Of a stretch of 64,000 nt of DNA, positions 1 through 64,000 are shown in pieces (positions within the stretch are counted from its first letter, which is position 1; each line of letters begins with the position of its first letter). Below the pieces are notes generated by a model. It did not search any database, had not been told where the DNA came from, and worked only from the letters and a program-made list of their open reading frames with translations. The DNA comes from Thermoplasmata archaeon (GTDB lineage: Archaea > Thermoplasmatota > Thermoplasmata > Lutacidiplasmatales > UBA184), in the NCBI GenBank assembly GCA_022750115.1, contig JAKIWI010000005.1, positions 62,001-126,000 on the forward strand, given 5' to 3'. The translations under genes were made by a program, and so were the position numbers.

Positions 1-142
1 CGAAGTACGAGGTCCGAGCGCCGGACAACTGAACCTCTTCGGACGCGAGCCGCTCGAACTTGTCGTGCAGCCATCGCGCCTCCTCCGAGGTCAACGTGGC
101 GGACGAGGCCCCCCCTGCGCCGGTCGCCGGCGGAACCGCCAC
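1..142 (-). CDS. N-terminal part of an unidentified protein (runs off the left edge)
   Basis: About 47 residues of an open frame are visible from a GTG at 142 to the window edge. A Pro/Gly/Ala-rich N-terminus leads into a charged amphipathic helix (TSEEARWLHDKFERLASEEV). A TTTAGG box at 163-169 lies about 25 bp before the GTG, the normal spacing for a leaderless archaeal transcript, and supports this start. The frame follows the lysO-like gene on the same strand after a 75-bp gap. Too little is visible to assign a family, and nothing catalytic can be seen. It could be a chance open frame, since GC-rich DNA has few stop codons. Confidence 0.4.
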   Translation of the reverse strand, partial: MAVPPATGAGGASSATLTSEEARWLHDKFERLASEEVQLSGARTSYF

Positions 143-217
143 GCCGGGGGATTCGGGTGCGGGCCTAAAGGTGTCGGCTCCCGGTCCGATCCTCGGCGGC
201 GCCTGCGGACCCGCGAA

Positions 218-1078
218 CTAGGGAAGAAGGAGGAGGACCGGCACGACGAGGCCGGCAACGAGGGTGAGCACGATCCCCGTCGCGAGCGCGATCGTGCCGG
301 CCCCCTCTCCGCCGTATCGAGTGGCGAAATAGAGCGTCGTGTCCATCGATGTCGCTCCGCCCATCGCCGCCAATCCCGCTCCGCTGACCCGTGGCCCGGC
401 CCAGGGGGCCGCGAGCATCGTGAGGTTCTCCCGGAGGAAATTCGCCAGGAACGCGAACAGCCCCAGCGAGGCGCCGAGCCGTCCGGCGACGAGCGGCCCG
501 GCGAGGGAGTACCATCCGAAGGCGCCGGCCGTCGCGAGAGACGCGCCCGCGGGGACGAGCCCGAGTCCCACGAACATCGCGGCGACCGCGAAGCCGCCGA
601 CGACAGCGGACGCAATCGGTGCCCAGGCCGCCCGGAGGCGCTTGGGATCGAGCGTGAGGTCGAACCCGACGAGGGCGAGGAGCGCGTAGAGGACGTACTC
701 GGTCGTCGTTCCCGGGTTCACGTTCGCGGTGTGGCCGACGATTACGCCCGCGACGACGGCGAGCACGTACACGAGCGGTGGGAGGAGATTGGCTCGGCCC
801 GGCGCGGGAGAAGTTCGGGAACTGGGGGCCGGCGGCGCCAGGATCCGAACGAGCAGGATCGTGACCGCGAGCGTTAGGACCGCGAAGGCGGCCGCAAGCG
901 GAACCTCGCTCTGGACCGCGGAGAGGTCGAGCCGGCCGAGGCTGACGCCGAGGAGGAACAGGAGCACGCCCACGGTGGCGGCCGCCGCGCGCCCGACCCA
1001 GGGGGACCGCCAGCGGGTCAGGCGACCCGCCGCGAACCCCGCGGCGAATGCTCCGTAGAGAACGAGGTCGAGGGCCAC
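218..1078 (-). CDS. lysO: LysO-family (DUF340) membrane exporter
   Basis: This 286-residue integral membrane protein has about eight hydrophobic segments. It carries the LysO/YbjE signatures: a GFDLTL stretch mid-protein, GWYSLAGPL followed by a helix with FLANFLREN, and GGATSMDTTL near the C-terminus. Characterised family members export lysine or its toxic analogues across the cytoplasmic membrane. An N-terminal half with four hydrophobic segments and a C-terminal DUF340-type half are both present, so the protein looks full length. The ATG at 1078 lies 10 bp behind the purA stop, so the two genes probably share a transcript. The lysine substrate is inferred from the family; archaeal members have not all been tested. 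Confidence 0.72.
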   Translation of the reverse strand: MALDLVLYGAFAAGFAAGRLTRWRSPWVGRAAAATVGVLLFLLGVSLGRLDLSAVQSEVPLAAAFAVLTLAVTILLVRILAPPAPSSRTSPAPGRANLLPPLVYVLAVVAGVIVGHTANVNPGTTTEYVLYALLALVGFDLTLDPKRLRAAWAPIASAVVGGFAVAAMFVGLGLVPAGASLATAGAFGWYSLAGPLVAGRLGASLGLFAFLANFLRENLTMLAAPWAGPRVSGAGLAAMGGATSMDTTLYFATRYGGEGAGTIALATGIVLTLVAGLVVPVLLLLP

Positions 1079-1088
1079 GAGCGGACCG

Positions 1089-2432
1089 TCAGGCCGCCCA
1101 CGCCGAGACGCTACCCGCCGGCGCCGACCCGTGCGGCTTGCCCAGCCAGACCGTCTGCTCCCGGCGTGGGCCGTAGCTGACCCACTCCACGGGCACGCGC
1201 GTCTCGCGGCCGACGAACTCGATGAACTGCTTCAGCTCCGTCGGAAGGGCGCGCGCCCCCTCCTCGCGGATCCGTCGTTCGAGGTTGGCGGTGAACTTCG
1301 GCCATGCGGGGAGCTTTTCGTACACCGGGGTCACGTGCGCGAGCTCGTCTGCGTCGGCGGGTGGGTAGTCGGTGAGCGTCTCACCGGTCGGGGTGACGTA
1401 CTGGACGGCGACGGGCACGTCGTCCAGCCCGCCGAGGACGTCGACCTTCGTGAGCGCGAAGGAGGTGAATCCGTTCAGGCGGGCCGCGTAGCGGAGCAGC
1501 ACGAGGTCGAGCCAGCCGACCTGACGGACCCGGCCGGTCGTGGCGCCGCGCTCGCCTCCTTCGCGCTGCAAATAGGCGCCCATATCCCCCTCGACCTGGG
1601 TCGGGAACGGTCCGGCGCCCACGCGGGTCGCGTACGCCTTCGTGACCCCCACGACCTCGGTGACCTCCGCCGGAGGCAGTCCGCTCCCCACGAGCGCCCC
1701 CGCGGACGTCGGATGGTGGCTGGTGACGTAGGGGTACGTCCCGAAGTCGACGTCGAGCAGCGCGCTCTGCGCCCCCTCGAGGATGATCGTGTCACCGCGT
1801 TCCACCGCCGACCAGAGCAGCGGCTCGGTCGGCTGGACGAACGGCGCGAGCCGGGCCGCGACCTCGCCGAGCTCCGTGCGAACCCGCTCGCGATCCTGCA
1901 GGGTTGTGGCGAGGTGCGGCTTGGTCGCGTACAGAAGTTCGAGCCGGTCCGCGAGCCGCGCGGGCCGGATCAGGTCGCCGAACCGTACGCCCCAGCGTCC
2001 GTACCGGTCCGCGTAGGCGGGGCCGATGCCGCGCATCGTGGTGCCGATCGCGGCGCCGGGTCGGGTCGCGACCCGCCGCTCCTCCTCCCACGCGTCCTCG
2101 GCGATGTGGATCGGGAGGATCGCGTGCGCCCGCTCGCTGATCGCGAGGGAGCCCTTGAACAGTCTCCGCTCCTGGAGCGTGCGGATCTCCTCGTCGAGGC
2201 CGCGCGGGTCGAGAACCATCCCCGGGCCGCAGACGCCGAGGACGCCGGAACGAAGGACCCCGACGGGCACTTGGTGGAGGACGACGGATCCCTCGGCGAG
2301 ATGGATGGAGTGACCGGCGTTGGGGCCGCCGCCGGTGCGCACGACGATCCGAGCATCGGCCGCCAGGTAGTCGGTGATCTTGCCTTTCGCCTCGTCGCCG
2401 AACTGCGCGCCGACCACGACGATGACGCCCAT
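1089..2432 (-). CDS. purA: Adenylosuccinate synthetase
   Basis: PurA joins IMP and aspartate using GTP to give adenylosuccinate, the first committed step from IMP to AMP in the cytosol. The 447-residue protein starts MGVIVVVGAQFGDEAKGK, with the catalytic Asp-13 and a GDEAKGK loop in which Ala replaces the usual Gly. The second catalytic residue, His-41, lies in GGGPNAGHS. Other family blocks are RGIGPAY, LEGAQSALLDVDFGTYPYVTS, and TGRVRQVGWLD. The length matches the long bacterial and eukaryotic form rather than the short form (about 340 residues) found in Pyrococcus. Downstream on the same strand is the LysO-like exporter. A convincing TATA box was not found in the 165-bp divergent spacer. 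Confidence 0.95.
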   Translation of the reverse strand: MGVIVVVGAQFGDEAKGKITDYLAADARIVVRTGGGPNAGHSIHLAEGSVVLHQVPVGVLRSGVLGVCGPGMVLDPRGLDEEIRTLQERRLFKGSLAISERAHAILPIHIAEDAWEEERRVATRPGAAIGTTMRGIGPAYADRYGRWGVRFGDLIRPARLADRLELLYATKPHLATTLQDRERVRTELGEVAARLAPFVQPTEPLLWSAVERGDTIILEGAQSALLDVDFGTYPYVTSHHPTSAGALVGSGLPPAEVTEVVGVTKAYATRVGAGPFPTQVEGDMGAYLQREGGERGATTGRVRQVGWLDLVLLRYAARLNGFTSFALTKVDVLGGLDDVPVAVQYVTPTGETLTDYPPADADELAHVTPVYEKLPAWPKFTANLERRIREEGARALPTELKQFIEFVGRETRVPVEWVSYGPRREQTVWLGKPHGSAPAGSVSAWAA

Positions 2433-2597
2433 TGGGTCCGCTCCCCGGCGCGACGGAGCCGTTCGGGTAGATGGCTCTTCGGTCGCCGAAGCGGCGCGCG
2501 GGCGTCTCGTCCGGAGAGCGTTTGGCGTGCTACGCCGTCGTGTCCGGGGCCCGGTTCCACCGACGGTAAGGGCCGGCTCCCACCAAGGCTATGAAGG

Positions 2598-3752
2598 GTG
2601 CGCCCGTCGCGCGGCCCCGTGGTATCCGAGCGGGCCCGGCGCGTCGAAATCTCGGGCATCCGGAAGATGTTCGAGGCCGCGCCGCCGAACGCGATCAACC
2701 TCGGTCTGGGCGAGCCGGACTTCGAGCCCCCGAAGGTCGTCCTCGACGCTCTGTGCGCGGCGGTCCAGGGCCGAATGAACCACTACGGCCCGTCGGCCGG
2801 TCTCCCGGCGCTCCGCGAGAAGATCGCCGAGCGATACCGCGAGCTCGACTCCGAGACCGGCCGAGAGAACGTTATCGTGACCGGCTCCGGGTCCGAGGGG
2901 TTGATGGCCGTCGCCCTGACCCTCTACGACCCCGGGGACGAGGTCCTCGTCCCGAACCCGGGATTCGTCCTCTATCCCCCCCACGCGAAACTGTGCGGCG
3001 CGAACCCGGTGTTCTACGACCTCATCGAGAAGAAGGGGTTCCAGCCGGACTTCGACCAGCTCGAGCGGCTCGTCACGCCGAAGACCCGGGCCATCGTGGT
3101 GAACAGCCCATCGAACCCGACCGGCGCGGTGTTCCCCCGCGCGACCGTCGAGCGCGTGATCTCCTTCGCGGAGGAGCACGACCTCACGATCGTCTCCGAC
3201 GAGGTGTACGAGGAGATGGTCTACGAGGGGAAGTTCCAGTCGTTCTGGGGCCGCACCGACCGCGCGGTGATCGTCAACTCCTTCTCCAAGACGCTCGCGA
3301 TGACCGGCTGGCGGATCGGATTCCTCGTCGCGCCGCGCGCGCTCGCCGTCGAGATCAACAAGCTCCACTACCATCTCATGGCGTGCCCCTCGACCCCCGC
3401 GCAGGCGGCGGTGCTCGCGGGACTCGAGCACGGGGGTGCCGAGACGAGGGCGATGGTCGCCGAGTTCCGGGTGCGGCGCGGCCTGATCTCCCGCGCCCTC
3501 GCGAAGATCCCGGGAGTTTCGCTCGTCCCGCCGGCCGGCGCCTTCTACACGTTCCCCAAGCTCGATTGGCCCGGCACGGCCCAGGAGATCGCGGGCACGC
3601 TGCTGCAGCGCGGGCTCATCACCACGCCCGGCGACGCGTTCGGGTCGCTCGGGGCGAACCATCTCCGTCTCTCGTTCGCGGCGTCGCGGGAGAACCTCCG
3701 CAAGGGGCTCGCGATCCTACGCACCGTCGGGGCCGAACTGAGGGCGTCATGA
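2598..3752 (+). CDS. Class I/II PLP-dependent aminotransferase (AspAT-like)
   Basis: This fold-type I aminotransferase moves amino groups between amino acids and 2-oxo acids with pyridoxal phosphate. Visible family features are INLGLGEPDFEPP at the N-terminus, HYGPSAGLPALREKIAERY, the NSPSNPTG motif, SDEVYEEMVY with the PLP-binding Asp, and the PLP-lysine motif NSFSKTLAMTGWRIGF. RLSFAAS near the end carries the Arg that binds substrate carboxylate. Its length of about 384 residues is normal. The GTG at 2598 gives the longest form; a second GTG at 2619, giving MVSERARRVEISG, fits family N-termini better. The exact substrate (aspartate, alanine or another) cannot be read from the sequence. The stop overlaps the start of a micro-ORF by ATGA. 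Confidence 0.88.
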   Translation: MRPSRGPVVSERARRVEISGIRKMFEAAPPNAINLGLGEPDFEPPKVVLDALCAAVQGRMNHYGPSAGLPALREKIAERYRELDSETGRENVIVTGSGSEGLMAVALTLYDPGDEVLVPNPGFVLYPPHAKLCGANPVFYDLIEKKGFQPDFDQLERLVTPKTRAIVVNSPSNPTGAVFPRATVERVISFAEEHDLTIVSDEVYEEMVYEGKFQSFWGRTDRAVIVNSFSKTLAMTGWRIGFLVAPRALAVEINKLHYHLMACPSTPAQAAVLAGLEHGGAETRAMVAEFRVRRGLISRALAKIPGVSLVPPAGAFYTFPKLDWPGTAQEIAGTLLQRGLITTPGDAFGSLGANHLRLSFAASRENLRKGLAILRTVGAELRAS

Positions 3753-3865
3753 TGCTGTTCCTCGCGATCGCGTTGCTCCGCACCGGAGCGATCGCCGAGG
3801 GGGAGCCGGAGCGCGCCGCGACCGTCGCGCTCGCGGACGAGCTGGACCGGCTCCGTCGATCCTAG
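3749..3865 (+). CDS. Putative 38-residue protein coupled to the aminotransferase gene
   Basis: A short frame begins in the ATGA overlap with the aminotransferase stop and encodes 38 residues. It has a hydrophobic start (MMLFLAIALLRTGA) and then a charged, probably helical tail ending LADELDRLRRS. The four-base overlap is the arrangement used for translational coupling in this genome (compare arsC-aquaporin and the two glycosyltransferases). Against it, the frame is very short, has no recognisable family, and its end overlaps the convergent glycosyltransferase stop by four bases. It may be a small membrane-associated peptide or a chance frame. Confidence 0.35.
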   Translation: MMLFLAIALLRTGAIAEGEPERAATVALADELDRLRRS

Positions 3866-5016
3866 CCGACCGTCAACTCACGATACAGCGCCCGGTGGTG
3901 CTCGACCGCCTTCGCCCACGTGAGCTCCTGGACGCGACTACGTCCGGCCGCGATGAGACGGGCGCGCTCGCCCTCGTCCGCGAGGAGTCCTTGGATCGCC
4001 CGCGTGAGCGCGGCCGCGTCCCCGTACGGGACGAGCCGACCGGCCTTGCCCTCGCACACAACCTCGGGAACCCCGCCGACGGCGCTCGCCACCACGGGCA
4101 CTCCGGCGGCCATCGCCTCGAGGAGCACGAGGCCGAACGCCTCCCATTCGGACGGCAGGACGAACAGCATGGCTCCCCGCACCACGGCCCGATACTCGGC
4201 GGGCGACTCGACGTGGCCCAGCCAGACGACGCTCGCCCCGATCCCGAGCTCGGCGGCGAGGCGTTCGAGCGACGCTCGCTCCCCCCAGTCGCGGCCCATG
4301 ACGACGAGCGCGGGCCGATCGGCGGGGGGGATCCCCGCGAAGGCGGCGAACAAGGTCGGGAGACCCTTGTTCCGAGCGACCCGGCCGCTGTAGAGCAGGT
4401 AACGCGCCGGGAGTCCGACCGGCGGAGATTCCGGCCCCGGTCGTTCCCACAGGTCGAGGTCGACGCCGGGAGGAATGACGCGAATCGCCGCCGCCGGTGC
4501 GAACTCGCGCACGAGCTCCGCTTCCAAGGCCGTCTCGACGACGAGCGCCGAGGCGATCCGGTAGGCGGTCATCCCGAACAGCACGTCCTGGCACCGGAGG
4601 AGCCCTCGTTTGAGCGCGGGCTCCCCGCGGTCCGCCGGGTGATAATGCGTGGACACCACGAGGGGGATGTGGCGTCGTCGCGCGACCGCCGCGGTCTCGA
4701 GGACGTGGCCGTACCGGTGGGAGTGCGCGTGGAGGACGTCGAACCGCCCCCCCGACAGAGCGTCGATCAGGCCGCCCATCAACGGCATCGTGACGAACGG
4801 GACGACCCGCCGTTCGACGGGGAACCGCCGCACGGGCAGGCCGTCGACGGTGGGGCTCCAGTTGGTCCGACGTTCCCATCGGCCCTCGTCGTAGAGGTCG
4901 GACGCAAACACGGTGACGTCGTCGCCCGCCGCCCGCAGGCCCTTCGCGACCTCGCGGACGTTCGTCTCGACGCCACCGGGCGCGTCGAAGCGGAGGGAGA
5001 CCTGGGCGACCTTCAT
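3862..5016 (-). CDS. GT4-family glycosyltransferase
   Basis: This 384-residue GT-B fold retaining glycosyltransferase transfers a sugar from a nucleotide donor. It starts MKVAQVSLRFDAPGGVETNVRE, with the Gly-rich loop typical of GT4 enzymes. The donor-binding half has YSGRVARNKGLPTL, and the EX7E motif lies in PSEWEAFGLVLLEAMAAG. A longer reading upstream to 5073 exists, but the ATG at 5016 overlaps the stop of the preceding glycosyltransferase by ATGA and matches family N-termini, so it is preferred. It is the last gene of the cluster that begins with UDP-sulfoquinovose synthase. Acceptor and donor are unknown. Roles in N-glycan or glycolipid assembly are plausible. Confidence 0.85.
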   Translation of the reverse strand: MKVAQVSLRFDAPGGVETNVREVAKGLRAAGDDVTVFASDLYDEGRWERRTNWSPTVDGLPVRRFPVERRVVPFVTMPLMGGLIDALSGGRFDVLHAHSHRYGHVLETAAVARRRHIPLVVSTHYHPADRGEPALKRGLLRCQDVLFGMTAYRIASALVVETALEAELVREFAPAAAIRVIPPGVDLDLWERPGPESPPVGLPARYLLYSGRVARNKGLPTLFAAFAGIPPADRPALVVMGRDWGERASLERLAAELGIGASVVWLGHVESPAEYRAVVRGAMLFVLPSEWEAFGLVLLEAMAAGVPVVASAVGGVPEVVCEGKAGRLVPYGDAAALTRAIQGLLADEGERARLIAAGRSRVQELTWAKAVEHHRALYRELTVG

Positions 5017-6197
5017 CGGCCGTTCGCGACCTCGCGAAAGATCCGCTCGAGCTCGTCGGCCACACGGTCCCAACTGTAGCGGGGCACGACCACGTCCCGG
5101 CCGTAGCGACCGAAGCGCAGCCGTGTCTCCTCGTCGTCCCAGAGCTGCCCGATCGCGGCGGCCAGGGCCGTCGGGTCGTTCGGGGGGACGAGGCGGCCGG
5201 CCTTCCCATCCTCGAGGAACTCGGGGATGCCTCCCACCCGCGACGCCACGACCGGCGTTCCCTGCGCGAGGGCCTCGAGGAGGACGAGGCCGAACGCCTC
5301 GTACTCGCTCGGCAGCACGAACAGTCGCGCCTCACAGAAGGCCGAGGCGAGGCGTCGCTCATCCTCGACGTAGCCCGGAATTCGAACCCGTTCGCCGAGG
5401 CCGAGCTGGGCGACCTTCCGCTCGATGGCCGCCCGCATCCCGCCGTCCGCGCCGACGAGAACGAGCGACGCCCGGGGGTCGCGCGCGGCGAGCGTCGAGA
5501 AGGCGTCCACGAGTCCGAGCAAGCCTTTGTTCGAGGCGAGCCGGCCGACGAACAACAGGAACGGACCCTCGACCCCGATCGACCGCGCGAACGGTCGGTC
5601 CCCGTCCGACGGCGGTGGGAGCGGAGTGTAGCCGGGGGGAACGATCTCGACCTTCGGCAGCTGCAGTCCCGGGCTGCGCAACAGGCGCTCCTCTTCGCGG
5701 GTCTGGACAACGACCACGCGGGCGGAGGCGACGATCGGCGCCGCCAGCTGACGGTCGTAGAATCCTCGGATCCGATGCCGCAGCCAGCCGCCCTCGATCG
5801 ACCAGATCGGATGGTAGTGGGCGGTGAGTACGAACGGCCGGCCCGTTGACCGAGCGTAGCGCCGGGCGACGGCCGCGTGGTTCGTGCCGTAGGTGTGCGC
5901 GTGGACGACATCGGGAGACATGCGCACCAGCGCCCGGTCCAATCCGCGAAAGAACGGGTAGTGGAGTTCGCCCGGCAGCGACCAGACCGGAAGTCGGTGG
6001 ATGGAAACTCCGTCCAGAACCTGCTCCCGCGGGACGCGGGCCGGAAGTCGCTCCATCGGATACTCGCGGACGAGGTCGCTCGCGAACGCGTCGACCTGGT
6101 GGCCGCGCGCGGCGAGGCGCACGGCGAGCTCGCGGACATGGCGTTCGACGCCGCCGGGGCCCGGTGGATAGCGGGTCGACAGTTCCGCGATCTTCAC
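5013..6197 (-). CDS. GT4-family glycosyltransferase
   Basis: This 394-residue GT-B glycosyltransferase begins MKIAELSTRYPPGPGGVERHVRELA, the acceptor-side Gly-rich motif. The donor half contains FVGRLASNKGLLGLVDAF and the EX7E signature in PSEYEAFGLVLLEALAQGTPV. It is paralogous to the next gene downstream: both share ASDL and the PxGYTPL/PPGVDL region, which suggests a tandem duplication followed by divergence. The two genes overlap by ATGA, implying coupled translation. Its start lies 12 bp behind the M20 hydrolase stop. The cluster context (UDP-sulfoquinovose synthase and a GalU-like enzyme) suggests that one of the two transfers sulfoquinovose or glucose, but the donor cannot be read from the sequence. 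Confidence 0.86.
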   Translation of the reverse strand: MKIAELSTRYPPGPGGVERHVRELAVRLAARGHQVDAFASDLVREYPMERLPARVPREQVLDGVSIHRLPVWSLPGELHYPFFRGLDRALVRMSPDVVHAHTYGTNHAAVARRYARSTGRPFVLTAHYHPIWSIEGGWLRHRIRGFYDRQLAAPIVASARVVVVQTREEERLLRSPGLQLPKVEIVPPGYTPLPPPSDGDRPFARSIGVEGPFLLFVGRLASNKGLLGLVDAFSTLAARDPRASLVLVGADGGMRAAIERKVAQLGLGERVRIPGYVEDERRLASAFCEARLFVLPSEYEAFGLVLLEALAQGTPVVASRVGGIPEFLEDGKAGRLVPPNDPTALAAAIGQLWDDEETRLRFGRYGRDVVVPRYSWDRVADELERIFREVANGR

Positions 6198-6209
6198 GGG
6201 CCGTCGGGG

Positions 6210-7286
6210 CTAGCCCGCCCGGCCACCGGCGAGCCGCTGCGCGTACTTCTTGTAAACCTCGGAGGCCCGCGCGACCGCCTCGACCTTCACGTACTCGTTC
6301 GCCTGGTGGGAGAGTTCCTCCTCGCCGGCGCCGAAGATGACGACGTTCGGGTTCACCTGGGTGTAGTGGACGGCCTCGCTCGCGTGCACCAGCACGGTCG
6401 TCTCGGCGCTCGAGACCTCGCGGAGGATCCGCACGTGCTCGGAGTTCGGGTCGATCTGGACCGAGCGCATGCTGAGGATGCGGCGCAGCGTGAACGGGGT
6501 CTTGATCCGACGGAGGTGCTCTTCGATCTCCCGGTAAAGCTGGTCGGGAGAGTACGGGGGCGGGAACCGGATGTCGACCTCGGCGGTCGCCTTGTTCGGA
6601 ACGACGTTGAGTCGCGTTCCCCCGCTCAGCGTTCCGATGTTCATCGTGACACTGCCGAGCTCGGGGTGCGCGATGCGTCCCTTGAAGCTCTCGAGGCCCC
6701 GGAGGATCCGCATCATCTTCGAGATCGCATTCTCGCCGAGGTGCGGCATCGCGCCGTGCGCGGCCTTGCCGCGGGTCTCGATGGCGAGGTCGAGGACGCC
6801 CTTCTCGGCGTAGGCGACGCGGAGCCCGGTCGGCTCGCCGACGACGATCGCCTTCGCGCGGCGCATCGGAAGCGTCTTCGCGAGCGCCTGCGCGCCCTGC
6901 ATGTTCGTCTCCTCGTCGGTCGTGAGCGCCAGCACGACCGGCACCTTGCGGGCGACGAGGTCCTGCGCCGCCTGGAGCATCGCGATCGCCGTGCCCTTCA
7001 TGTCGGCCGCGCCGCGGCCGTACATCCGGCCCCCGGCCAACTGGCTTTGCGAGAAGCTCCAGTAGTCGCCGATCGGCGGCGTGTCGAGGTGGCCGGACAG
7101 CACCACGCCGCCCTGACCGTACTCGGCGAGCAGCGCCGGCGCAGCGGGTTCGCCGAACAGCGTGTTCCGCATGTGGATCTGGTCGGTGAACGATTGGACG
7201 TAGTCGAGCACCTCCTGCTTGTCGGAGAACGGGTCGCTCGCGATCTTGATCAGGTCGGCGAGCATGTCGACCATCTGACGCTTCAT
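6210..7286 (-). CDS. M20-family zinc amidohydrolase (ArgE/DapE/LysK-like)
   Basis: This 358-residue enzyme belongs to the M20 metallohydrolases, which remove acyl or peptidyl groups from amino compounds using two zinc ions. Metal and catalytic motifs are VLSGHLDTPPIGD, GRGAADMKGTAIAML (bridging Asp), LTTDEETNMQGA (catalytic Glu-Glu), VVGEPTGL, and a C-terminal HQANEYV with the last metal His. The dimerisation insert follows ETRGKAAHGAMPHLGENAI. The ATG at 7286 is chosen because the longer upstream reading is low-complexity. Substrate classes include acetylornithine, succinyl-diaminopimelate and LysW-lysine, and none can be preferred. It sits between a nucleotidyltransferase and glycosyltransferases, an odd place for an amino-acid enzyme. 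Deacylation of an amino sugar or glycan precursor is possible. Confidence 0.82.
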   Translation of the reverse strand: MKRQMVDMLADLIKIASDPFSDKQEVLDYVQSFTDQIHMRNTLFGEPAAPALLAEYGQGGVVLSGHLDTPPIGDYWSFSQSQLAGGRMYGRGAADMKGTAIAMLQAAQDLVARKVPVVLALTTDEETNMQGAQALAKTLPMRRAKAIVVGEPTGLRVAYAEKGVLDLAIETRGKAAHGAMPHLGENAISKMMRILRGLESFKGRIAHPELGSVTMNIGTLSGGTRLNVVPNKATAEVDIRFPPPYSPDQLYREIEEHLRRIKTPFTLRRILSMRSVQIDPNSEHVRILREVSSAETTVLVHASEAVHYTQVNPNVVIFGAGEEELSHQANEYVKVEAVARASEVYKKYAQRLAGGRAG

Positions 7287-7426
7287 GGGGTCGGACCGAC
7301 CCTCCCCGCCTTCGGCGAGGTCCAGGACGCGGTAATGCCGAGGGGTAGGCCGGGGTCGACTTAATTCCTCCCCCGGCGGAAAATTCGACGATCGCCGTTC
7401 GCGATTGCGGCGCCCCGACGGCGTCG

Positions 7427-8311
7427 CTACGCCGCGTTCTTCGGGGTCGCGAGCGCGCGGCGTCGCGTCCGCTCGAGGGCCCGCTGGAATCCTTCCGGAG
7501 AGCCGACGCTGCGCCATTCGCCGGCCTTCGGGGAGAGAACGAGCGCCGCGACGCGGCCTTCCGGGATCAACGGTCGGATCGCGTCCGTGAGCTCGATCTC
7601 GCCGGTCGGGCCGGTCCCGTCGAGGGAGCGGAGCGAGTCGAAGATCCGGTGGCCGAACGCATAGACCGCAGTGGCGGCCCACTGCGACCGCGGCTTCGGT
7701 GGCTTCTCCTCCATGCCCGTCACGAGGAGTTTCTGGAGACCCCCCTCGCGGCCGTCGAGCCGTCCTTCGACGACGCCGTACCGGCGAGGGTCCGCGACCT
7801 TGCGGACGAGGAGGACGACGTCGAGGTGGTCCCGCTCCTGGAGCGCCATCATCGTTCGGATCATTCGGCCCCGCTCGGGCTCGAGGAGGACGGCGTCACC
7901 GGCGTGGAGAACGAACGGCCCCTCCCCGACGTACTCCTCCGCATGGGCGACGGCGTCGCCGAACCCCCGCGGCGCAGGCTGGACGGCGAACCGGAGGCGG
8001 AGCCCCCGCAGGGTGTCGTAGAACCTCTCGGTCTCCGCGAGCCGCTCGGCGTGCCGAGCGTGCCGTTGGACGAGCTCGCGATCGATGGTGAAATAGTTCT
8101 GGACGAAGGCGAGATCCTTCGCTCCGACGACGAGCGTGACGTCGTCGACGCCGGCGGCGACCAGCGATTCGAGCACGACGTGCGCGACCGGTTTCAGGAC
8201 ATGTTCGCCGGATTCGGTCCGGTCGTAGAGCGGCAGGAACTCCTTGCGGAGCCCCCGCGTCCACGGGAGCATCCGGGTCCCTTCGCCGGCGATCGTCACC
8301 ACGCCGCGCAT
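7427..8311 (-). CDS. UTP-glucose-1-phosphate uridylyltransferase-like nucleotidyltransferase
   Basis: This 294-residue sugar-nucleotide synthase resembles GalU. The nucleotide-binding signature is GEGTRMLPWTRGLRKEFLPL, with the activating Lys. Further family features are VVLESLVAAGVDDVTLVVG, QPAPRGFGDAVAHAEEYVG, FVLHAGDAVLL, and a late MEEKPPKPRSQWAATAVYAFG. These match the UDP-glucose pyrophosphorylase subgroup better than the dTDP-glucose one. Its start is 6 bp behind the UDP-sulfoquinovose synthase stop, so the two are surely cotranscribed. UDP-glucose is exactly the sugar substrate of that synthase, which supports the assignment by context. The 140-bp gap to the M20 gene may hold a separate promoter. 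Confidence 0.82.
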   Translation of the reverse strand: MRGVVTIAGEGTRMLPWTRGLRKEFLPLYDRTESGEHVLKPVAHVVLESLVAAGVDDVTLVVGAKDLAFVQNYFTIDRELVQRHARHAERLAETERFYDTLRGLRLRFAVQPAPRGFGDAVAHAEEYVGEGPFVLHAGDAVLLEPERGRMIRTMMALQERDHLDVVLLVRKVADPRRYGVVEGRLDGREGGLQKLLVTGMEEKPPKPRSQWAATAVYAFGHRIFDSLRSLDGTGPTGEIELTDAIRPLIPEGRVAALVLSPKAGEWRSVGSPEGFQRALERTRRRALATPKNAA

Positions 8312-8317
8312 CGACGG

Positions 8318-9583
8318 CTACGCCGGAGTGTGGGAGGTGTCCACGGCGGGCTCTGGCGCCGTTGCGGGAGTGGCCGCGGCCGAAGCTGGGGCCGGAGCGT
8401 GACGCGTGTTGAGGCGCCCGACGTTGTCGGCGTGCCGCCACTCGACGGTCGGCATCACGACGTGGCGACGCTTCTCGAGCCGGCGTCGGAATCGGATGAG
8501 GTCGCGGAAGATCTCGCGCAGCACATCCTCGAGATTTCGCGACCGCTGGTACCCGAGCGCCGGGAGGAGCTCGTGGATTGGGTTGTAGTAGTGCTGCTCC
8601 GCCTCGACCCGTGGGTCGGGCATGTGCTCGATCCGCGGGCTGAGCCCCAGGTCGGTCGCGATCCGGTGCGTGAGCTCGGCCAGCTCGTTGATCGAGTAGG
8701 CGGCGTCGAACTGGTTGAGCACGCGGTACTCGCCGCGCTTCGGCGGGTTCTCGATCGCGATGCGGAGGGATTGCACCGAGTCCTCGAGCGCGATGAACCC
8801 GCGCACCTGGCCCCCGCGGCCGTACGGTGTGATCGGAAGACCGAGGACCGCTTCGACCGCGAACCGGTTGAGCGCAGTTCCCCAGGTCTCATCGAAATCG
8901 AACCGCGTCAGGAGCGCGTCGTCCGTGATCTCGGGCGTCCGGGTCCCGTAGATGACCCCCTGCATCACGTCGGTCGACTTGAGGTCCCAGATCTTGGTGG
9001 CGAACATCACGTCGCCGGAATCGAACACCTTGCTCCAATGGTACCACGAACCGGCCTGGCGGGGGAATGGCAGCCGGTCGTGCCGGCCACGGTAGTCGAC
9101 CTCGAAGAATCCCTCCGGGATGTCCACGTCGGGCGTCCCGTACTCGCCCATCGTCCCCATCTTGACGAGGTGCGTCTCGGGCGACGCCTCCCGGATCGCG
9201 TAGAGGAGGTGGAGCGTGCCGGTGAGGTTCTCGACCTGGGTGCGCACCGCGTGGTCGACATCGATCATGGAGTACGGCGCACTCCGCTGTTCGGCGAGGT
9301 GGACGATCGCGTCCGGCTTCTCCCGTCGGACGACGTCGACGACGAAGGGGTAGCGCGTGACGTCGCCCTTGTAGAACTGGATCGACTTCCCGAGGAGGCG
9401 CTGGACGGCCTCCTGACGCTGGGGGAATGTGCCGATCGGAGTCCCCGACCAGCTGCCCACTTCCTTGACTCGCTTTCGCGTGACGAAATTGTCGATCCCG
9501 ACGACCTCGTGGCCGCGTCCGAGAAGGTGCAACGCGAGCGGCCAGCCCGAGTAGCCGTCGATCCCCGTGATGAGGACCTTCAT
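8318..9583 (-). CDS. agl3: UDP-sulfoquinovose synthase (SQD1/Agl3 type)
   Basis: This extended SDR enzyme (421 residues) converts UDP-glucose and sulfite to UDP-sulfoquinovose with bound NAD. It starts MKVLITGIDGYSGWPLALHL (Rossmann loop). The family-specific stretch MGTMGEYGTPDVDIPEGFFE precedes FPRQAGSWYHWSKVFDSGDV, giving a catalytic set of Thr-144, Tyr-181 and Lys-185 at nearly the same numbering as plant SQD1. GVIYGTRTPEI and YGRGGQVRGFIALEDSV are also typical. In Sulfolobus the orthologue Agl3 makes the sulfoquinovose of N-glycans; in bacteria and plastids the product feeds sulfolipid. The last 50 residues are an Ala/Pro-rich tail not needed for the fold. A TATA-like box 26 bp upstream indicates a leaderless transcript starting this operon. 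Confidence 0.88.
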   Translation of the reverse strand: MKVLITGIDGYSGWPLALHLLGRGHEVVGIDNFVTRKRVKEVGSWSGTPIGTFPQRQEAVQRLLGKSIQFYKGDVTRYPFVVDVVRREKPDAIVHLAEQRSAPYSMIDVDHAVRTQVENLTGTLHLLYAIREASPETHLVKMGTMGEYGTPDVDIPEGFFEVDYRGRHDRLPFPRQAGSWYHWSKVFDSGDVMFATKIWDLKSTDVMQGVIYGTRTPEITDDALLTRFDFDETWGTALNRFAVEAVLGLPITPYGRGGQVRGFIALEDSVQSLRIAIENPPKRGEYRVLNQFDAAYSINELAELTHRIATDLGLSPRIEHMPDPRVEAEQHYYNPIHELLPALGYQRSRNLEDVLREIFRDLIRFRRRLEKRRHVVMPTVEWRHADNVGRLNTRHAPAPASAAATPATAPEPAVDTSHTPA

Positions 9584-9605
9584 CGCCGGTACCCGGGGAC
9601 CGGGT

Positions 9606-9613
9606 CTATTTAG
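9606..9613 (-). promoter_or_regulatory. TATA-like promoter of the sulfoquinovose cluster
   Basis: CTAAATAG on the minus strand is centred about 26 bp upstream of the UDP-sulfoquinovose synthase ATG, the spacing of a leaderless archaeal promoter. It overlaps the stop codon of the preceding aquaporin gene, so the glycan cluster has its own promoter and need not depend on the arsenic operon. Confidence 0.6.
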
Positions 9614-10283
9614 GCTGTTCTCGGGCGCGTCGCCGGTCCCACCATCGAACGAACCCGACCGCGACGAGGGCCGCCACCGGAGGGGCGACGAAGTAGACCC
9701 AGAGGTCGGTGTAGACTCCGGAAAGGACCGCCGGGGCGAGGGTCCGGGCCGGATTCAGCGAGCTCCCCGTCCAGGGACCGATCAGGTACGTGGACGCGGC
9801 CACGGCCAGCCCGGGCCATGTCAATCGCCACCGCACTCGCCCGGCGCCGAACCGCACCAGGGCGAGCACCGACGCGAGGAGTAGGAACGTGAAGGCGAAC
9901 TCGAGGAGGAGGGCGCGGGGGACGTCGCCTCCGGACGGCACGGTTGCCCCCAGCCCGTGGGAGTTCCCAAACATCGCAAGGACCGTCGCGCTCCCCAAGA
10001 ACGCTCCCGCGACCTGGGCCGCGACGTGGGGCGCGATCTCGGAAGTGGGGAGTCGTCGGTCGGCCACGAGTGCCAGCGTCACCACCGGATTGAGGTGGGC
10101 GCCCGAAATCGAGGCGAACAGCGCCACCGGAATCGTCACGGCGAGGAACCATGCGACGGCCAGGAGGAAGTACCTCCCGCCGACGACGGAGGAGGTCGCA
10201 ACGATCGCGCCGGTGCCGATTCCCACGAGGAGCGCGGTCCCGACAGCCTCGGCCAGGAGGCGCTTGGCCAGGGGGTCGCTCAC
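9606..10283 (-). CDS. MIP-family channel (aquaporin/aquaglyceroporin, AqpS-like context)
   Basis: This 225-residue membrane channel has six hydrophobic helices and two half-helix motifs: SGAHLNPVV (NPV, a variant of NPA) and TGSSLNPAR. Such channels pass water, glycerol or uncharged metalloid hydroxides. Its GTG start overlaps the arsC stop by four bases (GTGA), so the two proteins are translationally coupled. In Sinorhizobium an AqpS channel next to ArsC exports arsenite produced by reduction of arsenate, taking the place of ArsB or Acr3. The same arrangement here, with no ArsB or Acr3 gene nearby, suggests arsenite efflux by inference. The selectivity residues were not modelled, and ordinary water or glycerol transport is the alternative. 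Confidence 0.85.
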   Translation of the reverse strand: MSDPLAKRLLAEAVGTALLVGIGTGAIVATSSVVGGRYFLLAVAWFLAVTIPVALFASISGAHLNPVVTLALVADRRLPTSEIAPHVAAQVAGAFLGSATVLAMFGNSHGLGATVPSGGDVPRALLLEFAFTFLLLASVLALVRFGAGRVRWRLTWPGLAVAASTYLIGPWTGSSLNPARTLAPAVLSGVYTDLWVYFVAPPVAALVAVGFVRWWDRRRAREQPK

Positions 10284-10720
10284 GGGGATTGGTCGCTCGT
10301 CCGGACGGTGGCGTCCAGGCGAATCTCCTCGATCAGGGAAGCGATCCGGCGGGCAATCTCATCGCGCACCTTCCGAAACCCGTCGTCATCGAGCTGGGCC
10401 GGGTCGGCGAGTCTCCAGTCCCGCAGCGGTCGAGCCTTCAGTCGGGCGGGACAGCTCGCGTCGTCCAGGCAGCCCATGGTGATCACGAGGGCCGCGCCAT
10501 CCATCGATTCGGGAGTGAGCTCTCGCGGAGCGTGGCCGGGAAGCGAAAGGCCCACCTCCCGAAGGAACCGTTCCGTCCGTGGGTTCGGGCGGGCCGCCGG
10601 CCGCGTTCCCGCGGACTCGGCGACCCAACCCGCGGGCGCCTTCGCGGCGAAGATCGCCTCGGCCATCAGGGACCGACACGCGTTCTCCACACAGACGAAC
10701 AGCACCCGTCGGTCGTCCAT
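10280..10720 (-). CDS. arsC: Arsenate reductase, low-molecular-weight phosphatase (thioredoxin-coupled) type
   Basis: This 146-residue enzyme reduces arsenate to arsenite. MDDRRVLFVCVENACRSLMA contains the CX5R active-site loop, and MGCLDDASC supplies the second pair of redox cysteines that relay electrons to thioredoxin, followed by the DWRLADPA stretch with the catalytic Asp. This is the Bacillus/Staphylococcus ArsC architecture. A longer reading starting at 10819 would add a poly-leucine leader, but that leader is the GCTGCTG tract read in the wrong frame. The ATG at 10720 overlaps the TGA of the cysteine-rich peptide (TGATG) and is preferred. The end overlaps the aquaporin start, so the operon order is peptide, arsC, aquaporin. 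Confidence 0.88.
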   Translation of the reverse strand: MDDRRVLFVCVENACRSLMAEAIFAAKAPAGWVAESAGTRPAARPNPRTERFLREVGLSLPGHAPRELTPESMDGAALVITMGCLDDASCPARLKARPLRDWRLADPAQLDDDGFRKVRDEIARRIASLIEEIRLDATVRTSDQSP

Positions 10721-10827
10721 CAGCCCTTTCCGCAGCAGCCCGCGCGTCCGTCGGACGCCGCGCTCGTGCTCCCGCCACTGCAGCAACAGCAGCAGCAGCA
10801 GCACGAGTTCGCGCAGCATTCGCTCAT
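10720..10827 (-). CDS. 35-residue cysteine-rich peptide with eight consecutive cysteines (arsenic operon)
   Basis: This short frame was found by reading the leader of the arsenic operon directly. It encodes 35 residues beginning MSECCANS, followed by eight cysteines in a row (residues 9-16), a Ser/Gly/Ala spacer and a final GCCGKG. Twelve of 35 residues are cysteine. A strong Shine-Dalgarno sequence, GGAGGTG, lies three bases before the ATG at 10827, and the stop overlaps the arsC ATG as TGATG, so translation is probably coupled. It is the first gene of the operon, directly behind an inverted-repeat operator. The cysteine content suggests thiol binding of arsenite or another soft metal, as in metallothioneins. 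That function is inference. The tract is also a TGC trinucleotide repeat interrupted once by TGT, so its length could vary. Confidence 0.7.
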   Translation of the reverse strand: MSECCANSCCCCCCCCSGGSTSAASDGRAGCCGKG

Positions 10828-10839
10828 GGGCACCTCCGT

Positions 10840-10868
10840 CACTTCAAGGACTGAAGTGGTTATCAACC
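10840..10868. promoter_or_regulatory. Shared divergent promoter and inverted-repeat operator of the arsenic cluster
   Basis: CACTTCA (10840-10846) and TGAAGTG (10852-10858) form a perfect 7-bp inverted repeat with a 5-base spacer. It abuts GGTTATCAACC (10858-10868), which contains TTATCA, a TATA-like box readable in both directions. The box is 26 bp before the GTG of the HxlR-type regulator. On the other strand it would start transcription just ahead of the Shine-Dalgarno site of the cysteine-rich peptide. A repressor on the repeat would block the minus-strand transcript between TATA box and start site. Confidence 0.65.
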
Positions 10869-10887
10869 GCCGCTACGTACGCCCGAA

Positions 10888-11247
10888 GTGGCCTCCGAGT
10901 GCTGTGAAGCGGAGTTTGAGTGTCCCTGTCCGCCCATCGGGCTCGTGGATGTCGTCGGGAAGAAGTGGGCGATGTGCGTCGTGACGCTCCTCGGCCGCAA
11001 CGGCACGCTCCGGTTCGGCCCGATTCAGCGGTCGCTCCCGAGGGTGAGCCCCGCGACTCTCACCGCAACCCTTCGTGCCCTCGAGCGCGAACGATTGCTT
11101 CGGCGGACCGCGGAGTCCAAGGTCCGGGGCGCCGCCGTCGAGTACGACCTCACGCCACGCGGCGTGAAGCTCTACGAGAGCCTGCTCCCACTCGCCGCGT
11201 GGCTACGGGCGGGAGAAGCGCCCCGGGGCGCGATCCGCGCGGCGTAG
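10888..11247 (+). CDS. HxlR-family winged-helix regulator with cysteine-rich N-terminus
   Basis: This 119-residue protein has the HxlR/MarR-like winged-helix fold: GLVDVVGKKWAMCVVTLL, then FGPIQRSLPRVSPATLTATL (recognition helix region), LRALERERLLRR and a wing ending VEYDLTPRGVKLYESLLPL. Its first 16 residues are MASECCEAEFECPCPP, with Cys-5, -6, -12 and -14, and another Cys lies in the first helix. This density of cysteines is unusual and suggests a thiol-based metal or arsenite sensor. The gene is divergent from the peptide-arsC-aquaporin operon, and the 60-bp spacer holds a perfect inverted repeat, so it is probably the local repressor. The GTG start lies 26 bp from the TATA-like box, consistent with a leaderless message. 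Confidence 0.85.
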   Translation: MASECCEAEFECPCPPIGLVDVVGKKWAMCVVTLLGRNGTLRFGPIQRSLPRVSPATLTATLRALERERLLRRTAESKVRGAAVEYDLTPRGVKLYESLLPLAAWLRAGEAPRGAIRAA

Positions 11248-11355
11248 TCGAGCGGGCGGATGTGCCCGAATCGGCCACTCCGTACGGTACACGACGGTTT
11301 AAGTCCGGGAGCGCATCGTACAGTCGAGGTCACGGTGGAGGCGGCGGCGGACGAC

Positions 11356-12117
11356 ATGAAGATCGTCGACACCCGCGACGAGTCGCTCAAGGGCGCGATG
11401 ATGGTCATCGGCTTCCCGACGCACGGGCTCGTCGGCTCCGTCGCGGCGTCCTACCTGGTCCACGCCCTCGACATGTCGAACATCGCCTACATGGTGAGCG
11501 AAGGGTTCCCGCCGACCGTCATCATGGAGGAGGGCGTCGTCAGCGCCCCGGTCCGGTTCTACGCCTCCAAGGTCGTTTGCGGCGTCGACCGAAAGTGCGA
11601 GCAGCTCGTGGTGGCGATCTCCGACATCCAGCCACCGCCAGAGATGCTCAACCGGCTCTCGCGCCACCTCCTCGACTGGGTCGAGGCGAAGGGGATCGAG
11701 CTCCTCGTCGCCGTCGAGGGCCAGCCGATGGACGAGGAAGTGCGGGGGGACGCGCGCGTCGTCGCGATGGCGAACCGGGCCGCGGCGCCCTTGCTCGGCA
11801 AATACAAGTTCGAGCCCGCGAACGGCGTCGTCACGGGGTTCGCAGGGGGGCTGCTCCTGAGCGCGATCGGCCGCCAGGTCCCCGTACTGTGCCTCGTCGC
11901 CCAGGCCCACAAGGACTACCCCGACGCCCGCGCCGCGGCGAAGGTGATCGAGACGATCAATCCGCTCGTTCCGATGCTCGTTCTCGACACGAAGCCGCTG
12001 CGCGAGAAGGCGCAGGAGATCGAGGGCGAGGTCCGCCACACCCTCACGCAGCAGCAACAATCGATGGAGCGGCTACGGCCGTCCGAGCCGTCGGGGCCGG
12101 GTGAGATGTATCGCTGA
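11356..12117 (+). CDS. PAC2-family proteasome assembly chaperone homologue
   Basis: This 253-residue protein belongs to the PAC2 family, whose archaeal members (PbaB-like) associate with the proteasome and its assembly. Family stretches are MMVIGFPTHGLVGSVAASYL, SEGFPPTVIMEEGV, ISDIQPPPEMLNRLSRHLLDW, and NGVVTGFAGGLLL, with a C-terminal helix rich in Gln. A TTTAAG box at 11298-11303 lies upstream. The ATG at 11356 fits family N-termini, while an in-frame GTG at 11335 fits the promoter spacing and would add seven residues (MEAAADD). Its end overlaps the start of the GNAT gene. The proteasome-activating nucleotidase is encoded 25 kb away in this window. Confidence 0.8.
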   Translation: MKIVDTRDESLKGAMMVIGFPTHGLVGSVAASYLVHALDMSNIAYMVSEGFPPTVIMEEGVVSAPVRFYASKVVCGVDRKCEQLVVAISDIQPPPEMLNRLSRHLLDWVEAKGIELLVAVEGQPMDEEVRGDARVVAMANRAAAPLLGKYKFEPANGVVTGFAGGLLLSAIGRQVPVLCLVAQAHKDYPDARAAAKVIETINPLVPMLVLDTKPLREKAQEIEGEVRHTLTQQQQSMERLRPSEPSGPGEMYR

Positions 12118-12607
12118 GTCGGTCGACCGGATCCGGGAGGCGCCGCCGACCCCCGCGCCGCCCGGATTCTCTCTGCGCGGATTCCGTCCGCGGGATGTTC
12201 CCGCCGTCGCGGGGATTGTCGCCGATGCGCTCCACGAGCACTACGACACGTCGCTCTACCACTCCCTGAGCCAGCAGTGGCCGTCCGGGTTCCTGGTCGC
12301 GGCCGACCGCTCCGACACGCCGATCGGCTTCCTCCTCGGCGTGACCCAGGTCGAGGGCGAAGCCCGCATCCTGATGTTCGCCGTCGAGCGCGATTGGCGG
12401 ACGCGCGGCGTCGGGACGACGCTGATGACGGAGTTCCTCGCGCGGTGCCGCGCCCGCGGCATGCGTCGCTCTACGCTCGAGGTGCGTCTCTCGAACGTCC
12501 CGGCGATCCGGTTCTACGCTCGGTTCCGCTTCGGAGTCACGGACCTTCTCCGCGGCTACTACTCGGACGGAGAGAACGGCTACCAGATGACGCGCGACCT
12601 GCCCTAG
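12101..12607 (+). CDS. GNAT-family N-acetyltransferase (RimI/Ard1-like)
   Basis: This 168-residue acetyl-CoA-dependent acetyltransferase has the RimI-type layout. FRPRDVPAVAGIVADALHEHY forms the first strand and helix, MFAVERDWRTRGVGTTLMTEF contains the R-x-x-G-x-G/A acetyl-CoA loop, and LEVRLSNVPAIRFYARFRF is the LEVRxxN motif typical of N-terminal protein acetyltransferases. The substrate may be protein N-termini, but this is inferred from the motif. Translation from the GTG at 12101 would overlap the PAC2 gene by 17 bp. A later start is possible because the first 25 residues (to FSLRGF) are a Pro-rich leader. Confidence 0.8.
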   Translation: MRCIAESVDRIREAPPTPAPPGFSLRGFRPRDVPAVAGIVADALHEHYDTSLYHSLSQQWPSGFLVAADRSDTPIGFLLGVTQVEGEARILMFAVERDWRTRGVGTTLMTEFLARCRARGMRRSTLEVRLSNVPAIRFYARFRFGVTDLLRGYYSDGENGYQMTRDLP

Positions 12608-12656
12608 CGTCGCCTGCCAAGCGCTATCCCTCGAACGGTACATCCCGGGCTCGTAC

Positions 12657-13886
12657 ATGCCCGTCGAAGGTCCGAACGCTCGCGAGCTGATGACCCCCAA
12701 GCCGATCACGCTCTCGACGGACGCCCAGCTGTCCCGCGCGCTCGGCGTGATGCGGGAGCACTCGATCCACGAGATCCCGGTCCTCCGCAACAACCGGCTG
12801 GCCGGGATGGTGACCTTCGAGTCGATTGCCCGCCGGGTGAACCTTCCGCTCACCACGAAGGTCGAGCACATCGTCATCCTGCCCCCGCTCATCTCGCCGA
12901 ACACGACCTACAGCGAGGTCGCCGAGCAGCTGCTCGCGACCGGACTGCGGGCGGCCCCCGTCGTCGGCAAGAAGGGAGAACTTCTCGGCATCATCTCGCG
13001 CACCGACCTCGTTCGTGCGTTCCCCGACCTCCTCGAGGCGCCCGACCATCTCGTCGAAGAGGTGTCGAGCGCTCCGGGGCTCCTGGTCCGGGAAAACGCC
13101 ACGTGCGGTTCGCTGGTCCATCAGATCCGACTCCTCGAAGAGCACCCGCTACCGGTCGTCGACCGCAAGGGGAAGCTCGTCGGGGCCGTCGGGGTCGAGG
13201 ACCTCGCGCGGGTCCTCTGGCACCCGGTCGCCGGCGGCAAAAAGGACGCGCCCCGCGGCGGGAGCGCGCTCGACATCGAGGTCGGCTCGATCATGAACTC
13301 GCCGGCGATCGTCGTGGTCCACGGGACGAAGACCGGCGCGGCGGCCCGCCTCATGACCCGCGCCAAGGTCTCGAGCGTCTTCGTCGTCGAGGCGGACGGC
13401 ACCCCGACCGGGGTCGTCTCGCAGGCGGACCTGCTCGGCCTCGTCATCGGCACCCCGATGGAGGGGTCGCATTCGGTCGAGGACGTCTACGTCCAGATCC
13501 ACGGGCTCCGGGGCTCGGGCGACCCGTCGACGCTCACCGAGATCGACCGCCTGGTGGCCAAGGCGCTCCGGCACATCGCGCGCAACTCGAGGCCGGTCCT
13601 CCTCAGCATCCACATCACGCCCCAGGGAACCCACCGCGCGGGGGACGCAACGGTCCAGGCGCGCCTCCACACCGACAACGGAATGTTCCACGCGAGCGAG
13701 ACCGGCTGGAACTTCTTCGCGGCGGTCCAGCAAACGCTCGACGACCTCGTCGCCCAGACGCGGCGCGAGCGGGACGACCGGCGGAGCACGCGCCGACAGA
13801 ACCGCAAGGGTCTCGCCGACGCCGACGAGACCGCGGCCGACGGGGAGCTCGAAGCGAAGCTCCGCGCGGTCCGGGGCGACGACTAG
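12657..13886 (+). CDS. Four-CBS-domain protein fused to a ribosome-hibernation-factor-like domain
   Basis: This 409-residue protein has four CBS motifs: LMTPKPITLSTDAQLSRAL (from about residue 10), a second ending GELLGIISRTDLVRAF (about 120), a third ending GKLVGAVGVEDLARVL (about 187), and a fourth from SIMNSPAIVVVHGTKTG to GVVSQADLLGL (about 211-262). Such pairs bind adenine nucleotides and act as energy sensors. Residues 275-375 (VYVQIHGLRG, RLHTDNGMFHASETGWNFF, QQTLDDLVAQTRR) match the beta-alpha-beta pattern of the S30AE/HPF domain that binds the 30S decoding site during dormancy. The union suggests nucleotide-gated ribosome hibernation, an inference. The ATG at 12657 is the natural start. 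A basic, charged tail ends the protein. The next gene downstream, NAC, also acts at the ribosome. Confidence 0.78.
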   Translation: MPVEGPNARELMTPKPITLSTDAQLSRALGVMREHSIHEIPVLRNNRLAGMVTFESIARRVNLPLTTKVEHIVILPPLISPNTTYSEVAEQLLATGLRAAPVVGKKGELLGIISRTDLVRAFPDLLEAPDHLVEEVSSAPGLLVRENATCGSLVHQIRLLEEHPLPVVDRKGKLVGAVGVEDLARVLWHPVAGGKKDAPRGGSALDIEVGSIMNSPAIVVVHGTKTGAAARLMTRAKVSSVFVVEADGTPTGVVSQADLLGLVIGTPMEGSHSVEDVYVQIHGLRGSGDPSTLTEIDRLVAKALRHIARNSRPVLLSIHITPQGTHRAGDATVQARLHTDNGMFHASETGWNFFAAVQQTLDDLVAQTRRERDDRRSTRRQNRKGLADADETAADGELEAKLRAVRGDD

Positions 13887-13916
13887 GCGCTCGCGGCCAA
13901 CCGAGGAGGTCCAGCG

Positions 13917-14327
13917 ATGATCCCGGGCGGGGCGCGAAACCAACGCCAGATGCAGATGGCGATGCGCCGCCTCGGGATGACGACCGAGGAGATCCCCGGC
14001 GTCGAGGAGGTCGTGATCCGGACCAAGGACAAGGAGCACGTCTTCAAGGCGCCCGAGGTCACGATCCTCCAAGTTCAAGGGGTCCGCACCTACCAAGTCG
14101 TCGGCGAACCCGAGGTCCGCGCCCGCACCACCGGTTCGCTTGCGGGCCCGGCGATGGCCGCGGCGCCCGAGCCTCCCGCCGGTCCACCCGAGGAGGACGT
14201 CCGCCTCGTGATGGAGCAGGCGAACGTCGACCACGAGGAGGCGCTTGCGGCCCTCGCCGCCTGCGACGGCCAGCCGGCCGAGGCGATCCTGATGCTGCTC
14301 TCCCGTCGGAGTCCTGGTGGCCGCTGA
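13917..14327 (+). CDS. nac: Nascent polypeptide-associated complex alpha homologue
   Basis: Archaeal NAC is a homodimer that binds nascent chains at the ribosomal exit tunnel. The 136-residue protein has a basic N-terminal helix (RNQRQMQMAMRRLGM), the NAC core from EEVVIRTKDKEHVFKAPEV to GVRTYQVVGEPEVR, an Ala/Pro linker and a C-terminal UBA domain (DVRLVMEQANVDHEEALAAL). Length and layout are standard. The ATG at 13917 has the Shine-Dalgarno sequence GAGGAGGT seven bases upstream. Its 3' end overlaps the Nudix-Dph2 gene by 11 bp, and both products act in translation. Confidence 0.92.
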   Translation: MIPGGARNQRQMQMAMRRLGMTTEEIPGVEEVVIRTKDKEHVFKAPEVTILQVQGVRTYQVVGEPEVRARTTGSLAGPAMAAAPEPPAGPPEEDVRLVMEQANVDHEEALAALAACDGQPAEAILMLLSRRSPGGR

Positions 14328-15783
14328 GCCGGCGGTCGACCAGGAGTGCGTCGAAGGCTACCTCTTCACGCGCGGCCCCCCCCGGGTCCTCCTCGTTCGC
14401 CGACCTCCGCGCCGCGGACGCATCTGGGTCCCGGTGTCGGGCAAGGTGGATGCGACGGATCCCTCGTTCGCGGAAGCGCTGCGCCGCGAGATCGCCGAGG
14501 AGACCGGATTCACGGAGCTGGCCTCCGTCGAGCCGCTCGACTGGGAGGTACGCTTCGAGGGCCCGGACGGCCGACGCTGGCGGCTGCACTCCTTCCGAGT
14601 CGAGCTGGCAGACGCCGCGACCCCCCGGTTGAGCCGCGAACACGACTCGTTCGCGTGGTTCACGCTCCCTGAGGCGCGGGCCCGACTGTATTATCCGGAC
14701 AATCAGGAGGCGCTCGACCGACTCGCGGAGTGCATTGCGAGCGCCCTGCCGGCGCCTCCGAGGGCGGACGCGACCCCAGGACCACGTGCCGTGGTGGTGC
14801 CCCGCGTCGGACCGGATCTGTTCGCGGCGCTTCGCGCTGGGAACCATCGCAAGCTCGCCCTCCAGGTCCCGGCGGGGCTCGTCCGCAACGCCCACGACCT
14901 GGCAGCGCAGATCCGGGAAGCGGTCGGAGTTCCGGTGGTGATCGCGGCGCGGGCGTGCTTCGGCGCCTGCGATTTTCCTTCGACGTCGGAGACGCCGGGC
15001 GTCGATGGGCTCATCGTGCTCGGACACGCCCAGATCCCGAACGTACCCCTGGAGCGAACGACGTACTTCGTCGAGATGCGCGACCCGGGCGGGGACCCCG
15101 AGCATCTCGCCGAGCTCACCGAGGCCGCCCACGTGCCGCGCCGCCTCGGTCTCGTGGCGTCGGTCCAGCACCTGGACCTCGTTCCGTCGTTCGTTGCGGC
15201 GCTGACCCGCCGCGGCTACGCCGTGTCGCTCGGCTCGGGGGACCGGCGCCTCCAGTACCCGGCCCAAGCGCTCGGCTGCAACTACACGAGCGCGGAAGCG
15301 GTCGAGGCCGATGTCGACGCGTTCCTGTTCCTCGGCACGGGGCGATTCCACCCCCTCGGTCTCGCCTTCGCGGTCGACAAGCCCGTCTGGTCGCTCGACC
15401 CGCTGCAGGGCGCTGTGGAGCCGCCGATCGACCGCGGCGCCCTCGTGCGCCGAAGGCAGCTCCGTGTCGCCGGCTGCCGGGATGCGCGGCGCTGGGGAAT
15501 CCTCGTTTCCACGTTCGCCGGGCAGAACCGGAACGGGACGGCCCTCTCGCTGCAGGCGCGTGCGCGCAATCGCGGGCTCGAGGCGGAGCTGTTCGTGGCC
15601 GACCGCATCGACCCCCGCGACCTCGAGGGCCGCGACGTCCAAGCGTTCGTCAATACCGCCTGTCCGCGCATCGCCCTCGACGACGCCGAGCTCTACGCGA
15701 AACCGATCCTGACCGTGCCGGAGTTCCTGATGGCGATCGGGGAGCTCCCGCTGGAACCGTACCGATTCGACACCTACCACTAG
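14317..15783 (+). CDS. dph2: Nudix hydrolase domain fused to diphthamide synthase Dph2
   Basis: One continuous 488-residue frame joins two domains. Residues 11-145 form a Nudix fold with the box GKVDATDPSFAEALRREI followed by AEETG; the REIAEETG core is intact, but the upstream acidic position is shifted by one residue. Residues 155-488 are archaeal Dph2, which transfers the 3-amino-3-carboxypropyl group of SAM to the target histidine of EF2 through a radical 4Fe-4S enzyme. The three cluster cysteines are Cys-214 (ARACFGACDF), Cys-321 (ALGCNYTSAE) and Cys-449 (VNTACPRIAL). Archaeal Dph2 is normally about 340 residues and not fused. The GTG start overlaps the NAC gene. The Nudix half might clear a nucleotide by-product or act as a scaffold, but its role is unknown. 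Confidence 0.88.
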   Translation: MAAEPAVDQECVEGYLFTRGPPRVLLVRRPPRRGRIWVPVSGKVDATDPSFAEALRREIAEETGFTELASVEPLDWEVRFEGPDGRRWRLHSFRVELADAATPRLSREHDSFAWFTLPEARARLYYPDNQEALDRLAECIASALPAPPRADATPGPRAVVVPRVGPDLFAALRAGNHRKLALQVPAGLVRNAHDLAAQIREAVGVPVVIAARACFGACDFPSTSETPGVDGLIVLGHAQIPNVPLERTTYFVEMRDPGGDPEHLAELTEAAHVPRRLGLVASVQHLDLVPSFVAALTRRGYAVSLGSGDRRLQYPAQALGCNYTSAEAVEADVDAFLFLGTGRFHPLGLAFAVDKPVWSLDPLQGAVEPPIDRGALVRRRQLRVAGCRDARRWGILVSTFAGQNRNGTALSLQARARNRGLEAELFVADRIDPRDLEGRDVQAFVNTACPRIALDDAELYAKPILTVPEFLMAIGELPLEPYRFDTYH

Positions 15784-15878
15784 TCCCGCGTCCTCACGCC
15801 CCTCGATCGGGGGTGGCGGACCGACCCGGAAGTCAGCCGAAACCTCGATAGGCGGCCTCCTGCCATGGTTCGAGGATC

Positions 15879-16280
15879 ATGGGCGCGACTCGCTGGCTCG
15901 GGCCCGGGCTCATCGTCCTGGGGCTCGTCCTCATCGGGGCCGCGGTCGCGACGGGCGCCGCCCGGTTCGCCGTCGTCGTCGTGTTCCCGGTGTTCTTCGG
16001 AGGGGCCTCCGCGCTCTTCCTGGGCGGTGTGCTGTCCGTGTTCCTCGGGGTTTTCTTCCTCCCCCTCGCGTTCGATCCGGGCCGGAGGGAGAGCGAACCG
16101 CTCGCATCCCCCCTGGCGGACGAGTCGACTCCCGGCTCCGGCGGATTCCTCCTGATCGGTCCGGTCCCGATCTTTTTCGGGGCGTGGAAACACCCACGAC
16201 GCCGGACGTACTGGCTCGCGGTCGCGGTGGGAGCCGTGCTGCTGGTCGCGGTGCTCGTCGCCGCCCTGTGGCTCGGCTAG
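15879..16280 (+). CDS. DUF131 (TIGR00304) small membrane protein
   Basis: This 133-residue protein has about four hydrophobic segments and the family signature GGFLLIGPVPIFFG in the second half. DUF131 proteins are widespread in archaea and have no known function. The N-terminal segment begins MGATRWLGPGLIVLGLVLIG. A charged loop of about 25 residues separates the two hydrophobic halves. It converges with pdxT and overlaps its stop by four bases. The start follows the Dph2 gene by 95 bp. Confidence 0.75.
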   Translation: MGATRWLGPGLIVLGLVLIGAAVATGAARFAVVVVFPVFFGGASALFLGGVLSVFLGVFFLPLAFDPGRRESEPLASPLADESTPGSGGFLLIGPVPIFFGAWKHPRRRTYWLAVAVGAVLLVAVLVAALWLG

Positions 16281-16873
16281 TCGGATGCCCCGGTCTCGCG
16301 GAGGAACGCCTCGGCGAGCCGGGGGTCCCCGGAGAGCTCGGGGTGGAACGTCAGGCCCCAGATCTTCGGAGACCGCACTCCCACGACCTCGTCGCCCCGC
16401 CAAGCGAACGGCTTCGCCGATCGTCCGACCTCGAGGATCCGCGGGGCCCGGATGAAGACGCCCGGGAACCGGTCTCCCTGGAGTCCCGTGACGCGGACCC
16501 CGTCCTCGAACGACTCGCGCTGTCGGCCGAACTCGTTGCGTCGGACGCTGACGTCGAGGACGCGCAGCCCCGTCGGGTCCCGCCCGCCCCGGCTCGGTTC
16601 GAGTCGCTCGGCGAGCAAGATCAGCCCGGCGCAGGTGCCGAGCACGGGCAATCCGCGGCCAATCCGCTCCTGCAGCGGGAGGCGGAGGCCGTTGCGGTCG
16701 ATGAGCTCGCTGATCGCGGTGCTCTCCCCGCCGGGGATGACGAGCGCGTCGACCCCGGCGAGCTCGTGCGGTGTCCGGACCAAGCGGACCCCTTGCGGGC
16801 CGACGACGCCCGCGAACGCGGCGCGATGCTCGGGCACGTCGCCCTGGAGAGCGAGGACGCCGACGGTCGTCAC
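16277..16873 (-). CDS. pdxT: Pyridoxal 5'-phosphate synthase glutaminase subunit
   Basis: PdxT (198 residues) is the class I glutamine amidotransferase that supplies ammonia to PdxS (Pdx1) for direct synthesis of pyridoxal phosphate. Motifs are VGVLALQGDVPEH at the start, VIPGGESTAI, the nucleophile in GTCAGLILLA, and FHPEL with the His-Glu pair. The ATG overlaps the hmgA stop by four bases, so it is the last gene of a grpE-hmgA-pdxT run. pdxS is not in this window. PLP-dependent enzymes such as the aminotransferase at 2.6 kb would use its product. Confidence 0.93.
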   Translation of the reverse strand: MTTVGVLALQGDVPEHRAAFAGVVGPQGVRLVRTPHELAGVDALVIPGGESTAISELIDRNGLRLPLQERIGRGLPVLGTCAGLILLAERLEPSRGGRDPTGLRVLDVSVRRNEFGRQRESFEDGVRVTGLQGDRFPGVFIRAPRILEVGRSAKPFAWRGDEVVGVRSPKIWGLTFHPELSGDPRLAEAFLRETGASD

Positions 16874-18177
16874 GACGCGCCGCCGCGCCGGAGCTCCTCG
16901 AGGATCTCCTTGGCGCGGTCGATCCGGATGGCGTGCTCCGCGATGAGCCGCTCGACGACGCGGTCGATCTCGTCCGGCCGGGCGCCGGCGGTCGTGGCGA
17001 TGTTGCGCGCGTGGAGCCCCATGTGCCCGCGCTGGATCCCCTCGGTCGCGAGCGCACGCAACGCGCCGAAGTTCTGAGCGAGGCCGACGGACGCGAGGAT
17101 CTCGGCGAGTTCGCTCGCGTGCTTCACGCCGAGGAGCTTGACGTTCGCCTTCGCGGTGGGATGCACGGCGGTCGCGCCCCCGATGAGGCCCACCGCGATG
17201 GGCAGCTCGATCGTGCCGACGAGGTCGCCCTCGGAGTTCTTCTCATACGTCGAGAGCGGTTTCACGACGCCGCCGTCGTCCTTTGCGAGGAACGCGGCAT
17301 AGGTGTGCGCGCCGCTTTCGATGGCGCGGGAGTCGTTCCCGGTGGCGACGACGACCGCCGAGATGCCGTTCATGATCCCCTTGTTGTGGGTCGCGCACCG
17401 GAACGGGTCGACGGCGGCGAGGGTCGACGCATCGAGGATCGCCTCGACGACCTCGGCGCCGGTCGCGTGTTCCGTCGCGAGCTTCGCGGCCGGGAACGTC
17501 GCTGTGGCGCGGGCGAGCCGGTAGACGGCGAGGTTGGAGATGATCCGGAGGACGACGCGGCCGTGGGCGAGCTCGGCGACCTGGGGCGCGAGCGCCTCGC
17601 ACATGGTGTTGACGGCGTTCATGCCACCGGCATCGCGGGCGTCGACGAGCAGGTGCAGCACGAGCATGGTGCCCCGCGGGGACGGGACGATGCGGACCTC
17701 GAGGTCGCGGGCCCCGCCGCCGAACTTGACCAGCATCGGGTCCCGCTCGTTCGCCGACTTCAGGAGCCGCTCCTTCGCGTCGAGGATCCGGTGGCGGCCG
17801 CCCGACGGGTCAGCGACGTCGACGACCTGGATCTGGCCGATCATGACCGGTAGGGTCGTGGAGGCGCGGAATCCGCCCGTCCCGCGCGCGACCTTTGCGG
17901 AGTTCGAGGCGGCGGCGACGACGCTCGGCTCCTCGATCGCCATCGGGACGAGGACGTCGCGCCCGTTGACCTGGAAGTTCGTCGCGACGCCGAGCGGCAG
18001 GGCAAACGAACCGATGACGTTCTCGATCATCCGGCCGAACAGCCCGGGGTCGATCCCGGGCGGGAACTCGTAGGCGGTGGCCTCCTCGTCCGTGAGGCCG
18101 GCCCACTCCTGGACGAACCGGCGGCGCTCGGCGGTCGACAGCTTGTAGAATCCCGAGATCTCGGAAGATTTCGTCAT
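16870..18177 (-). CDS. hmgA: Class II hydroxymethylglutaryl-CoA reductase
   Basis: HMG-CoA reductase makes mevalonate, the precursor of archaeal isoprenoid lipids. This 435-residue enzyme is of class II, as in Archaeoglobus and Thermoplasma, rather than the class I form of most archaea. Diagnostic stretches are MIENVIGSFALPLGVATNFQ and MAIEEPSVVAAASN with Glu-83, GGMNAVNTMCEALAP, HNKGIMNGI with Lys-266, VVVATGND with Asp-282, and RGHMGLHARNIA with the catalytic His. The position of Glu-83 agrees with the Pseudomonas mevalonii enzyme. In an archaeon with no other HMG-CoA reductase it would be biosynthetic. It starts 21 bp behind grpE and overlaps pdxT. Confidence 0.94.
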   Translation of the reverse strand: MTKSSEISGFYKLSTAERRRFVQEWAGLTDEEATAYEFPPGIDPGLFGRMIENVIGSFALPLGVATNFQVNGRDVLVPMAIEEPSVVAAASNSAKVARGTGGFRASTTLPVMIGQIQVVDVADPSGGRHRILDAKERLLKSANERDPMLVKFGGGARDLEVRIVPSPRGTMLVLHLLVDARDAGGMNAVNTMCEALAPQVAELAHGRVVLRIISNLAVYRLARATATFPAAKLATEHATGAEVVEAILDASTLAAVDPFRCATHNKGIMNGISAVVVATGNDSRAIESGAHTYAAFLAKDDGGVVKPLSTYEKNSEGDLVGTIELPIAVGLIGGATAVHPTAKANVKLLGVKHASELAEILASVGLAQNFGALRALATEGIQRGHMGLHARNIATTAGARPDEIDRVVERLIAEHAIRIDRAKEILEELRRGGAS

Positions 18178-18198
18178 GGATCGTACTCGCGCCGTCTG

Positions 18199-18795
18199 CT
18201 AGAGCAGGAACGGGAGGTCATCCGACTCTTCGTCCGCCGGCGGGGTCTTGACGAGGGCCTGCGTCTCGACGGTCCGCTGGCGGGCCACCACGACCTTGGC
18301 GGGCCGGAGCAGTCCCCCCGGAAACGCGTACCCCTGCTGGACGACGGCGGCGATTGTGCCGTCGGGCGCGACTTCCGTCGGCTTCGCCTCGCCGACCGCC
18401 TCGTGCTCGTCGGAGCGAAACGTCTCGCCCGGCTTCGCCACCACGCGGACCCCCTGCTGGTCGAGGAAGGTCGCGAGCGATTTCTGCAGCATCTCGACGC
18501 CCCGCCGGACCGGGTCGGACGGCGGCAGCTTCTGGACGGCCTCGACGGCGCGCTCCGAGGCTTCGACCGTCGGCAGCACCGCGCGGAGCACGTCGGCCTG
18601 ACTCTGACGGCGCAGCGCCTCGCGTTCCCGATCAGTCCGGCGGCGGTAGTTCTCGAAATCGGAGTAGAGGTAGGTGAACCGCTTCGCCCATTCCTCCGCC
18701 GTCGGCTCGGTCGCCCCCGGGGCGGTCGGTTCCACCGCCGCCGGCTCGGCAGGGTCGGGGGCAGCGCCGTCCGGCATCGTCTTCGTCGCGTCCAC
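18199..18795 (-). CDS. grpE: GrpE nucleotide-exchange factor
   Basis: GrpE releases ADP from DnaK (Hsp70). The 198-residue protein has an acidic Ala/Pro-rich N-terminus, a long helix (FENYRRRTDREREALRRQSQ, which carries the typical NYR motif) and a C-terminal beta-wing (VAKPGETFRSDEHEAVGE, then IAAVVQQGYAFPGGLLRPAKV). All are intact. The GTG start at 18795 is preceded by an AAATAA box at about 20-26 bp, fitting a leaderless transcript. DnaK and DnaJ are not adjacent, as they often are elsewhere. ClpB, their disaggregase partner, is encoded at 39.6-42.2 kb. The set is of bacterial origin in archaea, by established knowledge of the family. Confidence 0.93.
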   Translation of the reverse strand: MDATKTMPDGAAPDPAEPAAVEPTAPGATEPTAEEWAKRFTYLYSDFENYRRRTDREREALRRQSQADVLRAVLPTVEASERAVEAVQKLPPSDPVRRGVEMLQKSLATFLDQQGVRVVAKPGETFRSDEHEAVGEAKPTEVAPDGTIAAVVQQGYAFPGGLLRPAKVVVARQRTVETQALVKTPPADEESDDLPFLL

Positions 18796-18827
18796 GAGAG
18801 CGGTTTATTTGGGGTTTGGGTCGCGGC

Positions 18828-19586
18828 CTACAGCCCGGGCTGGAGCGCGAGCGTCACGAGCAGCACGGCGGCGGCGGTGCCGAAGCCGATTCCGACGATC
18901 TCGAGGATTCCGCGGTACCACGGGCGACCCGAGTAGATCGCCGAGATCAGTCCGACGCCCGCCAGCTCCGCCGCACCGATCGCGACGGAGAGCTCAAGGT
19001 TCTGGAACACGGACATCGAGGTGACGAGGTACGGAATCGCCGGTAAGAGACCGCCCAGCAGGTAGAACACGCCGATCGTGCCCGCGTGCGAGATCGGCTC
19101 CGACTCCGGCTGGGGGGGGAGCCCGAGCTCGTCGATCATCATCGTATCGACCCAGAATTTCTTGTCCGCCGTCAGGCGGCGCAGAAGGATCGCGATCTCC
19201 TCGTCGTTGAACCCTCGGGCCCGATAGATCGTCTCCATCTCCCGACGCTCCTCGTCGGGCTTCTCTTCGACCTCGCGCTCCTCCCTCGCTCGCTCGCGGA
19301 GGATGAGGTCGGCCTTCGCGCGGGCCCCGAGGAGGGCTCCCGTGAACATCGAGAGGCTGCCCGCGACGGCGGCGGCCACGATCGTGAGGAAGACGCCGGC
19401 GTGGTCGAGTCGCACCACGGCGGCGGTCGCCACGGACAACGAGATCGCCGTGATCACGCCATCGAGGACACCGAAGACGGAGTCCTCCAGGCGGTTCGCG
19501 CCGGCCGCCTTGTGACCTTCCTGCAACGCGCGAGCCTGCGCGTCGGGATGGCTCGCGGAGGCGCCCGCCGTTTGGATCCCCGACAC
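18828..19586 (-). CDS. VIT1/CCC1-family metal transporter
   Basis: This protein of about 252 residues belongs to the VIT1/CCC1 family of iron or manganese transporters. The family start RLEDSVFGVLDGVITAISLSV is followed by a helix with AGSLSMFTGALLGARAKADL. A charged cytoplasmic domain rich in Glu (REREREVEEKPDEERREME-like, then YRARGFNDEEIAILL) holds the metal-binding helices, and two or three further membrane helices complete the C-terminus. The GTG at 19586 is chosen because a TTAT box lies about 27 bp upstream; a longer frame to 19679 is low-complexity. Direction and substrate (Fe2+ or Mn2+) are inferred from the family. It is divergent from gyrB. Confidence 0.82.
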   Translation of the reverse strand: MSGIQTAGASASHPDAQARALQEGHKAAGANRLEDSVFGVLDGVITAISLSVATAAVVRLDHAGVFLTIVAAAVAGSLSMFTGALLGARAKADLILRERAREEREVEEKPDEERREMETIYRARGFNDEEIAILLRRLTADKKFWVDTMMIDELGLPPQPESEPISHAGTIGVFYLLGGLLPAIPYLVTSMSVFQNLELSVAIGAAELAGVGLISAIYSGRPWYRGILEIVGIGFGTAAAVLLVTLALQPGL

Positions 19587-19716
19587 CGCACGGGCCAACC
19601 GATTGCCCCCATAACTTGAGCGGGACGCGCACCTCCGGAAGCGCCGGAAAATCGCCGCCCGGGGCCCGCTCCGGGCCACCGTTCTGGGGTCCCGGATTTC
19701 AGTTCCGAGCCAACCG

Positions 19717-19723
19717 TTATAAT
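19717..19723 (+). promoter_or_regulatory. TATA box upstream of gyrB
   Basis: TTATAAT lies about 50 bp before the gyrB ATG. With transcription starting about 25 bp downstream, gyrB would have a short 5' leader of 20-25 bases, unlike the leaderless genes elsewhere in the window. Confidence 0.5.
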
Positions 19724-19764
19724 CGCCGTCCGACTCGGTTTTTTCGCCGAGAAATCGGCGGTAG

Positions 19765-21684
<1,920 letters not shown>

Positions 21685-21751
21685 CCCGCCGCTCCGACCG
21701 ATGGTTTAAGCCCCGTCCGCAAAACTCCCCACCGAGGATCCGCCTCGGACG

Positions 21752-22711
21752 ATGGCCGGCAGCGTCACACTCGCCGAGGTGCTGAAGTCGCTCGGCGACC
21801 GCCCCGATCGACCTCCCCCGCATCCGGTCGTCCATGGCGCGTCCGGAACGCTCCTGACGTTGTCCGTCCCGGGGACCCCGTCGTCCTCGTGGCGCGGCAT
21901 CTGGGTTCGACCGGATGGCGTCGACTTCCTCGGCGACCCCCCCCCCCCGACGGGCATCAGCCGCTCCTTCCGTCTCCAGGGCGACTCGGCGAAGGTCGTC
22001 GACCTGATCGCGGACACCACCCGTCGCTACCTCGAGGCGGTCGAGGCGGTGGACGAGAAGCTCGCGGGTCTTCAGACGCGGGGGAGGGAGGTGCCGGCGG
22101 GCGAGGTCTGGGTCCTTCACCGCGAGGTCGCGGGGCTCCGCGCGATGGTCGGCCGAGCGACCGTCGTCCTCGCCGAGCTGGGCGGTCCGTCGCTCCCGCG
22201 GTTCCCCGGCATCGAGCGGGCGCTCGGCGCCGTCGAGCGGGAGGTCGACCGCGCGCGGGACCTCACCCTCGGGGTGCAGCAGTCGCTGTCGGACCTGATC
22301 CTGCTGCGCAACGCCGAAGAATCCAACCGGATCGCCGAGGCCGCGAACCAGCTGTCGCGAACCTCCAACCGCATCGCCGAGCTCGCGAACATCTCGAACA
22401 TTCGCATGCTGGGCATCACGTACATCGCGCTCGTCCTCGGGCTGGTGAGCGCCGTCGTCCTGATCCCGAACACGGGGGCCACCATCCTCGGCATGCCGTC
22501 CGCCGCGTGGGTCCCGGGGTACTGGGTGGATGGGATCTTGGTCGTCCTCGCCATCGTCCCGATCGTCGGGGTGTTCTCCCTCCGCTGGGTGCAACGGATC
22601 CTCCGGGACCTCCACGAGTCGGAAACGCGGGCCGGCGAGGGTCTCGCGGACCTGCCCGAGCTCCAGGCGAGCGGTGGGGCGGGCCGACCCCTCGGGCGAA
22701 ACCACATCTAG
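21752..22711 (+). CDS. CorA-like membrane protein with two C-terminal helices
   Basis: This 319-residue protein is of uncertain family. Its N-terminal 90 residues are soluble and Pro-rich, residues 95-215 look like long helices (AVEAVDEKLAGL, EANRIAEAANQLSRTSNRIAEL), and two hydrophobic segments near the C-terminus (LGITYIALVLGLVSAVVLI and GILVVLAIVPIVGVFSL) end with a basic tail. This is the layout of CorA-type cation channels, with a long stalk helix and two membrane spans. The GMN signature that CorA needs between the spans is absent; GMPSAAW lies at about that place. It may be a divergent CorA relative or an unrelated coiled-coil membrane protein. A run of cytosines near 21940 encodes four prolines. 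A TTTAAG box precedes the gene. Confidence 0.6.
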   Translation: MAGSVTLAEVLKSLGDRPDRPPPHPVVHGASGTLLTLSVPGTPSSSWRGIWVRPDGVDFLGDPPPPTGISRSFRLQGDSAKVVDLIADTTRRYLEAVEAVDEKLAGLQTRGREVPAGEVWVLHREVAGLRAMVGRATVVLAELGGPSLPRFPGIERALGAVEREVDRARDLTLGVQQSLSDLILLRNAEESNRIAEAANQLSRTSNRIAELANISNIRMLGITYIALVLGLVSAVVLIPNTGATILGMPSAAWVPGYWVDGILVVLAIVPIVGVFSLRWVQRILRDLHESETRAGEGLADLPELQASGGAGRPLGRNHI

Positions 22712-22736
22712 CGGCCGGCGTGTCGGCCGCCCCGGC

Positions 22737-24041
22737 ATGGCGTCGACTCCCACCGTGTTCCGCGACGCCCTCGTCGTCACGCAGGACGCCGAGCGGCGGG
22801 TCGTTCGCGCCGACGTCCGGGTCGAGAACGGCCGGTTCGTCCACGTGGGCGAGCGGGCCCCCTCCGAAGGGGCGGAGGTCGTCGACGCCCGCACGTTCGC
22901 GATCGTCCCCGGGTTCGTCAACGCCCACACGCATGTCGCGATGGCCCCGCTGCGGGGCCTCGCCGACGACCGTGACCTCGGCGGGTTCCTCGAGCGGCTG
23001 TTCGCGGTCGACGCGAAGCGCACCGAGGCGGACGTCGAGGCCGGCGCGCTCGCGGGGGTCGCGGAGATGCTGCTGTCCGGGACGACCTCGTTCCTCGACC
23101 TCTACTACTTCGAGGACGGCGTGGCGCGCGCGGTCGACGCGCTCGGCGCGCGCGGCTTCCTCGGCTGGGCCGTGCTCGATCCCGAGCTCACGACGCAGAA
23201 GGGCGCCCCGCTCGACAACGCGAAAGCGTTCATCCAGCGGTGGTCCGGAAACGCCCGCGTCCAGCCGCTCGTCGCCCCCCAGGGCGTCTACGTCTGCAAC
23301 GAGGCGACGTGGCTCGGGGCGAAGGCGATCGCGGAGACGAACCACACGCTCGTCCACTACCACCTCTCCGAAACGCGCCGCGAGGTCCACGAGCACGAGA
23401 AGAAGACCGGACTCCGGCCTCCGCTCTGGCTCGATAAGATCGGGTTTCTCGGGCCCGGCCAGGTGGCGGCGCACGGTGTGTGGATGATGCGGCGCGAGAT
23501 CGAGACCCTCGCTCGCCGGTCGGTGGGGGTCGCCCACTGTCCCAGTTCGAACATGAAGCTCGCGACCGGCGGCGTGGCCCCGGTCCGGGAGATGCGCGAG
23601 TGCGGCATCGCGGTCGGCCTGGGGACCGACTCCGTCGCGAGCAACAATTCGCTTTCCATGCTGCGCGAGATGCACATCGCCGGGCTGTTGCAGAAGCACC
23701 AGACCTGGGATACTTCGGTCCTCCCCGCGCAGGTGCTCCTCGACATGGCGACCATCGAGGGGGCTCGCCTGCTCGGTCGGGCCGCCGACCTCGGCTCGGT
23801 CGAGGTGGGCAAACGGGCCGATTTCTCGCTGGTCCGACTCGACCATCCGACGCTCCTCCCGGCGCGGCCCGCGGCGATCGTCTCGCACCTCGCCTACTCG
23901 GCGAGCGAAGAGGCGTTTGACTCGGTGTTCGTGGCCGGGGAACCGGTCGTGCGCGGCCGGGAACTGGTCCGCGGTTCGTGGCCCGAAATCCGATCGGCCG
24001 CGGAGGCCGCGGCGGACGCTCTCTGGCGCGCCGTCCCGTGA
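22737..24041 (+). CDS. mtaD: MTA/SAH deaminase-type amidohydrolase
   Basis: This 434-residue metal-dependent amidohydrolase resembles the 5-methylthioadenosine/S-adenosylhomocysteine deaminases that salvage products of SAM-dependent reactions. Metal ligands are visible in VNAHTHVAMAPLRG (HxH), HYHLSE, VAAHGVWM and LGTDSVASNNSLSMLREM (Asp). HCPSSNMKLATGGVAP is typical of the subfamily. DLGSVEVGKRADFSLVRLDH is the composite-domain strand found at the C-terminus. The ATG at 22737 follows the upstream gene by 25 bp. Related chlorohydrolases and guanine deaminases share the fold, so the exact purine substrate is inferred. Confidence 0.85.
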   Translation: MASTPTVFRDALVVTQDAERRVVRADVRVENGRFVHVGERAPSEGAEVVDARTFAIVPGFVNAHTHVAMAPLRGLADDRDLGGFLERLFAVDAKRTEADVEAGALAGVAEMLLSGTTSFLDLYYFEDGVARAVDALGARGFLGWAVLDPELTTQKGAPLDNAKAFIQRWSGNARVQPLVAPQGVYVCNEATWLGAKAIAETNHTLVHYHLSETRREVHEHEKKTGLRPPLWLDKIGFLGPGQVAAHGVWMMRREIETLARRSVGVAHCPSSNMKLATGGVAPVREMRECGIAVGLGTDSVASNNSLSMLREMHIAGLLQKHQTWDTSVLPAQVLLDMATIEGARLLGRAADLGSVEVGKRADFSLVRLDHPTLLPARPAAIVSHLAYSASEEAFDSVFVAGEPVVRGRELVRGSWPEIRSAAEAAADALWRAVP

Positions 24042-24189
24042 CGGACCATCGCCGGACCTCGCCAAGCACCCGCGATCCCCCCGCCCATAGTCCGGCGGCG
24101 CCTGAGACGGCGGAGCGAAGGTAGAAACCCCTCCTCCCGTCCCCCGACGCGGCGACGGCGCGTCGGCCGTCCCGACGGGAAGGAGACAG

Positions 24190-25737
24190 ATGAGCGGGCG
24201 ATCGAGACGGTTCGGCATGGGCCTGGGGACGATTGGGGCGATCGCCGCGGTCCTCCTGCTGTTGCCGGTGTCGGCGGTGGGTTCGCTCCACGCGAACACG
24301 GGTGCGACAGTCGGTGAAAAGCGCGGAGCCCTCTCCGAGGTCGGGCGAGCGGTCCTCGACACCGGGCGCGCTCCCGGCGGCTACCGCGCCGGGCTCTTGG
24401 GCACCGCGTCGATCTCGGCGAACGGCGCGACGGGTCCCTCGCCGGCGGTCATACCCTCGTCCGGCCTCGTCGCCGCGATCGGGCGCAACCCCACCAGCCC
24501 CCGCGTGCTCGGGAGCTTTGCCGGCGTGAACCAAGCGACCGCGGGGTTCGCCCCACCGGACCCCCAGGTCGGACAAGGGGGAGCCTACGTGTTCGAGTTG
24601 GTCGACGAGTTCGGGAAGATCACCTCGACCAACGGCGCGACCGTCTTTGCGAACTTCACGACCCCGTCGTTCTTCGGCCTCCCGTCGACGGACAACGTCA
24701 ACACGGGTCAGGTGATGTACGACACCCTGTCGCACCGGTGGATCGTGGCGGCCGATGACACGACCACGAACGTGGAGTATTACGACGTCTCGAAGGGCTC
24801 CTCGCCCGTCGGAGCCTGGTGGGCGTACTACGTCATCGCCTACTTTTCCGGCGGAGCGGCCCAGTACATGAACCAACCAATCTGGGGCGTCAGCCAAACG
24901 ATGCTCGCGATGGGGACGAACCAGTACAACACCACGACCTCTGCGGGCTATGGGGCGCTGCTGACGGTGGTCAACAAGGTCAAGGCCGAGAACGGGCACG
25001 TCGCCATCCAGGTTCTGGGCTACAGCGGGCTTTACTCGATCTACCCGGCGCGGGACACCTCGAACAACGGTTCCGGGCCCGACGTGCTCTACGCGGCCAA
25101 CACGGGCGGGGGAACGACCGCCTTGACGGTCTACGGGGTCAGTGGAACGGTCGGTTCGCTCTCCGTTTCCACGATCGCGTACGCGATCGCATTCACCGGC
25201 ACCCCTCCCGCCGCCAAACAAGCCGGGACCACGACGCGGATCAGCACCGGAGACGGTCGCGTCCTGAGCCTCAGCTGGTCGGGACTGGGGGTTCTCTGGG
25301 TGGCGTCCCAGAGCGCCTGTCGGCCCCACGGGGACGCCACGATCCGCTCGTGCATTCGCGTCGACGCCGTCGACACGGGCGTGAACCGGCTGTTGCAGGA
25401 CAACGACACCGCCGTCGCCGGGTTGTACCTCTACTTCGGCGCGCTCACCGCACTGAGGGCCATCGGGTCCGGCTATCTGATGGTCGTCGGATACTCGGGA
25501 TCGCTCACCTATCCGAGCATCGCCGTCACCGGGCAGAACTCCTCGGACCCGTTCGGAGGCTTCCGCGGCCCGATCCCGGCGTTCAATGGCGCGTCGTACG
25601 ATACGCTCGGGCGGTACGGATATTTCTCCGGGGCCCAGCTAACGATGATCGGCGCGAAGGCCACGGCCTGGGGCGCCTCGGAATCCGACGACTCTTCGGG
25701 ATGGACGACGGAGGTCGTCCACTTCTCGTTTTACTGA
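24190..25737 (+). CDS. Secreted protein of unknown function, probable beta-propeller
   Basis: This 515-residue protein has a signal peptide (basic RSRR start, hydrophobic core GTIGAIAAVLLLLPVSAVGS). No transmembrane anchor is seen at the C-terminus, so it is probably secreted. The mature part is rich in Gly, Ser, Thr and aromatic residues. It has strand-like repeats such as GQVMYDTLSHRWIVAADDT, QTMLAMGTNQYNTTT, and GRVLSLSWSGLGVLWVASQ that suggest a beta-propeller. Two cysteines (SACRPHG and RSCIRV) could form a disulfide. GGAAGGAG lies 4 bases before the ATG. I do not recognise the family. Several Asn-X-Ser/Thr sites make glycosylation possible. It resembles in composition the giant surface protein at the right end. 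Confidence 0.7.
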   Translation: MSGRSRRFGMGLGTIGAIAAVLLLLPVSAVGSLHANTGATVGEKRGALSEVGRAVLDTGRAPGGYRAGLLGTASISANGATGPSPAVIPSSGLVAAIGRNPTSPRVLGSFAGVNQATAGFAPPDPQVGQGGAYVFELVDEFGKITSTNGATVFANFTTPSFFGLPSTDNVNTGQVMYDTLSHRWIVAADDTTTNVEYYDVSKGSSPVGAWWAYYVIAYFSGGAAQYMNQPIWGVSQTMLAMGTNQYNTTTSAGYGALLTVVNKVKAENGHVAIQVLGYSGLYSIYPARDTSNNGSGPDVLYAANTGGGTTALTVYGVSGTVGSLSVSTIAYAIAFTGTPPAAKQAGTTTRISTGDGRVLSLSWSGLGVLWVASQSACRPHGDATIRSCIRVDAVDTGVNRLLQDNDTAVAGLYLYFGALTALRAIGSGYLMVVGYSGSLTYPSIAVTGQNSSDPFGGFRGPIPAFNGASYDTLGRYGYFSGAQLTMIGAKATAWGASESDDSSGWTTEVVHFSFY

Positions 25738-25829
25738 GCTCGCCGCTCCACGAACGCGGAACCGTTTCTGCTCGTCCTGGGGGGCACCCGAGAGTCCCAG
25801 CAGGGCGGCGCCTCCCTTGCGCGGCGAAT

Positions 25830-26516
25830 CTAGGCGGGGGAACTCTCGTCCGCCAGGCCGTCGCCGATCAGGTCGCCCAGCCTGGCCGCGAAGGAGATCG
25901 GGTTCACTTGCGGCACGAGCTCGACCAACGTCGTGAGCATCGGTTCGGAGAACGCCGGAGCGAGCCCGAACAACGCCTCGAGGCGCTGGCGGTCGAGAGT
26001 GAGCGGAACGACCCCGTGGTGGAGGACCGCCTTCTGGGTCGCGTGTTGGGCCGCGCCGCCGAGGACTTTTCCATGGCTCACCAGCGCGAGACCGCGGGCG
26101 CCGAGGAAGCAGAACTCCTCCGACAACCCGAGCGCCGGCCCCCACGCCGCCTCAACGCCGAACGTCGCGAGCGTCCGGACGATGCCCGCGCCGAGTCGCG
26201 CATAGGCATGGACGAAGTCCCGGCCGACCCGCGGGTCGTCGCGGGGGAGCACGATCGACCAGACGACGTCGCCGTCGCCGAGCAGGACACCGCTGCCGCC
26301 CGTATTCCGCCGCAGGACCGGGAGGCCGAGCGCCCGCGCCTTGCGGGCTGGAGCCACGTTCGACGACTGACCCACGCCCAGCGAGAGGGCCGGCGACGAA
26401 AGTCGGGCGACGCGGACGAGGGGCGTGCCCTCGGCGAGGGCGGCCTCGTCGCGCGCGATCGTCTCCGCGGGCTCCAGAAGGCCGTCGTCGACCAGCTCGA
26501 CGGCGGGGATTCCCAC
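25830..26516 (-). CDS. lplA: Lipoate-protein ligase A, catalytic domain
   Basis: This 228-residue protein has the biotin/lipoate ligase fold. Family motifs are LSLGVGQSSNV, the lipoyl-AMP loop RRNTGGSGVLLGDGDVVWS (the usual histidine after the glycine loop is Leu here) and SHGKVLGGAAQ with the conserved lysine. In Thermoplasma the enzyme is split into LplA and a separate C-terminal partner, and the short length here fits that type; no partner gene is adjacent. Lipoate is needed by 2-oxoacid dehydrogenases and the glycine cleavage system. The start MGIPAVELVDDGLLEP is the ATG at 26516. Confidence 0.8.
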   Translation of the reverse strand: MGIPAVELVDDGLLEPAETIARDEAALAEGTPLVRVARLSSPALSLGVGQSSNVAPARKARALGLPVLRRNTGGSGVLLGDGDVVWSIVLPRDDPRVGRDFVHAYARLGAGIVRTLATFGVEAAWGPALGLSEEFCFLGARGLALVSHGKVLGGAAQHATQKAVLHHGVVPLTLDRQRLEALFGLAPAFSEPMLTTLVELVPQVNPISFAARLGDLIGDGLADESSPA

Positions 26517-26590
26517 GACGATGCTACCCCGTCCCGGCGGAAAAGCGCGACCCCCGCAAACGAAAAGGCACGACGGCCGCTGCCCACGTC

Positions 26591-27142
26591 GTGGCCGAAC
26601 TCGGGACGTTCTCGTTGCGACCGGGCGATGCCGCTCCGGACTTCGCGCTCCCGGGCGTCGACGGTCGGACCTACTCTCTTGCGGACTTCCGCGAGGCCCG
26701 GCTCCTCGTGGTCACGTTCTGGTGCAACCATTGCCCGTACGTCCAGGCGTGGGAGACCCGCGCCATCGCGCTCGCCCAGGAGTACGCTCCGAAGGGCGTG
26801 CGCTTCGTGATGGTCAACGCGAACGACGACCGGGCGTACCCCGATGACTCGTTCGACCGGATGAAGGCCCGCGCCGTCCAGAAGCACTACCCGTTCCCCT
26901 ACCTCCGAGACGAGAGCCAAGCCACGGCCCGGTCGTACGGGGCGCTCGTGACACCGCACCCGATGCTGTTCGGCCCCGACCGACGACTTCTGTTCCAGGG
27001 TCGGATCGACGACCATCACGAAGACCCGTCCCGAGTCCACGCCCACTACCTGGCCGACGCGATCGATGCCGCGCTCGCGGGTCGCCCCGTTCGGCCGGCC
27101 GAGCGCCCCGTGCTGGGCTGCTCGGTCAAGTGGAAGGCGTAG
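26591..27142 (+). CDS. Thioredoxin-fold redoxin/AhpC-TSA family protein
   Basis: This 183-residue thioredoxin-like protein starts with the redoxin signature PGDAAPDFALPGVDGRTYSL and has the active-site stretch FWCNHCPYVQAWE (CNHC, a CXXC motif). The later part contains VMVNANDDRAYPDDSFDRM, TPHPMLFGPDRRLLFQGRID, and a C-terminal CSVKWK cysteine. No signal peptide is present, so it acts in the cytosol. The family includes disulfide oxidoreductases and peroxiredoxin relatives, and the specific substrate is unknown. The GTG start at 26591 is 75 bp from the divergent LplA gene. The 3' end overlaps the convergent Nop5 gene by 17 bp. Confidence 0.8.
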   Translation: MAELGTFSLRPGDAAPDFALPGVDGRTYSLADFREARLLVVTFWCNHCPYVQAWETRAIALAQEYAPKGVRFVMVNANDDRAYPDDSFDRMKARAVQKHYPFPYLRDESQATARSYGALVTPHPMLFGPDRRLLFQGRIDDHHEDPSRVHAHYLADAIDAALAGRPVRPAERPVLGCSVKWKA

Positions 27143-28199
27143 GGTCGCGGCCGCCGCGCGGACGGCGGTGCTCCCGCGACGGGATCTTGCGGACGTCCGC
27201 CGCCCGCGAGGCGTAGGCGGCCGCGAGCGCCGGCAGGTTCGGAGAGCCCTGGACGTCCCGGCGGGCGGCGATGGCCGCCTTCCCCGCGAGGGCGCGCGCG
27301 AGCTTCCCTCGGAGCCGCTTCGGCGCGCCCTGGATGGTGGGATGGAGGAACAGGAGCCCGTGGCGCGGCGGCGGCGCCCGTCCGCGGAGGTGCTCGAAGA
27401 ACGCCCGCTCGGCCCCGAGGACCTGGATGGTGCTCGCGGGGAGCCGACCGAGCCGCTCCAGTCCCCCGGCCTGCGCGATCATTCGAGCGGCGAGTAGCGG
27501 TCCGAGGAGGGCGGCCAGGTTCGGCGCGCGGCGGGGCACCGCGGCCTCGAGCGATCGCTCGAGGGCGCCCCGGTTCTCCTCGGCCGCCAGGTAGAGCGCC
27601 GCGAGGCCCCGTCGGCTCGCCTCCAGCGCGGGGTCGAGACCGGGCAATCGGTCGACGGGTTCGGCCGAGTCCTCGGCCTCCCCGGCCAACTCGCGGGCGA
27701 TCGCCCGAACCCGCTCCGTCGGCACCTCGGGGAGCCGGGGGGAATCGCGTCCCGCCCAGCTGACGAGCCGCTCGCCGATCAGGTTGATCGTCCGGTCGAG
27801 GTCCTCCATCGCCCGGACCGCCTCCTCGAGGTGGACCGCCGGGTCCCACGCGTCCCGCAGCGCGCGGTCGGCCGCATCGAGAAGAGCCTCGCGGAGCAGA
27901 CGGCCGGCCACCGCCGGGCGGAAGGTCGAGAGGTCGGGGTACGGACCCGGGTGATCATCGATCGCGACCCCGAGCGCCTCGAGGCGTCGGTCGGTCGAGA
28001 CGAGGTGACCGACCGCGTCGGTGCGGACGATCTCCTCCTCCTCGCTCGAGGTGGAGCCCGTCCGCCGGAGCCGAAGTCGGTTCGCGAGACCCTCCGGGTC
28101 GTCGGGGAAGATCGCACTGCGGACGACGGCGCCGTCCTCCACGATGAACGCCCCGAACCAGGTCGTCACGACCTCGCGCTTCGCTCCCCCCGCTGGCAT
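27126..28199 (-). CDS. nop5: C/D box RNP core protein Nop5 (Nop56/58 homologue)
   Basis: Nop5 bridges L7Ae and fibrillarin in the archaeal box C/D RNP that methylates rRNA 2'-hydroxyls. The 357-residue protein starts MPAGGAKREVVTTWFGAFIV. It has the N-terminal fibrillarin-binding part, a coiled-coil region (HLEEAVRAMEDLDRTINLIG to RVRAIARELAGE) and the Nop domain with PNLAALLGPLLAARMIAQAG, STIQVLGAERAFFEHLRGRA and PKRLRGKLARALAGK. A basic tail ends it. The ATG overlaps the SDR stop as TGATG. Fibrillarin, normally its neighbour, is not in this window, so the usual fibrillarin-nop5 operon is broken up. Confidence 0.9.
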   Translation of the reverse strand: MPAGGAKREVVTTWFGAFIVEDGAVVRSAIFPDDPEGLANRLRLRRTGSTSSEEEEIVRTDAVGHLVSTDRRLEALGVAIDDHPGPYPDLSTFRPAVAGRLLREALLDAADRALRDAWDPAVHLEEAVRAMEDLDRTINLIGERLVSWAGRDSPRLPEVPTERVRAIARELAGEAEDSAEPVDRLPGLDPALEASRRGLAALYLAAEENRGALERSLEAAVPRRAPNLAALLGPLLAARMIAQAGGLERLGRLPASTIQVLGAERAFFEHLRGRAPPPRHGLLFLHPTIQGAPKRLRGKLARALAGKAAIAARRDVQGSPNLPALAAAYASRAADVRKIPSREHRRPRGGRDPTPST

Positions 28200-28927
28200 C
28201 AATCGCTCCGTAGGCCGCCGTTGACGTGGAGGGTGGCGCCGGTCACGTACGAGGCCGCCGGCGAGGCGAGGAACGCGATCGCCTCGGCCACTTCGGATGC
28301 GCTGCCGACGCGGCCCAGGGGGACCGAGCGAGCGCGTTCGATCCGTTTCGCGGGCGAGTCCGAAGCGAGGATCGAGGTGTCGATCGAGCCCGGCGCGACG
28401 ACATTGACGGTGATCGTCGGAGCGAGCTCCTTCGCGAGCGACCGGGCCAGGCCCAGCACCGCGGACTTCGCGCTGGCGTAGTGCGCCCCATGCGAGGACC
28501 CGGCGAACGCGAGGACGCTCGACACGAACACCACGCGGCCCGCCGGCGAGCGCTGCAGCAACGGCAGGAGCTCGCGTGTGAGGGCGAACGGCGCGAACAC
28601 GTGGAGTTGGAAGCATTCCTGAAGCGCCGCATCGGTGACCGACCGGAACGGGATCCGGTCGTACGTCCCGGCATTGAGGACGAGGACGTCGAGCGAATCC
28701 CACCGTTCGCGGAGCGCCTCGGCGACCGCGCGGACCCCATCGGCCTCGCTCAGGTCCCCCATCACGACGAACCCCTCTCGGTTGGCGCTGCGTCCGCCGG
28801 CCGCGACGCGCTCGGCGAGCGCGCGGTGGCGGTGCGCGTGGACGGCCACGTCCATTCCCGCCGAGAACAACGCGTGGGCCGTGGCCGCTCCGATGCCCCG
28901 GCTCCCCCCGGTGACGAGGGCCCGCAC
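28199..28927 (-). CDS. Short-chain dehydrogenase/reductase (FabG-like)
   Basis: This 242-residue classical SDR binds NAD(P) through TGGSRGIGAATAHAL. NAG in LVLNAGTYD, the catalytic Ser of VFVSSVLAF, and Tyr/Lys in HYASAKSAVLGLA complete the active site. The C-terminal GRVGSASEVAEAIAFLAS and GATLHVNGGL are typical of 3-oxoacyl-carrier-protein-reductase-like members. The charged pattern after the second strand (AHRHRALA) suggests NADP. The substrate is unknown. It is divergent from enoyl-CoA hydratase, so 3-hydroxyacyl-CoA oxidation is one possibility. It is translationally coupled with nop5 downstream. Confidence 0.85.
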   Translation of the reverse strand: MRALVTGGSRGIGAATAHALFSAGMDVAVHAHRHRALAERVAAGGRSANREGFVVMGDLSEADGVRAVAEALRERWDSLDVLVLNAGTYDRIPFRSVTDAALQECFQLHVFAPFALTRELLPLLQRSPAGRVVFVSSVLAFAGSSHGAHYASAKSAVLGLARSLAKELAPTITVNVVAPGSIDTSILASDSPAKRIERARSVPLGRVGSASEVAEAIAFLASPAASYVTGATLHVNGGLRSD

Positions 28928-28988
28928 AACGCTGCGGACGCGAGGCGCCGCATAACCCCGCCGACCGGACCCCTCTCGCCGCGCGTCG

Positions 28989-28995
28989 TAAATAT
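28989..28995 (+). promoter_or_regulatory. TATA box of the enoyl-CoA hydratase gene
   Basis: TAAATAT is centred 25 bp upstream of the ATG at 29017, the spacing of a leaderless archaeal promoter. Confidence 0.65.
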
Positions 28996-29016
28996 CGGGG
29001 ACCCGGTCGGCGCACC

Positions 29017-29877
29017 ATGTCGGAGACCCCTCCCCCCCTGGTCCGTCTCGAGCGCCGTGGCGCGGTGGCCCTACTGACCCTCGACTCGCCCCCGGTGAAC
29101 GTCCTCAGCGCGCCGGTGCTCGACGCACTCGTTCGGCGTCTCGAGGAGGTCCGCGTCGACGGCTCGGTTAGGGCGGTCGTCCTCGCGAGCGCTTCCCCGA
29201 AGGCGTTCGCCGCTGGGGCGAACATCCGGGAGATGGCGCCGCTCACGCCCGCCGAGGCCCGGGCCCATGGCGCTCGCGGCCAGGGTGCGACCACGGCGAT
29301 CGAACGGCTACCGATGCCGGTGATCGCGGCGGTGCACGGAGTGTGCCTCGGCGGCGGGTGCGAGATCGTGCTCGCCTGCGACTTCATCCTCGCGAGCGCC
29401 GACGCCACGTTCGGCCAGCCGGAAGTGAACCTCGGTGTCATGCCCGGATGGGGCGGCACCCAACGACTTCCACGGCGGGTCGGGGCCGCTCAGGCCCGGT
29501 ACTGGATCTACACCGGCCGGGCGGTGACGGCGCAGGAGGCGGCGGATCAGGGCCTCGTCCTGCGGGTCGTGCCGCGCGAGGCGTTGCTCGACCAAGCGCT
29601 CGCGCTCGCCGAAGAGCTCGCGGGGAAGCCGGCCGACGCGCTCGCGGCCGCGAAGTACTCCGTCCAGCTCGCAATCGACCGCGGACTCCCTCTCGGGCTC
29701 GCCTACGAGCTGCGGCGCTGGGAGGCGCTGTTCGCGACCGCGGACCAGAAGGAGGGGATGCGTGCGTTCCTGGAGAAGCGCGCGTGGACCCCGTCGCCGC
29801 GAGACCCGTCCTCCCCTACCGCGACGGTCGGCGAAGCCGACCCGCCTCCCTCGGCGAGCGGAAGACGGAAAAGCTGA
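29017..29877 (+). CDS. Enoyl-CoA hydratase/isomerase family protein
   Basis: This 286-residue crotonase-fold enzyme hydrates 2-enoyl-CoA or acts on related acyl-CoAs. The first oxyanion loop is AFAAGANIREM, and the second is GVCLGGGCEIVLACDFILAS. FGQPEVNLGVMPGWGGTQRL supplies the catalytic Glu and the GGTQRL motif. RAVTAQEAADQGLVLRVVP is the usual C-terminal helix region. A hydrophilic tail of about 30 residues extends beyond the normal family end. It may belong to amino-acid or fatty-acid breakdown together with the SDR next door and MmsA at 57-58.6 kb. The exact acyl-CoA is unknown. Confidence 0.87.
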   Translation: MSETPPPLVRLERRGAVALLTLDSPPVNVLSAPVLDALVRRLEEVRVDGSVRAVVLASASPKAFAAGANIREMAPLTPAEARAHGARGQGATTAIERLPMPVIAAVHGVCLGGGCEIVLACDFILASADATFGQPEVNLGVMPGWGGTQRLPRRVGAAQARYWIYTGRAVTAQEAADQGLVLRVVPREALLDQALALAEELAGKPADALAAAKYSVQLAIDRGLPLGLAYELRRWEALFATADQKEGMRAFLEKRAWTPSPRDPSSPTATVGEADPPPSASGRRKS

Positions 29878-29898
29878 GGCGACTCCCCCGCCCTCAGT

Positions 29899-29971
29899 GC
29901 CGCGGTGGCTCAGCTGGCAGAGCGGCTCCTTGGTAAGGAGCAGGTCGAGGGTTCGAACCCCTCCCGCGGCT
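29899..29971 (+). tRNA. tRNA-Thr (anticodon GGT)
   Basis: The acceptor stem GCCGCGG pairs with CCGCGGC, the D arm is GCTC/GAGC, and the anticodon arm is GCTCC-TTGGTAA-GGAGC with anticodon GGT (threonine). The T arm is GAGGG-TTCGAAC-CCCTC. The discriminator is T and no CCA is encoded. No intron is present. The anticodon loop and 3' stem (29930-29940) share 11 identical bases with the right arm of the inverted repeat at 30048-30073. Confidence 0.95.
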
Positions 29972-30047
29972 TCGGATCCCGGCGGGGGCGCGGGGGCCGG
30001 CCCGTGGCTGAGCCCGCCGACCCCCCCCGCAGGGCGATAGGTCCCTG

Positions 30048-30073
30048 AACTCCTTACCTATTGGTAAGGAGTT
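30048..30073. promoter_or_regulatory. Perfect 11-bp inverted repeat before the VapBC-like genes
   Basis: AACTCCTTACC and GGTAAGGAGTT are perfect reverse complements separated by TATT. The repeat ends 6 bp before the antitoxin ATG, the position of an autoregulatory operator bound by the antitoxin. It could also act as an RNA hairpin or an integration remnant, because its right arm contains the tRNA-Thr anticodon-loop sequence TTGGTAAGGAG. Confidence 0.6.
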
Positions 30074-30079
30074 GGCAGG

Positions 30080-30348
30080 ATGGCAAGCGGTGGCGGGACG
30101 ATCGGTCGGAAGGGGCAGGTCACCGTGCACAAGGATGTCCGCGACGCCCCCGGCTCCACCCGGGGGACCGGCTCTTGTTCGACGTCGCGGCGGAAGACCG
30201 CGCGGTCATTCGGAAGGCGCGCCCGTCCCGGCTGACCGAGATCCTGGCCGCGTGGGGCCCCTCGTCGGAGACCGGTATCGAGTATCTGCGGAGAGTTCGC
30301 GACGACTGGGGAGTGCGTGAGCGGCGCCCGCGTACTCGTCGACACTAA
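30080..30348 (+). pseudogene. VapB/AbrB-type antitoxin, frameshifted
   Basis: The ATG at 30080 opens MASGGGTIGRKGQVTVHKDV, the start of a SpoVT/AbrB swapped-hairpin DNA-binding domain. The match then continues in a different frame as LHPGDRLLFDVAAEDRAVIR and on to YLRRVRDDWGVRE, ending at 30348. The frame changes near a C/G run at about 30150-30170 and is consistent with loss of one base. An intact product would be about 88 residues. Either the gene is decayed or the assembly has an error here. The 3' end overlaps the toxin start, as in functional vapBC pairs. Confidence 0.65.
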
Positions 30349-30749
30349 CGTCTTTCTGGCCCCGGGGCCCCACGCGAATCCGGGCATGCGGCTGCGAGAC
30401 GATTGCTGGACGCGGTGGACAACGGCCGGTTGAAGGCGTTGGTTTCCGTGATTTCGCTGTCCGAGTGGCGCGCGCGGGGTTCACCGTCGCCCAGCTCCCG
30501 GCCCTGTGGCCGCCGTTCCTCAGCCCTCTCCGGCCCTCTCGATCGTATTCGATCGAGCCCGCGGACGAGGCGATCGCGCTGCTCGGGGGCGAGCTCCGAG
30601 AATCGACCGACCTCACACTGCCGGACGCCGTAATCCTCGCCACGGCGCAACTGCGGGAGGCGTACGTCGTGGCCACGCGGGACCTCTCCATTCTTCGGAC
30701 GAAGTCGGCGGTGCCGTCGAAACGGCCGGACGACATCGTGCCGAAGTGA
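30317..30749 (+). pseudogene. VapC-type PIN-domain toxin, frameshifted twice
   Basis: A GTG at 30317 starts SGARVLVDTNVFLAPGPHA, the first strand of a PIN nuclease with its catalytic Asp. The domain continues in a second frame as RRLLDAVDNGRLKALVSVIS to LSEW (catalytic Glu), then in a third frame as ARAGFTVAQLPALW and on to LTLPDAVILATAQLREAYVV and ATRDLSIL, ending at 30749. Both changes go in the same direction and would each be explained by one missing base in a G/C run (about 30360-30380 and 30460). All acidic PIN residues are kept. This suggests very recent decay or sequencing error. An intact VapC would cleave tRNA or rRNA. Confidence 0.7.
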
Positions 30750-30848
30750 GCTGACGCGGTCGGAATGATCCGTCCGGGGAGGGTGGGTCCCGGCGGTCCC
30801 GACCCGCGATTACGGCCCCGCAGCGCGGTCGCGACCTGGGGGAGCCGG

Positions 30849-31835
30849 TCAGCCCGGTCCGCCCGTCGGACGGCGGAAGAAACCCGACCTCAGCCGCATT
30901 TCCCCGGTCGAGCGGTCGATCGTGCCGCGAACGCCCAGGGTACGGCCGAAGCCGGCGACTTCGACGATGTACCACCGGACCTCGAACACGTTTCCCTGCT
31001 CCACCGCCTCGCCGGCGTGGGCGCGCATCGCCATCCAGCCGTTGTGTTCCATCGCCGCGGCGTACGTGCGTTCGAGTGCCTCCTGCGGGGTCCGTACCGG
31101 TCCCGACGTGCGAGCGACTTTCGCCACTTCCATCGAGCGAGCGGGGCTTGGCACACTCTCCCCGAACCGGTAGCGCCGGTAGCGGATCCGGTATCGTTCC
31201 GGTGAGTCGTCTTGGTCGAGGAGCATCCAGACCCTCGGGTTCGTCGTCGGAGCGACGTGGGAGTATCCCTCTCGCTTCCGGGCCACGTCGGCCCGCCACC
31301 GGGCCACGCCGCGCATGAGCAGGTACGCCCCGTAGATGGCGCTCAGCAGCCAGGCGGTCTCCACCCAGAGTGTGAACGGCACGGTCCCCCGCTCGAGGCT
31401 GAGCGTGACGAGGGTGACCGAGGTGAGGGTCAGCATCGCGATGTTGATGGCGACGTCAGCATCGAGGCGGAGCTGGCGGAGCGAGAGCGGCAAGAATGGG
31501 GTCACCGCGAAGTGGGTGAACCCGTCGAGGAAGACGTGCGAGAGGCCGCCGATCTCCATCGCGACGAAATAGAGGAACGTCGAGGCGTGGGGAAAGTACG
31601 GCAGGAACGGGAGGAGAAAGCTCCCGGCGACCGCCACGAGCGTCACGCCCAGGATCGAGTGGGTGATGCCGTGGTGCTCGAGCAGGGGGAATCGTCGGGC
31701 GAGCGGGAACAGCAACGCGTCGGCGTCCGGGAGTCCCCCGGCCAACGCCCCGGCGGCGATGTACTGGGGGGAGGCCGGTCCCCAGATCACGAACGAGAGG
31801 AGGTAGGCGAATACGACGTGCGTGAACAGGTCCAT
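30849..31835 (-). CDS. DUF457/YdjM-like membrane protein with C-terminal soluble domain
   Basis: This 328-residue protein starts MDLFTHVVFAYLLSFVI and has the family's His/Asp motifs in membrane context: GGLPDADALLFPLARR, LEHHGITHSILG, and GGLSHVFLDGFTHFAVTPF. This pattern belongs to the LexA-binding/putative metal-dependent hydrolase family (DUF457, YdjM). About five membrane spans fill the first 190 residues. The last 130 residues form a soluble basic domain that is longer than in typical YdjM proteins and has a strand-rich end (VFEVRWYIVEVAGF, GTIDRSTGEMRL). Function is unknown; a phosphatase-like hydrolytic role has been suggested for the family. It is convergent with the broken toxin gene. 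Confidence 0.75.
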   Translation of the reverse strand: MDLFTHVVFAYLLSFVIWGPASPQYIAAGALAGGLPDADALLFPLARRFPLLEHHGITHSILGVTLVAVAGSFLLPFLPYFPHASTFLYFVAMEIGGLSHVFLDGFTHFAVTPFLPLSLRQLRLDADVAINIAMLTLTSVTLVTLSLERGTVPFTLWVETAWLLSAIYGAYLLMRGVARWRADVARKREGYSHVAPTTNPRVWMLLDQDDSPERYRIRYRRYRFGESVPSPARSMEVAKVARTSGPVRTPQEALERTYAAAMEHNGWMAMRAHAGEAVEQGNVFEVRWYIVEVAGFGRTLGVRGTIDRSTGEMRLRSGFFRRPTGGPG

Positions 31836-31968
31836 TCTGTCGTGGCCCTCCCGGGCCGACCGAAGCGCTCCTCCTCGTCACAGAGTCGACTAGAATAGCG
31901 AGGCGGTGCCGAGCGGCGCACGCGCGCCGCGGAGGGATCGGCGGCCGCTGCGAGCGAGTCGATCGCCG

Positions 31969-32682
31969 TTAGAGCCGAATGCGCCGGACCGCTTCCTTCC
32001 GGCTCAGCGGGCTCAGTCGCGGGGCGTTCCGGGAGACGTAGTCCGCCACGATCGATGGCTCGACACGCGCATACTGACGGAGCGCCCAACCTATCGCCTT
32101 GCGGAGAAAGAACTCCCGACGCTCGAGCGAGGGCTCCAGGCAATCGAACAGGAGATGCCGGTCGGTCGCGGTTCCCGACCCCACCTGGCAGATGATGCTG
32201 GTCCGTCGTTTCCAGAGATCATCGCCGACGGCCCACGCGCGCATCTCGGCCGCCATCGGACTGGGGAAGCGGCGCAGGATCGGACCCACGAGATGGATCG
32301 CGACCTGGTCCACGTAATCCCACCACGCTCCGGTTCGGATCATCTCTTCGTAGACCGGCAGCGAAGCGGGTACCTGGAACTCTCGTGCGGCCCGGGAGGC
32401 GGCGAGGGCGATGGCCGCATAGCGCTCCTCGCGGAACTCGGCGTTTCGCCAGAGGAACTGAGTCGACGTCGCCCAGTCGCTTGCGGACCGGAACGAGATC
32501 CCCTCGAACCGGCGGCGACAGACCTCGGCCAGCTTCGGCGCCGGGACCCCATAGTACGGCATCGAGGACCGCATGTACCGCTGCATGGCGGGCGCCCGGT
32601 CGGGGTCCCCCGCTTTCCGGAGATCGGCGCGCAACGCGGGGAGGAGCCCGCGCGGACTCGGTGACCGGGAGAGCGGGGTCAT
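31969..32682 (-). CDS. AlkD-like DNA alkylation repair protein
   Basis: This 237-residue protein consists of ALK/HEAT-like helical repeats. It contains the AlkD family stretches SMPYYGVPAPKLAEVCRR, EFREERYAAIALAA, TGAWWDYVDQVA, and SLERREFFLRKAIGWALRQYA. AlkD removes 3-methyladenine and 7-methylguanine by holding the lesion against aromatic residues and an Asp; the WWDYVD motif carries those residues. The ATG at 32682 is chosen because a 16-residue upstream extension is unstructured. The gene is alone on this strand between a DUF457 protein and an alpha-toroid protein. Confidence 0.85.
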   Translation of the reverse strand: MTPLSRSPSPRGLLPALRADLRKAGDPDRAPAMQRYMRSSMPYYGVPAPKLAEVCRRRFEGISFRSASDWATSTQFLWRNAEFREERYAAIALAASRAAREFQVPASLPVYEEMIRTGAWWDYVDQVAIHLVGPILRRFPSPMAAEMRAWAVGDDLWKRRTSIICQVGSGTATDRHLLFDCLEPSLERREFFLRKAIGWALRQYARVEPSIVADYVSRNAPRLSPLSRKEAVRRIRL

Positions 32683-32770
32683 CCTCGTACTCGGGAGTCG
32701 GCTCGACGGGGGCGCTCGATTTCGGCCCATGCGAGTCGTGGGCTCCCGATCGGCGGGTCGCGACGAAGTC

Positions 32771-33844
32771 CTAGACGGTGAGGGACGGGCGCGCCGTGGC
32801 GACGAGACGTCGGGCGCGAAGGGCGGTCAGCGTCAGCCAGCGACTCGGTTGACCGGCCGGTTCCACGATCATGGGCGTGGGTTTCTTCCGGAGGGAATAG
32901 CCGGCCCCCGTCCCGATATCGGGGTGAGGCCGGTCGATCGCCCAGGTACCGTCGCTCCTCCGCTGGGATTCGAGCATCGACAGGGCGGGGTCCAAGCGAG
33001 GGTCACCGCCCTTCCCTAGGCTGGTCAGCAGGTCGAGGCCGACGAGATAGTCGTAGTAGTAGTGGTTCGGGAAGTGCAGTCGCCGCCAGGGAGCGTACGG
33101 CGGGCGTCCCTGTTCCAGGAGCCGACGGCGAAGATAGAACTCGGCGCCCCCCTCGATGGCCCGACGCACGGCCGGGGAACGGCGGGCGGGGAGAAGGGCG
33201 GCGAGGGCGCTCAACCCTTCCCACCCGTCGAGCGTGCCACGGCCAAACGCGATCCGCGGCCAGCAGTGCCAGCCCCCGTCGGACAGCTGAGCCCGGACAA
33301 TCCAATCGACCGCGGCCCGGACCCGGTCGTCGTCGCCGTACCCTGCGAGGAGCAACGTGCGGGTCAAGTTCCCCGTGACGCAGAGCTCGCTCGGTTCGTG
33401 GGGATCCGGGGCGTTGTCGAACCCTCCGTCGAGGCGCGCAAACTGATCGAGGAACAGCTCGCACGCGGCGGCCATCCGCGGGTCGTCCCGCGTGACGCCG
33501 AAGAGGGCGAGAACCTGGACGTTCCAGATCGTCGACCGGTACTTCGGGGTGTAGAGCTGGTCCGCCGATTCCCAGTGGCCGCCCGCCTTTTGCTTCGCGA
33601 ACAGCAGACGTGCCCACCCCGTCGTCGGGATCTTCTGTTTGGTCGCTCGGACCTCGCGGTCGGTCTCGGGTCGGTCCAGCAGATCGACGAGCGCCCGATA
33701 GCGGACGGACGGCTCGGTCGGCCCGAGGAGCCACTGCAACGCCGCCTCGTCGCGACCGGAGTTTGCGCGGCGCCGACCGACGGCCGGGGAGGGGTTTCGC
33801 GGCGGAGGGCGGCTCGTCACGCTGACGGATTCGTCAACGCTCAT
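32771..33844 (-). CDS. Alpha/alpha-toroid (prenyltransferase/squalene-oxidase repeat) protein
   Basis: This 357-residue protein shows the repeats of the terpenoid-cyclase/prenyltransferase toroid: GGHWESADQLYTPKY, LDGGFDNAPDPH, LSDGGWHCWPRIAFGRG, and RSDGTWAIDRPHPDIG. Each ends a helix pair with a Gly-Trp or Gly-Phe turn. PYAPWRRLHFPNHYYYDYLVG is an aromatic loop common in this uncharacterised subgroup. It lacks the DXDD or DCTAE acid motifs of true cyclases, so it is unlikely to cyclise squalene. The first 30 residues are unstructured. A TATATG box overlaps the ATG, so the real start may be slightly downstream. The function is unknown. Confidence 0.7.
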   Translation of the reverse strand: MSVDESVSVTSRPPPRNPSPAVGRRRANSGRDEAALQWLLGPTEPSVRYRALVDLLDRPETDREVRATKQKIPTTGWARLLFAKQKAGGHWESADQLYTPKYRSTIWNVQVLALFGVTRDDPRMAAACELFLDQFARLDGGFDNAPDPHEPSELCVTGNLTRTLLLAGYGDDDRVRAAVDWIVRAQLSDGGWHCWPRIAFGRGTLDGWEGLSALAALLPARRSPAVRRAIEGGAEFYLRRRLLEQGRPPYAPWRRLHFPNHYYYDYLVGLDLLTSLGKGGDPRLDPALSMLESQRRSDGTWAIDRPHPDIGTGAGYSLRKKPTPMIVEPAGQPSRWLTLTALRARRLVATARPSLTV

Positions 33845-33871
33845 ATACCGTGCGCGAGTCCCCCGCCGCGT

Positions 33872-33978
33872 AGCGGGGTGGGGTAGTCAGGAAAGTCGAC
33901 GGGGCGCTCCCCCGTCGGTACTGAAATCCCGGCGGGCTCATAACCCGTAGATCCATGGTTCAAATCCATGCCCCGCTA
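33872..33978 (+). tRNA. Initiator tRNA-Met (CAT) with a 32-nt intron in the D arm
   Basis: AGCGGGG at 33872 pairs with CCCCGCT at 33971-33977, giving the A1:U72 pair typical of archaeal initiators. The anticodon arm is GGG-CTCATAA-CCC with three G:C pairs, another initiator hallmark. The T arm is CATGG-TTCAAAT-CCATG. The unspliced D arm does not fold, but removal of 33895-33926 joins AGTCAGGAAA to TCCC and restores it, giving a 75-base tRNA without CCA. GAAA flanks the intron on both sides, so the exact junction is uncertain by four bases. The intron folds as CGACGGGG/CCCCGTCG with a five-base loop. Confidence 0.88.
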
Positions 33979-34265
33979 CTTCTCCTGATTCGAGCCAGTT
34001 CCTCCGGGCGCACCGAGCCCGGTCGTCGGACCGGATGACGCTCGGCCACCGGCTGCTCGCACCCCACCGCGGGGTCCGATTGTCGCGCGATGCCGAAGTC
34101 TGGCCTCACCGAGTCCGAGTCCCGGCGGCGGCGAAGCCTGAGCGGGCCGCCAGCACGGCGAGAGAGCGTCGCCGAGCTCCCCCGTCGGCTCGAGCCCCGG
34201 GCAGATCCGCGACGGTTCGGTCGTTGTTGAAACCCCCTTTTATCCCCGCTTCCGTCCCCGGATGG

Positions 34266-34667
34266 ATGCCCCGCCGGCCCGTCCGACCTCCCGTGGACCG
34301 ATCCCTCTCGTGTATGATCCGCCTCGACGGTCGGGAGTACTGCCTCGACCCCGTCGGGGGCGTGACGGACACGCTCGGAAAGAAGTGGACCCTCCCGCTG
34401 ATGGGCGTGCTCGGCAACCGACCGGGCAACCGGTTCAACGAACTCGTCGAAGCGCTCGACGGGGTCGGAGGAAAAGCGCTCTCGGGGCGCCTCCACGACC
34501 TGGAACGTCTCGGGCTCGTACGTCGCGAACTGGTCCCCGGTTCGCCCGGACGGGCCCTCTATCGCTTGACCGACCGCGGAGTCGAGCTTCGGCGCGCGCT
34601 CGTTCCGCTCTTGCAGTGGGCGGCGGCCGACTCAGCGGCCGATCGGAAAGCTACGGCGCATCCGTAG
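34266..34667 (+). CDS. HxlR-family winged-helix regulator
   Basis: This 133-residue regulator has the HxlR fold: YCLDPVGGVTDTLGKKWTLP, NRFNELVEALDGVGGKALSG (recognition region), LHDLERLGLVRREL and a wing RALYRLTDRGVELRRALVPL. Two cysteines (residues 16 and 25 of this reading) precede the first helix, where a CX-type pair is common in redox-sensing HxlR proteins. The ATG at 34266 lies 25-30 bp behind a TTTTAT box at 34236-34241, fitting a leaderless transcript; an ATG at 34314 would give a 117-residue form. It resembles the regulator at 10888 but lacks its cysteine-rich leader. The target is unknown, and no divergent operon adjoins it. Confidence 0.82.
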   Translation: MPRRPVRPPVDRSLSCMIRLDGREYCLDPVGGVTDTLGKKWTLPLMGVLGNRPGNRFNELVEALDGVGGKALSGRLHDLERLGLVRRELVPGSPGRALYRLTDRGVELRRALVPLLQWAAADSAADRKATAHP

Positions 34668-35259
34668 CTTTCGACTTGGTGCTGCGCTTCTTGGTCGATC
34701 GGGGCTTGGTCGGGGACGCCCGGGGCTCCGGATCGGGTTCCGGGTCGGGGGGTGGGACCCGATCGGAGGTCGGTTCCGGTGGGGAGTACATCGACGGGAG
34801 CTGGTCCGGCCTCGCTGGGGCCAGCGGAGGAGCGGGATCCGGTTCTTGGCTCGATTCCGCCGAGGCGGTCGTCGATCCGGAGACCGCGGGCGCCGCCGCG
34901 AGGGGAGCCGAGGGAGGCGCCGCGAGCGGGTTGACCGGAGGGGGATCGGGAGCCGGAGGCGGCGGAGGTGGCGGCACGGCGGCGTGGGCGTGCGGGTGGG
35001 ATGGCGGAGTCGGTTTCGGCGCGGCGGGTTTCGGAGTGATCGGGACGAATTCGCCGGGTCGCCACGTGTGCGGTTGATGGAGGATCGCGAGGTCGCGGAG
35101 GAAGAGGTCCGCGTGGCCGCAGATCCGGCAGATCCGCGTCCCGAGCGGGATCTCGCCGCGCGAACGCAGGGACAGCGTTCCGCCGCCGACTGAGCCGGTC
35201 TTGAGCTCGTTCGCCCAAACAAAGTCGCTCGCGCCGCAGTTGCTGCACGTCGGGGCCAC
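34651..35259 (-). CDS. Zinc-ribbon protein with long proline-rich tail
   Basis: This protein of about 202 residues starts APTCSNCGASDFVWANELK and continues to GTRICRICGHADLFLRDL, giving two CXXC pairs about 35 residues apart, a zinc ribbon. Residues beyond 75 are low complexity: a His/Pro stretch, a run of seven prolines, Ala/Pro repeats, acidic PEPDPEP elements and a Lys-rich end (KPRSTKKRSTKSK). The tail is likely disordered and nucleic-acid or protein binding. The GTG at 35259 is preferred since a longer frame to 35400 overlaps the divergent uspA start. A TTAAG box sits upstream. Its 3' end overlaps the convergent HxlR gene by 17 bp. I do not recognise the family. Confidence 0.62.
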   Translation of the reverse strand: MAPTCSNCGASDFVWANELKTGSVGGGTLSLRSRGEIPLGTRICRICGHADLFLRDLAILHQPHTWRPGEFVPITPKPAAPKPTPPSHPHAHAAVPPPPPPPAPDPPPVNPLAAPPSAPLAAAPAVSGSTTASAESSQEPDPAPPLAPARPDQLPSMYSPPEPTSDRVPPPDPEPDPEPRASPTKPRSTKKRSTKSKATDAP

Positions 35260-35371
35260 GATGGCGCCTCGGGCTGACGATGGGTTGGCCCCGGGCTTAA
35301 GGGTTCCGACGTCGACGACGACACCTCGACCCGACACAACTCCCATGTAGCGGGGGCCGCTCGGCCCGCCG

Positions 35372-35836
35372 ATGGGTCTGCCGCCGTTCGCTCGCATCAC
35401 CGTCGCGATCGACGGGTCCCGGATGGGCCAGCTCGCCCTCGATCTCGCGACCGACCTCGCGCGCCGCTACCAGAGCGACCTCGCGATCATCGCCGTCGCG
35501 CCGCTCCAGCCGGTCTACGTCTCCTCGGCCGAGCCGTGGGTCCCGACCGAAGCGCCGGAGGCGGAGACGAACTTCTACCGGGGCATTGTCGACAAGGCGG
35601 TGCGGGACGCGGTCGCGGGGGGAGTCACCAGCGCGACGGGGACCTGCCTCGAGGGTGTCGTGGTCGACGAGATCATCGCACACGTCGAGAAGCACCCGAC
35701 CGACCTGCTCGTGCTCGGCTCGCGTGGCCTTTCGACCGCGAAGCGTCTGTTGCTCGGCAGCGTCTCGGACGCGGTGAGCCACCACGTGACGTGCCCGGTG
35801 CTAATCGCAAGGGCCCCTCGAACCTCGACCGACTGA
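35372..35836 (+). CDS. Universal stress protein (UspA family)
   Basis: This 154-residue protein has the UspA fold. It begins ARITVAIDGSRMGQLALDLA, and the ATP-binding signature G-2X-G-9X-G(S/T) is visible in LGSRGLSTAKRLLLGSVSDA. SHHVTCPVLIAR is the typical terminal strand. Such proteins bind ATP and are made under stress or starvation, but the exact role is unknown. The ATG at 35372 is divergent from the zinc-ribbon gene. It is convergent with rpl10e. Confidence 0.87.
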   Translation: MGLPPFARITVAIDGSRMGQLALDLATDLARRYQSDLAIIAVAPLQPVYVSSAEPWVPTEAPEAETNFYRGIVDKAVRDAVAGGVTSATGTCLEGVVVDEIIAHVEKHPTDLLVLGSRGLSTAKRLLLGSVSDAVSHHVTCPVLIARAPRTSTD

Positions 35837-35873
35837 GCCCACCCCCAACGGGCGGGTGGCGAGCGCGGCGGAC

Positions 35874-36389
35874 CTACGCTGGCGGGAGCGGAACGTGGCG
35901 GACGATGACGCGCGTGGGGACCCCGATCTTATGGGAGGCCTTTCGGAGTGCTTCCTTGGCGGCTTCGAGGTGTTCCTCGGTCGTGGAGACGGTGATGAGC
36001 TCGGCCCCGATCTGAGCTCGGACGGCGTGCCACACCGGCTTTCCGAACGCACCCCGCATCCCCGAGGAGATACGGTCGGCCCCAGCGCCCATCGCCATCT
36101 TGTGTTCGCGCAGGATCTGATGCGGGTACTTGCGAACCTTGAGGTGGTACTGGTTGGGGGCGGCCTTTTCGAGAACCCGAACGGCGCTGACGCGCGCCGC
36201 CTCGAGGGACGTGTCCCGGACCTGGGCGGCCTCCTCGCCGGCGAGGCTCAGGCGGAGCGGAAAATGCTCGCGCAAGTTCCCGGTGTCGAACTGGGTGACG
36301 CGGCAGACCGGAATGCCGCCCATGTACTCGGTGCGGGTGTACACCTGCCCCTCGATCTCCCGCCACATCCGGGCCGGCTTGCGAGTCAT
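35874..36389 (-). CDS. rpl10e: Ribosomal protein L10e (uL16)
   Basis: L10e is the archaeal/eukaryotic uL16 protein that sits near the peptidyl-transferase centre and the 5S rRNA. The 171-residue protein has EYMGGIPVCRVTQFDTGNLR, VLEKAAPNQYHLKVRKYPHQ, REHKMAMGAGADRISSGMRG (the P-site loop), and FGKPVWHAVRAQIGAELITV. The length is normal. A TTATAA box at 36415-36420 lies 26-31 bp upstream of the ATG, just behind the pantoate kinase stop, so it has its own leaderless promoter. Confidence 0.95.
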   Translation of the reverse strand: MTRKPARMWREIEGQVYTRTEYMGGIPVCRVTQFDTGNLREHFPLRLSLAGEEAAQVRDTSLEAARVSAVRVLEKAAPNQYHLKVRKYPHQILREHKMAMGAGADRISSGMRGAFGKPVWHAVRAQIGAELITVSTTEEHLEAAKEALRKASHKIGVPTRVIVRHVPLPPA

Positions 36390-36414
36390 GGGGTCGCGCC
36401 GAGCTGGGCCCGGG

Positions 36415-36420
36415 TTATAA
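36415..36420 (-). promoter_or_regulatory. TATA box of rpl10e
   Basis: TTATAA is 26-31 bp from the L10e ATG and three bases from the pantoate kinase stop codon, so the ribosomal gene can be transcribed independently of the gene upstream. Confidence 0.7.
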
Positions 36421-36422
36421 GA

Positions 36423-37319
36423 TTAGGCGGTCGGCGGACGCACTCCGACCTCGACGGCGGCGGCCCCCGCGCGTTGGAGCGCAAGGATCAGCCGGCGGCG
36501 TGACGCCGGGTCGGTCGCGACCGCGAACCACGAACGGCCGAGCATCGCCTGCGAGACGGAGGCCCCCGTTCGACGCAGCGCGACGATGGTCCGCCGCAGG
36601 GTCGGCGAAGCCAGTCGCAGGTTGTGAGTGAACTCCTCCGACGTAGCGAGGAACTCCAGCGCGGTCGGGTGCGAGCCCAAACGCGCCAATCCGTCGTTCG
36701 CGGCGGCCTCGACGCGGGCCAGGAAGTCCGGGTCCCGCAGCAGCGCCGGCGACGCCAACGGCCTCCCGGCCGCGGAGACGAACACACGATACGGGAACCT
36801 CCGGCGGCGGATCTCGCCCCACGGTGGGATCCCGGGCGACCGGCGAAGCTCGAGGCCACCTCCCAAGATCGCCGCGACGCCGCCCAATCCGCCGCCGCCA
36901 AACAGGTCCGCGAGGTGGGCCGTCGCGACCGCCCGGGACTTCGGTTCTCCGAGGGTTCTCGCGACGGCGAGACCGGTCGCGAGCGCGCCGGCGGCGCTCA
37001 TCCCGAACCCCTGCCCGACGGGAAGCTCATGGCGCAACTCGACGCGAAGCGTTCCCTTCCGGTCCCCCTTGAGTCGGCGCGCGACTTCGGTGGAGATTGG
37101 CGCTCGAAAGGAAGGCTCGGTCCGAACGCGAACCTGGTCCCGCGCGCCGGCGCGCCACGAGGCGGTCGCGTGCACTCCAAGGTCGAGCACGAGTCCCGCG
37201 CCGACGGAGCCGCGCGCCCGCGGGTCGCGGGCGCCGAGCCGGGGAGCGAAGATGCCGGTCAGGTGCCCGGGAGCGAACGAGGTCGCCGTAACCTCGGTCG
37301 CGTCTCGTGTCGACGGCAT
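36423..37319 (-). CDS. pok: Pantoate kinase (archaeal CoA pathway)
   Basis: This 298-residue GHMP kinase phosphorylates pantoate, the archaeal route to 4'-phosphopantothenate and CoA. The N-terminal PGHLTGIFAPRLG and RGSVGAGLVLDLGVHA match pantoate kinases. The ATP loop is LPVGQGFGMSAAGALATGLA, and ADLFGGGGLGGVAAILGGGL takes the place of the second conserved block. The start at 37319 is 24-31 bp from the CTTATAAG palindrome. The partner phosphopantothenate synthetase is not in the window. rpl10e follows at 34 bp. Confidence 0.85.
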   Translation of the reverse strand: MPSTRDATEVTATSFAPGHLTGIFAPRLGARDPRARGSVGAGLVLDLGVHATASWRAGARDQVRVRTEPSFRAPISTEVARRLKGDRKGTLRVELRHELPVGQGFGMSAAGALATGLAVARTLGEPKSRAVATAHLADLFGGGGLGGVAAILGGGLELRRSPGIPPWGEIRRRRFPYRVFVSAAGRPLASPALLRDPDFLARVEAAANDGLARLGSHPTALEFLATSEEFTHNLRLASPTLRRTIVALRRTGASVSQAMLGRSWFAVATDPASRRRLILALQRAGAAAVEVGVRPPTA

Positions 37320-37342
37320 CCCCGCGAGTCGAACTGTGACCT

Positions 37343-37350
37343 CTTATAAG
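37343..37350. promoter_or_regulatory. Palindromic TATA box between pantoate kinase and PAN
   Basis: CTTATAAG reads the same on both strands. It is at leaderless spacing from the pantoate kinase ATG (37319). On the plus strand it would start transcription about 25 bp downstream, near 37372, before the PAN ATG at 37419. One box may serve both genes. Confidence 0.6.
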
Positions 37351-37418
37351 CGGCGGCGGTCATGGGATTTCGTGCAATCGCCACCGGGATTCCGGGGACG
37401 AGGAACGGTCCGATACTG

Positions 37419-38624
37419 ATGGCGGATTCCGAGACGGCGCCCTCGACCGGGGAAGGCTTCGACCGCGTCAGCTTCCTCGAACTTCGGAACAGTCAGCTGG
37501 CCGAGGCGATCAAGCGCGTCGAGAGCGAACGCCACTACATGGAGGCCGAGATCCTCCGCCTCCAGCGCGAGGTCAAGCGCCTCAAGACGGAGCTCGACCG
37601 CCTTCGCTACCCGCCGCTGATCGTCGGCAGCGTCCGCGACGTCCTCACCGACGGGCGTGTCGTGGTGAAGTCGTCGACAGGCCCCGACTTCGTCGTCAAC
37701 TCCGCCGAGACCGTCGAGCACGAGAAGATCACCGTGGGTTCGCGCGTCGCGCTCAACAAGCAGACGCTCGCCGTCATGGGCGTCCTGCCCGCCTCGCTCG
37801 ACCCGCTCGTCGCGGCGAGCGAGATCGTCGACAAGCCTTCGGTCACCTACACGGAGATCGGCGGGCTGTCCGACCAGATCCGCGAGATCCGCGAGGCCGT
37901 CGAATACCCGCTCCTGCGCTCCGAGCTCTACCGGAAGATCGGCGTCGACCCGCCGAAGGGCGTCCTGTTGATCGGATCGCCCGGCACCGGCAAGACGATG
38001 ATCGCGAAGGCGGTCGCGCACCACACGCACGCCACGTTCGTGCGTCTCGTCGGGAGCGAGCTGGTCCAGAAGTACATCGGGGAGGGCGCGCGGTTGGTCC
38101 GGGAACTGTTCCAGCTGGCCCGGGAGAAGGCCCCGACGATCATCTTCATCGACGAGGTCGACTCCATCGGCGCGAAGCGGCTCGAGGTCGCGACGAGCGG
38201 CGACCGCGAGGTCCAGCGCACCCTGATGCAACTGCTCGCCGAGATGGACGGCTTCGAGCCGCTCTCCAACGTCAAGATTATCGCGGCGACCAATCGCCCC
38301 GACATCCTCGACGAGGCGCTGCTGCGTCCCGGCCGCTTCGACCGGATCATCGAGGTGCCGGTCCCGAGCTACCAGGGTCGGGTCGAGATCTTCAAGATCC
38401 ACTCCCACGGCATGGCCCTCAAGGAGACGATCGACTTCGAGTCGCTCGCCTCGCGCTGCGAGGGCGCGACCGGCGCCGACATCCGCGCGATCTGCACGGA
38501 GGCCGGCATGTGGGCGATCCGCGAGGAGCGGGAATCGGTCAGCGCGGTCGACTTCGACCGGGCGATCGAGAAGGTCGTCGGTGAGGAAGACTCCGGAAAG
38601 GAGTCGGTCACCATGTTCGCCTGA
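37419..38624 (+). CDS. pan: Proteasome-activating nucleotidase (PAN)
   Basis: PAN is the hexameric AAA ATPase that unfolds substrates for the archaeal 20S proteasome. The 401-residue protein has an N-terminal coiled coil (residues 20-62), an OB domain (64-120) and the AAA core. Walker A is GSPGTGKT at 186-193, Walker B is IIFIDEVDSIGAKR, sensor 1 lies in ATNRPDILDEALLRPGRFDR, and the SRH arginines are present. The extreme C-terminus ends TMFA, so the HbYX gate-opening motif is present with Phe in place of Tyr. The ATG at 37419 fits family length; an ATG at 37362 lies only 12 bp from the TATA box and is less likely. Confidence 0.93.
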   Translation: MADSETAPSTGEGFDRVSFLELRNSQLAEAIKRVESERHYMEAEILRLQREVKRLKTELDRLRYPPLIVGSVRDVLTDGRVVVKSSTGPDFVVNSAETVEHEKITVGSRVALNKQTLAVMGVLPASLDPLVAASEIVDKPSVTYTEIGGLSDQIREIREAVEYPLLRSELYRKIGVDPPKGVLLIGSPGTGKTMIAKAVAHHTHATFVRLVGSELVQKYIGEGARLVRELFQLAREKAPTIIFIDEVDSIGAKRLEVATSGDREVQRTLMQLLAEMDGFEPLSNVKIIAATNRPDILDEALLRPGRFDRIIEVPVPSYQGRVEIFKIHSHGMALKETIDFESLASRCEGATGADIRAICTEAGMWAIREERESVSAVDFDRAIEKVVGEEDSGKESVTMFA

Positions 38625-38660
38625 ACGGCGAACGTTCCCCGACCGAGCCAGCGCGCTTCG

Positions 38661-39605
38661 CTACGGGCCGTCGATCAGCAGTCGCGCAGCGACGCGAGGC
38701 CCGGAAGTGGCCGACAGGTCGGCGAAGATGGCCGGGTCGCCCGGCGAAAACACCACGGGCCGGTCCGTCTCGACCGTGAGCGGACCACCGACGGCGCCTT
38801 GCGTGATCCGGGCCGGCACGAACTGGAGCCCCACCAGCAGGTTCCCGACGAGGCCTTCCGAGACCGAGCCGCGGTAGTAGCGGCACATCCGATCCACGTG
38901 GACGGACAGCTCCGTCGCCGTGTGGAGCGCTCCGTTGGGGGCGAGCACCTCGCCGCGCGACAGCTCGTCGGCCTCCACCCCTTTGAGGGCGACCCCGACC
39001 CGCTCCGCGGTGCCCGCCGTCGGCACGTCGATGTCGTGGACCTGGATGGACCGGACCTCGACGATTGTCTCGCTCGGGTAGAGGCGGAGCTTGTCGTGCG
39101 CCTTCAGGGTCCCGCGTCGCACGACACCGAGGGCCACCGCCCCGACGCCCTTGACGGGGAACGCGTGGTCGAGGCGAACGACGACGTCCCCGCCGGCCGG
39201 CGGCACGGCCCATCCGTCGAGCGTCGCGCGCAGCTTCGGGTAATCGAGAGCGTGGGCGGGTGCGGACTCGAGCCGCATCCCCTTGAAGGCGCGGCGGACC
39301 TCGGCTTCGCCGACCGCCGGGCCGAGCCCGAGGTCGACGGGGCTATCGAACAGGTCGACGGTCGCCGCGGTCTCCGCGACCTCGCGGCTGAGGGCGTCGA
39401 CGACGACCAGCGTCCGGTCGGCCATGCCGAGGGCGATGAGCAGCGGCGCGAACTTCTCCGGGTACTGGTTCGGTTCGATGACGGTCAGCGCGTGGCCATC
39501 CCGGACGGCGTGGTAGAGCGTCACGTCCGAGGCGGTGCCCTTGCTGCCGAACTCCTTCGCCTGGTCGCGGGCGCCGACGATGGCGACGGTGACGGCGGTC
39601 GCCAC
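38661..39605 (-). CDS. Archaeal SelB-like (aSelBL) elongation-factor homologue without GTPase motifs
   Basis: This 314-residue protein has an EF-Tu/SelB-type layout: a Rossmann-like N-terminal third (VTVAIVGARDQAKEF, LVVVDAL) followed by an EF-Tu domain 2 (VRLDHAFPVKGVGAVALGVV, RRGTLKAHDKLRLYPS, EVRSIQVHDIDV) and a domain 3-like end. The P-loop GxxxxGKS/T is replaced by GARDQAKEFGSKGT, NKXD is missing, and no SECIS-binding C-terminal domain is present. This fits the aSelBL family known in archaea, including Thermoplasmatales, whose function is unsettled. GTP hydrolysis looks impossible. It starts two bases behind the clpB stop, so it shares the clpB transcript, and it converges with PAN. Confidence 0.78.
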   Translation of the reverse strand: MATAVTVAIVGARDQAKEFGSKGTASDVTLYHAVRDGHALTVIEPNQYPEKFAPLLIALGMADRTLVVVDALSREVAETAATVDLFDSPVDLGLGPAVGEAEVRRAFKGMRLESAPAHALDYPKLRATLDGWAVPPAGGDVVVRLDHAFPVKGVGAVALGVVRRGTLKAHDKLRLYPSETIVEVRSIQVHDIDVPTAGTAERVGVALKGVEADELSRGEVLAPNGALHTATELSVHVDRMCRYYRGSVSEGLVGNLLVGLQFVPARITQGAVGGPLTVETDRPVVFSPGDPAIFADLSATSGPRVAARLLIDGP

Positions 39606-39607
39606 GG

Positions 39608-42208
<2,601 letters not shown>

Positions 42209-42251
42209 CGGAGACCACCGGGAGGGGGGCGAGCGAGATTACAAGGAGCCG

Positions 42252-42257
42252 CTATAT
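42252..42257 (+). promoter_or_regulatory. TATA box of the pyrD-pyrK operon
   Basis: TATATG is 26-31 bp upstream of the GTG at 42283, supporting a leaderless GTG start for pyrD instead of the ATG at 42256 that overlaps the box itself. Confidence 0.65.
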
Positions 42258-42282
42258 GCGCTCCCCCCGTCGAACGACGACC

Positions 42283-43227
42283 GTGGCGGCCGTCGAAGCC
42301 AACCTCGCCGGAATTCGCCTGCGGAACCCGTTCTTGCTCGCCTCGGGCATCTGGGGGGAGAGCGGGGAATCGCTCCGCGGCGCGTACGAGGCGGGTGCCG
42401 GGGGCGTCGTCACGAAGTCGATCGGGGCGGTTCCGCGCGACGGCTACCCGAACCCGACCGTGGAGACGTTCGAGTCGTGGGGCATGCTGAACGCGATGGG
42501 GCTCCCGAACCCCGGGATCGTGGAATACCCCCAGGAAGTCGCGCGTGCTCGGGCGGCGGGCGTCCCGGTCATCGGGTCCGTTTTCGCGGGCGACGCCGAC
42601 GGATTCGCCGACGTCGGGCGCCGGATGGAGTCGACGGGCGTCCTGGCGCTCGAGCTGAACCTGAGCTGCCCGCATGCGAAAGGTCTGGGGTCCGAGGTCG
42701 GGTCCGACCCGGGCGAGGTCGAGAGGGTCGTCCGCGCCGTCGTGCGAGCGGTCAAGATCCCCGTCCTGGCGAAGCTCACACCGAACACGGCGGACGTCGT
42801 CGCGCTCGGCCTCGCGGCGGAGCGCGGCGGAGCGGCGGGAGTGAGCGCGATCAACACGCTCCGCGCCATGTCGATCGACGTCACATTGCGCCGTCCAGTC
42901 CTCGCCAACGGCCTCGGCGGTCTGAGCGGCGCGGCGGTCAAGCCGGTCGGTCTCGCCGTCGTCTGGCAACTGTTCGACGCGCTGACGGTGCCGATCGTCG
43001 GCATCGGCGGCATTCGGACCGTCGATGACTCCATCGCGTACGCCCTCGCCGGAGCGCGGGCGGTCGAGGTGGGAACCGCGGTCGCGTTCGGAGGGGTTGG
43101 TGTGTTCGGCGAACTCTCTCGGGGCCTCCCGGGCCGGCTCGACGAGCTCGGCTTCCGATCTTGGGAGGACGCCGTAGGGGCTGCGCACGCGGGTCGCTCG
43201 CGCCCGACCTCGTCGGTGCCGAGCTAG
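42283..43227 (+). CDS. pyrD: Dihydroorotate dehydrogenase, class 1B catalytic subunit
   Basis: PyrD oxidises dihydroorotate to orotate with FMN in pyrimidine synthesis. The 314-residue protein has GIRLRNPFLLASGIWG, VVTKSIGAVPRDGYPNP, FESWGMLNAMGLPNPG, and LELNLSCPHAKGLG, with the catalytic Cys of the class 1 enzymes that work with PyrK. FMN-binding GLGGLSGAAVKPVG and GIGGIRTVDDSIAYALAGA close the barrel. The GTG at 42283 is preferred because of its spacing to the TATA box. pyrK follows at 8 bp, confirming the class 1B heterotetramer. Confidence 0.92.
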   Translation: MAAVEANLAGIRLRNPFLLASGIWGESGESLRGAYEAGAGGVVTKSIGAVPRDGYPNPTVETFESWGMLNAMGLPNPGIVEYPQEVARARAAGVPVIGSVFAGDADGFADVGRRMESTGVLALELNLSCPHAKGLGSEVGSDPGEVERVVRAVVRAVKIPVLAKLTPNTADVVALGLAAERGGAAGVSAINTLRAMSIDVTLRRPVLANGLGGLSGAAVKPVGLAVVWQLFDALTVPIVGIGGIRTVDDSIAYALAGARAVEVGTAVAFGGVGVFGELSRGLPGRLDELGFRSWEDAVGAAHAGRSRPTSSVPS

Positions 43228-43235
43228 GAGAACTC

Positions 43236-44009
43236 GTGCGCCAGATCGTCCGCGTCACCGAGCGCGTGCAAGAGACGCCGAGCACCGTGACCCTGAGATT
43301 CGATCATGCCGGCGCCGCCGCGCCCGGCCAGTTCGTGATGCTCTGGCTGCCCGGGGACGACGAACTCCCGATGTCGCTCTCGTGGGTGGGAGACCGGAAG
43401 GGCGTGACGGTGAAGGCGATGGGCGACACGAGTCGCCGGATCCTCGACATTCCGGTCGGTACCCGCCTTGGCGTGCGCGGTCCGTACGGCACGAAATTCG
43501 ACCTCTCCCGACAGCGGGTGCTCCTCGTCGGGGGCGGCTCGGGCACCGCGGTGCTGGCCCCTGCCGCCGAGGCGGCGCTGGCTCAGGGCGCCCACGTCAC
43601 CGCCGCCCTCGGTGCCACGACCGCGAACGAGCTCCTCTTCGAGGATCGCTTACGGTCGGCGGGAGCGAAGATCGCGGTGGCGACCGACGATGGAACCGTG
43701 GGTCACCATGGGTTCGTGACCGAGCTCGCCGACCGGCTGCTCCACGAAGCCACGTTCGACGTCGTCTGGACGTGCGGGCCAGAGAAGATGATGCGCAAGG
43801 TCGCCGACAGCGGTCGGTCGGTCGGCGCCCCCGTCGTTTTCTCGGTCGAACGCCACATGAAATGCGCGCTCGGGATGTGCGACGCCTGCTCGCTCGGTCC
43901 GTTCCATGTCTGCGTGGACGGGCCGGTCTTTCCGGCCGAGCAGATCGCCCGGCTCGACGAGTTCGGGCGGTTCAAGCGCGACCCATCGGGCCGCTTGGTC
44001 GCTGCGTGA
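43236..44009 (+). CDS. pyrK: Dihydroorotate dehydrogenase electron-transfer subunit
   Basis: PyrK passes electrons from PyrD to NAD through FAD and a 2Fe-2S cluster. The 257-residue protein starts MRQIVRVTERVQETPSTVTL, with FAD-binding PGQFVMLWLPGDDELPMSLS, NAD-binding LLVGGGSGTAVLAPAAEAAL, and the cluster ligands in MKCALGMCDACSLGPFHVC. All four cysteines are present. The GTG at 43236 has AGGAG seven bases upstream; the open frame runs further upstream but overlaps pyrD. It is the second gene of the pyrD-pyrK operon. Confidence 0.92.
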   Translation: MRQIVRVTERVQETPSTVTLRFDHAGAAAPGQFVMLWLPGDDELPMSLSWVGDRKGVTVKAMGDTSRRILDIPVGTRLGVRGPYGTKFDLSRQRVLLVGGGSGTAVLAPAAEAALAQGAHVTAALGATTANELLFEDRLRSAGAKIAVATDDGTVGHHGFVTELADRLLHEATFDVVWTCGPEKMMRKVADSGRSVGAPVVFSVERHMKCALGMCDACSLGPFHVCVDGPVFPAEQIARLDEFGRFKRDPSGRLVAA

Positions 44010-44075
44010 CTGTCGGTCTTCCGTCGAAATTCGGCGTCCACGAAGGCTCATAACGACCCGAACCTAGCGCGCGCC

Positions 44076-44765
44076 ATGCGAATCGGCCTCGTCATCGTCG
44101 GCGTAATCCTGCTGGTCGTCGGATTGCTCGCCGCGGGATTGACCTACCAGCAGACGCAGACGCTCTCGCCGCTCCCCGAATACCCGAACGCCTACGAGGC
44201 GACCCTCGGGTCGGTGACGGCCGGCACGATGACCATCGCGTGGTCGGGGGGGAACGCGAACTCGACCGTCTTCGTGTACCAATGTTCGTCGTCGAGCTGC
44301 CAGAGCTTGGGCAGCCCCGTTGCGAAAGGGACCGGCGACTCGGGGACGTTGAAGTTCTCCGTCACGGGCGGCACCACGATCGCGATCGATGCGACCGGGG
44401 GCTCCACGATCTCCGCGACGGTCACGACCGACGGGTTCGTCCCCTTCACCTTCATCGGCGTCGGCCTCGCCGCCGCCGGGGCGTTCCTGCTCGTGATCGG
44501 AATCATGGCGAACCGGCGGATTCGCGCCGCTCCCGAGTCTTACGCCGACGCCGCACCGGTCCAGGATGCCCCGCCGGCGCCGCTCATGCCGGGCGAGGTG
44601 GACCAGGGACACATCATGCAGGCCGCTCCCGCCCCCGCCGCCGCGCCGGCCCCGGGTCCGGGACAGATGATCAAATGTGCGTCCTGCGGCACGCTCAACG
44701 AGATGTGGCTCCACAACTGTCGCTGGTGCCAGCGCCCGCTCACGACGACCGCCGAGTCGGGCTAG
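44076..44765 (+). CDS. Two-span membrane protein with C-terminal zinc ribbon
   Basis: This 229-residue protein has an N-terminal hydrophobic helix (LVIVGVILLVVGLLAAGLTY), an extracellular domain of about 90 residues rich in Thr, Ser and Gly with one cysteine pair (VYQCSSSSCQSL), a second helix (FIGVGLAAAGAFLLVIGIM), an Ala/Pro-rich linker and a C-terminal zinc ribbon (IKCASCGTLNEMWLHNCRWC). The topology puts the zinc ribbon in the cytoplasm. I do not recognise a named family. It lies between pyrK and pyrG with its own 66-bp upstream gap. Confidence 0.7.
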   Translation: MRIGLVIVGVILLVVGLLAAGLTYQQTQTLSPLPEYPNAYEATLGSVTAGTMTIAWSGGNANSTVFVYQCSSSSCQSLGSPVAKGTGDSGTLKFSVTGGTTIAIDATGGSTISATVTTDGFVPFTFIGVGLAAAGAFLLVIGIMANRRIRAAPESYADAAPVQDAPPAPLMPGEVDQGHIMQAAPAPAAAPAPGPGQMIKCASCGTLNEMWLHNCRWCQRPLTTTAESG

Positions 44766-44883
44766 CCGCGGCGGGCACCACCGCGACTCGCGGGGCGCTG
44801 CGGCGTCCCGCGGCGACGACCGTTTCCCACACTTGCTTGACAGGCTTTATGCCGCGACCCCGCTCCCCCCCGCGGTGCCGGCC

Positions 44884-46518
44884 ATGAAAGTCATCGTGGT
44901 CAGCGGAGGCGTGATCTCCGGCCTCGGGAAGGGGATCACCACTTCTTCGCTCGGCCGCCTCCTCAAAGCCCGCGGAATCGCGGTCACGATCCTGAAGGTC
45001 GACCCGTACCTCAACGTCGACGCGGGCACGATGAACCCGTACCAGCACGGCGAGGTGTTCGTGCTGGACGACGGCACGGAGGCCGACCTCGACCTCGGCA
45101 ACTACGAGCGCTTCCTGGGCCAGAGCCTCTCCGGAACGCACAACCTCACGACCGGGAAGGTCTACCGGACGGTCATCGAGAAGGAGCGGCGCGGCGACTA
45201 CCTCGGCAACACCGTCCAGATCATCCCCCACGTGACCGGGGAGATCAAACGGACGATCCGCGAGGTGTTCCAAGCAACGGGGGCCGACGTGGTCCTGGTC
45301 GAGGTCGGGGGGACCGTGGGCGACATCGAGTCGATGCCGTTCCTCGAGGCCCTGCGGGAACTCTCCTACGAGCTGGGCGAGGGAAAGACCGCGTTCGTCC
45401 ACACGACGCTCGTCCCCGTCGTCGGACCCGTGGGCGAGGCGAAGACGAAGCCGACCCAACACTCGGTGCGCGAACTCCGGGCGATCGGCATCCGGCCGAC
45501 GATGATCGTCGCGCGCGGGCCCGCGCCGCTGGCGCCCGACATCAAGGCCAAGATCTCGCTGTTCTGCGACGTTCCGCCGGAGGCGGTGATCTCGGTTCCG
45601 GACCAGTCGACGATCTACGAGGTTCCTCTCGTCCTGGAGGCCCAAGGCGTAGGCCGTCAACTGACGACCCTTCTCGGCCTCCCCGACCGGGAGCCCGACT
45701 TTACCGCGTGGAAGGAGTTCCTCGCGACGTACCGCCGGGGCGACCACGAGATCGAGGTCTCGGTCGTCGGGAAGTACACCGAGCTCCGCGATGCCTACCT
45801 CTCCCATATCGAGGCGTTCCACCACGTCCAGGGCCGGCTCGGGGCGACCATCAACTTGAGTTGGTACGATGCGGAGGACCTCCCGCGCGACGCCGCCGCC
45901 CTCGCGCGGATCGAACGCTCCGACGCCGTGCTCGTACCGGGTGGGTTCGGCGCGCGCGGGGTCGAGGGCAAGATGCTGGCGATCTCGGCGGCCCGCCGGA
46001 ACGGCATCCCGTTCCTCGGCGTTTGCTACGGCTTCCAGATGGCGGCGATCGAGTTCGCCCGAAACGTCCTCGCGCTCCCGCAGGCGAACACGACCGAGGT
46101 GGAGCCCCATACGCCCGACCCCGTCGTCTGCCTCCTCGAGGACCAGAAGACGCTCGCGACGCTCGGCGGAACGATGCGACTCGGAGCCCAGAAGGTCACG
46201 CTGACCGAGGAATCGCGCGTCGCCCAGATCTACGGCCGGACCGAGATCGTCGAGCGGCACCGCCACCGCTACGAGATCAACCCCGCCTACATCGACCGCT
46301 TCCGCGAACACGGACTCCGCGTGACGGGGCGGTCGTGGGATGGTCGCGTCGAGGTCTTCGAGCTCGCCGACCATCCGTTCTTCTTGGGGGTCCAGTACCA
46401 CCCCGAGTTCCTCTCCCGCCCCGAGGCCCCCCACCCGCTCTACCTCGAGCTCGTGAAGGCGGCGCTCGCGCGCAAGGGGGTGCCGGCCGATGTCTCCCCC
46501 ACGCCGGCTCGCGCGTGA
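44884..46518 (+). CDS. pyrG: CTP synthase
   Basis: PyrG converts UTP to CTP using ATP and glutamine. The 544-residue protein begins MKVIVVSGGVISGLGKGITT (synthetase P-loop), with DPYLNVDAGTMNPYQHGEVF and EVGGTVGDIESMPFLEALRE. The glutaminase domain has VPGGFGARGVEGK, the nucleophile in FLGVCYGFQMAAIEFARNVL, and the His-Glu pair in QYHPEFLSRP. The ATG at 44884 lies 34 bp after a TTTAT box. The end overlaps aspS by 29 bp, so pyrG and aspS are probably cotranscribed. Confidence 0.96.
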   Translation: MKVIVVSGGVISGLGKGITTSSLGRLLKARGIAVTILKVDPYLNVDAGTMNPYQHGEVFVLDDGTEADLDLGNYERFLGQSLSGTHNLTTGKVYRTVIEKERRGDYLGNTVQIIPHVTGEIKRTIREVFQATGADVVLVEVGGTVGDIESMPFLEALRELSYELGEGKTAFVHTTLVPVVGPVGEAKTKPTQHSVRELRAIGIRPTMIVARGPAPLAPDIKAKISLFCDVPPEAVISVPDQSTIYEVPLVLEAQGVGRQLTTLLGLPDREPDFTAWKEFLATYRRGDHEIEVSVVGKYTELRDAYLSHIEAFHHVQGRLGATINLSWYDAEDLPRDAAALARIERSDAVLVPGGFGARGVEGKMLAISAARRNGIPFLGVCYGFQMAAIEFARNVLALPQANTTEVEPHTPDPVVCLLEDQKTLATLGGTMRLGAQKVTLTEESRVAQIYGRTEIVERHRHRYEINPAYIDRFREHGLRVTGRSWDGRVEVFELADHPFFLGVQYHPEFLSRPEAPHPLYLELVKAALARKGVPADVSPTPARA

Positions 46519-47800
46519 GCTCCGGTCCCTGGACGGCGTGACCGTCCGGATCGGCGGCCATCTCGAGGATTATCGCGCCCTGGGCGGCGTGGCGTTCGCG
46601 CTCGTCCGCGACGGCTCCGGCACCACCCAGGTGACCCTCAAGAAGGGGGTCGCCGACCCGTCGTTGTTCGAGCTGTTCCAGTCGACACCGCGGGAATCCG
46701 TCGTCGAGGTCGAAGGGGAGGCGCGGAAGTCGGAGAAGTCGAACCGCGGCGTCGAACTGTTCCCGACCTCGGCCCGGGTCCTGACCGTCGCGGAGGTCCC
46801 GCTCCCGCTCGGCGTCGTCGACAAGGTCGGCGCCGACCTCGACACCCGCCTCAACCACCGGGTCCTCGACCTTCGGAAACCGGCGAACCGAGCGATCTTC
46901 GAGCTGCGCGGGGCCTTGCTCGAGGGATTCCGGGCCGCCTTCCGGGACCTCGGGTTTGTCGAGGTGGAGACGCCCAAGATCCTCCGCCAGGGCGCGGAAG
47001 GGGGCGCGACGCTGTTCTCGGTCGATTACTTCGGCGAACGGGCCTACCTCGCGCAGAGCCCGCAGCTGTACAAGCAGATGCTGATGGCCGCGGACTTCGA
47101 GCGGGTCCTCGAGATCGGCCCGGTGTTCCGCGCCGAGCCGTCGGACACGATCCGGCACATCACCGAGATCGCCATGCTCGATGGCGAGATGGCGTTCATC
47201 GAGTCGGGCGAGGACCTCCGCGTGACCCTCGAGGAAGCGGTCGCCCGCACGATCGCCCACGCCCGCGCGCGGCTCACCGAGACGGGGAACCCGCTCGTCG
47301 CGCGGCTGTCGGACCCTCCGCGCCCCTTCCCCCGCATCCCGTTCGCGACCGTCTCCGAATGGCTCGGCCGACCGGGAACGGAGCAGGACCTCGGTACGGA
47401 GGACGAAAAGCGGCTGGGCGAGATCGTCCAGGAGAAGCTCGGCGTCCCGCTCTACTACATCACCGATTTTCCGACCTCGATCAAGGCGTCGACGTTCTAT
47501 GCCCGACGAAAGGATGAGAACCCCGCGCTGACCGAGTACTTCGACCTCGGCTTCTCCGGCATCGAGATCGCGAGCGGGGGCCCCCGCGAACACCGGCTCG
47601 ACCGCCTGCTCGCGAACATGGCGTCCGCCGGGGTCGATCCGGCGGCCTTCCCAGGGTACCTCGAGGCGTTCCGGTTCGGGATGCCCCCGCACGGCGGCTG
47701 GGGGTTCGGCATCGACCGGTTCACCTGGGTGCTCGCGGGCGTCCCCAATATCCGTGAGACCCGCCTCTTCCCCCGCGACCGCTACCGGCTGGAGCCGTAG
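46490..47800 (+). CDS. aspS: Aspartyl-tRNA synthetase, archaeal type
   Basis: This class IIb synthetase (436 residues) has an N-terminal OB fold for anticodon binding (VTVRIGGHLEDYRALGGVAF) and the catalytic core. Motif 2 is visible around RVLEIGPVFRAEPSDTIRH and motif 3 in GFGIDRFTWVLAGVPNIRET followed by RLFPRD. The bacterial insertion domain is absent, as expected for the archaeal/eukaryotic form. Whether it also charges tRNA-Asn was not determined. The ATG lies within the last codons of pyrG. MCM begins 8 bp behind its stop. Confidence 0.94.
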   Translation: MSPPRRLARELRSLDGVTVRIGGHLEDYRALGGVAFALVRDGSGTTQVTLKKGVADPSLFELFQSTPRESVVEVEGEARKSEKSNRGVELFPTSARVLTVAEVPLPLGVVDKVGADLDTRLNHRVLDLRKPANRAIFELRGALLEGFRAAFRDLGFVEVETPKILRQGAEGGATLFSVDYFGERAYLAQSPQLYKQMLMAADFERVLEIGPVFRAEPSDTIRHITEIAMLDGEMAFIESGEDLRVTLEEAVARTIAHARARLTETGNPLVARLSDPPRPFPRIPFATVSEWLGRPGTEQDLGTEDEKRLGEIVQEKLGVPLYYITDFPTSIKASTFYARRKDENPALTEYFDLGFSGIEIASGGPREHRLDRLLANMASAGVDPAAFPGYLEAFRFGMPPHGGWGFGIDRFTWVLAGVPNIRETRLFPRDRYRLEP

Positions 47801-47808
47801 GAGGTCCG

Positions 47809-49932
47809 ATGGTCAGCGCTGCTCGTACGCTCGTGGAACGCGTCGACCTCGTCGCACGCTGGTCGAACGTCCTCGAGGAGGGCGACTTCCGCCCCCGGAT
47901 CCTCGAGCTCGCGGACCGATTCCCCGAGGAGCGTTCGCTCGAGGTTCCATTCTCCCAGGTCGAGTCGACCGATACGGGCCTCGCGGACCTTCTGCTCGAG
48001 CGCCCCGAGGAGGTCCTCTCGGCGGGCGTCCGTGCGGTCCGCGAGCTGATCCCGGCGGCCAGTCCCGAGACCGAGGGGCTGAGGCTGCGCGTCGTCGGCC
48101 TTCCCTCGACGGCGCGGCGGCTCATCCGGATGATCCGGGAGAGCGACCTCAACCAGTTCCTCGCCCTCGACGGCATCGTCCGCAAGGCGACGGAGGTCCG
48201 CCCCCAGATCCGGGAGGCCGTCTTCTCCTGCCTCGCCTGTCGCACCGAGATTCACGAGCCGCAGGACGACGGCACGACCGTCTTCCGAGAGCCGCTCGAA
48301 TGCCCCACCTCCCAGGGAGGGTGCGGGAAGCCGGCCGGCCGCACTCGGTTCCGACTCCTTCCCGAGAAGTCGACCTACGTCGACTCCCAGCGGATCGAGA
48401 TCCAGGAGAATCCCGAGAGCCTGAAGGGCGGCGCGCACCCGCAGGGCCTCTCCGTCCTCCTCACCGAGGACCTCACCGGCCGCGTCATCCCCGGGAACCG
48501 GGTCGTCCTCAGCGGGGTCCTGAAGAGCCAGCAGCGAGCGACCGCCTCGCGCTCGGGCATCGTCCGGAGCACCACGTTCGACCTGATCCTGCTCGGGACC
48601 TCGATCGAGTACAAGCAGGTCGAGTACGAGGAGATCGAGATCTCCGAGGAGGAGGAGCGGACGATCCTCGCCTTCCGAGGCGACCCGACGGTCGTGGACA
48701 AGGTAGTGCTGTCACTCGCGCCGACGATCAAGGGGATGGAGGAGGAGAAGGAGGCCATCGCCCTCCAGCTGTTCGGCGGCGTCGAGAAGCGCCACGCCGA
48801 CGGGGTGCGGGTCCGCGGCGACATCCATGTCCTCCTGGTCGGGGACCCGGGAACTGCGAAGAGCCAACTCCTCCGCTACATCGCCGACGTCGCGCCGCGG
48901 GGCATCTACACCAGCGGCAAGGGCGCGACCGCCGCGGGGCTGACCGCCGCCGCCGTGAAGGACGACTTCGGCGGGGGCCGCTGGATGCTCGAGGCAGGAA
49001 TGCTCGTCCTCGCCGACGGTGGGATGGCCATCGTCGATGAGCTCGACAAGATGACCCCCGAGGACCGCTCGGCCATGCACGAGGCGCTCGAGCAGCAGAC
49101 GGTCAGCATCGCGAAGGCGGGGATCACCGCGACTCTGAACGCGCGATGCCCCGTCCTCGCCGCGGCGAACCCGAAGTGGGGGCGCTTCAATGCCGACAAG
49201 ACGATCGCGGAACAGCTCGACCTGCCCCCGACGCTCTTGTCGCGGTTCGATGTCATCTACTCGATCCAGGACCACCCCGAGGAGAAGCGCGACCGCTTCC
49301 TCGCCAACCGGATCCTCCACTCCCACCAGGAGGGTGCGGCCCGGGCGGCGTCGCCCGCGGGCGCCCCGCCGCCGCCATGGGAAGGCGCGCCGTTCCCGCC
49401 GGACCTGTTGCGGAAGTACATCGCCTACGCCCGGCGGAACGTGCGGCCGGTGCTCTCGAACGAGGCGCTTCAGGTCCTCGAGGACTTCTACGTCCGGATC
49501 CGCAAGCAGGGGGAGGAGCCCGACGCCCCGGTCCCGATCACGGCTCGGCAGCTCGAGGCCCTGGTCCGCCTGAGCGAAGCCGCGGCGCGCGCCCGACTCT
49601 CTCCCGTCGTCGCGATCGAGGACGCGGAGCGAGCGACGCGCATCGTCGAGGGCTTCCTGAACCGCGTGACCCGGACCGAGGGCAAGATGGATATCGATGC
49701 CATCGCGACCGGCGTCACCCATACCCAGCGCGAGCGCGTCGAGCGCTTGCAGGAGCTGATGCGCGAGCTCCAGGAGTCGGGCGGTGGAACGTTCGACCTG
49801 ACGGCGCTGAAGGCCGAGGCGGAGAAGCGGGGGATCCCGGCGGCCAAGGTCGATGCCCTGTTCTCGATGCTCCGCAACCAGGGCGAGCTCGCCGAGACCC
49901 GCCCCGGCCGCTGGCAGCTCATCCGATTCTGA
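47809..49932 (+). CDS. mcm: Replicative helicase MCM
   Basis: MCM forms the hexameric 3'-5' helicase of archaeal replication. The 707-residue protein has an N-terminal domain with the zinc-binding Cys-141, -144, -165 and -172 (CLACRTEI, LECPTSQGGC). Walker A is GDPGTAKSQLLRYIADVAPR (residues 345-364), Walker B is LADGGMAIVDELDKM, sensor 1 is in LAAANPKWGRF, and the arginine finger is in LLSRFDVIYSI. A winged helix ends the protein (FDLTALKAEAEKRGIPAAKV). An intein, common in archaeal MCM, is absent. GGAGGT lies directly before the ATG. It is the third gene of pyrG-aspS-mcm. Confidence 0.96.
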   Translation: MVSAARTLVERVDLVARWSNVLEEGDFRPRILELADRFPEERSLEVPFSQVESTDTGLADLLLERPEEVLSAGVRAVRELIPAASPETEGLRLRVVGLPSTARRLIRMIRESDLNQFLALDGIVRKATEVRPQIREAVFSCLACRTEIHEPQDDGTTVFREPLECPTSQGGCGKPAGRTRFRLLPEKSTYVDSQRIEIQENPESLKGGAHPQGLSVLLTEDLTGRVIPGNRVVLSGVLKSQQRATASRSGIVRSTTFDLILLGTSIEYKQVEYEEIEISEEEERTILAFRGDPTVVDKVVLSLAPTIKGMEEEKEAIALQLFGGVEKRHADGVRVRGDIHVLLVGDPGTAKSQLLRYIADVAPRGIYTSGKGATAAGLTAAAVKDDFGGGRWMLEAGMLVLADGGMAIVDELDKMTPEDRSAMHEALEQQTVSIAKAGITATLNARCPVLAAANPKWGRFNADKTIAEQLDLPPTLLSRFDVIYSIQDHPEEKRDRFLANRILHSHQEGAARAASPAGAPPPPWEGAPFPPDLLRKYIAYARRNVRPVLSNEALQVLEDFYVRIRKQGEEPDAPVPITARQLEALVRLSEAAARARLSPVVAIEDAERATRIVEGFLNRVTRTEGKMDIDAIATGVTHTQRERVERLQELMRELQESGGGTFDLTALKAEAEKRGIPAAKVDALFSMLRNQGELAETRPGRWQLIRF

Positions 49933-50046
49933 CCCGCTTCCTCCGAGGAAGCGACACCTCGAAATCCCTCGGGCGACCGCCTACGTTAGCCGCCCGGCAG
50001 TCCTGATATCCTCCCCCGGACCTCGATTCGGTAGCGAGGCCGTCCG

Positions 50047-50364
50047 ATGGGGGGCGAGATCGTGATGCGCGTGCACCGGGTCCGGGCCGAGGTCGTCGTC
50101 GCGGCCTGCGACGCCGACCTCATCGGCAAGGAGCTCCCCGTCGGGAGTTCGGGCCGGACCGTGAAGGTGACCTCGTACTTCTACGGCGAGCGGCAGGTCT
50201 CCGAGGAGGAGCTCGTCTGGGCGCTCAAGCGAGCCACGACGGCGAACTTGCTCGGCGAGAAGGTCCTCGCGATCGCGAAGGACGCCGGGTTCGTCGCGCC
50301 GGGCGGGACCGGCAGGTTGGGCGGCGTGCCGCACGCCGAGATCTTCGCCATGGCCACCGAGTGA
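50047..50364 (+). CDS. DUF424 family protein
   Basis: This 105-residue protein matches archaeal DUF424: a start with VVVAACDADLIGKELPVGS, VTSYFYGERQVSEEELVWAL, ATTANLLGEKVLAIAKDAGF, and the end GGVPHAEIFAM. The family is small, archaea-specific and uncharacterised. Its conserved position next to nmd3 and other translation genes suggests a role in ribosome or RNA metabolism, by context only. The ATG at 50047 (MGGEIVMRVHRVRAE) or a second at 50065 could be used. It is 13 bp ahead of nmd3. Confidence 0.82.
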   Translation: MGGEIVMRVHRVRAEVVVAACDADLIGKELPVGSSGRTVKVTSYFYGERQVSEEELVWALKRATTANLLGEKVLAIAKDAGFVAPGGTGRLGGVPHAEIFAMATE

Positions 50365-50377
50365 TCGCGCCGCCAGA

Positions 50378-51163
50378 GTGGGGTCCGTGCCGGGAGAGTT
50401 CTGCGTGGTCTGCGGTCGGGAGGACCTCCCGACGACCGACGGCGTGTGCGCCGACTGCTTCGCGAAGCGAACGCCGCTGATCCGGGTCGAGGGGCGGCCG
50501 ACCATCGTCCTGTGCCCGACCTGCGGGGCTCGTCAAATCGGTTCGATGTGGGAGCGCCGCGGGGCCCCGACTGTGTTGACGCCGGAGGACCTGATGCCGC
50601 TGCTCGTCGTTCATCCCGAGGCCGGCGTCCGACGGGTCCGCTGGTCCGAAGGCGGGAAGACCGTGCTGCTCCGAGACCTGGCGGCGTCGGCCGACGTGGC
50701 GATTCGCGGCCAGCTCCGGACGGAGACGGTCAAGTTCGAGGTGAAGATCGAGCACCACACCTGTCCCGAATGCAGCCGCCGGTCCGGCCACTTCTTCACC
50801 GCCGTGATTCAACTTCGGGGAGTCGAGGACGGAACCCGAGAGACCGCGCGGGAGCTCCGGGCGCGGCTCGACGACCAGTGGGACTTGCTCATGCCCCACG
50901 CGCGCGGCTCGTGGAAGGAGGCGATCTCCTGGAAGGAGGAGAAGCCGGAAGGGTGGGATTTCTACATGACCGACACCCTCGCGGCCCGATCGATCGTCCG
51001 CCTCGGGAAGGTGCGGCTCGCTGGGACCCTGAAGGAATCCGCGACGTTGTGGGGCCGAAAAAATGGGCGCGATGTCTATCGCGTCACGTTCTGTCTCCGA
51101 CTTCCGACCCCGCCGGGACTGTCCCGGTCGACGGAGCGAGACCCGCTCGAACGGCAGGCTTAA
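50378..51163 (+). CDS. nmd3: Archaeal NMD3 homologue
   Basis: This 261-residue protein has three CXXC pairs at its N-terminus (FCVVCGRED, GVCADCFAKR, VLCPTCGAR) and a later HHTCPECSRRSGHFFTAVIQ. This is the zinc domain of NMD3, the eukaryotic 60S export adaptor that archaea keep as a large-subunit assembly factor. The remaining part has the conserved KEAISWKEEKPEGWDFYMTD and a final beta domain with YRVTFCLRLPTPPG. It starts at the GTG at 50378; a GTG at 50387 is also possible. Its neighbour DUF424 is also translation-associated. Confidence 0.87.
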   Translation: MGSVPGEFCVVCGREDLPTTDGVCADCFAKRTPLIRVEGRPTIVLCPTCGARQIGSMWERRGAPTVLTPEDLMPLLVVHPEAGVRRVRWSEGGKTVLLRDLAASADVAIRGQLRTETVKFEVKIEHHTCPECSRRSGHFFTAVIQLRGVEDGTRETARELRARLDDQWDLLMPHARGSWKEAISWKEEKPEGWDFYMTDTLAARSIVRLGKVRLAGTLKESATLWGRKNGRDVYRVTFCLRLPTPPGLSRSTERDPLERQA

Positions 51164-51208
51164 AAGCCGACCCACCCTCGGAATCGTCGGACAGGGCGGA
51201 CCCGGTCG

Positions 51209-51586
51209 ATGATGAAGAAAAGCGGCATCCTACGGCGTCACCACGGCAACGACACCCTCGAGGAGGGCACATTCCTCGACCTCGGCTCGATGGGATTCGA
51301 GGAGGAGGGCGGCGTCGGAGTGAAGTCGACGATCCGCCTCGCCGAGATCCTGCGCTACGACGACCTGCGCGCGGCGAGCAAGCTCGCCTACCAGGGCGAC
51401 ATCGTGATCGTGGACTACACGTCCATCGCGAACGACCAGAACACGATGCGCCGCCTCAGCATTGACCTCAAGAACGTCGCCAAGGACGTCGGCGGCGACG
51501 TCGCGGGCATCGCGAAGAACCTGGTGGCGCTGACGCCCGCCGGGGTCCGCATCGACCGGCAGAAGATTCGCTCGTCTCTCTCGTAG
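51209..51586 (+). CDS. sepF: Cell division protein SepF
   Basis: SepF anchors FtsZ to the membrane in many archaea. The 125-residue protein has a short N-terminal part with basic residues (MMKKSGILRRHHG), where archaeal SepF carries its membrane-targeting helix, and the SepF core: DDLRAASKLAYQGDIVIVDY, RRLSIDLKNVAKDVGGDVAG, NLVALTPAGVRIDRQKI. FtsZ is not in the window. A TTAAAA box within the palindrome GGCTTAAAAGCC lies about 42 bp upstream. pepA follows at 14 bp. Confidence 0.9.
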   Translation: MMKKSGILRRHHGNDTLEEGTFLDLGSMGFEEEGGVGVKSTIRLAEILRYDDLRAASKLAYQGDIVIVDYTSIANDQNTMRRLSIDLKNVAKDVGGDVAGIAKNLVALTPAGVRIDRQKIRSSLS

Positions 51587-51600
51587 GGCGGGCTCCTGCC

Positions 51601-53121
51601 ATGAAGCTCGCCCTCGACCGGCGAGACGCCACCGTCGGCTCCATCGACGCAGCCGTCAGCGGTGTCTTCCAGCGCGGAGAGAAGGACGAACCGTTGCCGC
51701 GAACGCTCCAGAAGGAGAACGCGGTTTCCGGCGGACTCGTCGGCGGCGCCTGGGACCGCCGGGAGATCCGGGGTCGCCGCAAGGAGATCACGGTCGTTCA
51801 TCGCCCGGACGGGAAAGGTCGAATCGTACTCGTGGGCCTCGGCGCTCGCAGCGAGGCGACGGCCGAGACCGTGCGTCGTGCGGCCGCGGAGGTCGTGAAG
51901 GCGCTTCGCGGGAAAGGGGCCCGGACCATCGGCTTCCGGCTCGCGTCCTTCGTCGGCGAGCGGGTCGCTCCCGACGCGGCGGCCGAGTCCCTCTACGAAG
52001 GGGCGGCACTTGGCGGCTACGAATTCTTACGCTACAAGACCACCACCGACGGCGGGGTCGAGGAGGCCACGGTCTTCCTCGGCGAGGAGCATTCGCGCGA
52101 CGAGGCCGCGCTGCGGCGGCGGATGGACCGCGCCGCGACGTTGACCGAGACGATCGCCTGGACTCGCGATATCGCGAACCTCCCGGCCGACACGGCGTCG
52201 CCCCAGCGGCTTGCCGAGGAGGCGCTGCGGCTCGGGAAGGAGGTCGGGCTCAAGGTCCAAGTGTTTGACGAGAAGAAGCTCGCCGAGCTGAAGTGCGGCG
52301 GCATCCTCGCCGTCGGCGGCGGGTCGGTCAGCCATCCCCCCCGGATGGTCGTGCTCGAATATTCGGGCGCGGGCCGATCGGGAAAGACGGTTGCGGTCGT
52401 CGGCAAAGGGATCACCTTCGACTCCGGCGGCATCTCGATCAAGCCGGCGGCCGCGATGGCCGAAATGAAGTTCGACAAGTCCGGGGCCGTCGCGGTCCTC
52501 GGCATCCTGCGAGCGGCCGCGCTCCTCAAGGTCGCGCCCCGGGTCATCGGGATCATGGCGTGCGCCGAGAACGTCCCGAGCGGCACCGCGTACCGACCGG
52601 GCGACGTCGTCCGCGCCTACAGCGGGCAGACGATGGAGATCCTGAACACCGACGCGGAGGGACGGGTCGTCCTCTCCGACGCGCTGGGCTACGCCGTCGA
52701 CAAGTACCATCCCGACGAGCTCATCGACCTTGCGACCCTCACGGGAGCTCAGGTCGTGGCGCTCGGCGACGACACGGGCGGACTCGTGTCGAACGACGAC
52801 AAGCTCGCCGACGGGATCCTCGAGGCGTCGCGCCGGACCGGCGAACCGTTCTGGCGGATGCCGCTCACCGACTATCACCGCGAGCTCGTGAAGAGCGACG
52901 TCGCGGACGTGCGCAACCACACCGAACTCACCGTCGCCGGAATGCTCACGGCGAGCGCATTCCTCGAGACGTTCGTCGGGAAGACCGCGTGGGCTCACCT
53001 CGACATCGCGGGGGCGTCCTACACGACGCCGTCCACGCGGAAATGGCAGCCCGCGTACCAGAACATCGGCGCGACGGCGTTCGGCGTGCGAACGATCGCG
53101 ACGTACCTCGAGAGCCGCTAG
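51601..53121 (+). CDS. pepA: Leucyl aminopeptidase (M17)
   Basis: This 506-residue M17 peptidase removes N-terminal residues using two metal ions. The metal-binding signature is VVGKGITFDSGGISIKPAAA followed by FDKSGAVAVLG, and the second site is in NTDAEGRVVLSDALGYA, which contains the catalytic Arg. HLDIAGASYTTPSTRKW is a usual C-terminal block. The N-terminal macro-like domain (residues 1-165) is intact. It probably works downstream of the proteasome in peptide recycling. It follows sepF at 14 bp and is likely cotranscribed with it. Confidence 0.94.
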   Translation: MKLALDRRDATVGSIDAAVSGVFQRGEKDEPLPRTLQKENAVSGGLVGGAWDRREIRGRRKEITVVHRPDGKGRIVLVGLGARSEATAETVRRAAAEVVKALRGKGARTIGFRLASFVGERVAPDAAAESLYEGAALGGYEFLRYKTTTDGGVEEATVFLGEEHSRDEAALRRRMDRAATLTETIAWTRDIANLPADTASPQRLAEEALRLGKEVGLKVQVFDEKKLAELKCGGILAVGGGSVSHPPRMVVLEYSGAGRSGKTVAVVGKGITFDSGGISIKPAAAMAEMKFDKSGAVAVLGILRAAALLKVAPRVIGIMACAENVPSGTAYRPGDVVRAYSGQTMEILNTDAEGRVVLSDALGYAVDKYHPDELIDLATLTGAQVVALGDDTGGLVSNDDKLADGILEASRRTGEPFWRMPLTDYHRELVKSDVADVRNHTELTVAGMLTASAFLETFVGKTAWAHLDIAGASYTTPSTRKWQPAYQNIGATAFGVRTIATYLESR

Positions 53122-53199
53122 CCGCGTCCTCTCGAGCGACCCGCCGTCCCGGCGACCGCCGCGCTTAGGAGTCTTCGCGGAATCCCCTTCCTCACTGCC

Positions 53200-53490
53200 G
53201 TGACGCTCCCCGTCGCCGATCCGTACGACCGTCGATGGCTGGTCCTAGGTCTCGCCGCCGGTCTGGTGTTCGTCGCGAGCCTCGCCTTGTTCGTGCTGGG
53301 TTGGTCGGCTCCGCCGGTGGCGCACTGTCCGACTTGCTCGCAGGGAGTCTGCCCGCTCTACTGCTACACGACGATCGGCGATACCGCGGTACGGGAACTC
53401 CAGCTTGGCGTGGTGCTGCTCGTCTCGTCCTTCCTGGTCGGCGCCGCCGCGTGGATCGTGCGTTGGCTCTACCCGTCCCCCCTCTTGTGA
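53200..53490 (+). CDS. Small two-span membrane protein with a Cys-rich loop
   Basis: This 96-residue protein has hydrophobic helices at about residues 15-35 (LVLGLAAGLVFVASLALFVL) and 67-90 (LQLGVVLLVSSFLVGAAAWIV). The extracellular loop between them contains HCPTCSQGVCPLYCYT, with four cysteines in 14 residues that could form two disulfides or bind metal. The family is not recognised. The GTG at 53200 is the start. It follows pepA by 78 bp and may be transcribed separately. Confidence 0.6.
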   Translation: MTLPVADPYDRRWLVLGLAAGLVFVASLALFVLGWSAPPVAHCPTCSQGVCPLYCYTTIGDTAVRELQLGVVLLVSSFLVGAAAWIVRWLYPSPLL

Positions 53491-53883
53491 ACTCGTGGCG
53501 CCACCGCCGACCAAGGGGCACTCCGGCGGATCGCTCCCTCGATTGAGTTCGGTCGCGCCAGGTCCTCGGCGGGTCGATGGCGGACGCCGGGTCCAGAGAA
53601 AAATTTGCAGCGATCTCGATGAAAGAGGGCGGGAGGGAATCCGTGGACGTCCCCCGCCCCTGTGGGCGGGCCGATAGATCCACGCAAGCAATTCCCCCCG
53701 GCGACCACGGGGAACGGCCCTACGGGGCCGCTTACCGCTTCTTCTTCTTCCCCTTGGCTGGCTTCTTCGCCATGACGGAATTCCGCACGGCACCGACCTA
53801 CTTCAAGGGGCCGAAGTACGATCGCGAGCGTTCGAACGCGTCAAATTCGCGATGCGCGCGCAGGTGGATGCGCCCGATTTCGC
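53491..53883. other. 393-bp intergenic region with a compound hairpin (possible structured RNA)
   Basis: No gene of convincing length is seen here. The region holds a compound hairpin: GGGAAT/ATTCCC (53635-53640 with 53691-53696), extended by GGG/CCC across a bulged A, then CGTGGA/TCCACG (53642-53647 with 53679-53684), then CCCGCCC/GGGCGGG (53653-53659 with 53664-53670) around a CTGT loop. Two-sided internal loops separate the helices. Further short hairpins follow up to about 53735. AAAAATTT at 53600 could end a minus-strand transcript. A structured RNA is possible; a HerA-side 3' UTR hairpin is the alternative. A 13-residue lysine-rich frame (53732-53773, minus) is not credible alone. Confidence 0.4.
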
Positions 53884-55335
53884 TCAATTGTTCTCGACGA
53901 TGGTGACCGATTCGCCACCGTGCCGGGTCGCGCGCGGGCGGACCTCGCAGAACAGTGGAGTGTGGTACCCGCCGCCGGTCACGAGCGCGACGCCGACGGG
54001 CAAGGACTGGATCATGTCGGTCATTCCCTCGGTGAGTCCCTCGATCGATTGCGCGATCGCCTTGAGATCGAGCGGGTTCGTGACCTGCAAGATCAGCTGC
54101 GTGTTGCACTGCGAGAGCACCGACTTGTCGATGCGCGCGGCGCGTTGCGTGACGACGCAGAGCCCAAGTCCGAACTTCCGGCCCTCGCTCGCGATGTTCT
54201 TCAGGATCCGCGAACAGGTTGCCGTCCCCTGCTGCGGCGCGTAGTTGTGCGCCTCCTCAATGACGAAGAACAGCGGCGGGATCTTGCCCTTCTTGCGGTT
54301 GTCGAAGAGCGTCGTGGCGATACGCGCGACGACCAGTTCCTGGACGTCGGGCGCCACGCCGCGCAGATTGATCAGCGTCGCCTTCCCTTTCTGGACGAGC
54401 TCGGTCAGGCTCGTCCCCTGCGAGCCGAGCAGCTTCGTCTGCTCCAGGTACTCGAGCCGCTCGTGGAGCGTCTCGGCGACCGCTCCCTCGCCTCCTTGGG
54501 CCGCGTGGACGAGATCTTTCACCGTGTAGTCGGGGTGCGTCGCGGCGACCGCCTCGACGATCGATTTCAGCGGCGCGAGGAACGATTTCACGTTCGTGAG
54601 GCCCATGAACACGAGGAGGTCGCGGACGTCGATGTGGCGCAGCCCGAACGTGAGGGGCTTCGCGCTTGGGTTCAAGCTGACGTCGGGGGAGTACTCCTGG
54701 ACTTGGGGGGCGAATCCCTGCGCCTCGACATGGAAGCGCGCGTGGACGCCGTTCGACTCCGCGGCCTTCCGGAGCGAACCGTACTCGCCGTGTGGGTCGA
54801 TGATGACGCACGTGACCTTGTGGCGGAGCAGCTCTTCGATGAGCACGCCCAAAAGGTAGCTCTTCCCGCCGCCCGTCTTCGCGAGAACAGAGACGTGGCG
54901 CTGGACGAGCTGGTTGATGTCGAGCTCGATCCGGAGCGAGTGATTCCGGAGCAGGCCGACGTATGCCCCGACATTGCCGCGGTGCTTGAGCCCCAGGACA
55001 TCGGCGATGAGCGGCTCTTCGGCGCGGAACACCTTCTGGCCCGGGCGGAACGGGACCGTCGGCAGCTTCACGACGCCCTGGCCATCTCGGTAGCCGACGA
55101 CGCGCGCCAGCCCGAGGAGGTTCGTGTGGATCGGTGTGTCGGCGCCGTGACCGAGTCCGTCCGCATGCTCGAGGTCGAGGTCGCTCTTCCTCCGGAGGTC
55201 GTCGAGCTGGCAGAGGACCGAGCCGTGCGCTTCGTCCTCGACGGCGAGGTAATCGCCCCGCTCGACCGGCAGGCTGAGGCTCATGTGGAACCGGCCGAGG
55301 CCGACGTCGCCGTAGATCCGCCCGACCTCCTCCAC
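53884..55335 (-). CDS. herA: HerA-type helicase/ATPase
   Basis: HerA is a hexameric FtsK/VirB4-like translocase that works with NurA, Mre11 and Rad50 on DNA ends. The 483-residue protein has the HAS-barrel domain at the N-terminus (GRIYGDVGLGRFHMSLSLPV), Walker A in VSVLAKTGGGKSYLLGVLIE, CVIIDPHGEYGSLRKAAESN, Walker B in LFFVIEEAHNYAPQQGTATC, and sensor/arginine-finger regions LGLCVVTQRAARIDKSVLSQ. nurA and mre11/rad50 are not adjacent, so it stands apart from the usual operon. The GTG at 55335 is the first start in frame. It is divergent from a coiled-coil gene. Confidence 0.9.
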   Translation of the reverse strand: MEEVGRIYGDVGLGRFHMSLSLPVERGDYLAVEDEAHGSVLCQLDDLRRKSDLDLEHADGLGHGADTPIHTNLLGLARVVGYRDGQGVVKLPTVPFRPGQKVFRAEEPLIADVLGLKHRGNVGAYVGLLRNHSLRIELDINQLVQRHVSVLAKTGGGKSYLLGVLIEELLRHKVTCVIIDPHGEYGSLRKAAESNGVHARFHVEAQGFAPQVQEYSPDVSLNPSAKPLTFGLRHIDVRDLLVFMGLTNVKSFLAPLKSIVEAVAATHPDYTVKDLVHAAQGGEGAVAETLHERLEYLEQTKLLGSQGTSLTELVQKGKATLINLRGVAPDVQELVVARIATTLFDNRKKGKIPPLFFVIEEAHNYAPQQGTATCSRILKNIASEGRKFGLGLCVVTQRAARIDKSVLSQCNTQLILQVTNPLDLKAIAQSIEGLTEGMTDMIQSLPVGVALVTGGGYHTPLFCEVRPRATRHGGESVTIVENN

Positions 55336-55505
55336 GGCGGTTTCATCCGGCCCTTCGGTTATTAGCGTGACGCGGGACGAGAAGCCCCGGCCCGCCGAAG
55401 GAGCGCGGTCTCCGTCGTCCGGACCGCTCGTCGTCGGAGAAGCGCTTATATCCGTCCCATTTGTCGAACGCTCGTTCTCTGGCCGCGCCGAGTTCTCGGC
55501 GGGCG

Positions 55506-56381
55506 GTGCCTTGTTTGACCGACGCCACCGATGAGTTGGAACGGAAGCGCGCGGAAGCCAACGCGCGCGCGGACGACCATCGGGCCCGGCGCGACAAACT
55601 GAACGGCGAAGCGAGGACGCAGGCCGAGGAGCGCTCGCGGATCATCGATGAGCTCCACGGCCGCAGCTCCGACGCGCAGGAGCACCGCCACCACCGCGAC
55701 GACCTGAACGAGCAGGTTCGCGAGGCGAAACGGCTCCGCGAGGAGTGGAACGGCAAATTGCAGGTCCTCGCCGACAAGGTCGCCGAGATGAAGCGGACCC
55801 GGGCGCCGCGCGCCCAGGGCGCCGTCCCCGTCTGGCGCCTCCGAAAGGACCTCAAAGAGCTCGAGTTCCGCCACATGACCACCGCCCTCACCCCCGACGC
55901 CGAGAAGCGGCTCATCGAGGAGATGAAGCGCCTCGAGGCGGCGATCCGGGAGCAGGACGAGCAGTTCCGCGCCGACCCCGAGGTCGACACGGCGATCGCC
56001 GAGCTCGCCATCGCCCGCGACGAGGCGGAGAAGCATCACCGCGCCGTCGGCGAGCTCGCCGAGGCGGCCCAGTCGGAGCACGAGTCGATGGTCAAGCTGT
56101 ACGAATCGGTCGACGAGCTCCGTCGTCAGGCCGACGATGTCCAGGCGAAACTGATCGAGGTCAAGACCGCGGCCGACGACGCGCACAAGTCGCACATCGC
56201 CGCGATCGAGGAGGTCCGCGATTACGAGAAGATGCTCTACGGGGCCCGCGGCGGCCGCGCACCGTCGAGTTGGGCCGACTCCGAGCCTCCGAAGGAGGAG
56301 GACTTCCTCGCCCGCCTGAAGAAGGGCGAGAAGGTCTCCACCGCCGACCTTCTGGAACTCCAGAAGACGGGACGCGGGTAG
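55506..56381 (+). CDS. Archaeal coiled-coil protein (COG1340-like)
   Basis: This protein of about 291 residues is almost wholly predicted coiled coil with high Glu, Arg, Lys and Ala content. From DATDELERKRAEANARADDH it continues through WNGKLQVLADKVAEMKR to QSEHESMVKLYESVDELRRQ. The central WRLRKDLKELEFRHMTTALT is the conserved turn of the uncharacterised archaeal coiled-coil family COG1340. The C-terminus (EEDFLARLKKGEKVSTADLL) resembles a short conserved tail in that family. A TTATAT box lies at 55446-55451. The GTG at 55506 is used; TTG codons at 55461 and 55515 are alternatives. It is divergent from herA and may work with it, but this is only positional. Confidence 0.72.
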   Translation: MPCLTDATDELERKRAEANARADDHRARRDKLNGEARTQAEERSRIIDELHGRSSDAQEHRHHRDDLNEQVREAKRLREEWNGKLQVLADKVAEMKRTRAPRAQGAVPVWRLRKDLKELEFRHMTTALTPDAEKRLIEEMKRLEAAIREQDEQFRADPEVDTAIAELAIARDEAEKHHRAVGELAEAAQSEHESMVKLYESVDELRRQADDVQAKLIEVKTAADDAHKSHIAAIEEVRDYEKMLYGARGGRAPSSWADSEPPKEEDFLARLKKGEKVSTADLLELQKTGRG

Positions 56382-56395
56382 GGGTCACGACCTCC

Positions 56396-57157
56396 ATGAC
56401 CGACCCCGCCGAGGGGGCGCCGCGTGCGGTGCTGTTCGACCTCGATGACACGCTCGTCCCATTCCAGACCGTCGCGCACTGGCAGTGGGCCTGGAAACCG
56501 CAAGGACCGATCCTGAGCGATCGCCACGCGCGCGCGGCGATCCGTCGGTCCGTCCGCGCCTGGGACCGGCGCCGTTGGCAAGGCCTCGTCGGCACGGCCC
56601 CGCCGGTCGGTCCCGCCGAGCTCCGCCTCCACCTCCACGACACGCTCGTCGCCGTCGCGGGTCGGCCACTCGCCGACTCCGAGATCGAGAGCGTCGTCGA
56701 CCGATTCCTGAGGCCGTCGCCCCACAGCGAGACCTACACGGACGTTTCCGGTGCGATCGCTTGGCTCCGGGCCGAGGGGATCCCGTTCGGTGTGGTCACG
56801 CCGCTCGCGGAGGATGTGGCCCGTGCCTTCCTCTCGCGGACGGCCGCGGGCGCCGGCGCCCGATTGTTCGCCGATTCGGCCACGCCGGACTCGCCCCGAC
56901 TTCCCTCCGCGGGGGCCTTCCGAGCCGCGCGGTCCGCGATCGCGGACCGGGGAGCCCGGGTCGTCTACGTGGGCAACCTGTACTGGAGTGACGTGCGCGC
57001 CGCGACGCGGGCGGGGCTCGAGGCGGTCCTGCTTGACCGGCTCGACATGTTCGATGGCCTGGGCGGGGCCCGCATCGAGGACCTCGGCGGGGTACGCGCC
57101 CTCTTCGAGTTGCCACCCGCCGCGCCGGCTCCCACGGAGCCGTCCGTGGCGCCCTAG
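56396..57157 (+). CDS. HAD-superfamily phosphatase
   Basis: This 253-residue HAD hydrolase has motif I AVLFDLDDTLVPF (nucleophile and acid Asp), motif II in FGVVTPLAEDVA (Thr) and motif IV as VVYVGNLYWSDVRAATRAGL, with the conserved Asp. A motif III Lys is less clear. The helical cap lies between residues 25 and 110. Related enzymes are phosphoglycolate phosphatase and other small phosphatases, and the substrate is unknown. The stop overlaps the convergent mmsA stop by four bases. The ATG at 56396 lies 14 bp behind the coiled-coil gene. Confidence 0.82.
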   Translation: MTDPAEGAPRAVLFDLDDTLVPFQTVAHWQWAWKPQGPILSDRHARAAIRRSVRAWDRRRWQGLVGTAPPVGPAELRLHLHDTLVAVAGRPLADSEIESVVDRFLRPSPHSETYTDVSGAIAWLRAEGIPFGVVTPLAEDVARAFLSRTAAGAGARLFADSATPDSPRLPSAGAFRAARSAIADRGARVVYVGNLYWSDVRAATRAGLEAVLLDRLDMFDGLGGARIEDLGGVRALFELPPAAPAPTEPSVAP

Positions 57158-58641
57158 TGCATTGGGCTGGTTCCGCCGGCGCCCGGGGGGTCCGAGGGCC
57201 AGCGCGCCGTCACCACCTTGGTTCGACTGAAGAATCGAACCGCCTCCGCCCCCGTGGCCGCTAGGGCGCCGTAGGAGGAGCCCTTCCACCCGACGAACGG
57301 GAGCGCGGCGGGTGGGGCGGGCACGCCGATGTTGACCCCGACCATTCCGGCCTGGATTCGCTCGCGGAACATGCGGGCGGTCCCGCCGCTTCTCGTATAG
57401 ATCGAGGCCGAGTTCCCGAACTCCGAGGCGTTCGCGACCGCGATCGCCTCGTCGAGCGAGCCGACGCGCACGACCGCCAGCACGGGTCCGAAGATCTCCT
57501 CCCGCGCGATTCGCATCGTCGGATGCACCCGGTCGAACAGCGTCGGCGGGACGTAGAATCCCGGAGACCGGTCGGGGATCGTTCCCCGGGCCGCGACGGT
57601 CGCACCCTCCTCCTCGCCGACCCGGATATACGACATCACACGGTCTCGGTGCTCCGCGCGCACCACCGGCCCTACGTCGGTGCCCGGGGCATCGCCCGGT
57701 CCGACTCGGAGGGAACGGACTCGCGCCGCGAGCTGGGCGACCAGGGCGTCGGCGACCGGCTCGACCGCGACGACAACGCTCCCGGCCAAGCAGCGCTCGC
57801 CCGCCGAGCCGAACGCACTCGAGACGATCGAGTCGACCGTGGCATCGAGGTCGGCATCGGGGGCGACGACGAGGTGATTCTTCGCGCCCGCCAGGGCGAG
57901 CACGCGCTTGCCGGCGGCGGCCGCGGTGGCGTAGACGTGCCGGGCGACCGGGGCCGAGCCGACGAAGGCGACGGCGTCGATCCCTGGCGCGGTCAAGATC
58001 GCGTTGACGGCCTCCTTGGCGCCGTGCACGAGGTTGACGACGCCCGGTGGGAATCCGGCTTCGTGGACCAATCGGACGAGATGGTCCGCCGTGAGCGGGA
58101 CCCGCTCCGAGGGCTTCAGGACGAACGTGTTCCCGAGGACGACCGCCGTCGGAAACATCCAGAGCGGGACCATCGCGGGAAAGTTGAACGGCGTGATTCC
58201 GGCGACCACCCCGAGTGGCTCGGAGAACAGTTCGGCATCGACGCCGCGCGAGACGTTCGCCATCGTCGACCCTGGGAGGAGCGCCGGAGCGCCCTCCGCG
58301 AACTCGACGGATTCGACCCCCCGTCGGAGCGATCCCTGCGCGTCGTCGAGCGTTTTGCCGTGTTCCCGCACGATCGACCGGGCGATGGCGTCCCGGTCGC
58401 GGGCGAGTAGCTCGCGGAATCGACGGACCGCGCGCGCACGCTCGCCGACCGGCGTCGACGACCAACCCGCGAAGGCGGCTCGTGCCGCGACGACGGCGGC
58501 GGCCACGTCCTCCGGTCCGGACAGCGGAACCTGGGCGATCGTCTCGGCGGTGGCGGGGTCGAGGACGGGCAGGGTCCCGGTCGCGCGGGCCGGAGTTTCC
58601 ACCCCCCCGATCCAGTTGGGAAGAACACGGACCGGAGGCAC
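57154..58641 (-). CDS. mmsA: Methylmalonate-semialdehyde dehydrogenase (CoA-acylating) family
   Basis: This 495-residue aldehyde dehydrogenase matches the MmsA group, which converts (methyl)malonate semialdehyde to propionyl- or acetyl-CoA in valine, inositol and beta-alanine breakdown. Motifs are LPNWIGGVETPAR at the start, EPLGVVAGITPFNFPAMVPL, WMFPTAVVLGNTFVLKPSER, and the nucleophile in GSAGERCLAGSVVV. NIGVPAPPAALPFVGWKGSS is the subfamily end. The Glu general base of ordinary aldehyde dehydrogenases is replaced in ALAGAKNHLVV, as in MmsA. The GTG at 58641 gives the usual length; upstream frame is non-conserved. It may act with the enoyl-CoA hydratase at 29 kb. Confidence 0.87.
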   Translation of the reverse strand: MPPVRVLPNWIGGVETPARATGTLPVLDPATAETIAQVPLSGPEDVAAAVVAARAAFAGWSSTPVGERARAVRRFRELLARDRDAIARSIVREHGKTLDDAQGSLRRGVESVEFAEGAPALLPGSTMANVSRGVDAELFSEPLGVVAGITPFNFPAMVPLWMFPTAVVLGNTFVLKPSERVPLTADHLVRLVHEAGFPPGVVNLVHGAKEAVNAILTAPGIDAVAFVGSAPVARHVYATAAAAGKRVLALAGAKNHLVVAPDADLDATVDSIVSSAFGSAGERCLAGSVVVAVEPVADALVAQLAARVRSLRVGPGDAPGTDVGPVVRAEHRDRVMSYIRVGEEEGATVAARGTIPDRSPGFYVPPTLFDRVHPTMRIAREEIFGPVLAVVRVGSLDEAIAVANASEFGNSASIYTRSGGTARMFRERIQAGMVGVNIGVPAPPAALPFVGWKGSSYGALAATGAEAVRFFSRTKVVTARWPSDPPGAGGTSPMH

Positions 58642-58739
58642 GAATTTCGGCAGCCGCAGCCGGGATATGGAAGCTCGCGACCCCCGCGCGCGACGTCGCA
58701 GCCGACGGTCCCGGAATCCGCCGCGTCGTCGGACAATAG

Positions 58740-58745
58740 ATATAT
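58740..58745 (+). promoter_or_regulatory. TATA box of the V4R/roadblock pair
   Basis: ATATAT is centred about 32 bp before the ATG at 58774, favouring that start over the ATG at 58744, which overlaps the box. Confidence 0.6.
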
Positions 58746-58773
58746 GATTCACTGCTCGGTGGGCGGGATTACC

Positions 58774-59175
58774 ATGCGCTACGTGAAGCTCAACCAGTCC
58801 GAGCTCCACCGGGTCAAGGAGCTCTACGAGGGGGTGATGTCGCACGCGTGCCACGGTTTGTTCTTCAAGGAAGGGTCGGTGGTCGGCGCCGACATGGCCG
58901 AGGAGGCCCTCAAGGACCGGGGCAAGTACTTTCAGCGGGCGGCCGAGATTCTCAAGGAGCGGGGGTGGGTCGAGGAGATCCATTTCAAGGACGGAGAGGT
59001 CACCGTCAAGGGGTCGATCGAGGCCTCTCCCAGCGAGATCCCGACGTGCCACCGGCTCCGGGGGATCCTCCGCGAGTTCTACGAACGTTTTAAGGGGTCG
59101 CGCGTCAAATGCACGGAAGAGATGTGTGCCTCCACCGGGTCGCCCGAATGCCGATTCCGCATCGAAGAGATGTAA
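58774..59175 (+). CDS. V4R-domain protein
   Basis: This 133-residue protein starts MRYVKLNQSELHRVKELYEG. It has the V4R (4-vinyl reductase) fold, with GLFFKEGSVVGADMAEEAL, RGWVEEIHFKDGEVTVKG, TCHRLRGILREFYERFKGSR, and the terminal CTEEMCASTGSPECRFRIEE. V4R proteins bind small hydrophobic ligands or metals, and the three late cysteines plus Cys-36 suggest metal binding. In archaea V4R often occurs beside roadblock proteins in sensory modules. The leaderless ATG at 58774 fits the TATA spacing. The roadblock gene starts 16 bp downstream. Confidence 0.82.
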   Translation: MRYVKLNQSELHRVKELYEGVMSHACHGLFFKEGSVVGADMAEEALKDRGKYFQRAAEILKERGWVEEIHFKDGEVTVKGSIEASPSEIPTCHRLRGILREFYERFKGSRVKCTEEMCASTGSPECRFRIEEM

Positions 59176-59191
59176 CTAGGATTCTCCGGGT

Positions 59192-59551
59192 ATGATGGCG
59201 ACTGGCAACGTCGGGGCCGTGATCAAGGACCTCAAAGGACGCATTGGCGGGATCGCCGCCGCGCTCGTCTCCCGGGACGGACTGGTGCTCTACGCCGATG
59301 TCCCCGCGGGAGTCTACACCGAAACTTTCGCCATCATGTGCGCCACGATCCTCGGGGCGGCCGCGACCGCCAATACGGAACTCAACCGCGCTCCGCCCGA
59401 GAAGATCGTCATCGAGGGCAACGACTCCAAGACGATCATCGTCGGGAGCGGTAAGAAGGCCCTCCTCGTCGCCGTCGTCGACCAGTCGGCGGACGCGACC
59501 CGCGTCCTCGCCGAGGTCGGAAAAGTCGCCGAGCTGCTCAAGACCAGCTGA
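59192..59551 (+). CDS. Roadblock/LC7-domain protein (MglB-like)
   Basis: This 119-residue protein has the roadblock fold: VIKDLKGRIGGIAAALVSRD, GLVLYADVPAGVYTETFAIM, CATILGAAATANTELNR, IVIEGNDSKTIIVGSG, and KALLVAVVDQSADATRVLAE. Members form dimers that regulate small Ras-like GTPases such as MglA. No GTPase gene is adjacent. The V4R gene directly upstream probably provides ligand sensing, and the pair would make a two-part switch; this is inferred from context. The ATG at 59192 (or the next codon) is the start. Confidence 0.85.
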   Translation: MMATGNVGAVIKDLKGRIGGIAAALVSRDGLVLYADVPAGVYTETFAIMCATILGAAATANTELNRAPPEKIVIEGNDSKTIIVGSGKKALLVAVVDQSADATRVLAEVGKVAELLKTS

Positions 59552-59682
59552 GCCGGCACCCTCCGCGGGCCGCTCGGCCGCCACCGTCGCACGTCGTGGG
59601 AGTCGATTCTCGCGTCCGGGAGCGGGTTTCGCACTCGGGGTTGGGGAGCGAGGCCGCCCCTGGGATGGAGGACCTCGGGGGC

Positions 59683-62600
59683 CTATTCCGGGAGCGTCGG
59701 GGTGGGGTTCGCCATCGGCTCGTCCGACCCCGAGCCATCGTGCCCCCCCGAATCGGGTTCGCCGGAGCTCGCTTCCGCCGGGGGCCGTCGCGGCGGACGA
59801 CCGACGAGGAGCCCCACGACGATGCCGACGACGAGTAGGGCGGCGAGGAGGCCCAACGCCGGCCCCTCGCCGGTGGTCGTGCTCGCGTTCGCATGGCTGG
59901 CGGGAACCGGGGCGAACGTCGCCGACTCGTTGACGGGCGCGTCCATCGAGAACTTCCCACTCGGGTCCGAGCCGGTGTAGCCCGACGGTTGGCTCCCGTT
60001 CCATCCGACGAACGCGAACCCCGCGGAAGGGTGGGCGCTCAGCGCGATGCCGGCGCCCGAATTCTGCCAAGTCGTGCCGTTCGGGGCCACCGCCCCGCCG
60101 GCGCCCGCGAGCACGGTCAGGAGGAACTGTTCGCCGAACGCCACGCTCATCGACCCGTTCGCCGTGAGGTTCGTCAGGGCGGGGGGGCCGGGGAGCTCTA
60201 CGAAGCGCGTGCCGGCGCCCACGAACACCGCGGGGACCGTCAACGAATACGACCCGTTCAAGCCGCCCAGCAACAGGGTGTTCCCCGAACCGGACGCGCT
60301 CGCGGAGCCGGTCGACGTCGCGACGCTCCAGGTCGTCCCGCTGGGGAGGCCGTGCTCGACCACCCGCAGGGTGAACACCGCGGGCGGCGGGAACACCCGG
60401 TAGGCGAAGGTCGCGGTCTCCCACGTCGGGGCGTCCACCGTCACCGAGATCGCCGGGCTGGCACCGCGGACCGCGCTCGCGCCGGTTCCGTTCCACCCCG
60501 TGAACTCGTAGTGGTAGGACGGGGAGGCGGTCAGCGCGACGACGGCACCGGCGGAGTCCCACAGGCTCCCCACCGCGGTCGCCGGGGTCACGGTCCCGCC
60601 GGCGCCGGCCGCCACCGTCAGCGTGTACTCCGTCGTGAAGTTCACCACGATGGCGCCGTCGGAGTGGATCGCGAGCGGGCTCGACCTCGCCGGGCCGAAC
60701 GGCGAGCTCCACGTCGTCGGCACCCACCGTGTGCCGTTGGAGGCGTTCGCGTACGCGAGGAGCGGCGTGAACGCGTACGACCCATTCGGGAGCTCCCCCA
60801 CGGTCACCCCGGCCGAGAGTCCCGAGTAGCTGGTGTTCCCGAGCGTGAACGCCAGCGCGGCGGCGGACGGGAGCCCGTTCGCCGAGACTGTGACGTTCCA
60901 CGTCGGTTCCGGGACCTTGCGGAACGTCGCGAGCTCGGTCACCGCCCCCGTGGGGGCGATGGTCGTCGTCGGCGAGTGCGCCTGGAGCGCGGTCGATGAG
61001 CCCGCGCCCGCGCCCGCCCAGTCGAGGAAGAAGTACCCGGGGTCCGGTGTCGCGGTGATCACGACCGAGCTGCCGGATTCGACCCAGCGGCTCGCCGGGG
61101 TGATGGTCCCGCCGACGCTGGCCGAGACGGTGAGGCGGAACATCGGCAGGTAGGAGACGACGACCCGGGCGGAGGCGTTGAACCAGATTGGCGTCGTGAG
61201 GTTCGACGTGTTCAGGACGGTCGCGTTCATCGCGTACGGCTCGACGAGGACCGAGGCGGCGTAGAACGCCACCCCGGCCTCGGTGTAGACGTCGGAGCCG
61301 TTGACGACGAGCGGCGTGCCGCCGGCCACGGGGACCGTGAGGTTGCCGGCGGTCACGGCGTAGGACGTGGGGCCGACCTCGGCGGACCAGGCGGTGCGGT
61401 TCGGGAGTCCCGCGGCGGTGAAGTTCGCGAGGAAGGTGGCGGAGGTCGTGTTGACCAGCGAGAAGGTGACGTTCACGAGGGATTGTCCGGGTTCCTGGAC
61501 CGTGGGCCCGGGCGAAGCGTTCGCGACCCAGGCGTGGCCCGAGATCGCCGGGACGGTCCAGACGGTGTAGCTCGCGGGGGTCTGGCCGATCGTCGCATTC
61601 GCCCACGGCGTCGTCGACGTGACGCTGAACGTTGCGGAGGCGTTCGCCACGACGGTGACGCCCCAACCGGTGCCCGACGGAAGCCCGGTCTCGACGAACT
61701 CGAGCGGGTAGCCGTACGGTCCAGTGCACGTGGCGGAGCCGCTCGCTCCGACGCACGGTCCGTTGTCGAGGAAGTTCGCGGTCTCGTTGACGGGCGAGGT
61801 CGCGACGTGCAGCGTCGCGTTCAGCGCGCTCGTGCTGACCGAGCCCGGGCCCGTGCCGGTCCACGACGTCCAGGTCAGGTTCTCGTAGTTGCAGACCGAC
61901 ACGCACGAGATCCCTTGGGAGCTGACGGAGAGCGGCAGCGTCGCGTTCACCGCGACCCAGGTCGTCCCGGGGAGGGGGGACATCGCGTAGGTCGCGCCGA
62001 GCGAGCCGGCCGTCAGCTCGGCGGAGGGAAGGGCGGGGCGCACGCTGACCCCAACTCGGACGAGCTCCTGGTAGGTGAAGTTCAGCGTCGCGCTCGCGGC
62101 GAACGTGGCGGGAGGCCGAGGGTTCGACGGCGCCGCGAGCGGCTGCCAGGCGACCCCGTAGGAGATGTTGGCCCACGAGACGGCCCACGTCAGCGGCTCG
62201 GTCGGGGGAGCCCCCGCGACCACGAGGTTGGTCCCGGCGAGCGCCGAACGCACGTTGCCGACCACGTCTACGGACCAGGGGTCACCGGCCGTCAGGTTCG
62301 CTTCGTGGAACGTGAGCGTCACGCCCGGGGAGGTGTACGGCGAAGAGACGACCACGGTCGTGTTCGGTTCGGCCCCGAGCGGGCTCGCGAACCGACAGAC
62401 GGGCGCGGTCGAGCCGCGGCAGGTGGAGTCGGTCCAGGCGAAGTACGTCGCTCCCGAGGGCGCGGTCGCGGCGGTCGTGGACTCGCCCGTGAACGCCCGG
62501 TTCGGCGCGACCCACCCGAACGCCGACAGCACGGACGGCCCGGTCCAGGACGTACCGTTGTTCGTCGTGTTGAGCTCGACCTGCTCGTACGCGCCGCAAT

Positions 62601-64000
62601 AGGCGGTCCCGGCGATCGCGCCGCAGACCGAATCGTTGAAGAACTGCTCGGTCACGAACGCCGTCCCGTTCGGTCCGACGGAGATCGCGGGCGAGTAGGC
62701 CGAGTTTGCGCCCCCGCCGTACGGGTCGACGAGCGTGCCGACCAGGGTCGGGGCCGACCAGTTCGCGCCGCCGTTCGAGGAGTTCTGGAAGACGGACGCA
62801 TTCGCGGTCGTCCCGTTGACGCACGTGGGGGCGCCGGCGGTGACCGAGAAGCAGAACCTTCCGACCGACTCCGAGTTGTAGACGAGGTCAAGCTGGCCGT
62901 GGCGGCCGTCGTAGGCGAGCTGGGGGTGGAGGCCGGAGAACGGAGTCGCCCCGAACGCGGCCGATCCGGCCGAGGCGTTGAACGGCGCGTTCGCGGCGGC
63001 GAAATGCACCGTCCAGGTCCCGTTCCCCCCGCTCGAGTTCGCGACGGCGATGTCCGCGGTCTCGGTGCCGGAGGTCGTGCATCCGGACGCCTCGCAGAAC
63101 GTCGCCGGTCCTTCGAGTCCGGTGGCGTAGGCGACGTACACCTGGCCGTTCGGCGCCGCGAGGACGACCGGGTTCACGGAGAGGTTGGTCGGGAACCCCG
63201 ACACCGGCACCCCGCCGTCCCCGACCGTGGGGAAATTGACGGGCGCTCCCCAGGTGCGGCCGCCGTCGTTCGACGCGATCAGGTGGACGCCGGCCGAGTA
63301 CGGGTGCGTCAGCGAGCAGCCGTTCGCGTCGGAGAGGTTCTCGTACGCCAGGAATAGGTGGGCGCCGGACGCGGAGATCCAGGGGTGGTACAGGGGAGAA
63401 CCGGAGTCGAGCCCGCAGAGGTCCTGCTCGGCGGTGGCGTTGAACGTCTGGTTCAGGACCGCGGGGGCGGTCCAGCTGGCCCCGCCGTTGTAGCTTTCCT
63501 GCACCACGAGCGCCGAGTTCGGCATCTGGTAGGGGAAGACGTCGGGCGGGACCGGCGCGTCGCAGAAGAAGAACAGCGCGTTGCACGCCGAGATGTTGAA
63601 CTCGATGTAGGTGAGGACGAACGTGCCGTTGGCAAGGCTCGTCAACGACGGTTGCCAGGCGTCGGCGAGCGAGACCCCCGCGGTGCAGTTCTCGTTCCCC
63701 AGGTAGGCGATCGGCGACCAGCTCGCGCCCCCGTTCGTGGACGACTGGAAGGCGACATCGACGAGGGTGTGGCTGGAGACGTTGACCGTCGTAGCGCAGT
63801 GGCTCGCGTTGGTGAACGCGGTGAACGCCACGCCGACCGTACCGTTCGCGGTCACGTTGACGGACGGGTCGAACGTCGTGTTCGGGCACGTGACCCCCGG
63901 GAAGAACGACGAGGGCGAGAAGCACGAACGGTTGTTCGGGCCGGGCTGCGTCAGGTTGGCGTTCGTGAAGAACGTCCCGCGGCCGGAGGCGACCTGGGGC
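59683..64000 (-). CDS. Giant membrane-anchored surface protein, Asp-box and GWNG repeats (N-terminus outside window)
   Basis: The frame is open from the right edge to a stop at 59683, giving more than 1430 residues without the N-terminus. The first part has Asp-box (BNR-like) repeats: STNGGASWSP, SYNGGASWTAP, SNDGGRTWGAP, SSNGGANWSAP and TTNNGTSWTGP, as in sialidase-type beta-propellers. The middle has repeats with GLPSGTGWGV, GLPNRTAWSA and GLPSGTTWSV. Three modules of the form GGT(I/V)TP...FLDW or GWNG resemble the divergent bacterial repeat. A hydrophobic helix (LGLLAALLVVGIVVGLLVG) and a basic/Gly tail anchor it at the C-terminus. Many Asn-X-Ser/Thr sites suggest N-glycosylation. S-layer, adhesin or glycan-binding roles are possible. 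Catalytic residues of a sialidase are not seen. Confidence 0.82.
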   Translation of the reverse strand, partial: PQVASGRGTFFTNANLTQPGPNNRSCFSPSSFFPGVTCPNTTFDPSVNVTANGTVGVAFTAFTNASHCATTVNVSSHTLVDVAFQSSTNGGASWSPIAYLGNENCTAGVSLADAWQPSLTSLANGTFVLTYIEFNISACNALFFFCDAPVPPDVFPYQMPNSALVVQESYNGGASWTAPAVLNQTFNATAEQDLCGLDSGSPLYHPWISASGAHLFLAYENLSDANGCSLTHPYSAGVHLIASNDGGRTWGAPVNFPTVGDGGVPVSGFPTNLSVNPVVLAAPNGQVYVAYATGLEGPATFCEASGCTTSGTETADIAVANSSGGNGTWTVHFAAANAPFNASAGSAAFGATPFSGLHPQLAYDGRHGQLDLVYNSESVGRFCFSVTAGAPTCVNGTTANASVFQNSSNGGANWSAPTLVGTLVDPYGGGANSAYSPAISVGPNGTAFVTEQFFNDSVCGAIAGTAYCGAYEQVELNTTNNGTSWTGPSVLSAFGWVAPNRAFTGESTTAATAPSGATYFAWTDSTCRGSTAPVCRFASPLGAEPNTTVVVSSPYTSPGVTLTFHEANLTAGDPWSVDVVGNVRSALAGTNLVVAGAPPTEPLTWAVSWANISYGVAWQPLAAPSNPRPPATFAASATLNFTYQELVRVGVSVRPALPSAELTAGSLGATYAMSPLPGTTWVAVNATLPLSVSSQGISCVSVCNYENLTWTSWTGTGPGSVSTSALNATLHVATSPVNETANFLDNGPCVGASGSATCTGPYGYPLEFVETGLPSGTGWGVTVVANASATFSVTSTTPWANATIGQTPASYTVWTVPAISGHAWVANASPGPTVQEPGQSLVNVTFSLVNTTSATFLANFTAAGLPNRTAWSAEVGPTSYAVTAGNLTVPVAGGTPLVVNGSDVYTEAGVAFYAASVLVEPYAMNATVLNTSNLTTPIWFNASARVVVSYLPMFRLTVSASVGGTITPASRWVESGSSVVITATPDPGYFFLDWAGAGAGSSTALQAHSPTTTIAPTGAVTELATFRKVPEPTWNVTVSANGLPSAAALAFTLGNTSYSGLSAGVTVGELPNGSYAFTPLLAYANASNGTRWVPTTWSSPFGPARSSPLAIHSDGAIVVNFTTEYTLTVAAGAGGTVTPATAVGSLWDSAGAVVALTASPSYHYEFTGWNGTGASAVRGASPAISVTVDAPTWETATFAYRVFPPPAVFTLRVVEHGLPSGTTWSVATSTGSASASGSGNTLLLGGLNGSYSLTVPAVFVGAGTRFVELPGPPALTNLTANGSMSVAFGEQFLLTVLAGAGGAVAPNGTTWQNSGAGIALSAHPSAGFAFVGWNGSQPSGYTGSDPSGKFSMDAPVNESATFAPVPASHANASTTTGEGPALGLLAALLVVGIVVGLLVGRPPRRPPAEASSGEPDSGGHDGSGSDEPMANPTPTLPE

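Follow-up and report, generated by a model that had tools for sequence, protein, structure and literature searches.

The window, that is, the whole stretch of 64,000 nucleotides of archaeal DNA analysed here, carries on its minus strand a short Cys-rich frame, a putative arsenate reductase gene and a channel gene in tandem, and on its plus strand a divergent regulator gene. The features of the locus are as follows.

9606–10283, minus strand: gene for an aquaporin-family (MIP) channel (Pfam MIP, 6.9e-36).
10280–10720, minus strand: arsC, for an arsenate reductase of the low-molecular-weight-phosphatase type (Pfam LMWPc, 7.1e-24; CX5R at 10–16).
10720–10827, minus strand: Cys-rich peptide gene of 35 codons, with 12 Cys, eight of them consecutive, and 29 homologous places in relatives.
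10831–10837, minus strand: Shine-Dalgarno site GGAGGTG, three bases 5' of the peptide ATG.
10840–10858, no strand assigned: conserved palindrome CACTTCA-GTCCT-TGAAGTG (CACTTCA-N5-TGAAGTG), presumed HxlR operator.
10860–10866, minus strand: TTGATAA, presumed TATA element, CTTATNA-like in relatives, as judged from 29 promoters compared.
10873–10880, no strand assigned: block GTACGTAG beside the TATA-like element, conserved among the 29 promoters compared.
10888–11247, plus strand: divergent gene for an HxlR-type regulator with a Cys-rich N-terminus (SECCEAEFECPCPP; Pfam HxlR, 1.2e-17).

Translation of 10827–10720 on the minus strand gives MSECCANSCCCCCCCCSGGSTSAASDGRAGCCGKG followed by a stop, with residues 9–16 being Cys only, and seven of the eight codons of this run are TGC. 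The TGA of the peptide (10722–10720) and the ATG of arsC (10720–10718) have one A in common. The original prediction had described a frame of this length and Cys content, its Cys run, its Shine-Dalgarno site and its TGA/ATG overlap, and all of these were confirmed on re-reading the sequence; the longer arsC reading with a poly-Leu leader, which it held to mask the peptide, does exist, at 10819–10280. Downstream, the ArsC of the window carries an active site from C10 to R16 (CX5R) and a second Cys pair, Cys 84 and 90. Its best PDB match is the arsenate reductase 1y1l, and 14 of its 18 PDB matches bear the name arsenate reductase or ArsC; it falls below the NCBIfam ArsC cut-offs, with 60.9 bits at best versus 215. 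From its context and its relatives we infer that it reduces arsenate. The GTG start of the aquaporin gene overlaps the arsC stop by four bases. The divergent regulator contains an HxlR winged-helix domain (Pfam HxlR, 64 bits versus a cut-off of 20.8), and the palindrome is presumably its operator. Regulator (10888–11247) and palindrome apparently occupy the place where an ArsR would be expected; at four places lacking the peptide (L017, L020, L127 and L128), the DNA preceding arsC resembles, by eye, the end of an ArsR-type gene.

Searching for the promoter-operator pattern with two mismatches allowed revealed 29 operator places in 26 of the 78 genomes of the same genus, and with three mismatches the pattern was found in 35 of 103 genomes of the same family, representing four of seven genera; a control with the operator pattern reversed had no match in either the 78 or the 103 genomes. 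The first gene after the 29 genus operators was the Cys-rich peptide at 20 places, ArsM at four (L032, L043, L053 and L059) and neither at five, one of these five having a 24-residue frame with two Cys. In the genome G080 (L043/L060), peptide and ArsM each have an operator of their own. At L167, a frame of 14 residues, MIGKNCGCKNPREC, comes after the operator and may be a remnant or a minimal form of the peptide, and at L008/L046 no divergent HxlR gene was found, a tRNA-like 3' end lying upstream instead (by eye).

Altogether, we located the Cys-rich peptide at 29 places in 27 of the 103 same-family genomes, about a quarter, which is a lower bound because genera other than that of the window were searched by operator and TGY run only. 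These comprise 22 places in 21 genomes of the genus, including two (G081 and G061) that came from TGY-run and arsC searches beyond the operator search, and seven places in six of 25 genomes of other genera. A profile search built on the peptide alignment had low sensitivity, recovering places in seven of the 78 genus genomes, all known already from the operator search, and DNA patterns were therefore used instead. The homologous peptides measure 22–42 amino acids and contain 5–15 Cys. Their starts, picked within 4–23 nt of the operator core, lie 10–16 nt beyond it and are ATG at 27 places and GTG at two, and GAGG or GGAG precedes the start at 23 of 29. A divergent HxlR gene adjoins the peptide gene at 26 of the 29 places and arsC lies directly behind it at 27, the exceptions being G080, in which the next gene is ArsM with its own operator, and G012. 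A script found the peptide stop to overlap a candidate arsC start, by one or four bases, at 20 of these 27 places, and a further overlap was read by eye from the junction in G061. In L058, the match to the arsC behind the peptide is split in two, and this gene copy looks broken. As a Cys-rich frame recurs at the same spot in relatives, we take the peptide to be probably a real gene, whose frame is predicted to be translated. The original claim of a hidden peptide gene at the head of an arsenic operon thus gains support from the same family, and it withstood the conservation check on close relatives, the Cys-rich frame being kept at 29 places.

The homologues differ in how their cysteines are arranged. 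The motif CPPGCC occurs in 12 of 29 peptides and a run of at least five Cys in 10, with runs of 8–9, the longest seen, occurring at this locus, and the two kinds grade into each other, so that the eight-Cys run of the window is one variant. On a tree of weak support, the poly-Cys trait changed at least five times. That Cys number is kept while the motif is lost suggests that the number of thiols matters most in the peptide. An exact-pattern scan of named genomes with CPPGCC(D/E)xCC, which is blind to the poly-Cys kind, gave nine stretches, seven being Thermoplasmata or Euryarchaeota metagenome-assembled genomes with the operator. The scan also touched a Planctomycetota frame (L072, 5592–5621) with CPPGCCDNCC in a Cys-rich stretch and, by eye, a secretion signal, and a Micromonospora frame that was judged to be a chance match.

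Chance is a poor account of these frames. When the window frame was dinucleotide-shuffled 2000 times, it never stayed open with at least 12 Cys, and shuffles that were open and reached the observed Cys count were likewise absent (0/2000) for 28 peptides and numbered 1/2000 for the remaining one, G267. It is hardly conceivable that the run is an untranslated CTG/TGC repeat, as the predominance of TGC among its codons might suggest: TGY runs of at least seven codons, in any frame on both strands, occur at five places in five of the 78 genus genomes, all five inside the peptide gene, and 19 of the 29 same-spot homologues, although rich in Cys, have no run as long as five. The homologues strongly contradict the repeat reading. 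Among 400 genomes of the class, such runs were present in 20; seven belong to the peptide locus, two of these being from a different genus in the family, and the other 13 lie in other contexts, a second TGY-run place in G104 being left out of this comparison. None of the 13 had ArsC, HxlR, ArsM or aquaporin within 1.5–3 kb of flanking DNA, and ten sit opposite a longer poly-Gln frame (by eye). The reversed TGY pattern matched in five of the 400 class genomes and in none of the 78 genus genomes.

The shifted frame that corresponds to the poly-Leu arsC reading is open in 14 of the 29 homologous genes and the other shifted frame in 27, and because the DNA is GC-rich, frame openness alone is little proof. 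However, DNA alignments of eight chosen pairs of peptide genes kept the frame at every site, and the differences at codon positions 1, 2 and 3 numbered 52, 44 and 82, each of 236, the third position varying most. In a CPPGCC-like block of 16 peptides, with one near-duplicate excluded, pN/pS was 0.35 versus 1.65 and 1.33 in the shifted frames, the first value being biased low by the choice of the block by its motif. Hydrophobic residues make up 3.1% of 583 non-Cys residues, versus 7.0% in same-codon shuffles (minimum of 1000: 4.3%). The conserved frame at the operon head bears signs of protein-level constraint, and its non-Cys residues, too, look constrained. A very unlikely explanation is that the frame is a translational coupler only, recruiting ribosomes for arsC by means of residues that hardly matter; the overlap of stop and start, scored by script at 20 of 27 places, would suit such a role, but the Cys content exceeds that of shuffles in 29 of 29 peptides (with the single exceptional shuffle in G267), differences are in excess at the third codon position, and at five operator places of the same genus both a Cys-rich peptide and ArsM are missing.

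Since the original prediction had also proposed an attenuator, we weighed whether translation of the Cys codons might sense charged tRNA-Cys or thiol status and tune arsC by translational coupling. A short frame with many Cys codons whose stop, at 20 of 27 places, overlaps what may be the start of arsC fits such a leader, as do the strong fold of the window transcript (10700–10838) through the TGC run (z −4.0) and, in the clade of four to which the window belongs, the end of the Cys run 17–19 codons ahead of the stop. Archaeal transcription starts some 25 nt past the TATA element, and by this spacing the presumed 5' leader would be very short, about 10 nt. A T-run of at least five is absent from 28 of 29 loci, and the ten peptides that contain at least five Cys in a row differ in the distance from run to stop, which varies from 2 to 19 codons. 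We dropped the RNA-hairpin idea because five homologues, chosen from 28, do not show the fold of the window: with z between −0.5 and +1.7, their RNAs fold only as well as shuffled sequences. The gene to be regulated, arsC, is directly downstream at 27 of 29 places but not in G080 and G012, and the apparent constraint on non-Cys residues also speaks against a leader. There is precedent in short polycysteine frames of mycobacteria, which are described as Cys-responsive (Canestrari et al. 2020, as cited in PMC9094748). On the short leader, the missing T-run, the fold not seen in the five homologues compared and the two copies without arsC, the attenuator claim is disfavoured; we consider a Cys-sensing leader improbable, and less likely than an arsenite-binding peptide.

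Metallothioneins are small, about 20–30% Cys, with few aromatics and with CC clusters. The 29 peptides agree with this composition, being small, with Cys at 292 of 904 residues and F, W or Y at six. Nevertheless, none of the 20 of 29 peptides scanned matched a curated metallothionein family in NCBIfam, a Pfam scan of 20 of the 29 gave Keratin_B2_2 only, in two of the 20 (best E 0.0017), and a PDB profile search with the peptides gave no family match; the window peptide itself had no match in Pfam or NCBIfam. Among the matches listed for open-licence papers, no such peptide was named in titles or abstract openings. Thus, no curated family appears to fit the peptide well, and the family seems to be so far unrecorded in the libraries searched.

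In the 78 genus genomes, arsC is present in 65, arsM in 30 and Acr3 in 16, and, judged by coordinates, each of these 16 Acr3 genes follows arsC on its strand at a distance of no more than about 610 bases. At 29 arsC places with ArsM directly ahead, a Cys-rich frame in between was found at none. ArsM was found in 4 of 21 peptide genomes versus 26 of 44 other arsC genomes (p = 0.003), Acr3 in 2 of 21 versus 14 of 44 (p = 0.067, not significant alone), and either of them in 6 of 21 versus 34 of 44 (p = 0.0003), all with relatedness ignored; these genome-level associations may track clades, and many genomes are incomplete. ArsM and the peptide occur together in four genomes. The exit gene at 26 peptide-arsC places is an aquaporin at 23, Acr3 at two and unknown at one, and at the 14 HxlR-linked arsC places without the peptide it is an aquaporin at six, Acr3 at seven (read by hand from coordinates) and neither at one; the aquaporin/Acr3 ratio is thus 23/2 with the peptide versus 6/7 without it (p = 0.003, relatedness ignored). 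The existence of these 14 places, one of which has a 24-residue frame with two Cys and another a 14-residue frame with three Cys, indicates that the peptide is dispensable.

We also considered that the peptide might act as an arsenite chaperone that hands As(III) on to the Cys-rich HxlR, ArsM or the channel, or as a redox partner that takes the place of thioredoxin in re-reducing ArsC. With HxlR start codons guessed and relatedness ignored, extra N-terminal Cys residues were counted in HxlR at 23 of 26 peptide loci versus 1 of 14 arsC-first loci without the peptide (p = 6e-7); they were also present at both ArsM-first loci, and adding these gave 23/26 versus 3/16 (p = 9e-6). However, because the tree offers only one or two supported independent pairs, this link between peptide and HxlR cysteines is not established beyond clades, and in G080 and G012 arsC does not lie directly behind the peptide. 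We regard this role as unlikely.

Taken together, the evidence leads us to favour, with moderate confidence, a metallothionein-like peptide in an arsenate-detoxification operon that would bind and buffer the arsenite made by ArsC; arsenite sequestration was also among the roles named in the original prediction. The peptide would be the first gene of the operon, followed by arsC and the aquaporin gene, with the divergent HxlR-type regulator presumably repressing the promoter at the palindrome, its putative operator. In the presence of arsenic the operon would open, and the ribosome would translate the peptide and then, via the stop/start overlaps, ArsC and the channel. ArsC would turn arsenate into arsenite within the cell, and the thiols of the peptide would bind it and buffer it until its exit through the passive channel; with three thiols to each As(III), 12 Cys could accommodate about four. 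An internal thiol sink should count most where no pump or methylase exists. AqpS, a channel of this type, has been called bi-directional (PMC4435449). We favour this reading because the peptide is one-third Cys with few hydrophobic or aromatic residues, because genomes with ArsM or Acr3 have it less often, and because two copies (G080 and G012) have no arsC behind them. Against it we count the lack of a match to a known metallothionein family, the dispensability of the peptide, the non-significant result for Acr3 by itself, the four genomes in which ArsM and the peptide coexist, and the fact that Cys would be selected under Cys sensing or ArsC recycling too.

Although arsenic operons are well catalogued, this component is so short that gene calling can miss it, and if the peptide binds arsenite, these archaea own a gene-encoded thiol sink. 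Eight to nine consecutive Cys at one homologous locus are also unusual material for metalloid-thiol chemistry. More tentatively, the peptides could form a new family of ars-operon peptides that is the archaeal gene-encoded counterpart of phytochelatins, a thiol carrier of arsenite in which the number of thiols and not a fold is selected, with the Cys-rich HxlR as the sensor.

Metallothioneins are gene-encoded Cys-rich metal-binding peptides and phytochelatins are thiol peptides made by enzymes (PMC3600143). Like metallothioneins, the ars peptide is small, with about 30% Cys, CC clusters and few aromatic residues; unlike them, it has no family match, lies in an ars operon coupled to arsC and has runs of up to nine Cys, and its metal binding is here a prediction. 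Phytochelatins bind arsenite, and the ars peptide would share with them the proposed role of a thiol sink, whereas it is encoded by a gene. With the polycysteine frames of mycobacteria it has in common a short frame with many Cys codons ahead of another gene, but it is led by a Shine-Dalgarno site, its non-Cys residues are apparently constrained, its context is an ars operon, and two copies lack a downstream arsC. The AqpS operon pairs an aquaporin with ArsC and ArsR. This aquaporin-type ars operon of Sinorhizobium meliloti (PMC4435449) resembles the present one in its aquaporin-family exit, whereas here the regulator is of the HxlR type and a Cys-rich peptide is added. Finally, ArsD, the arsenite chaperone of some ars operons, is likewise an arsenite-binding Cys protein encoded in an ars operon, but it is much larger than the ars peptide.
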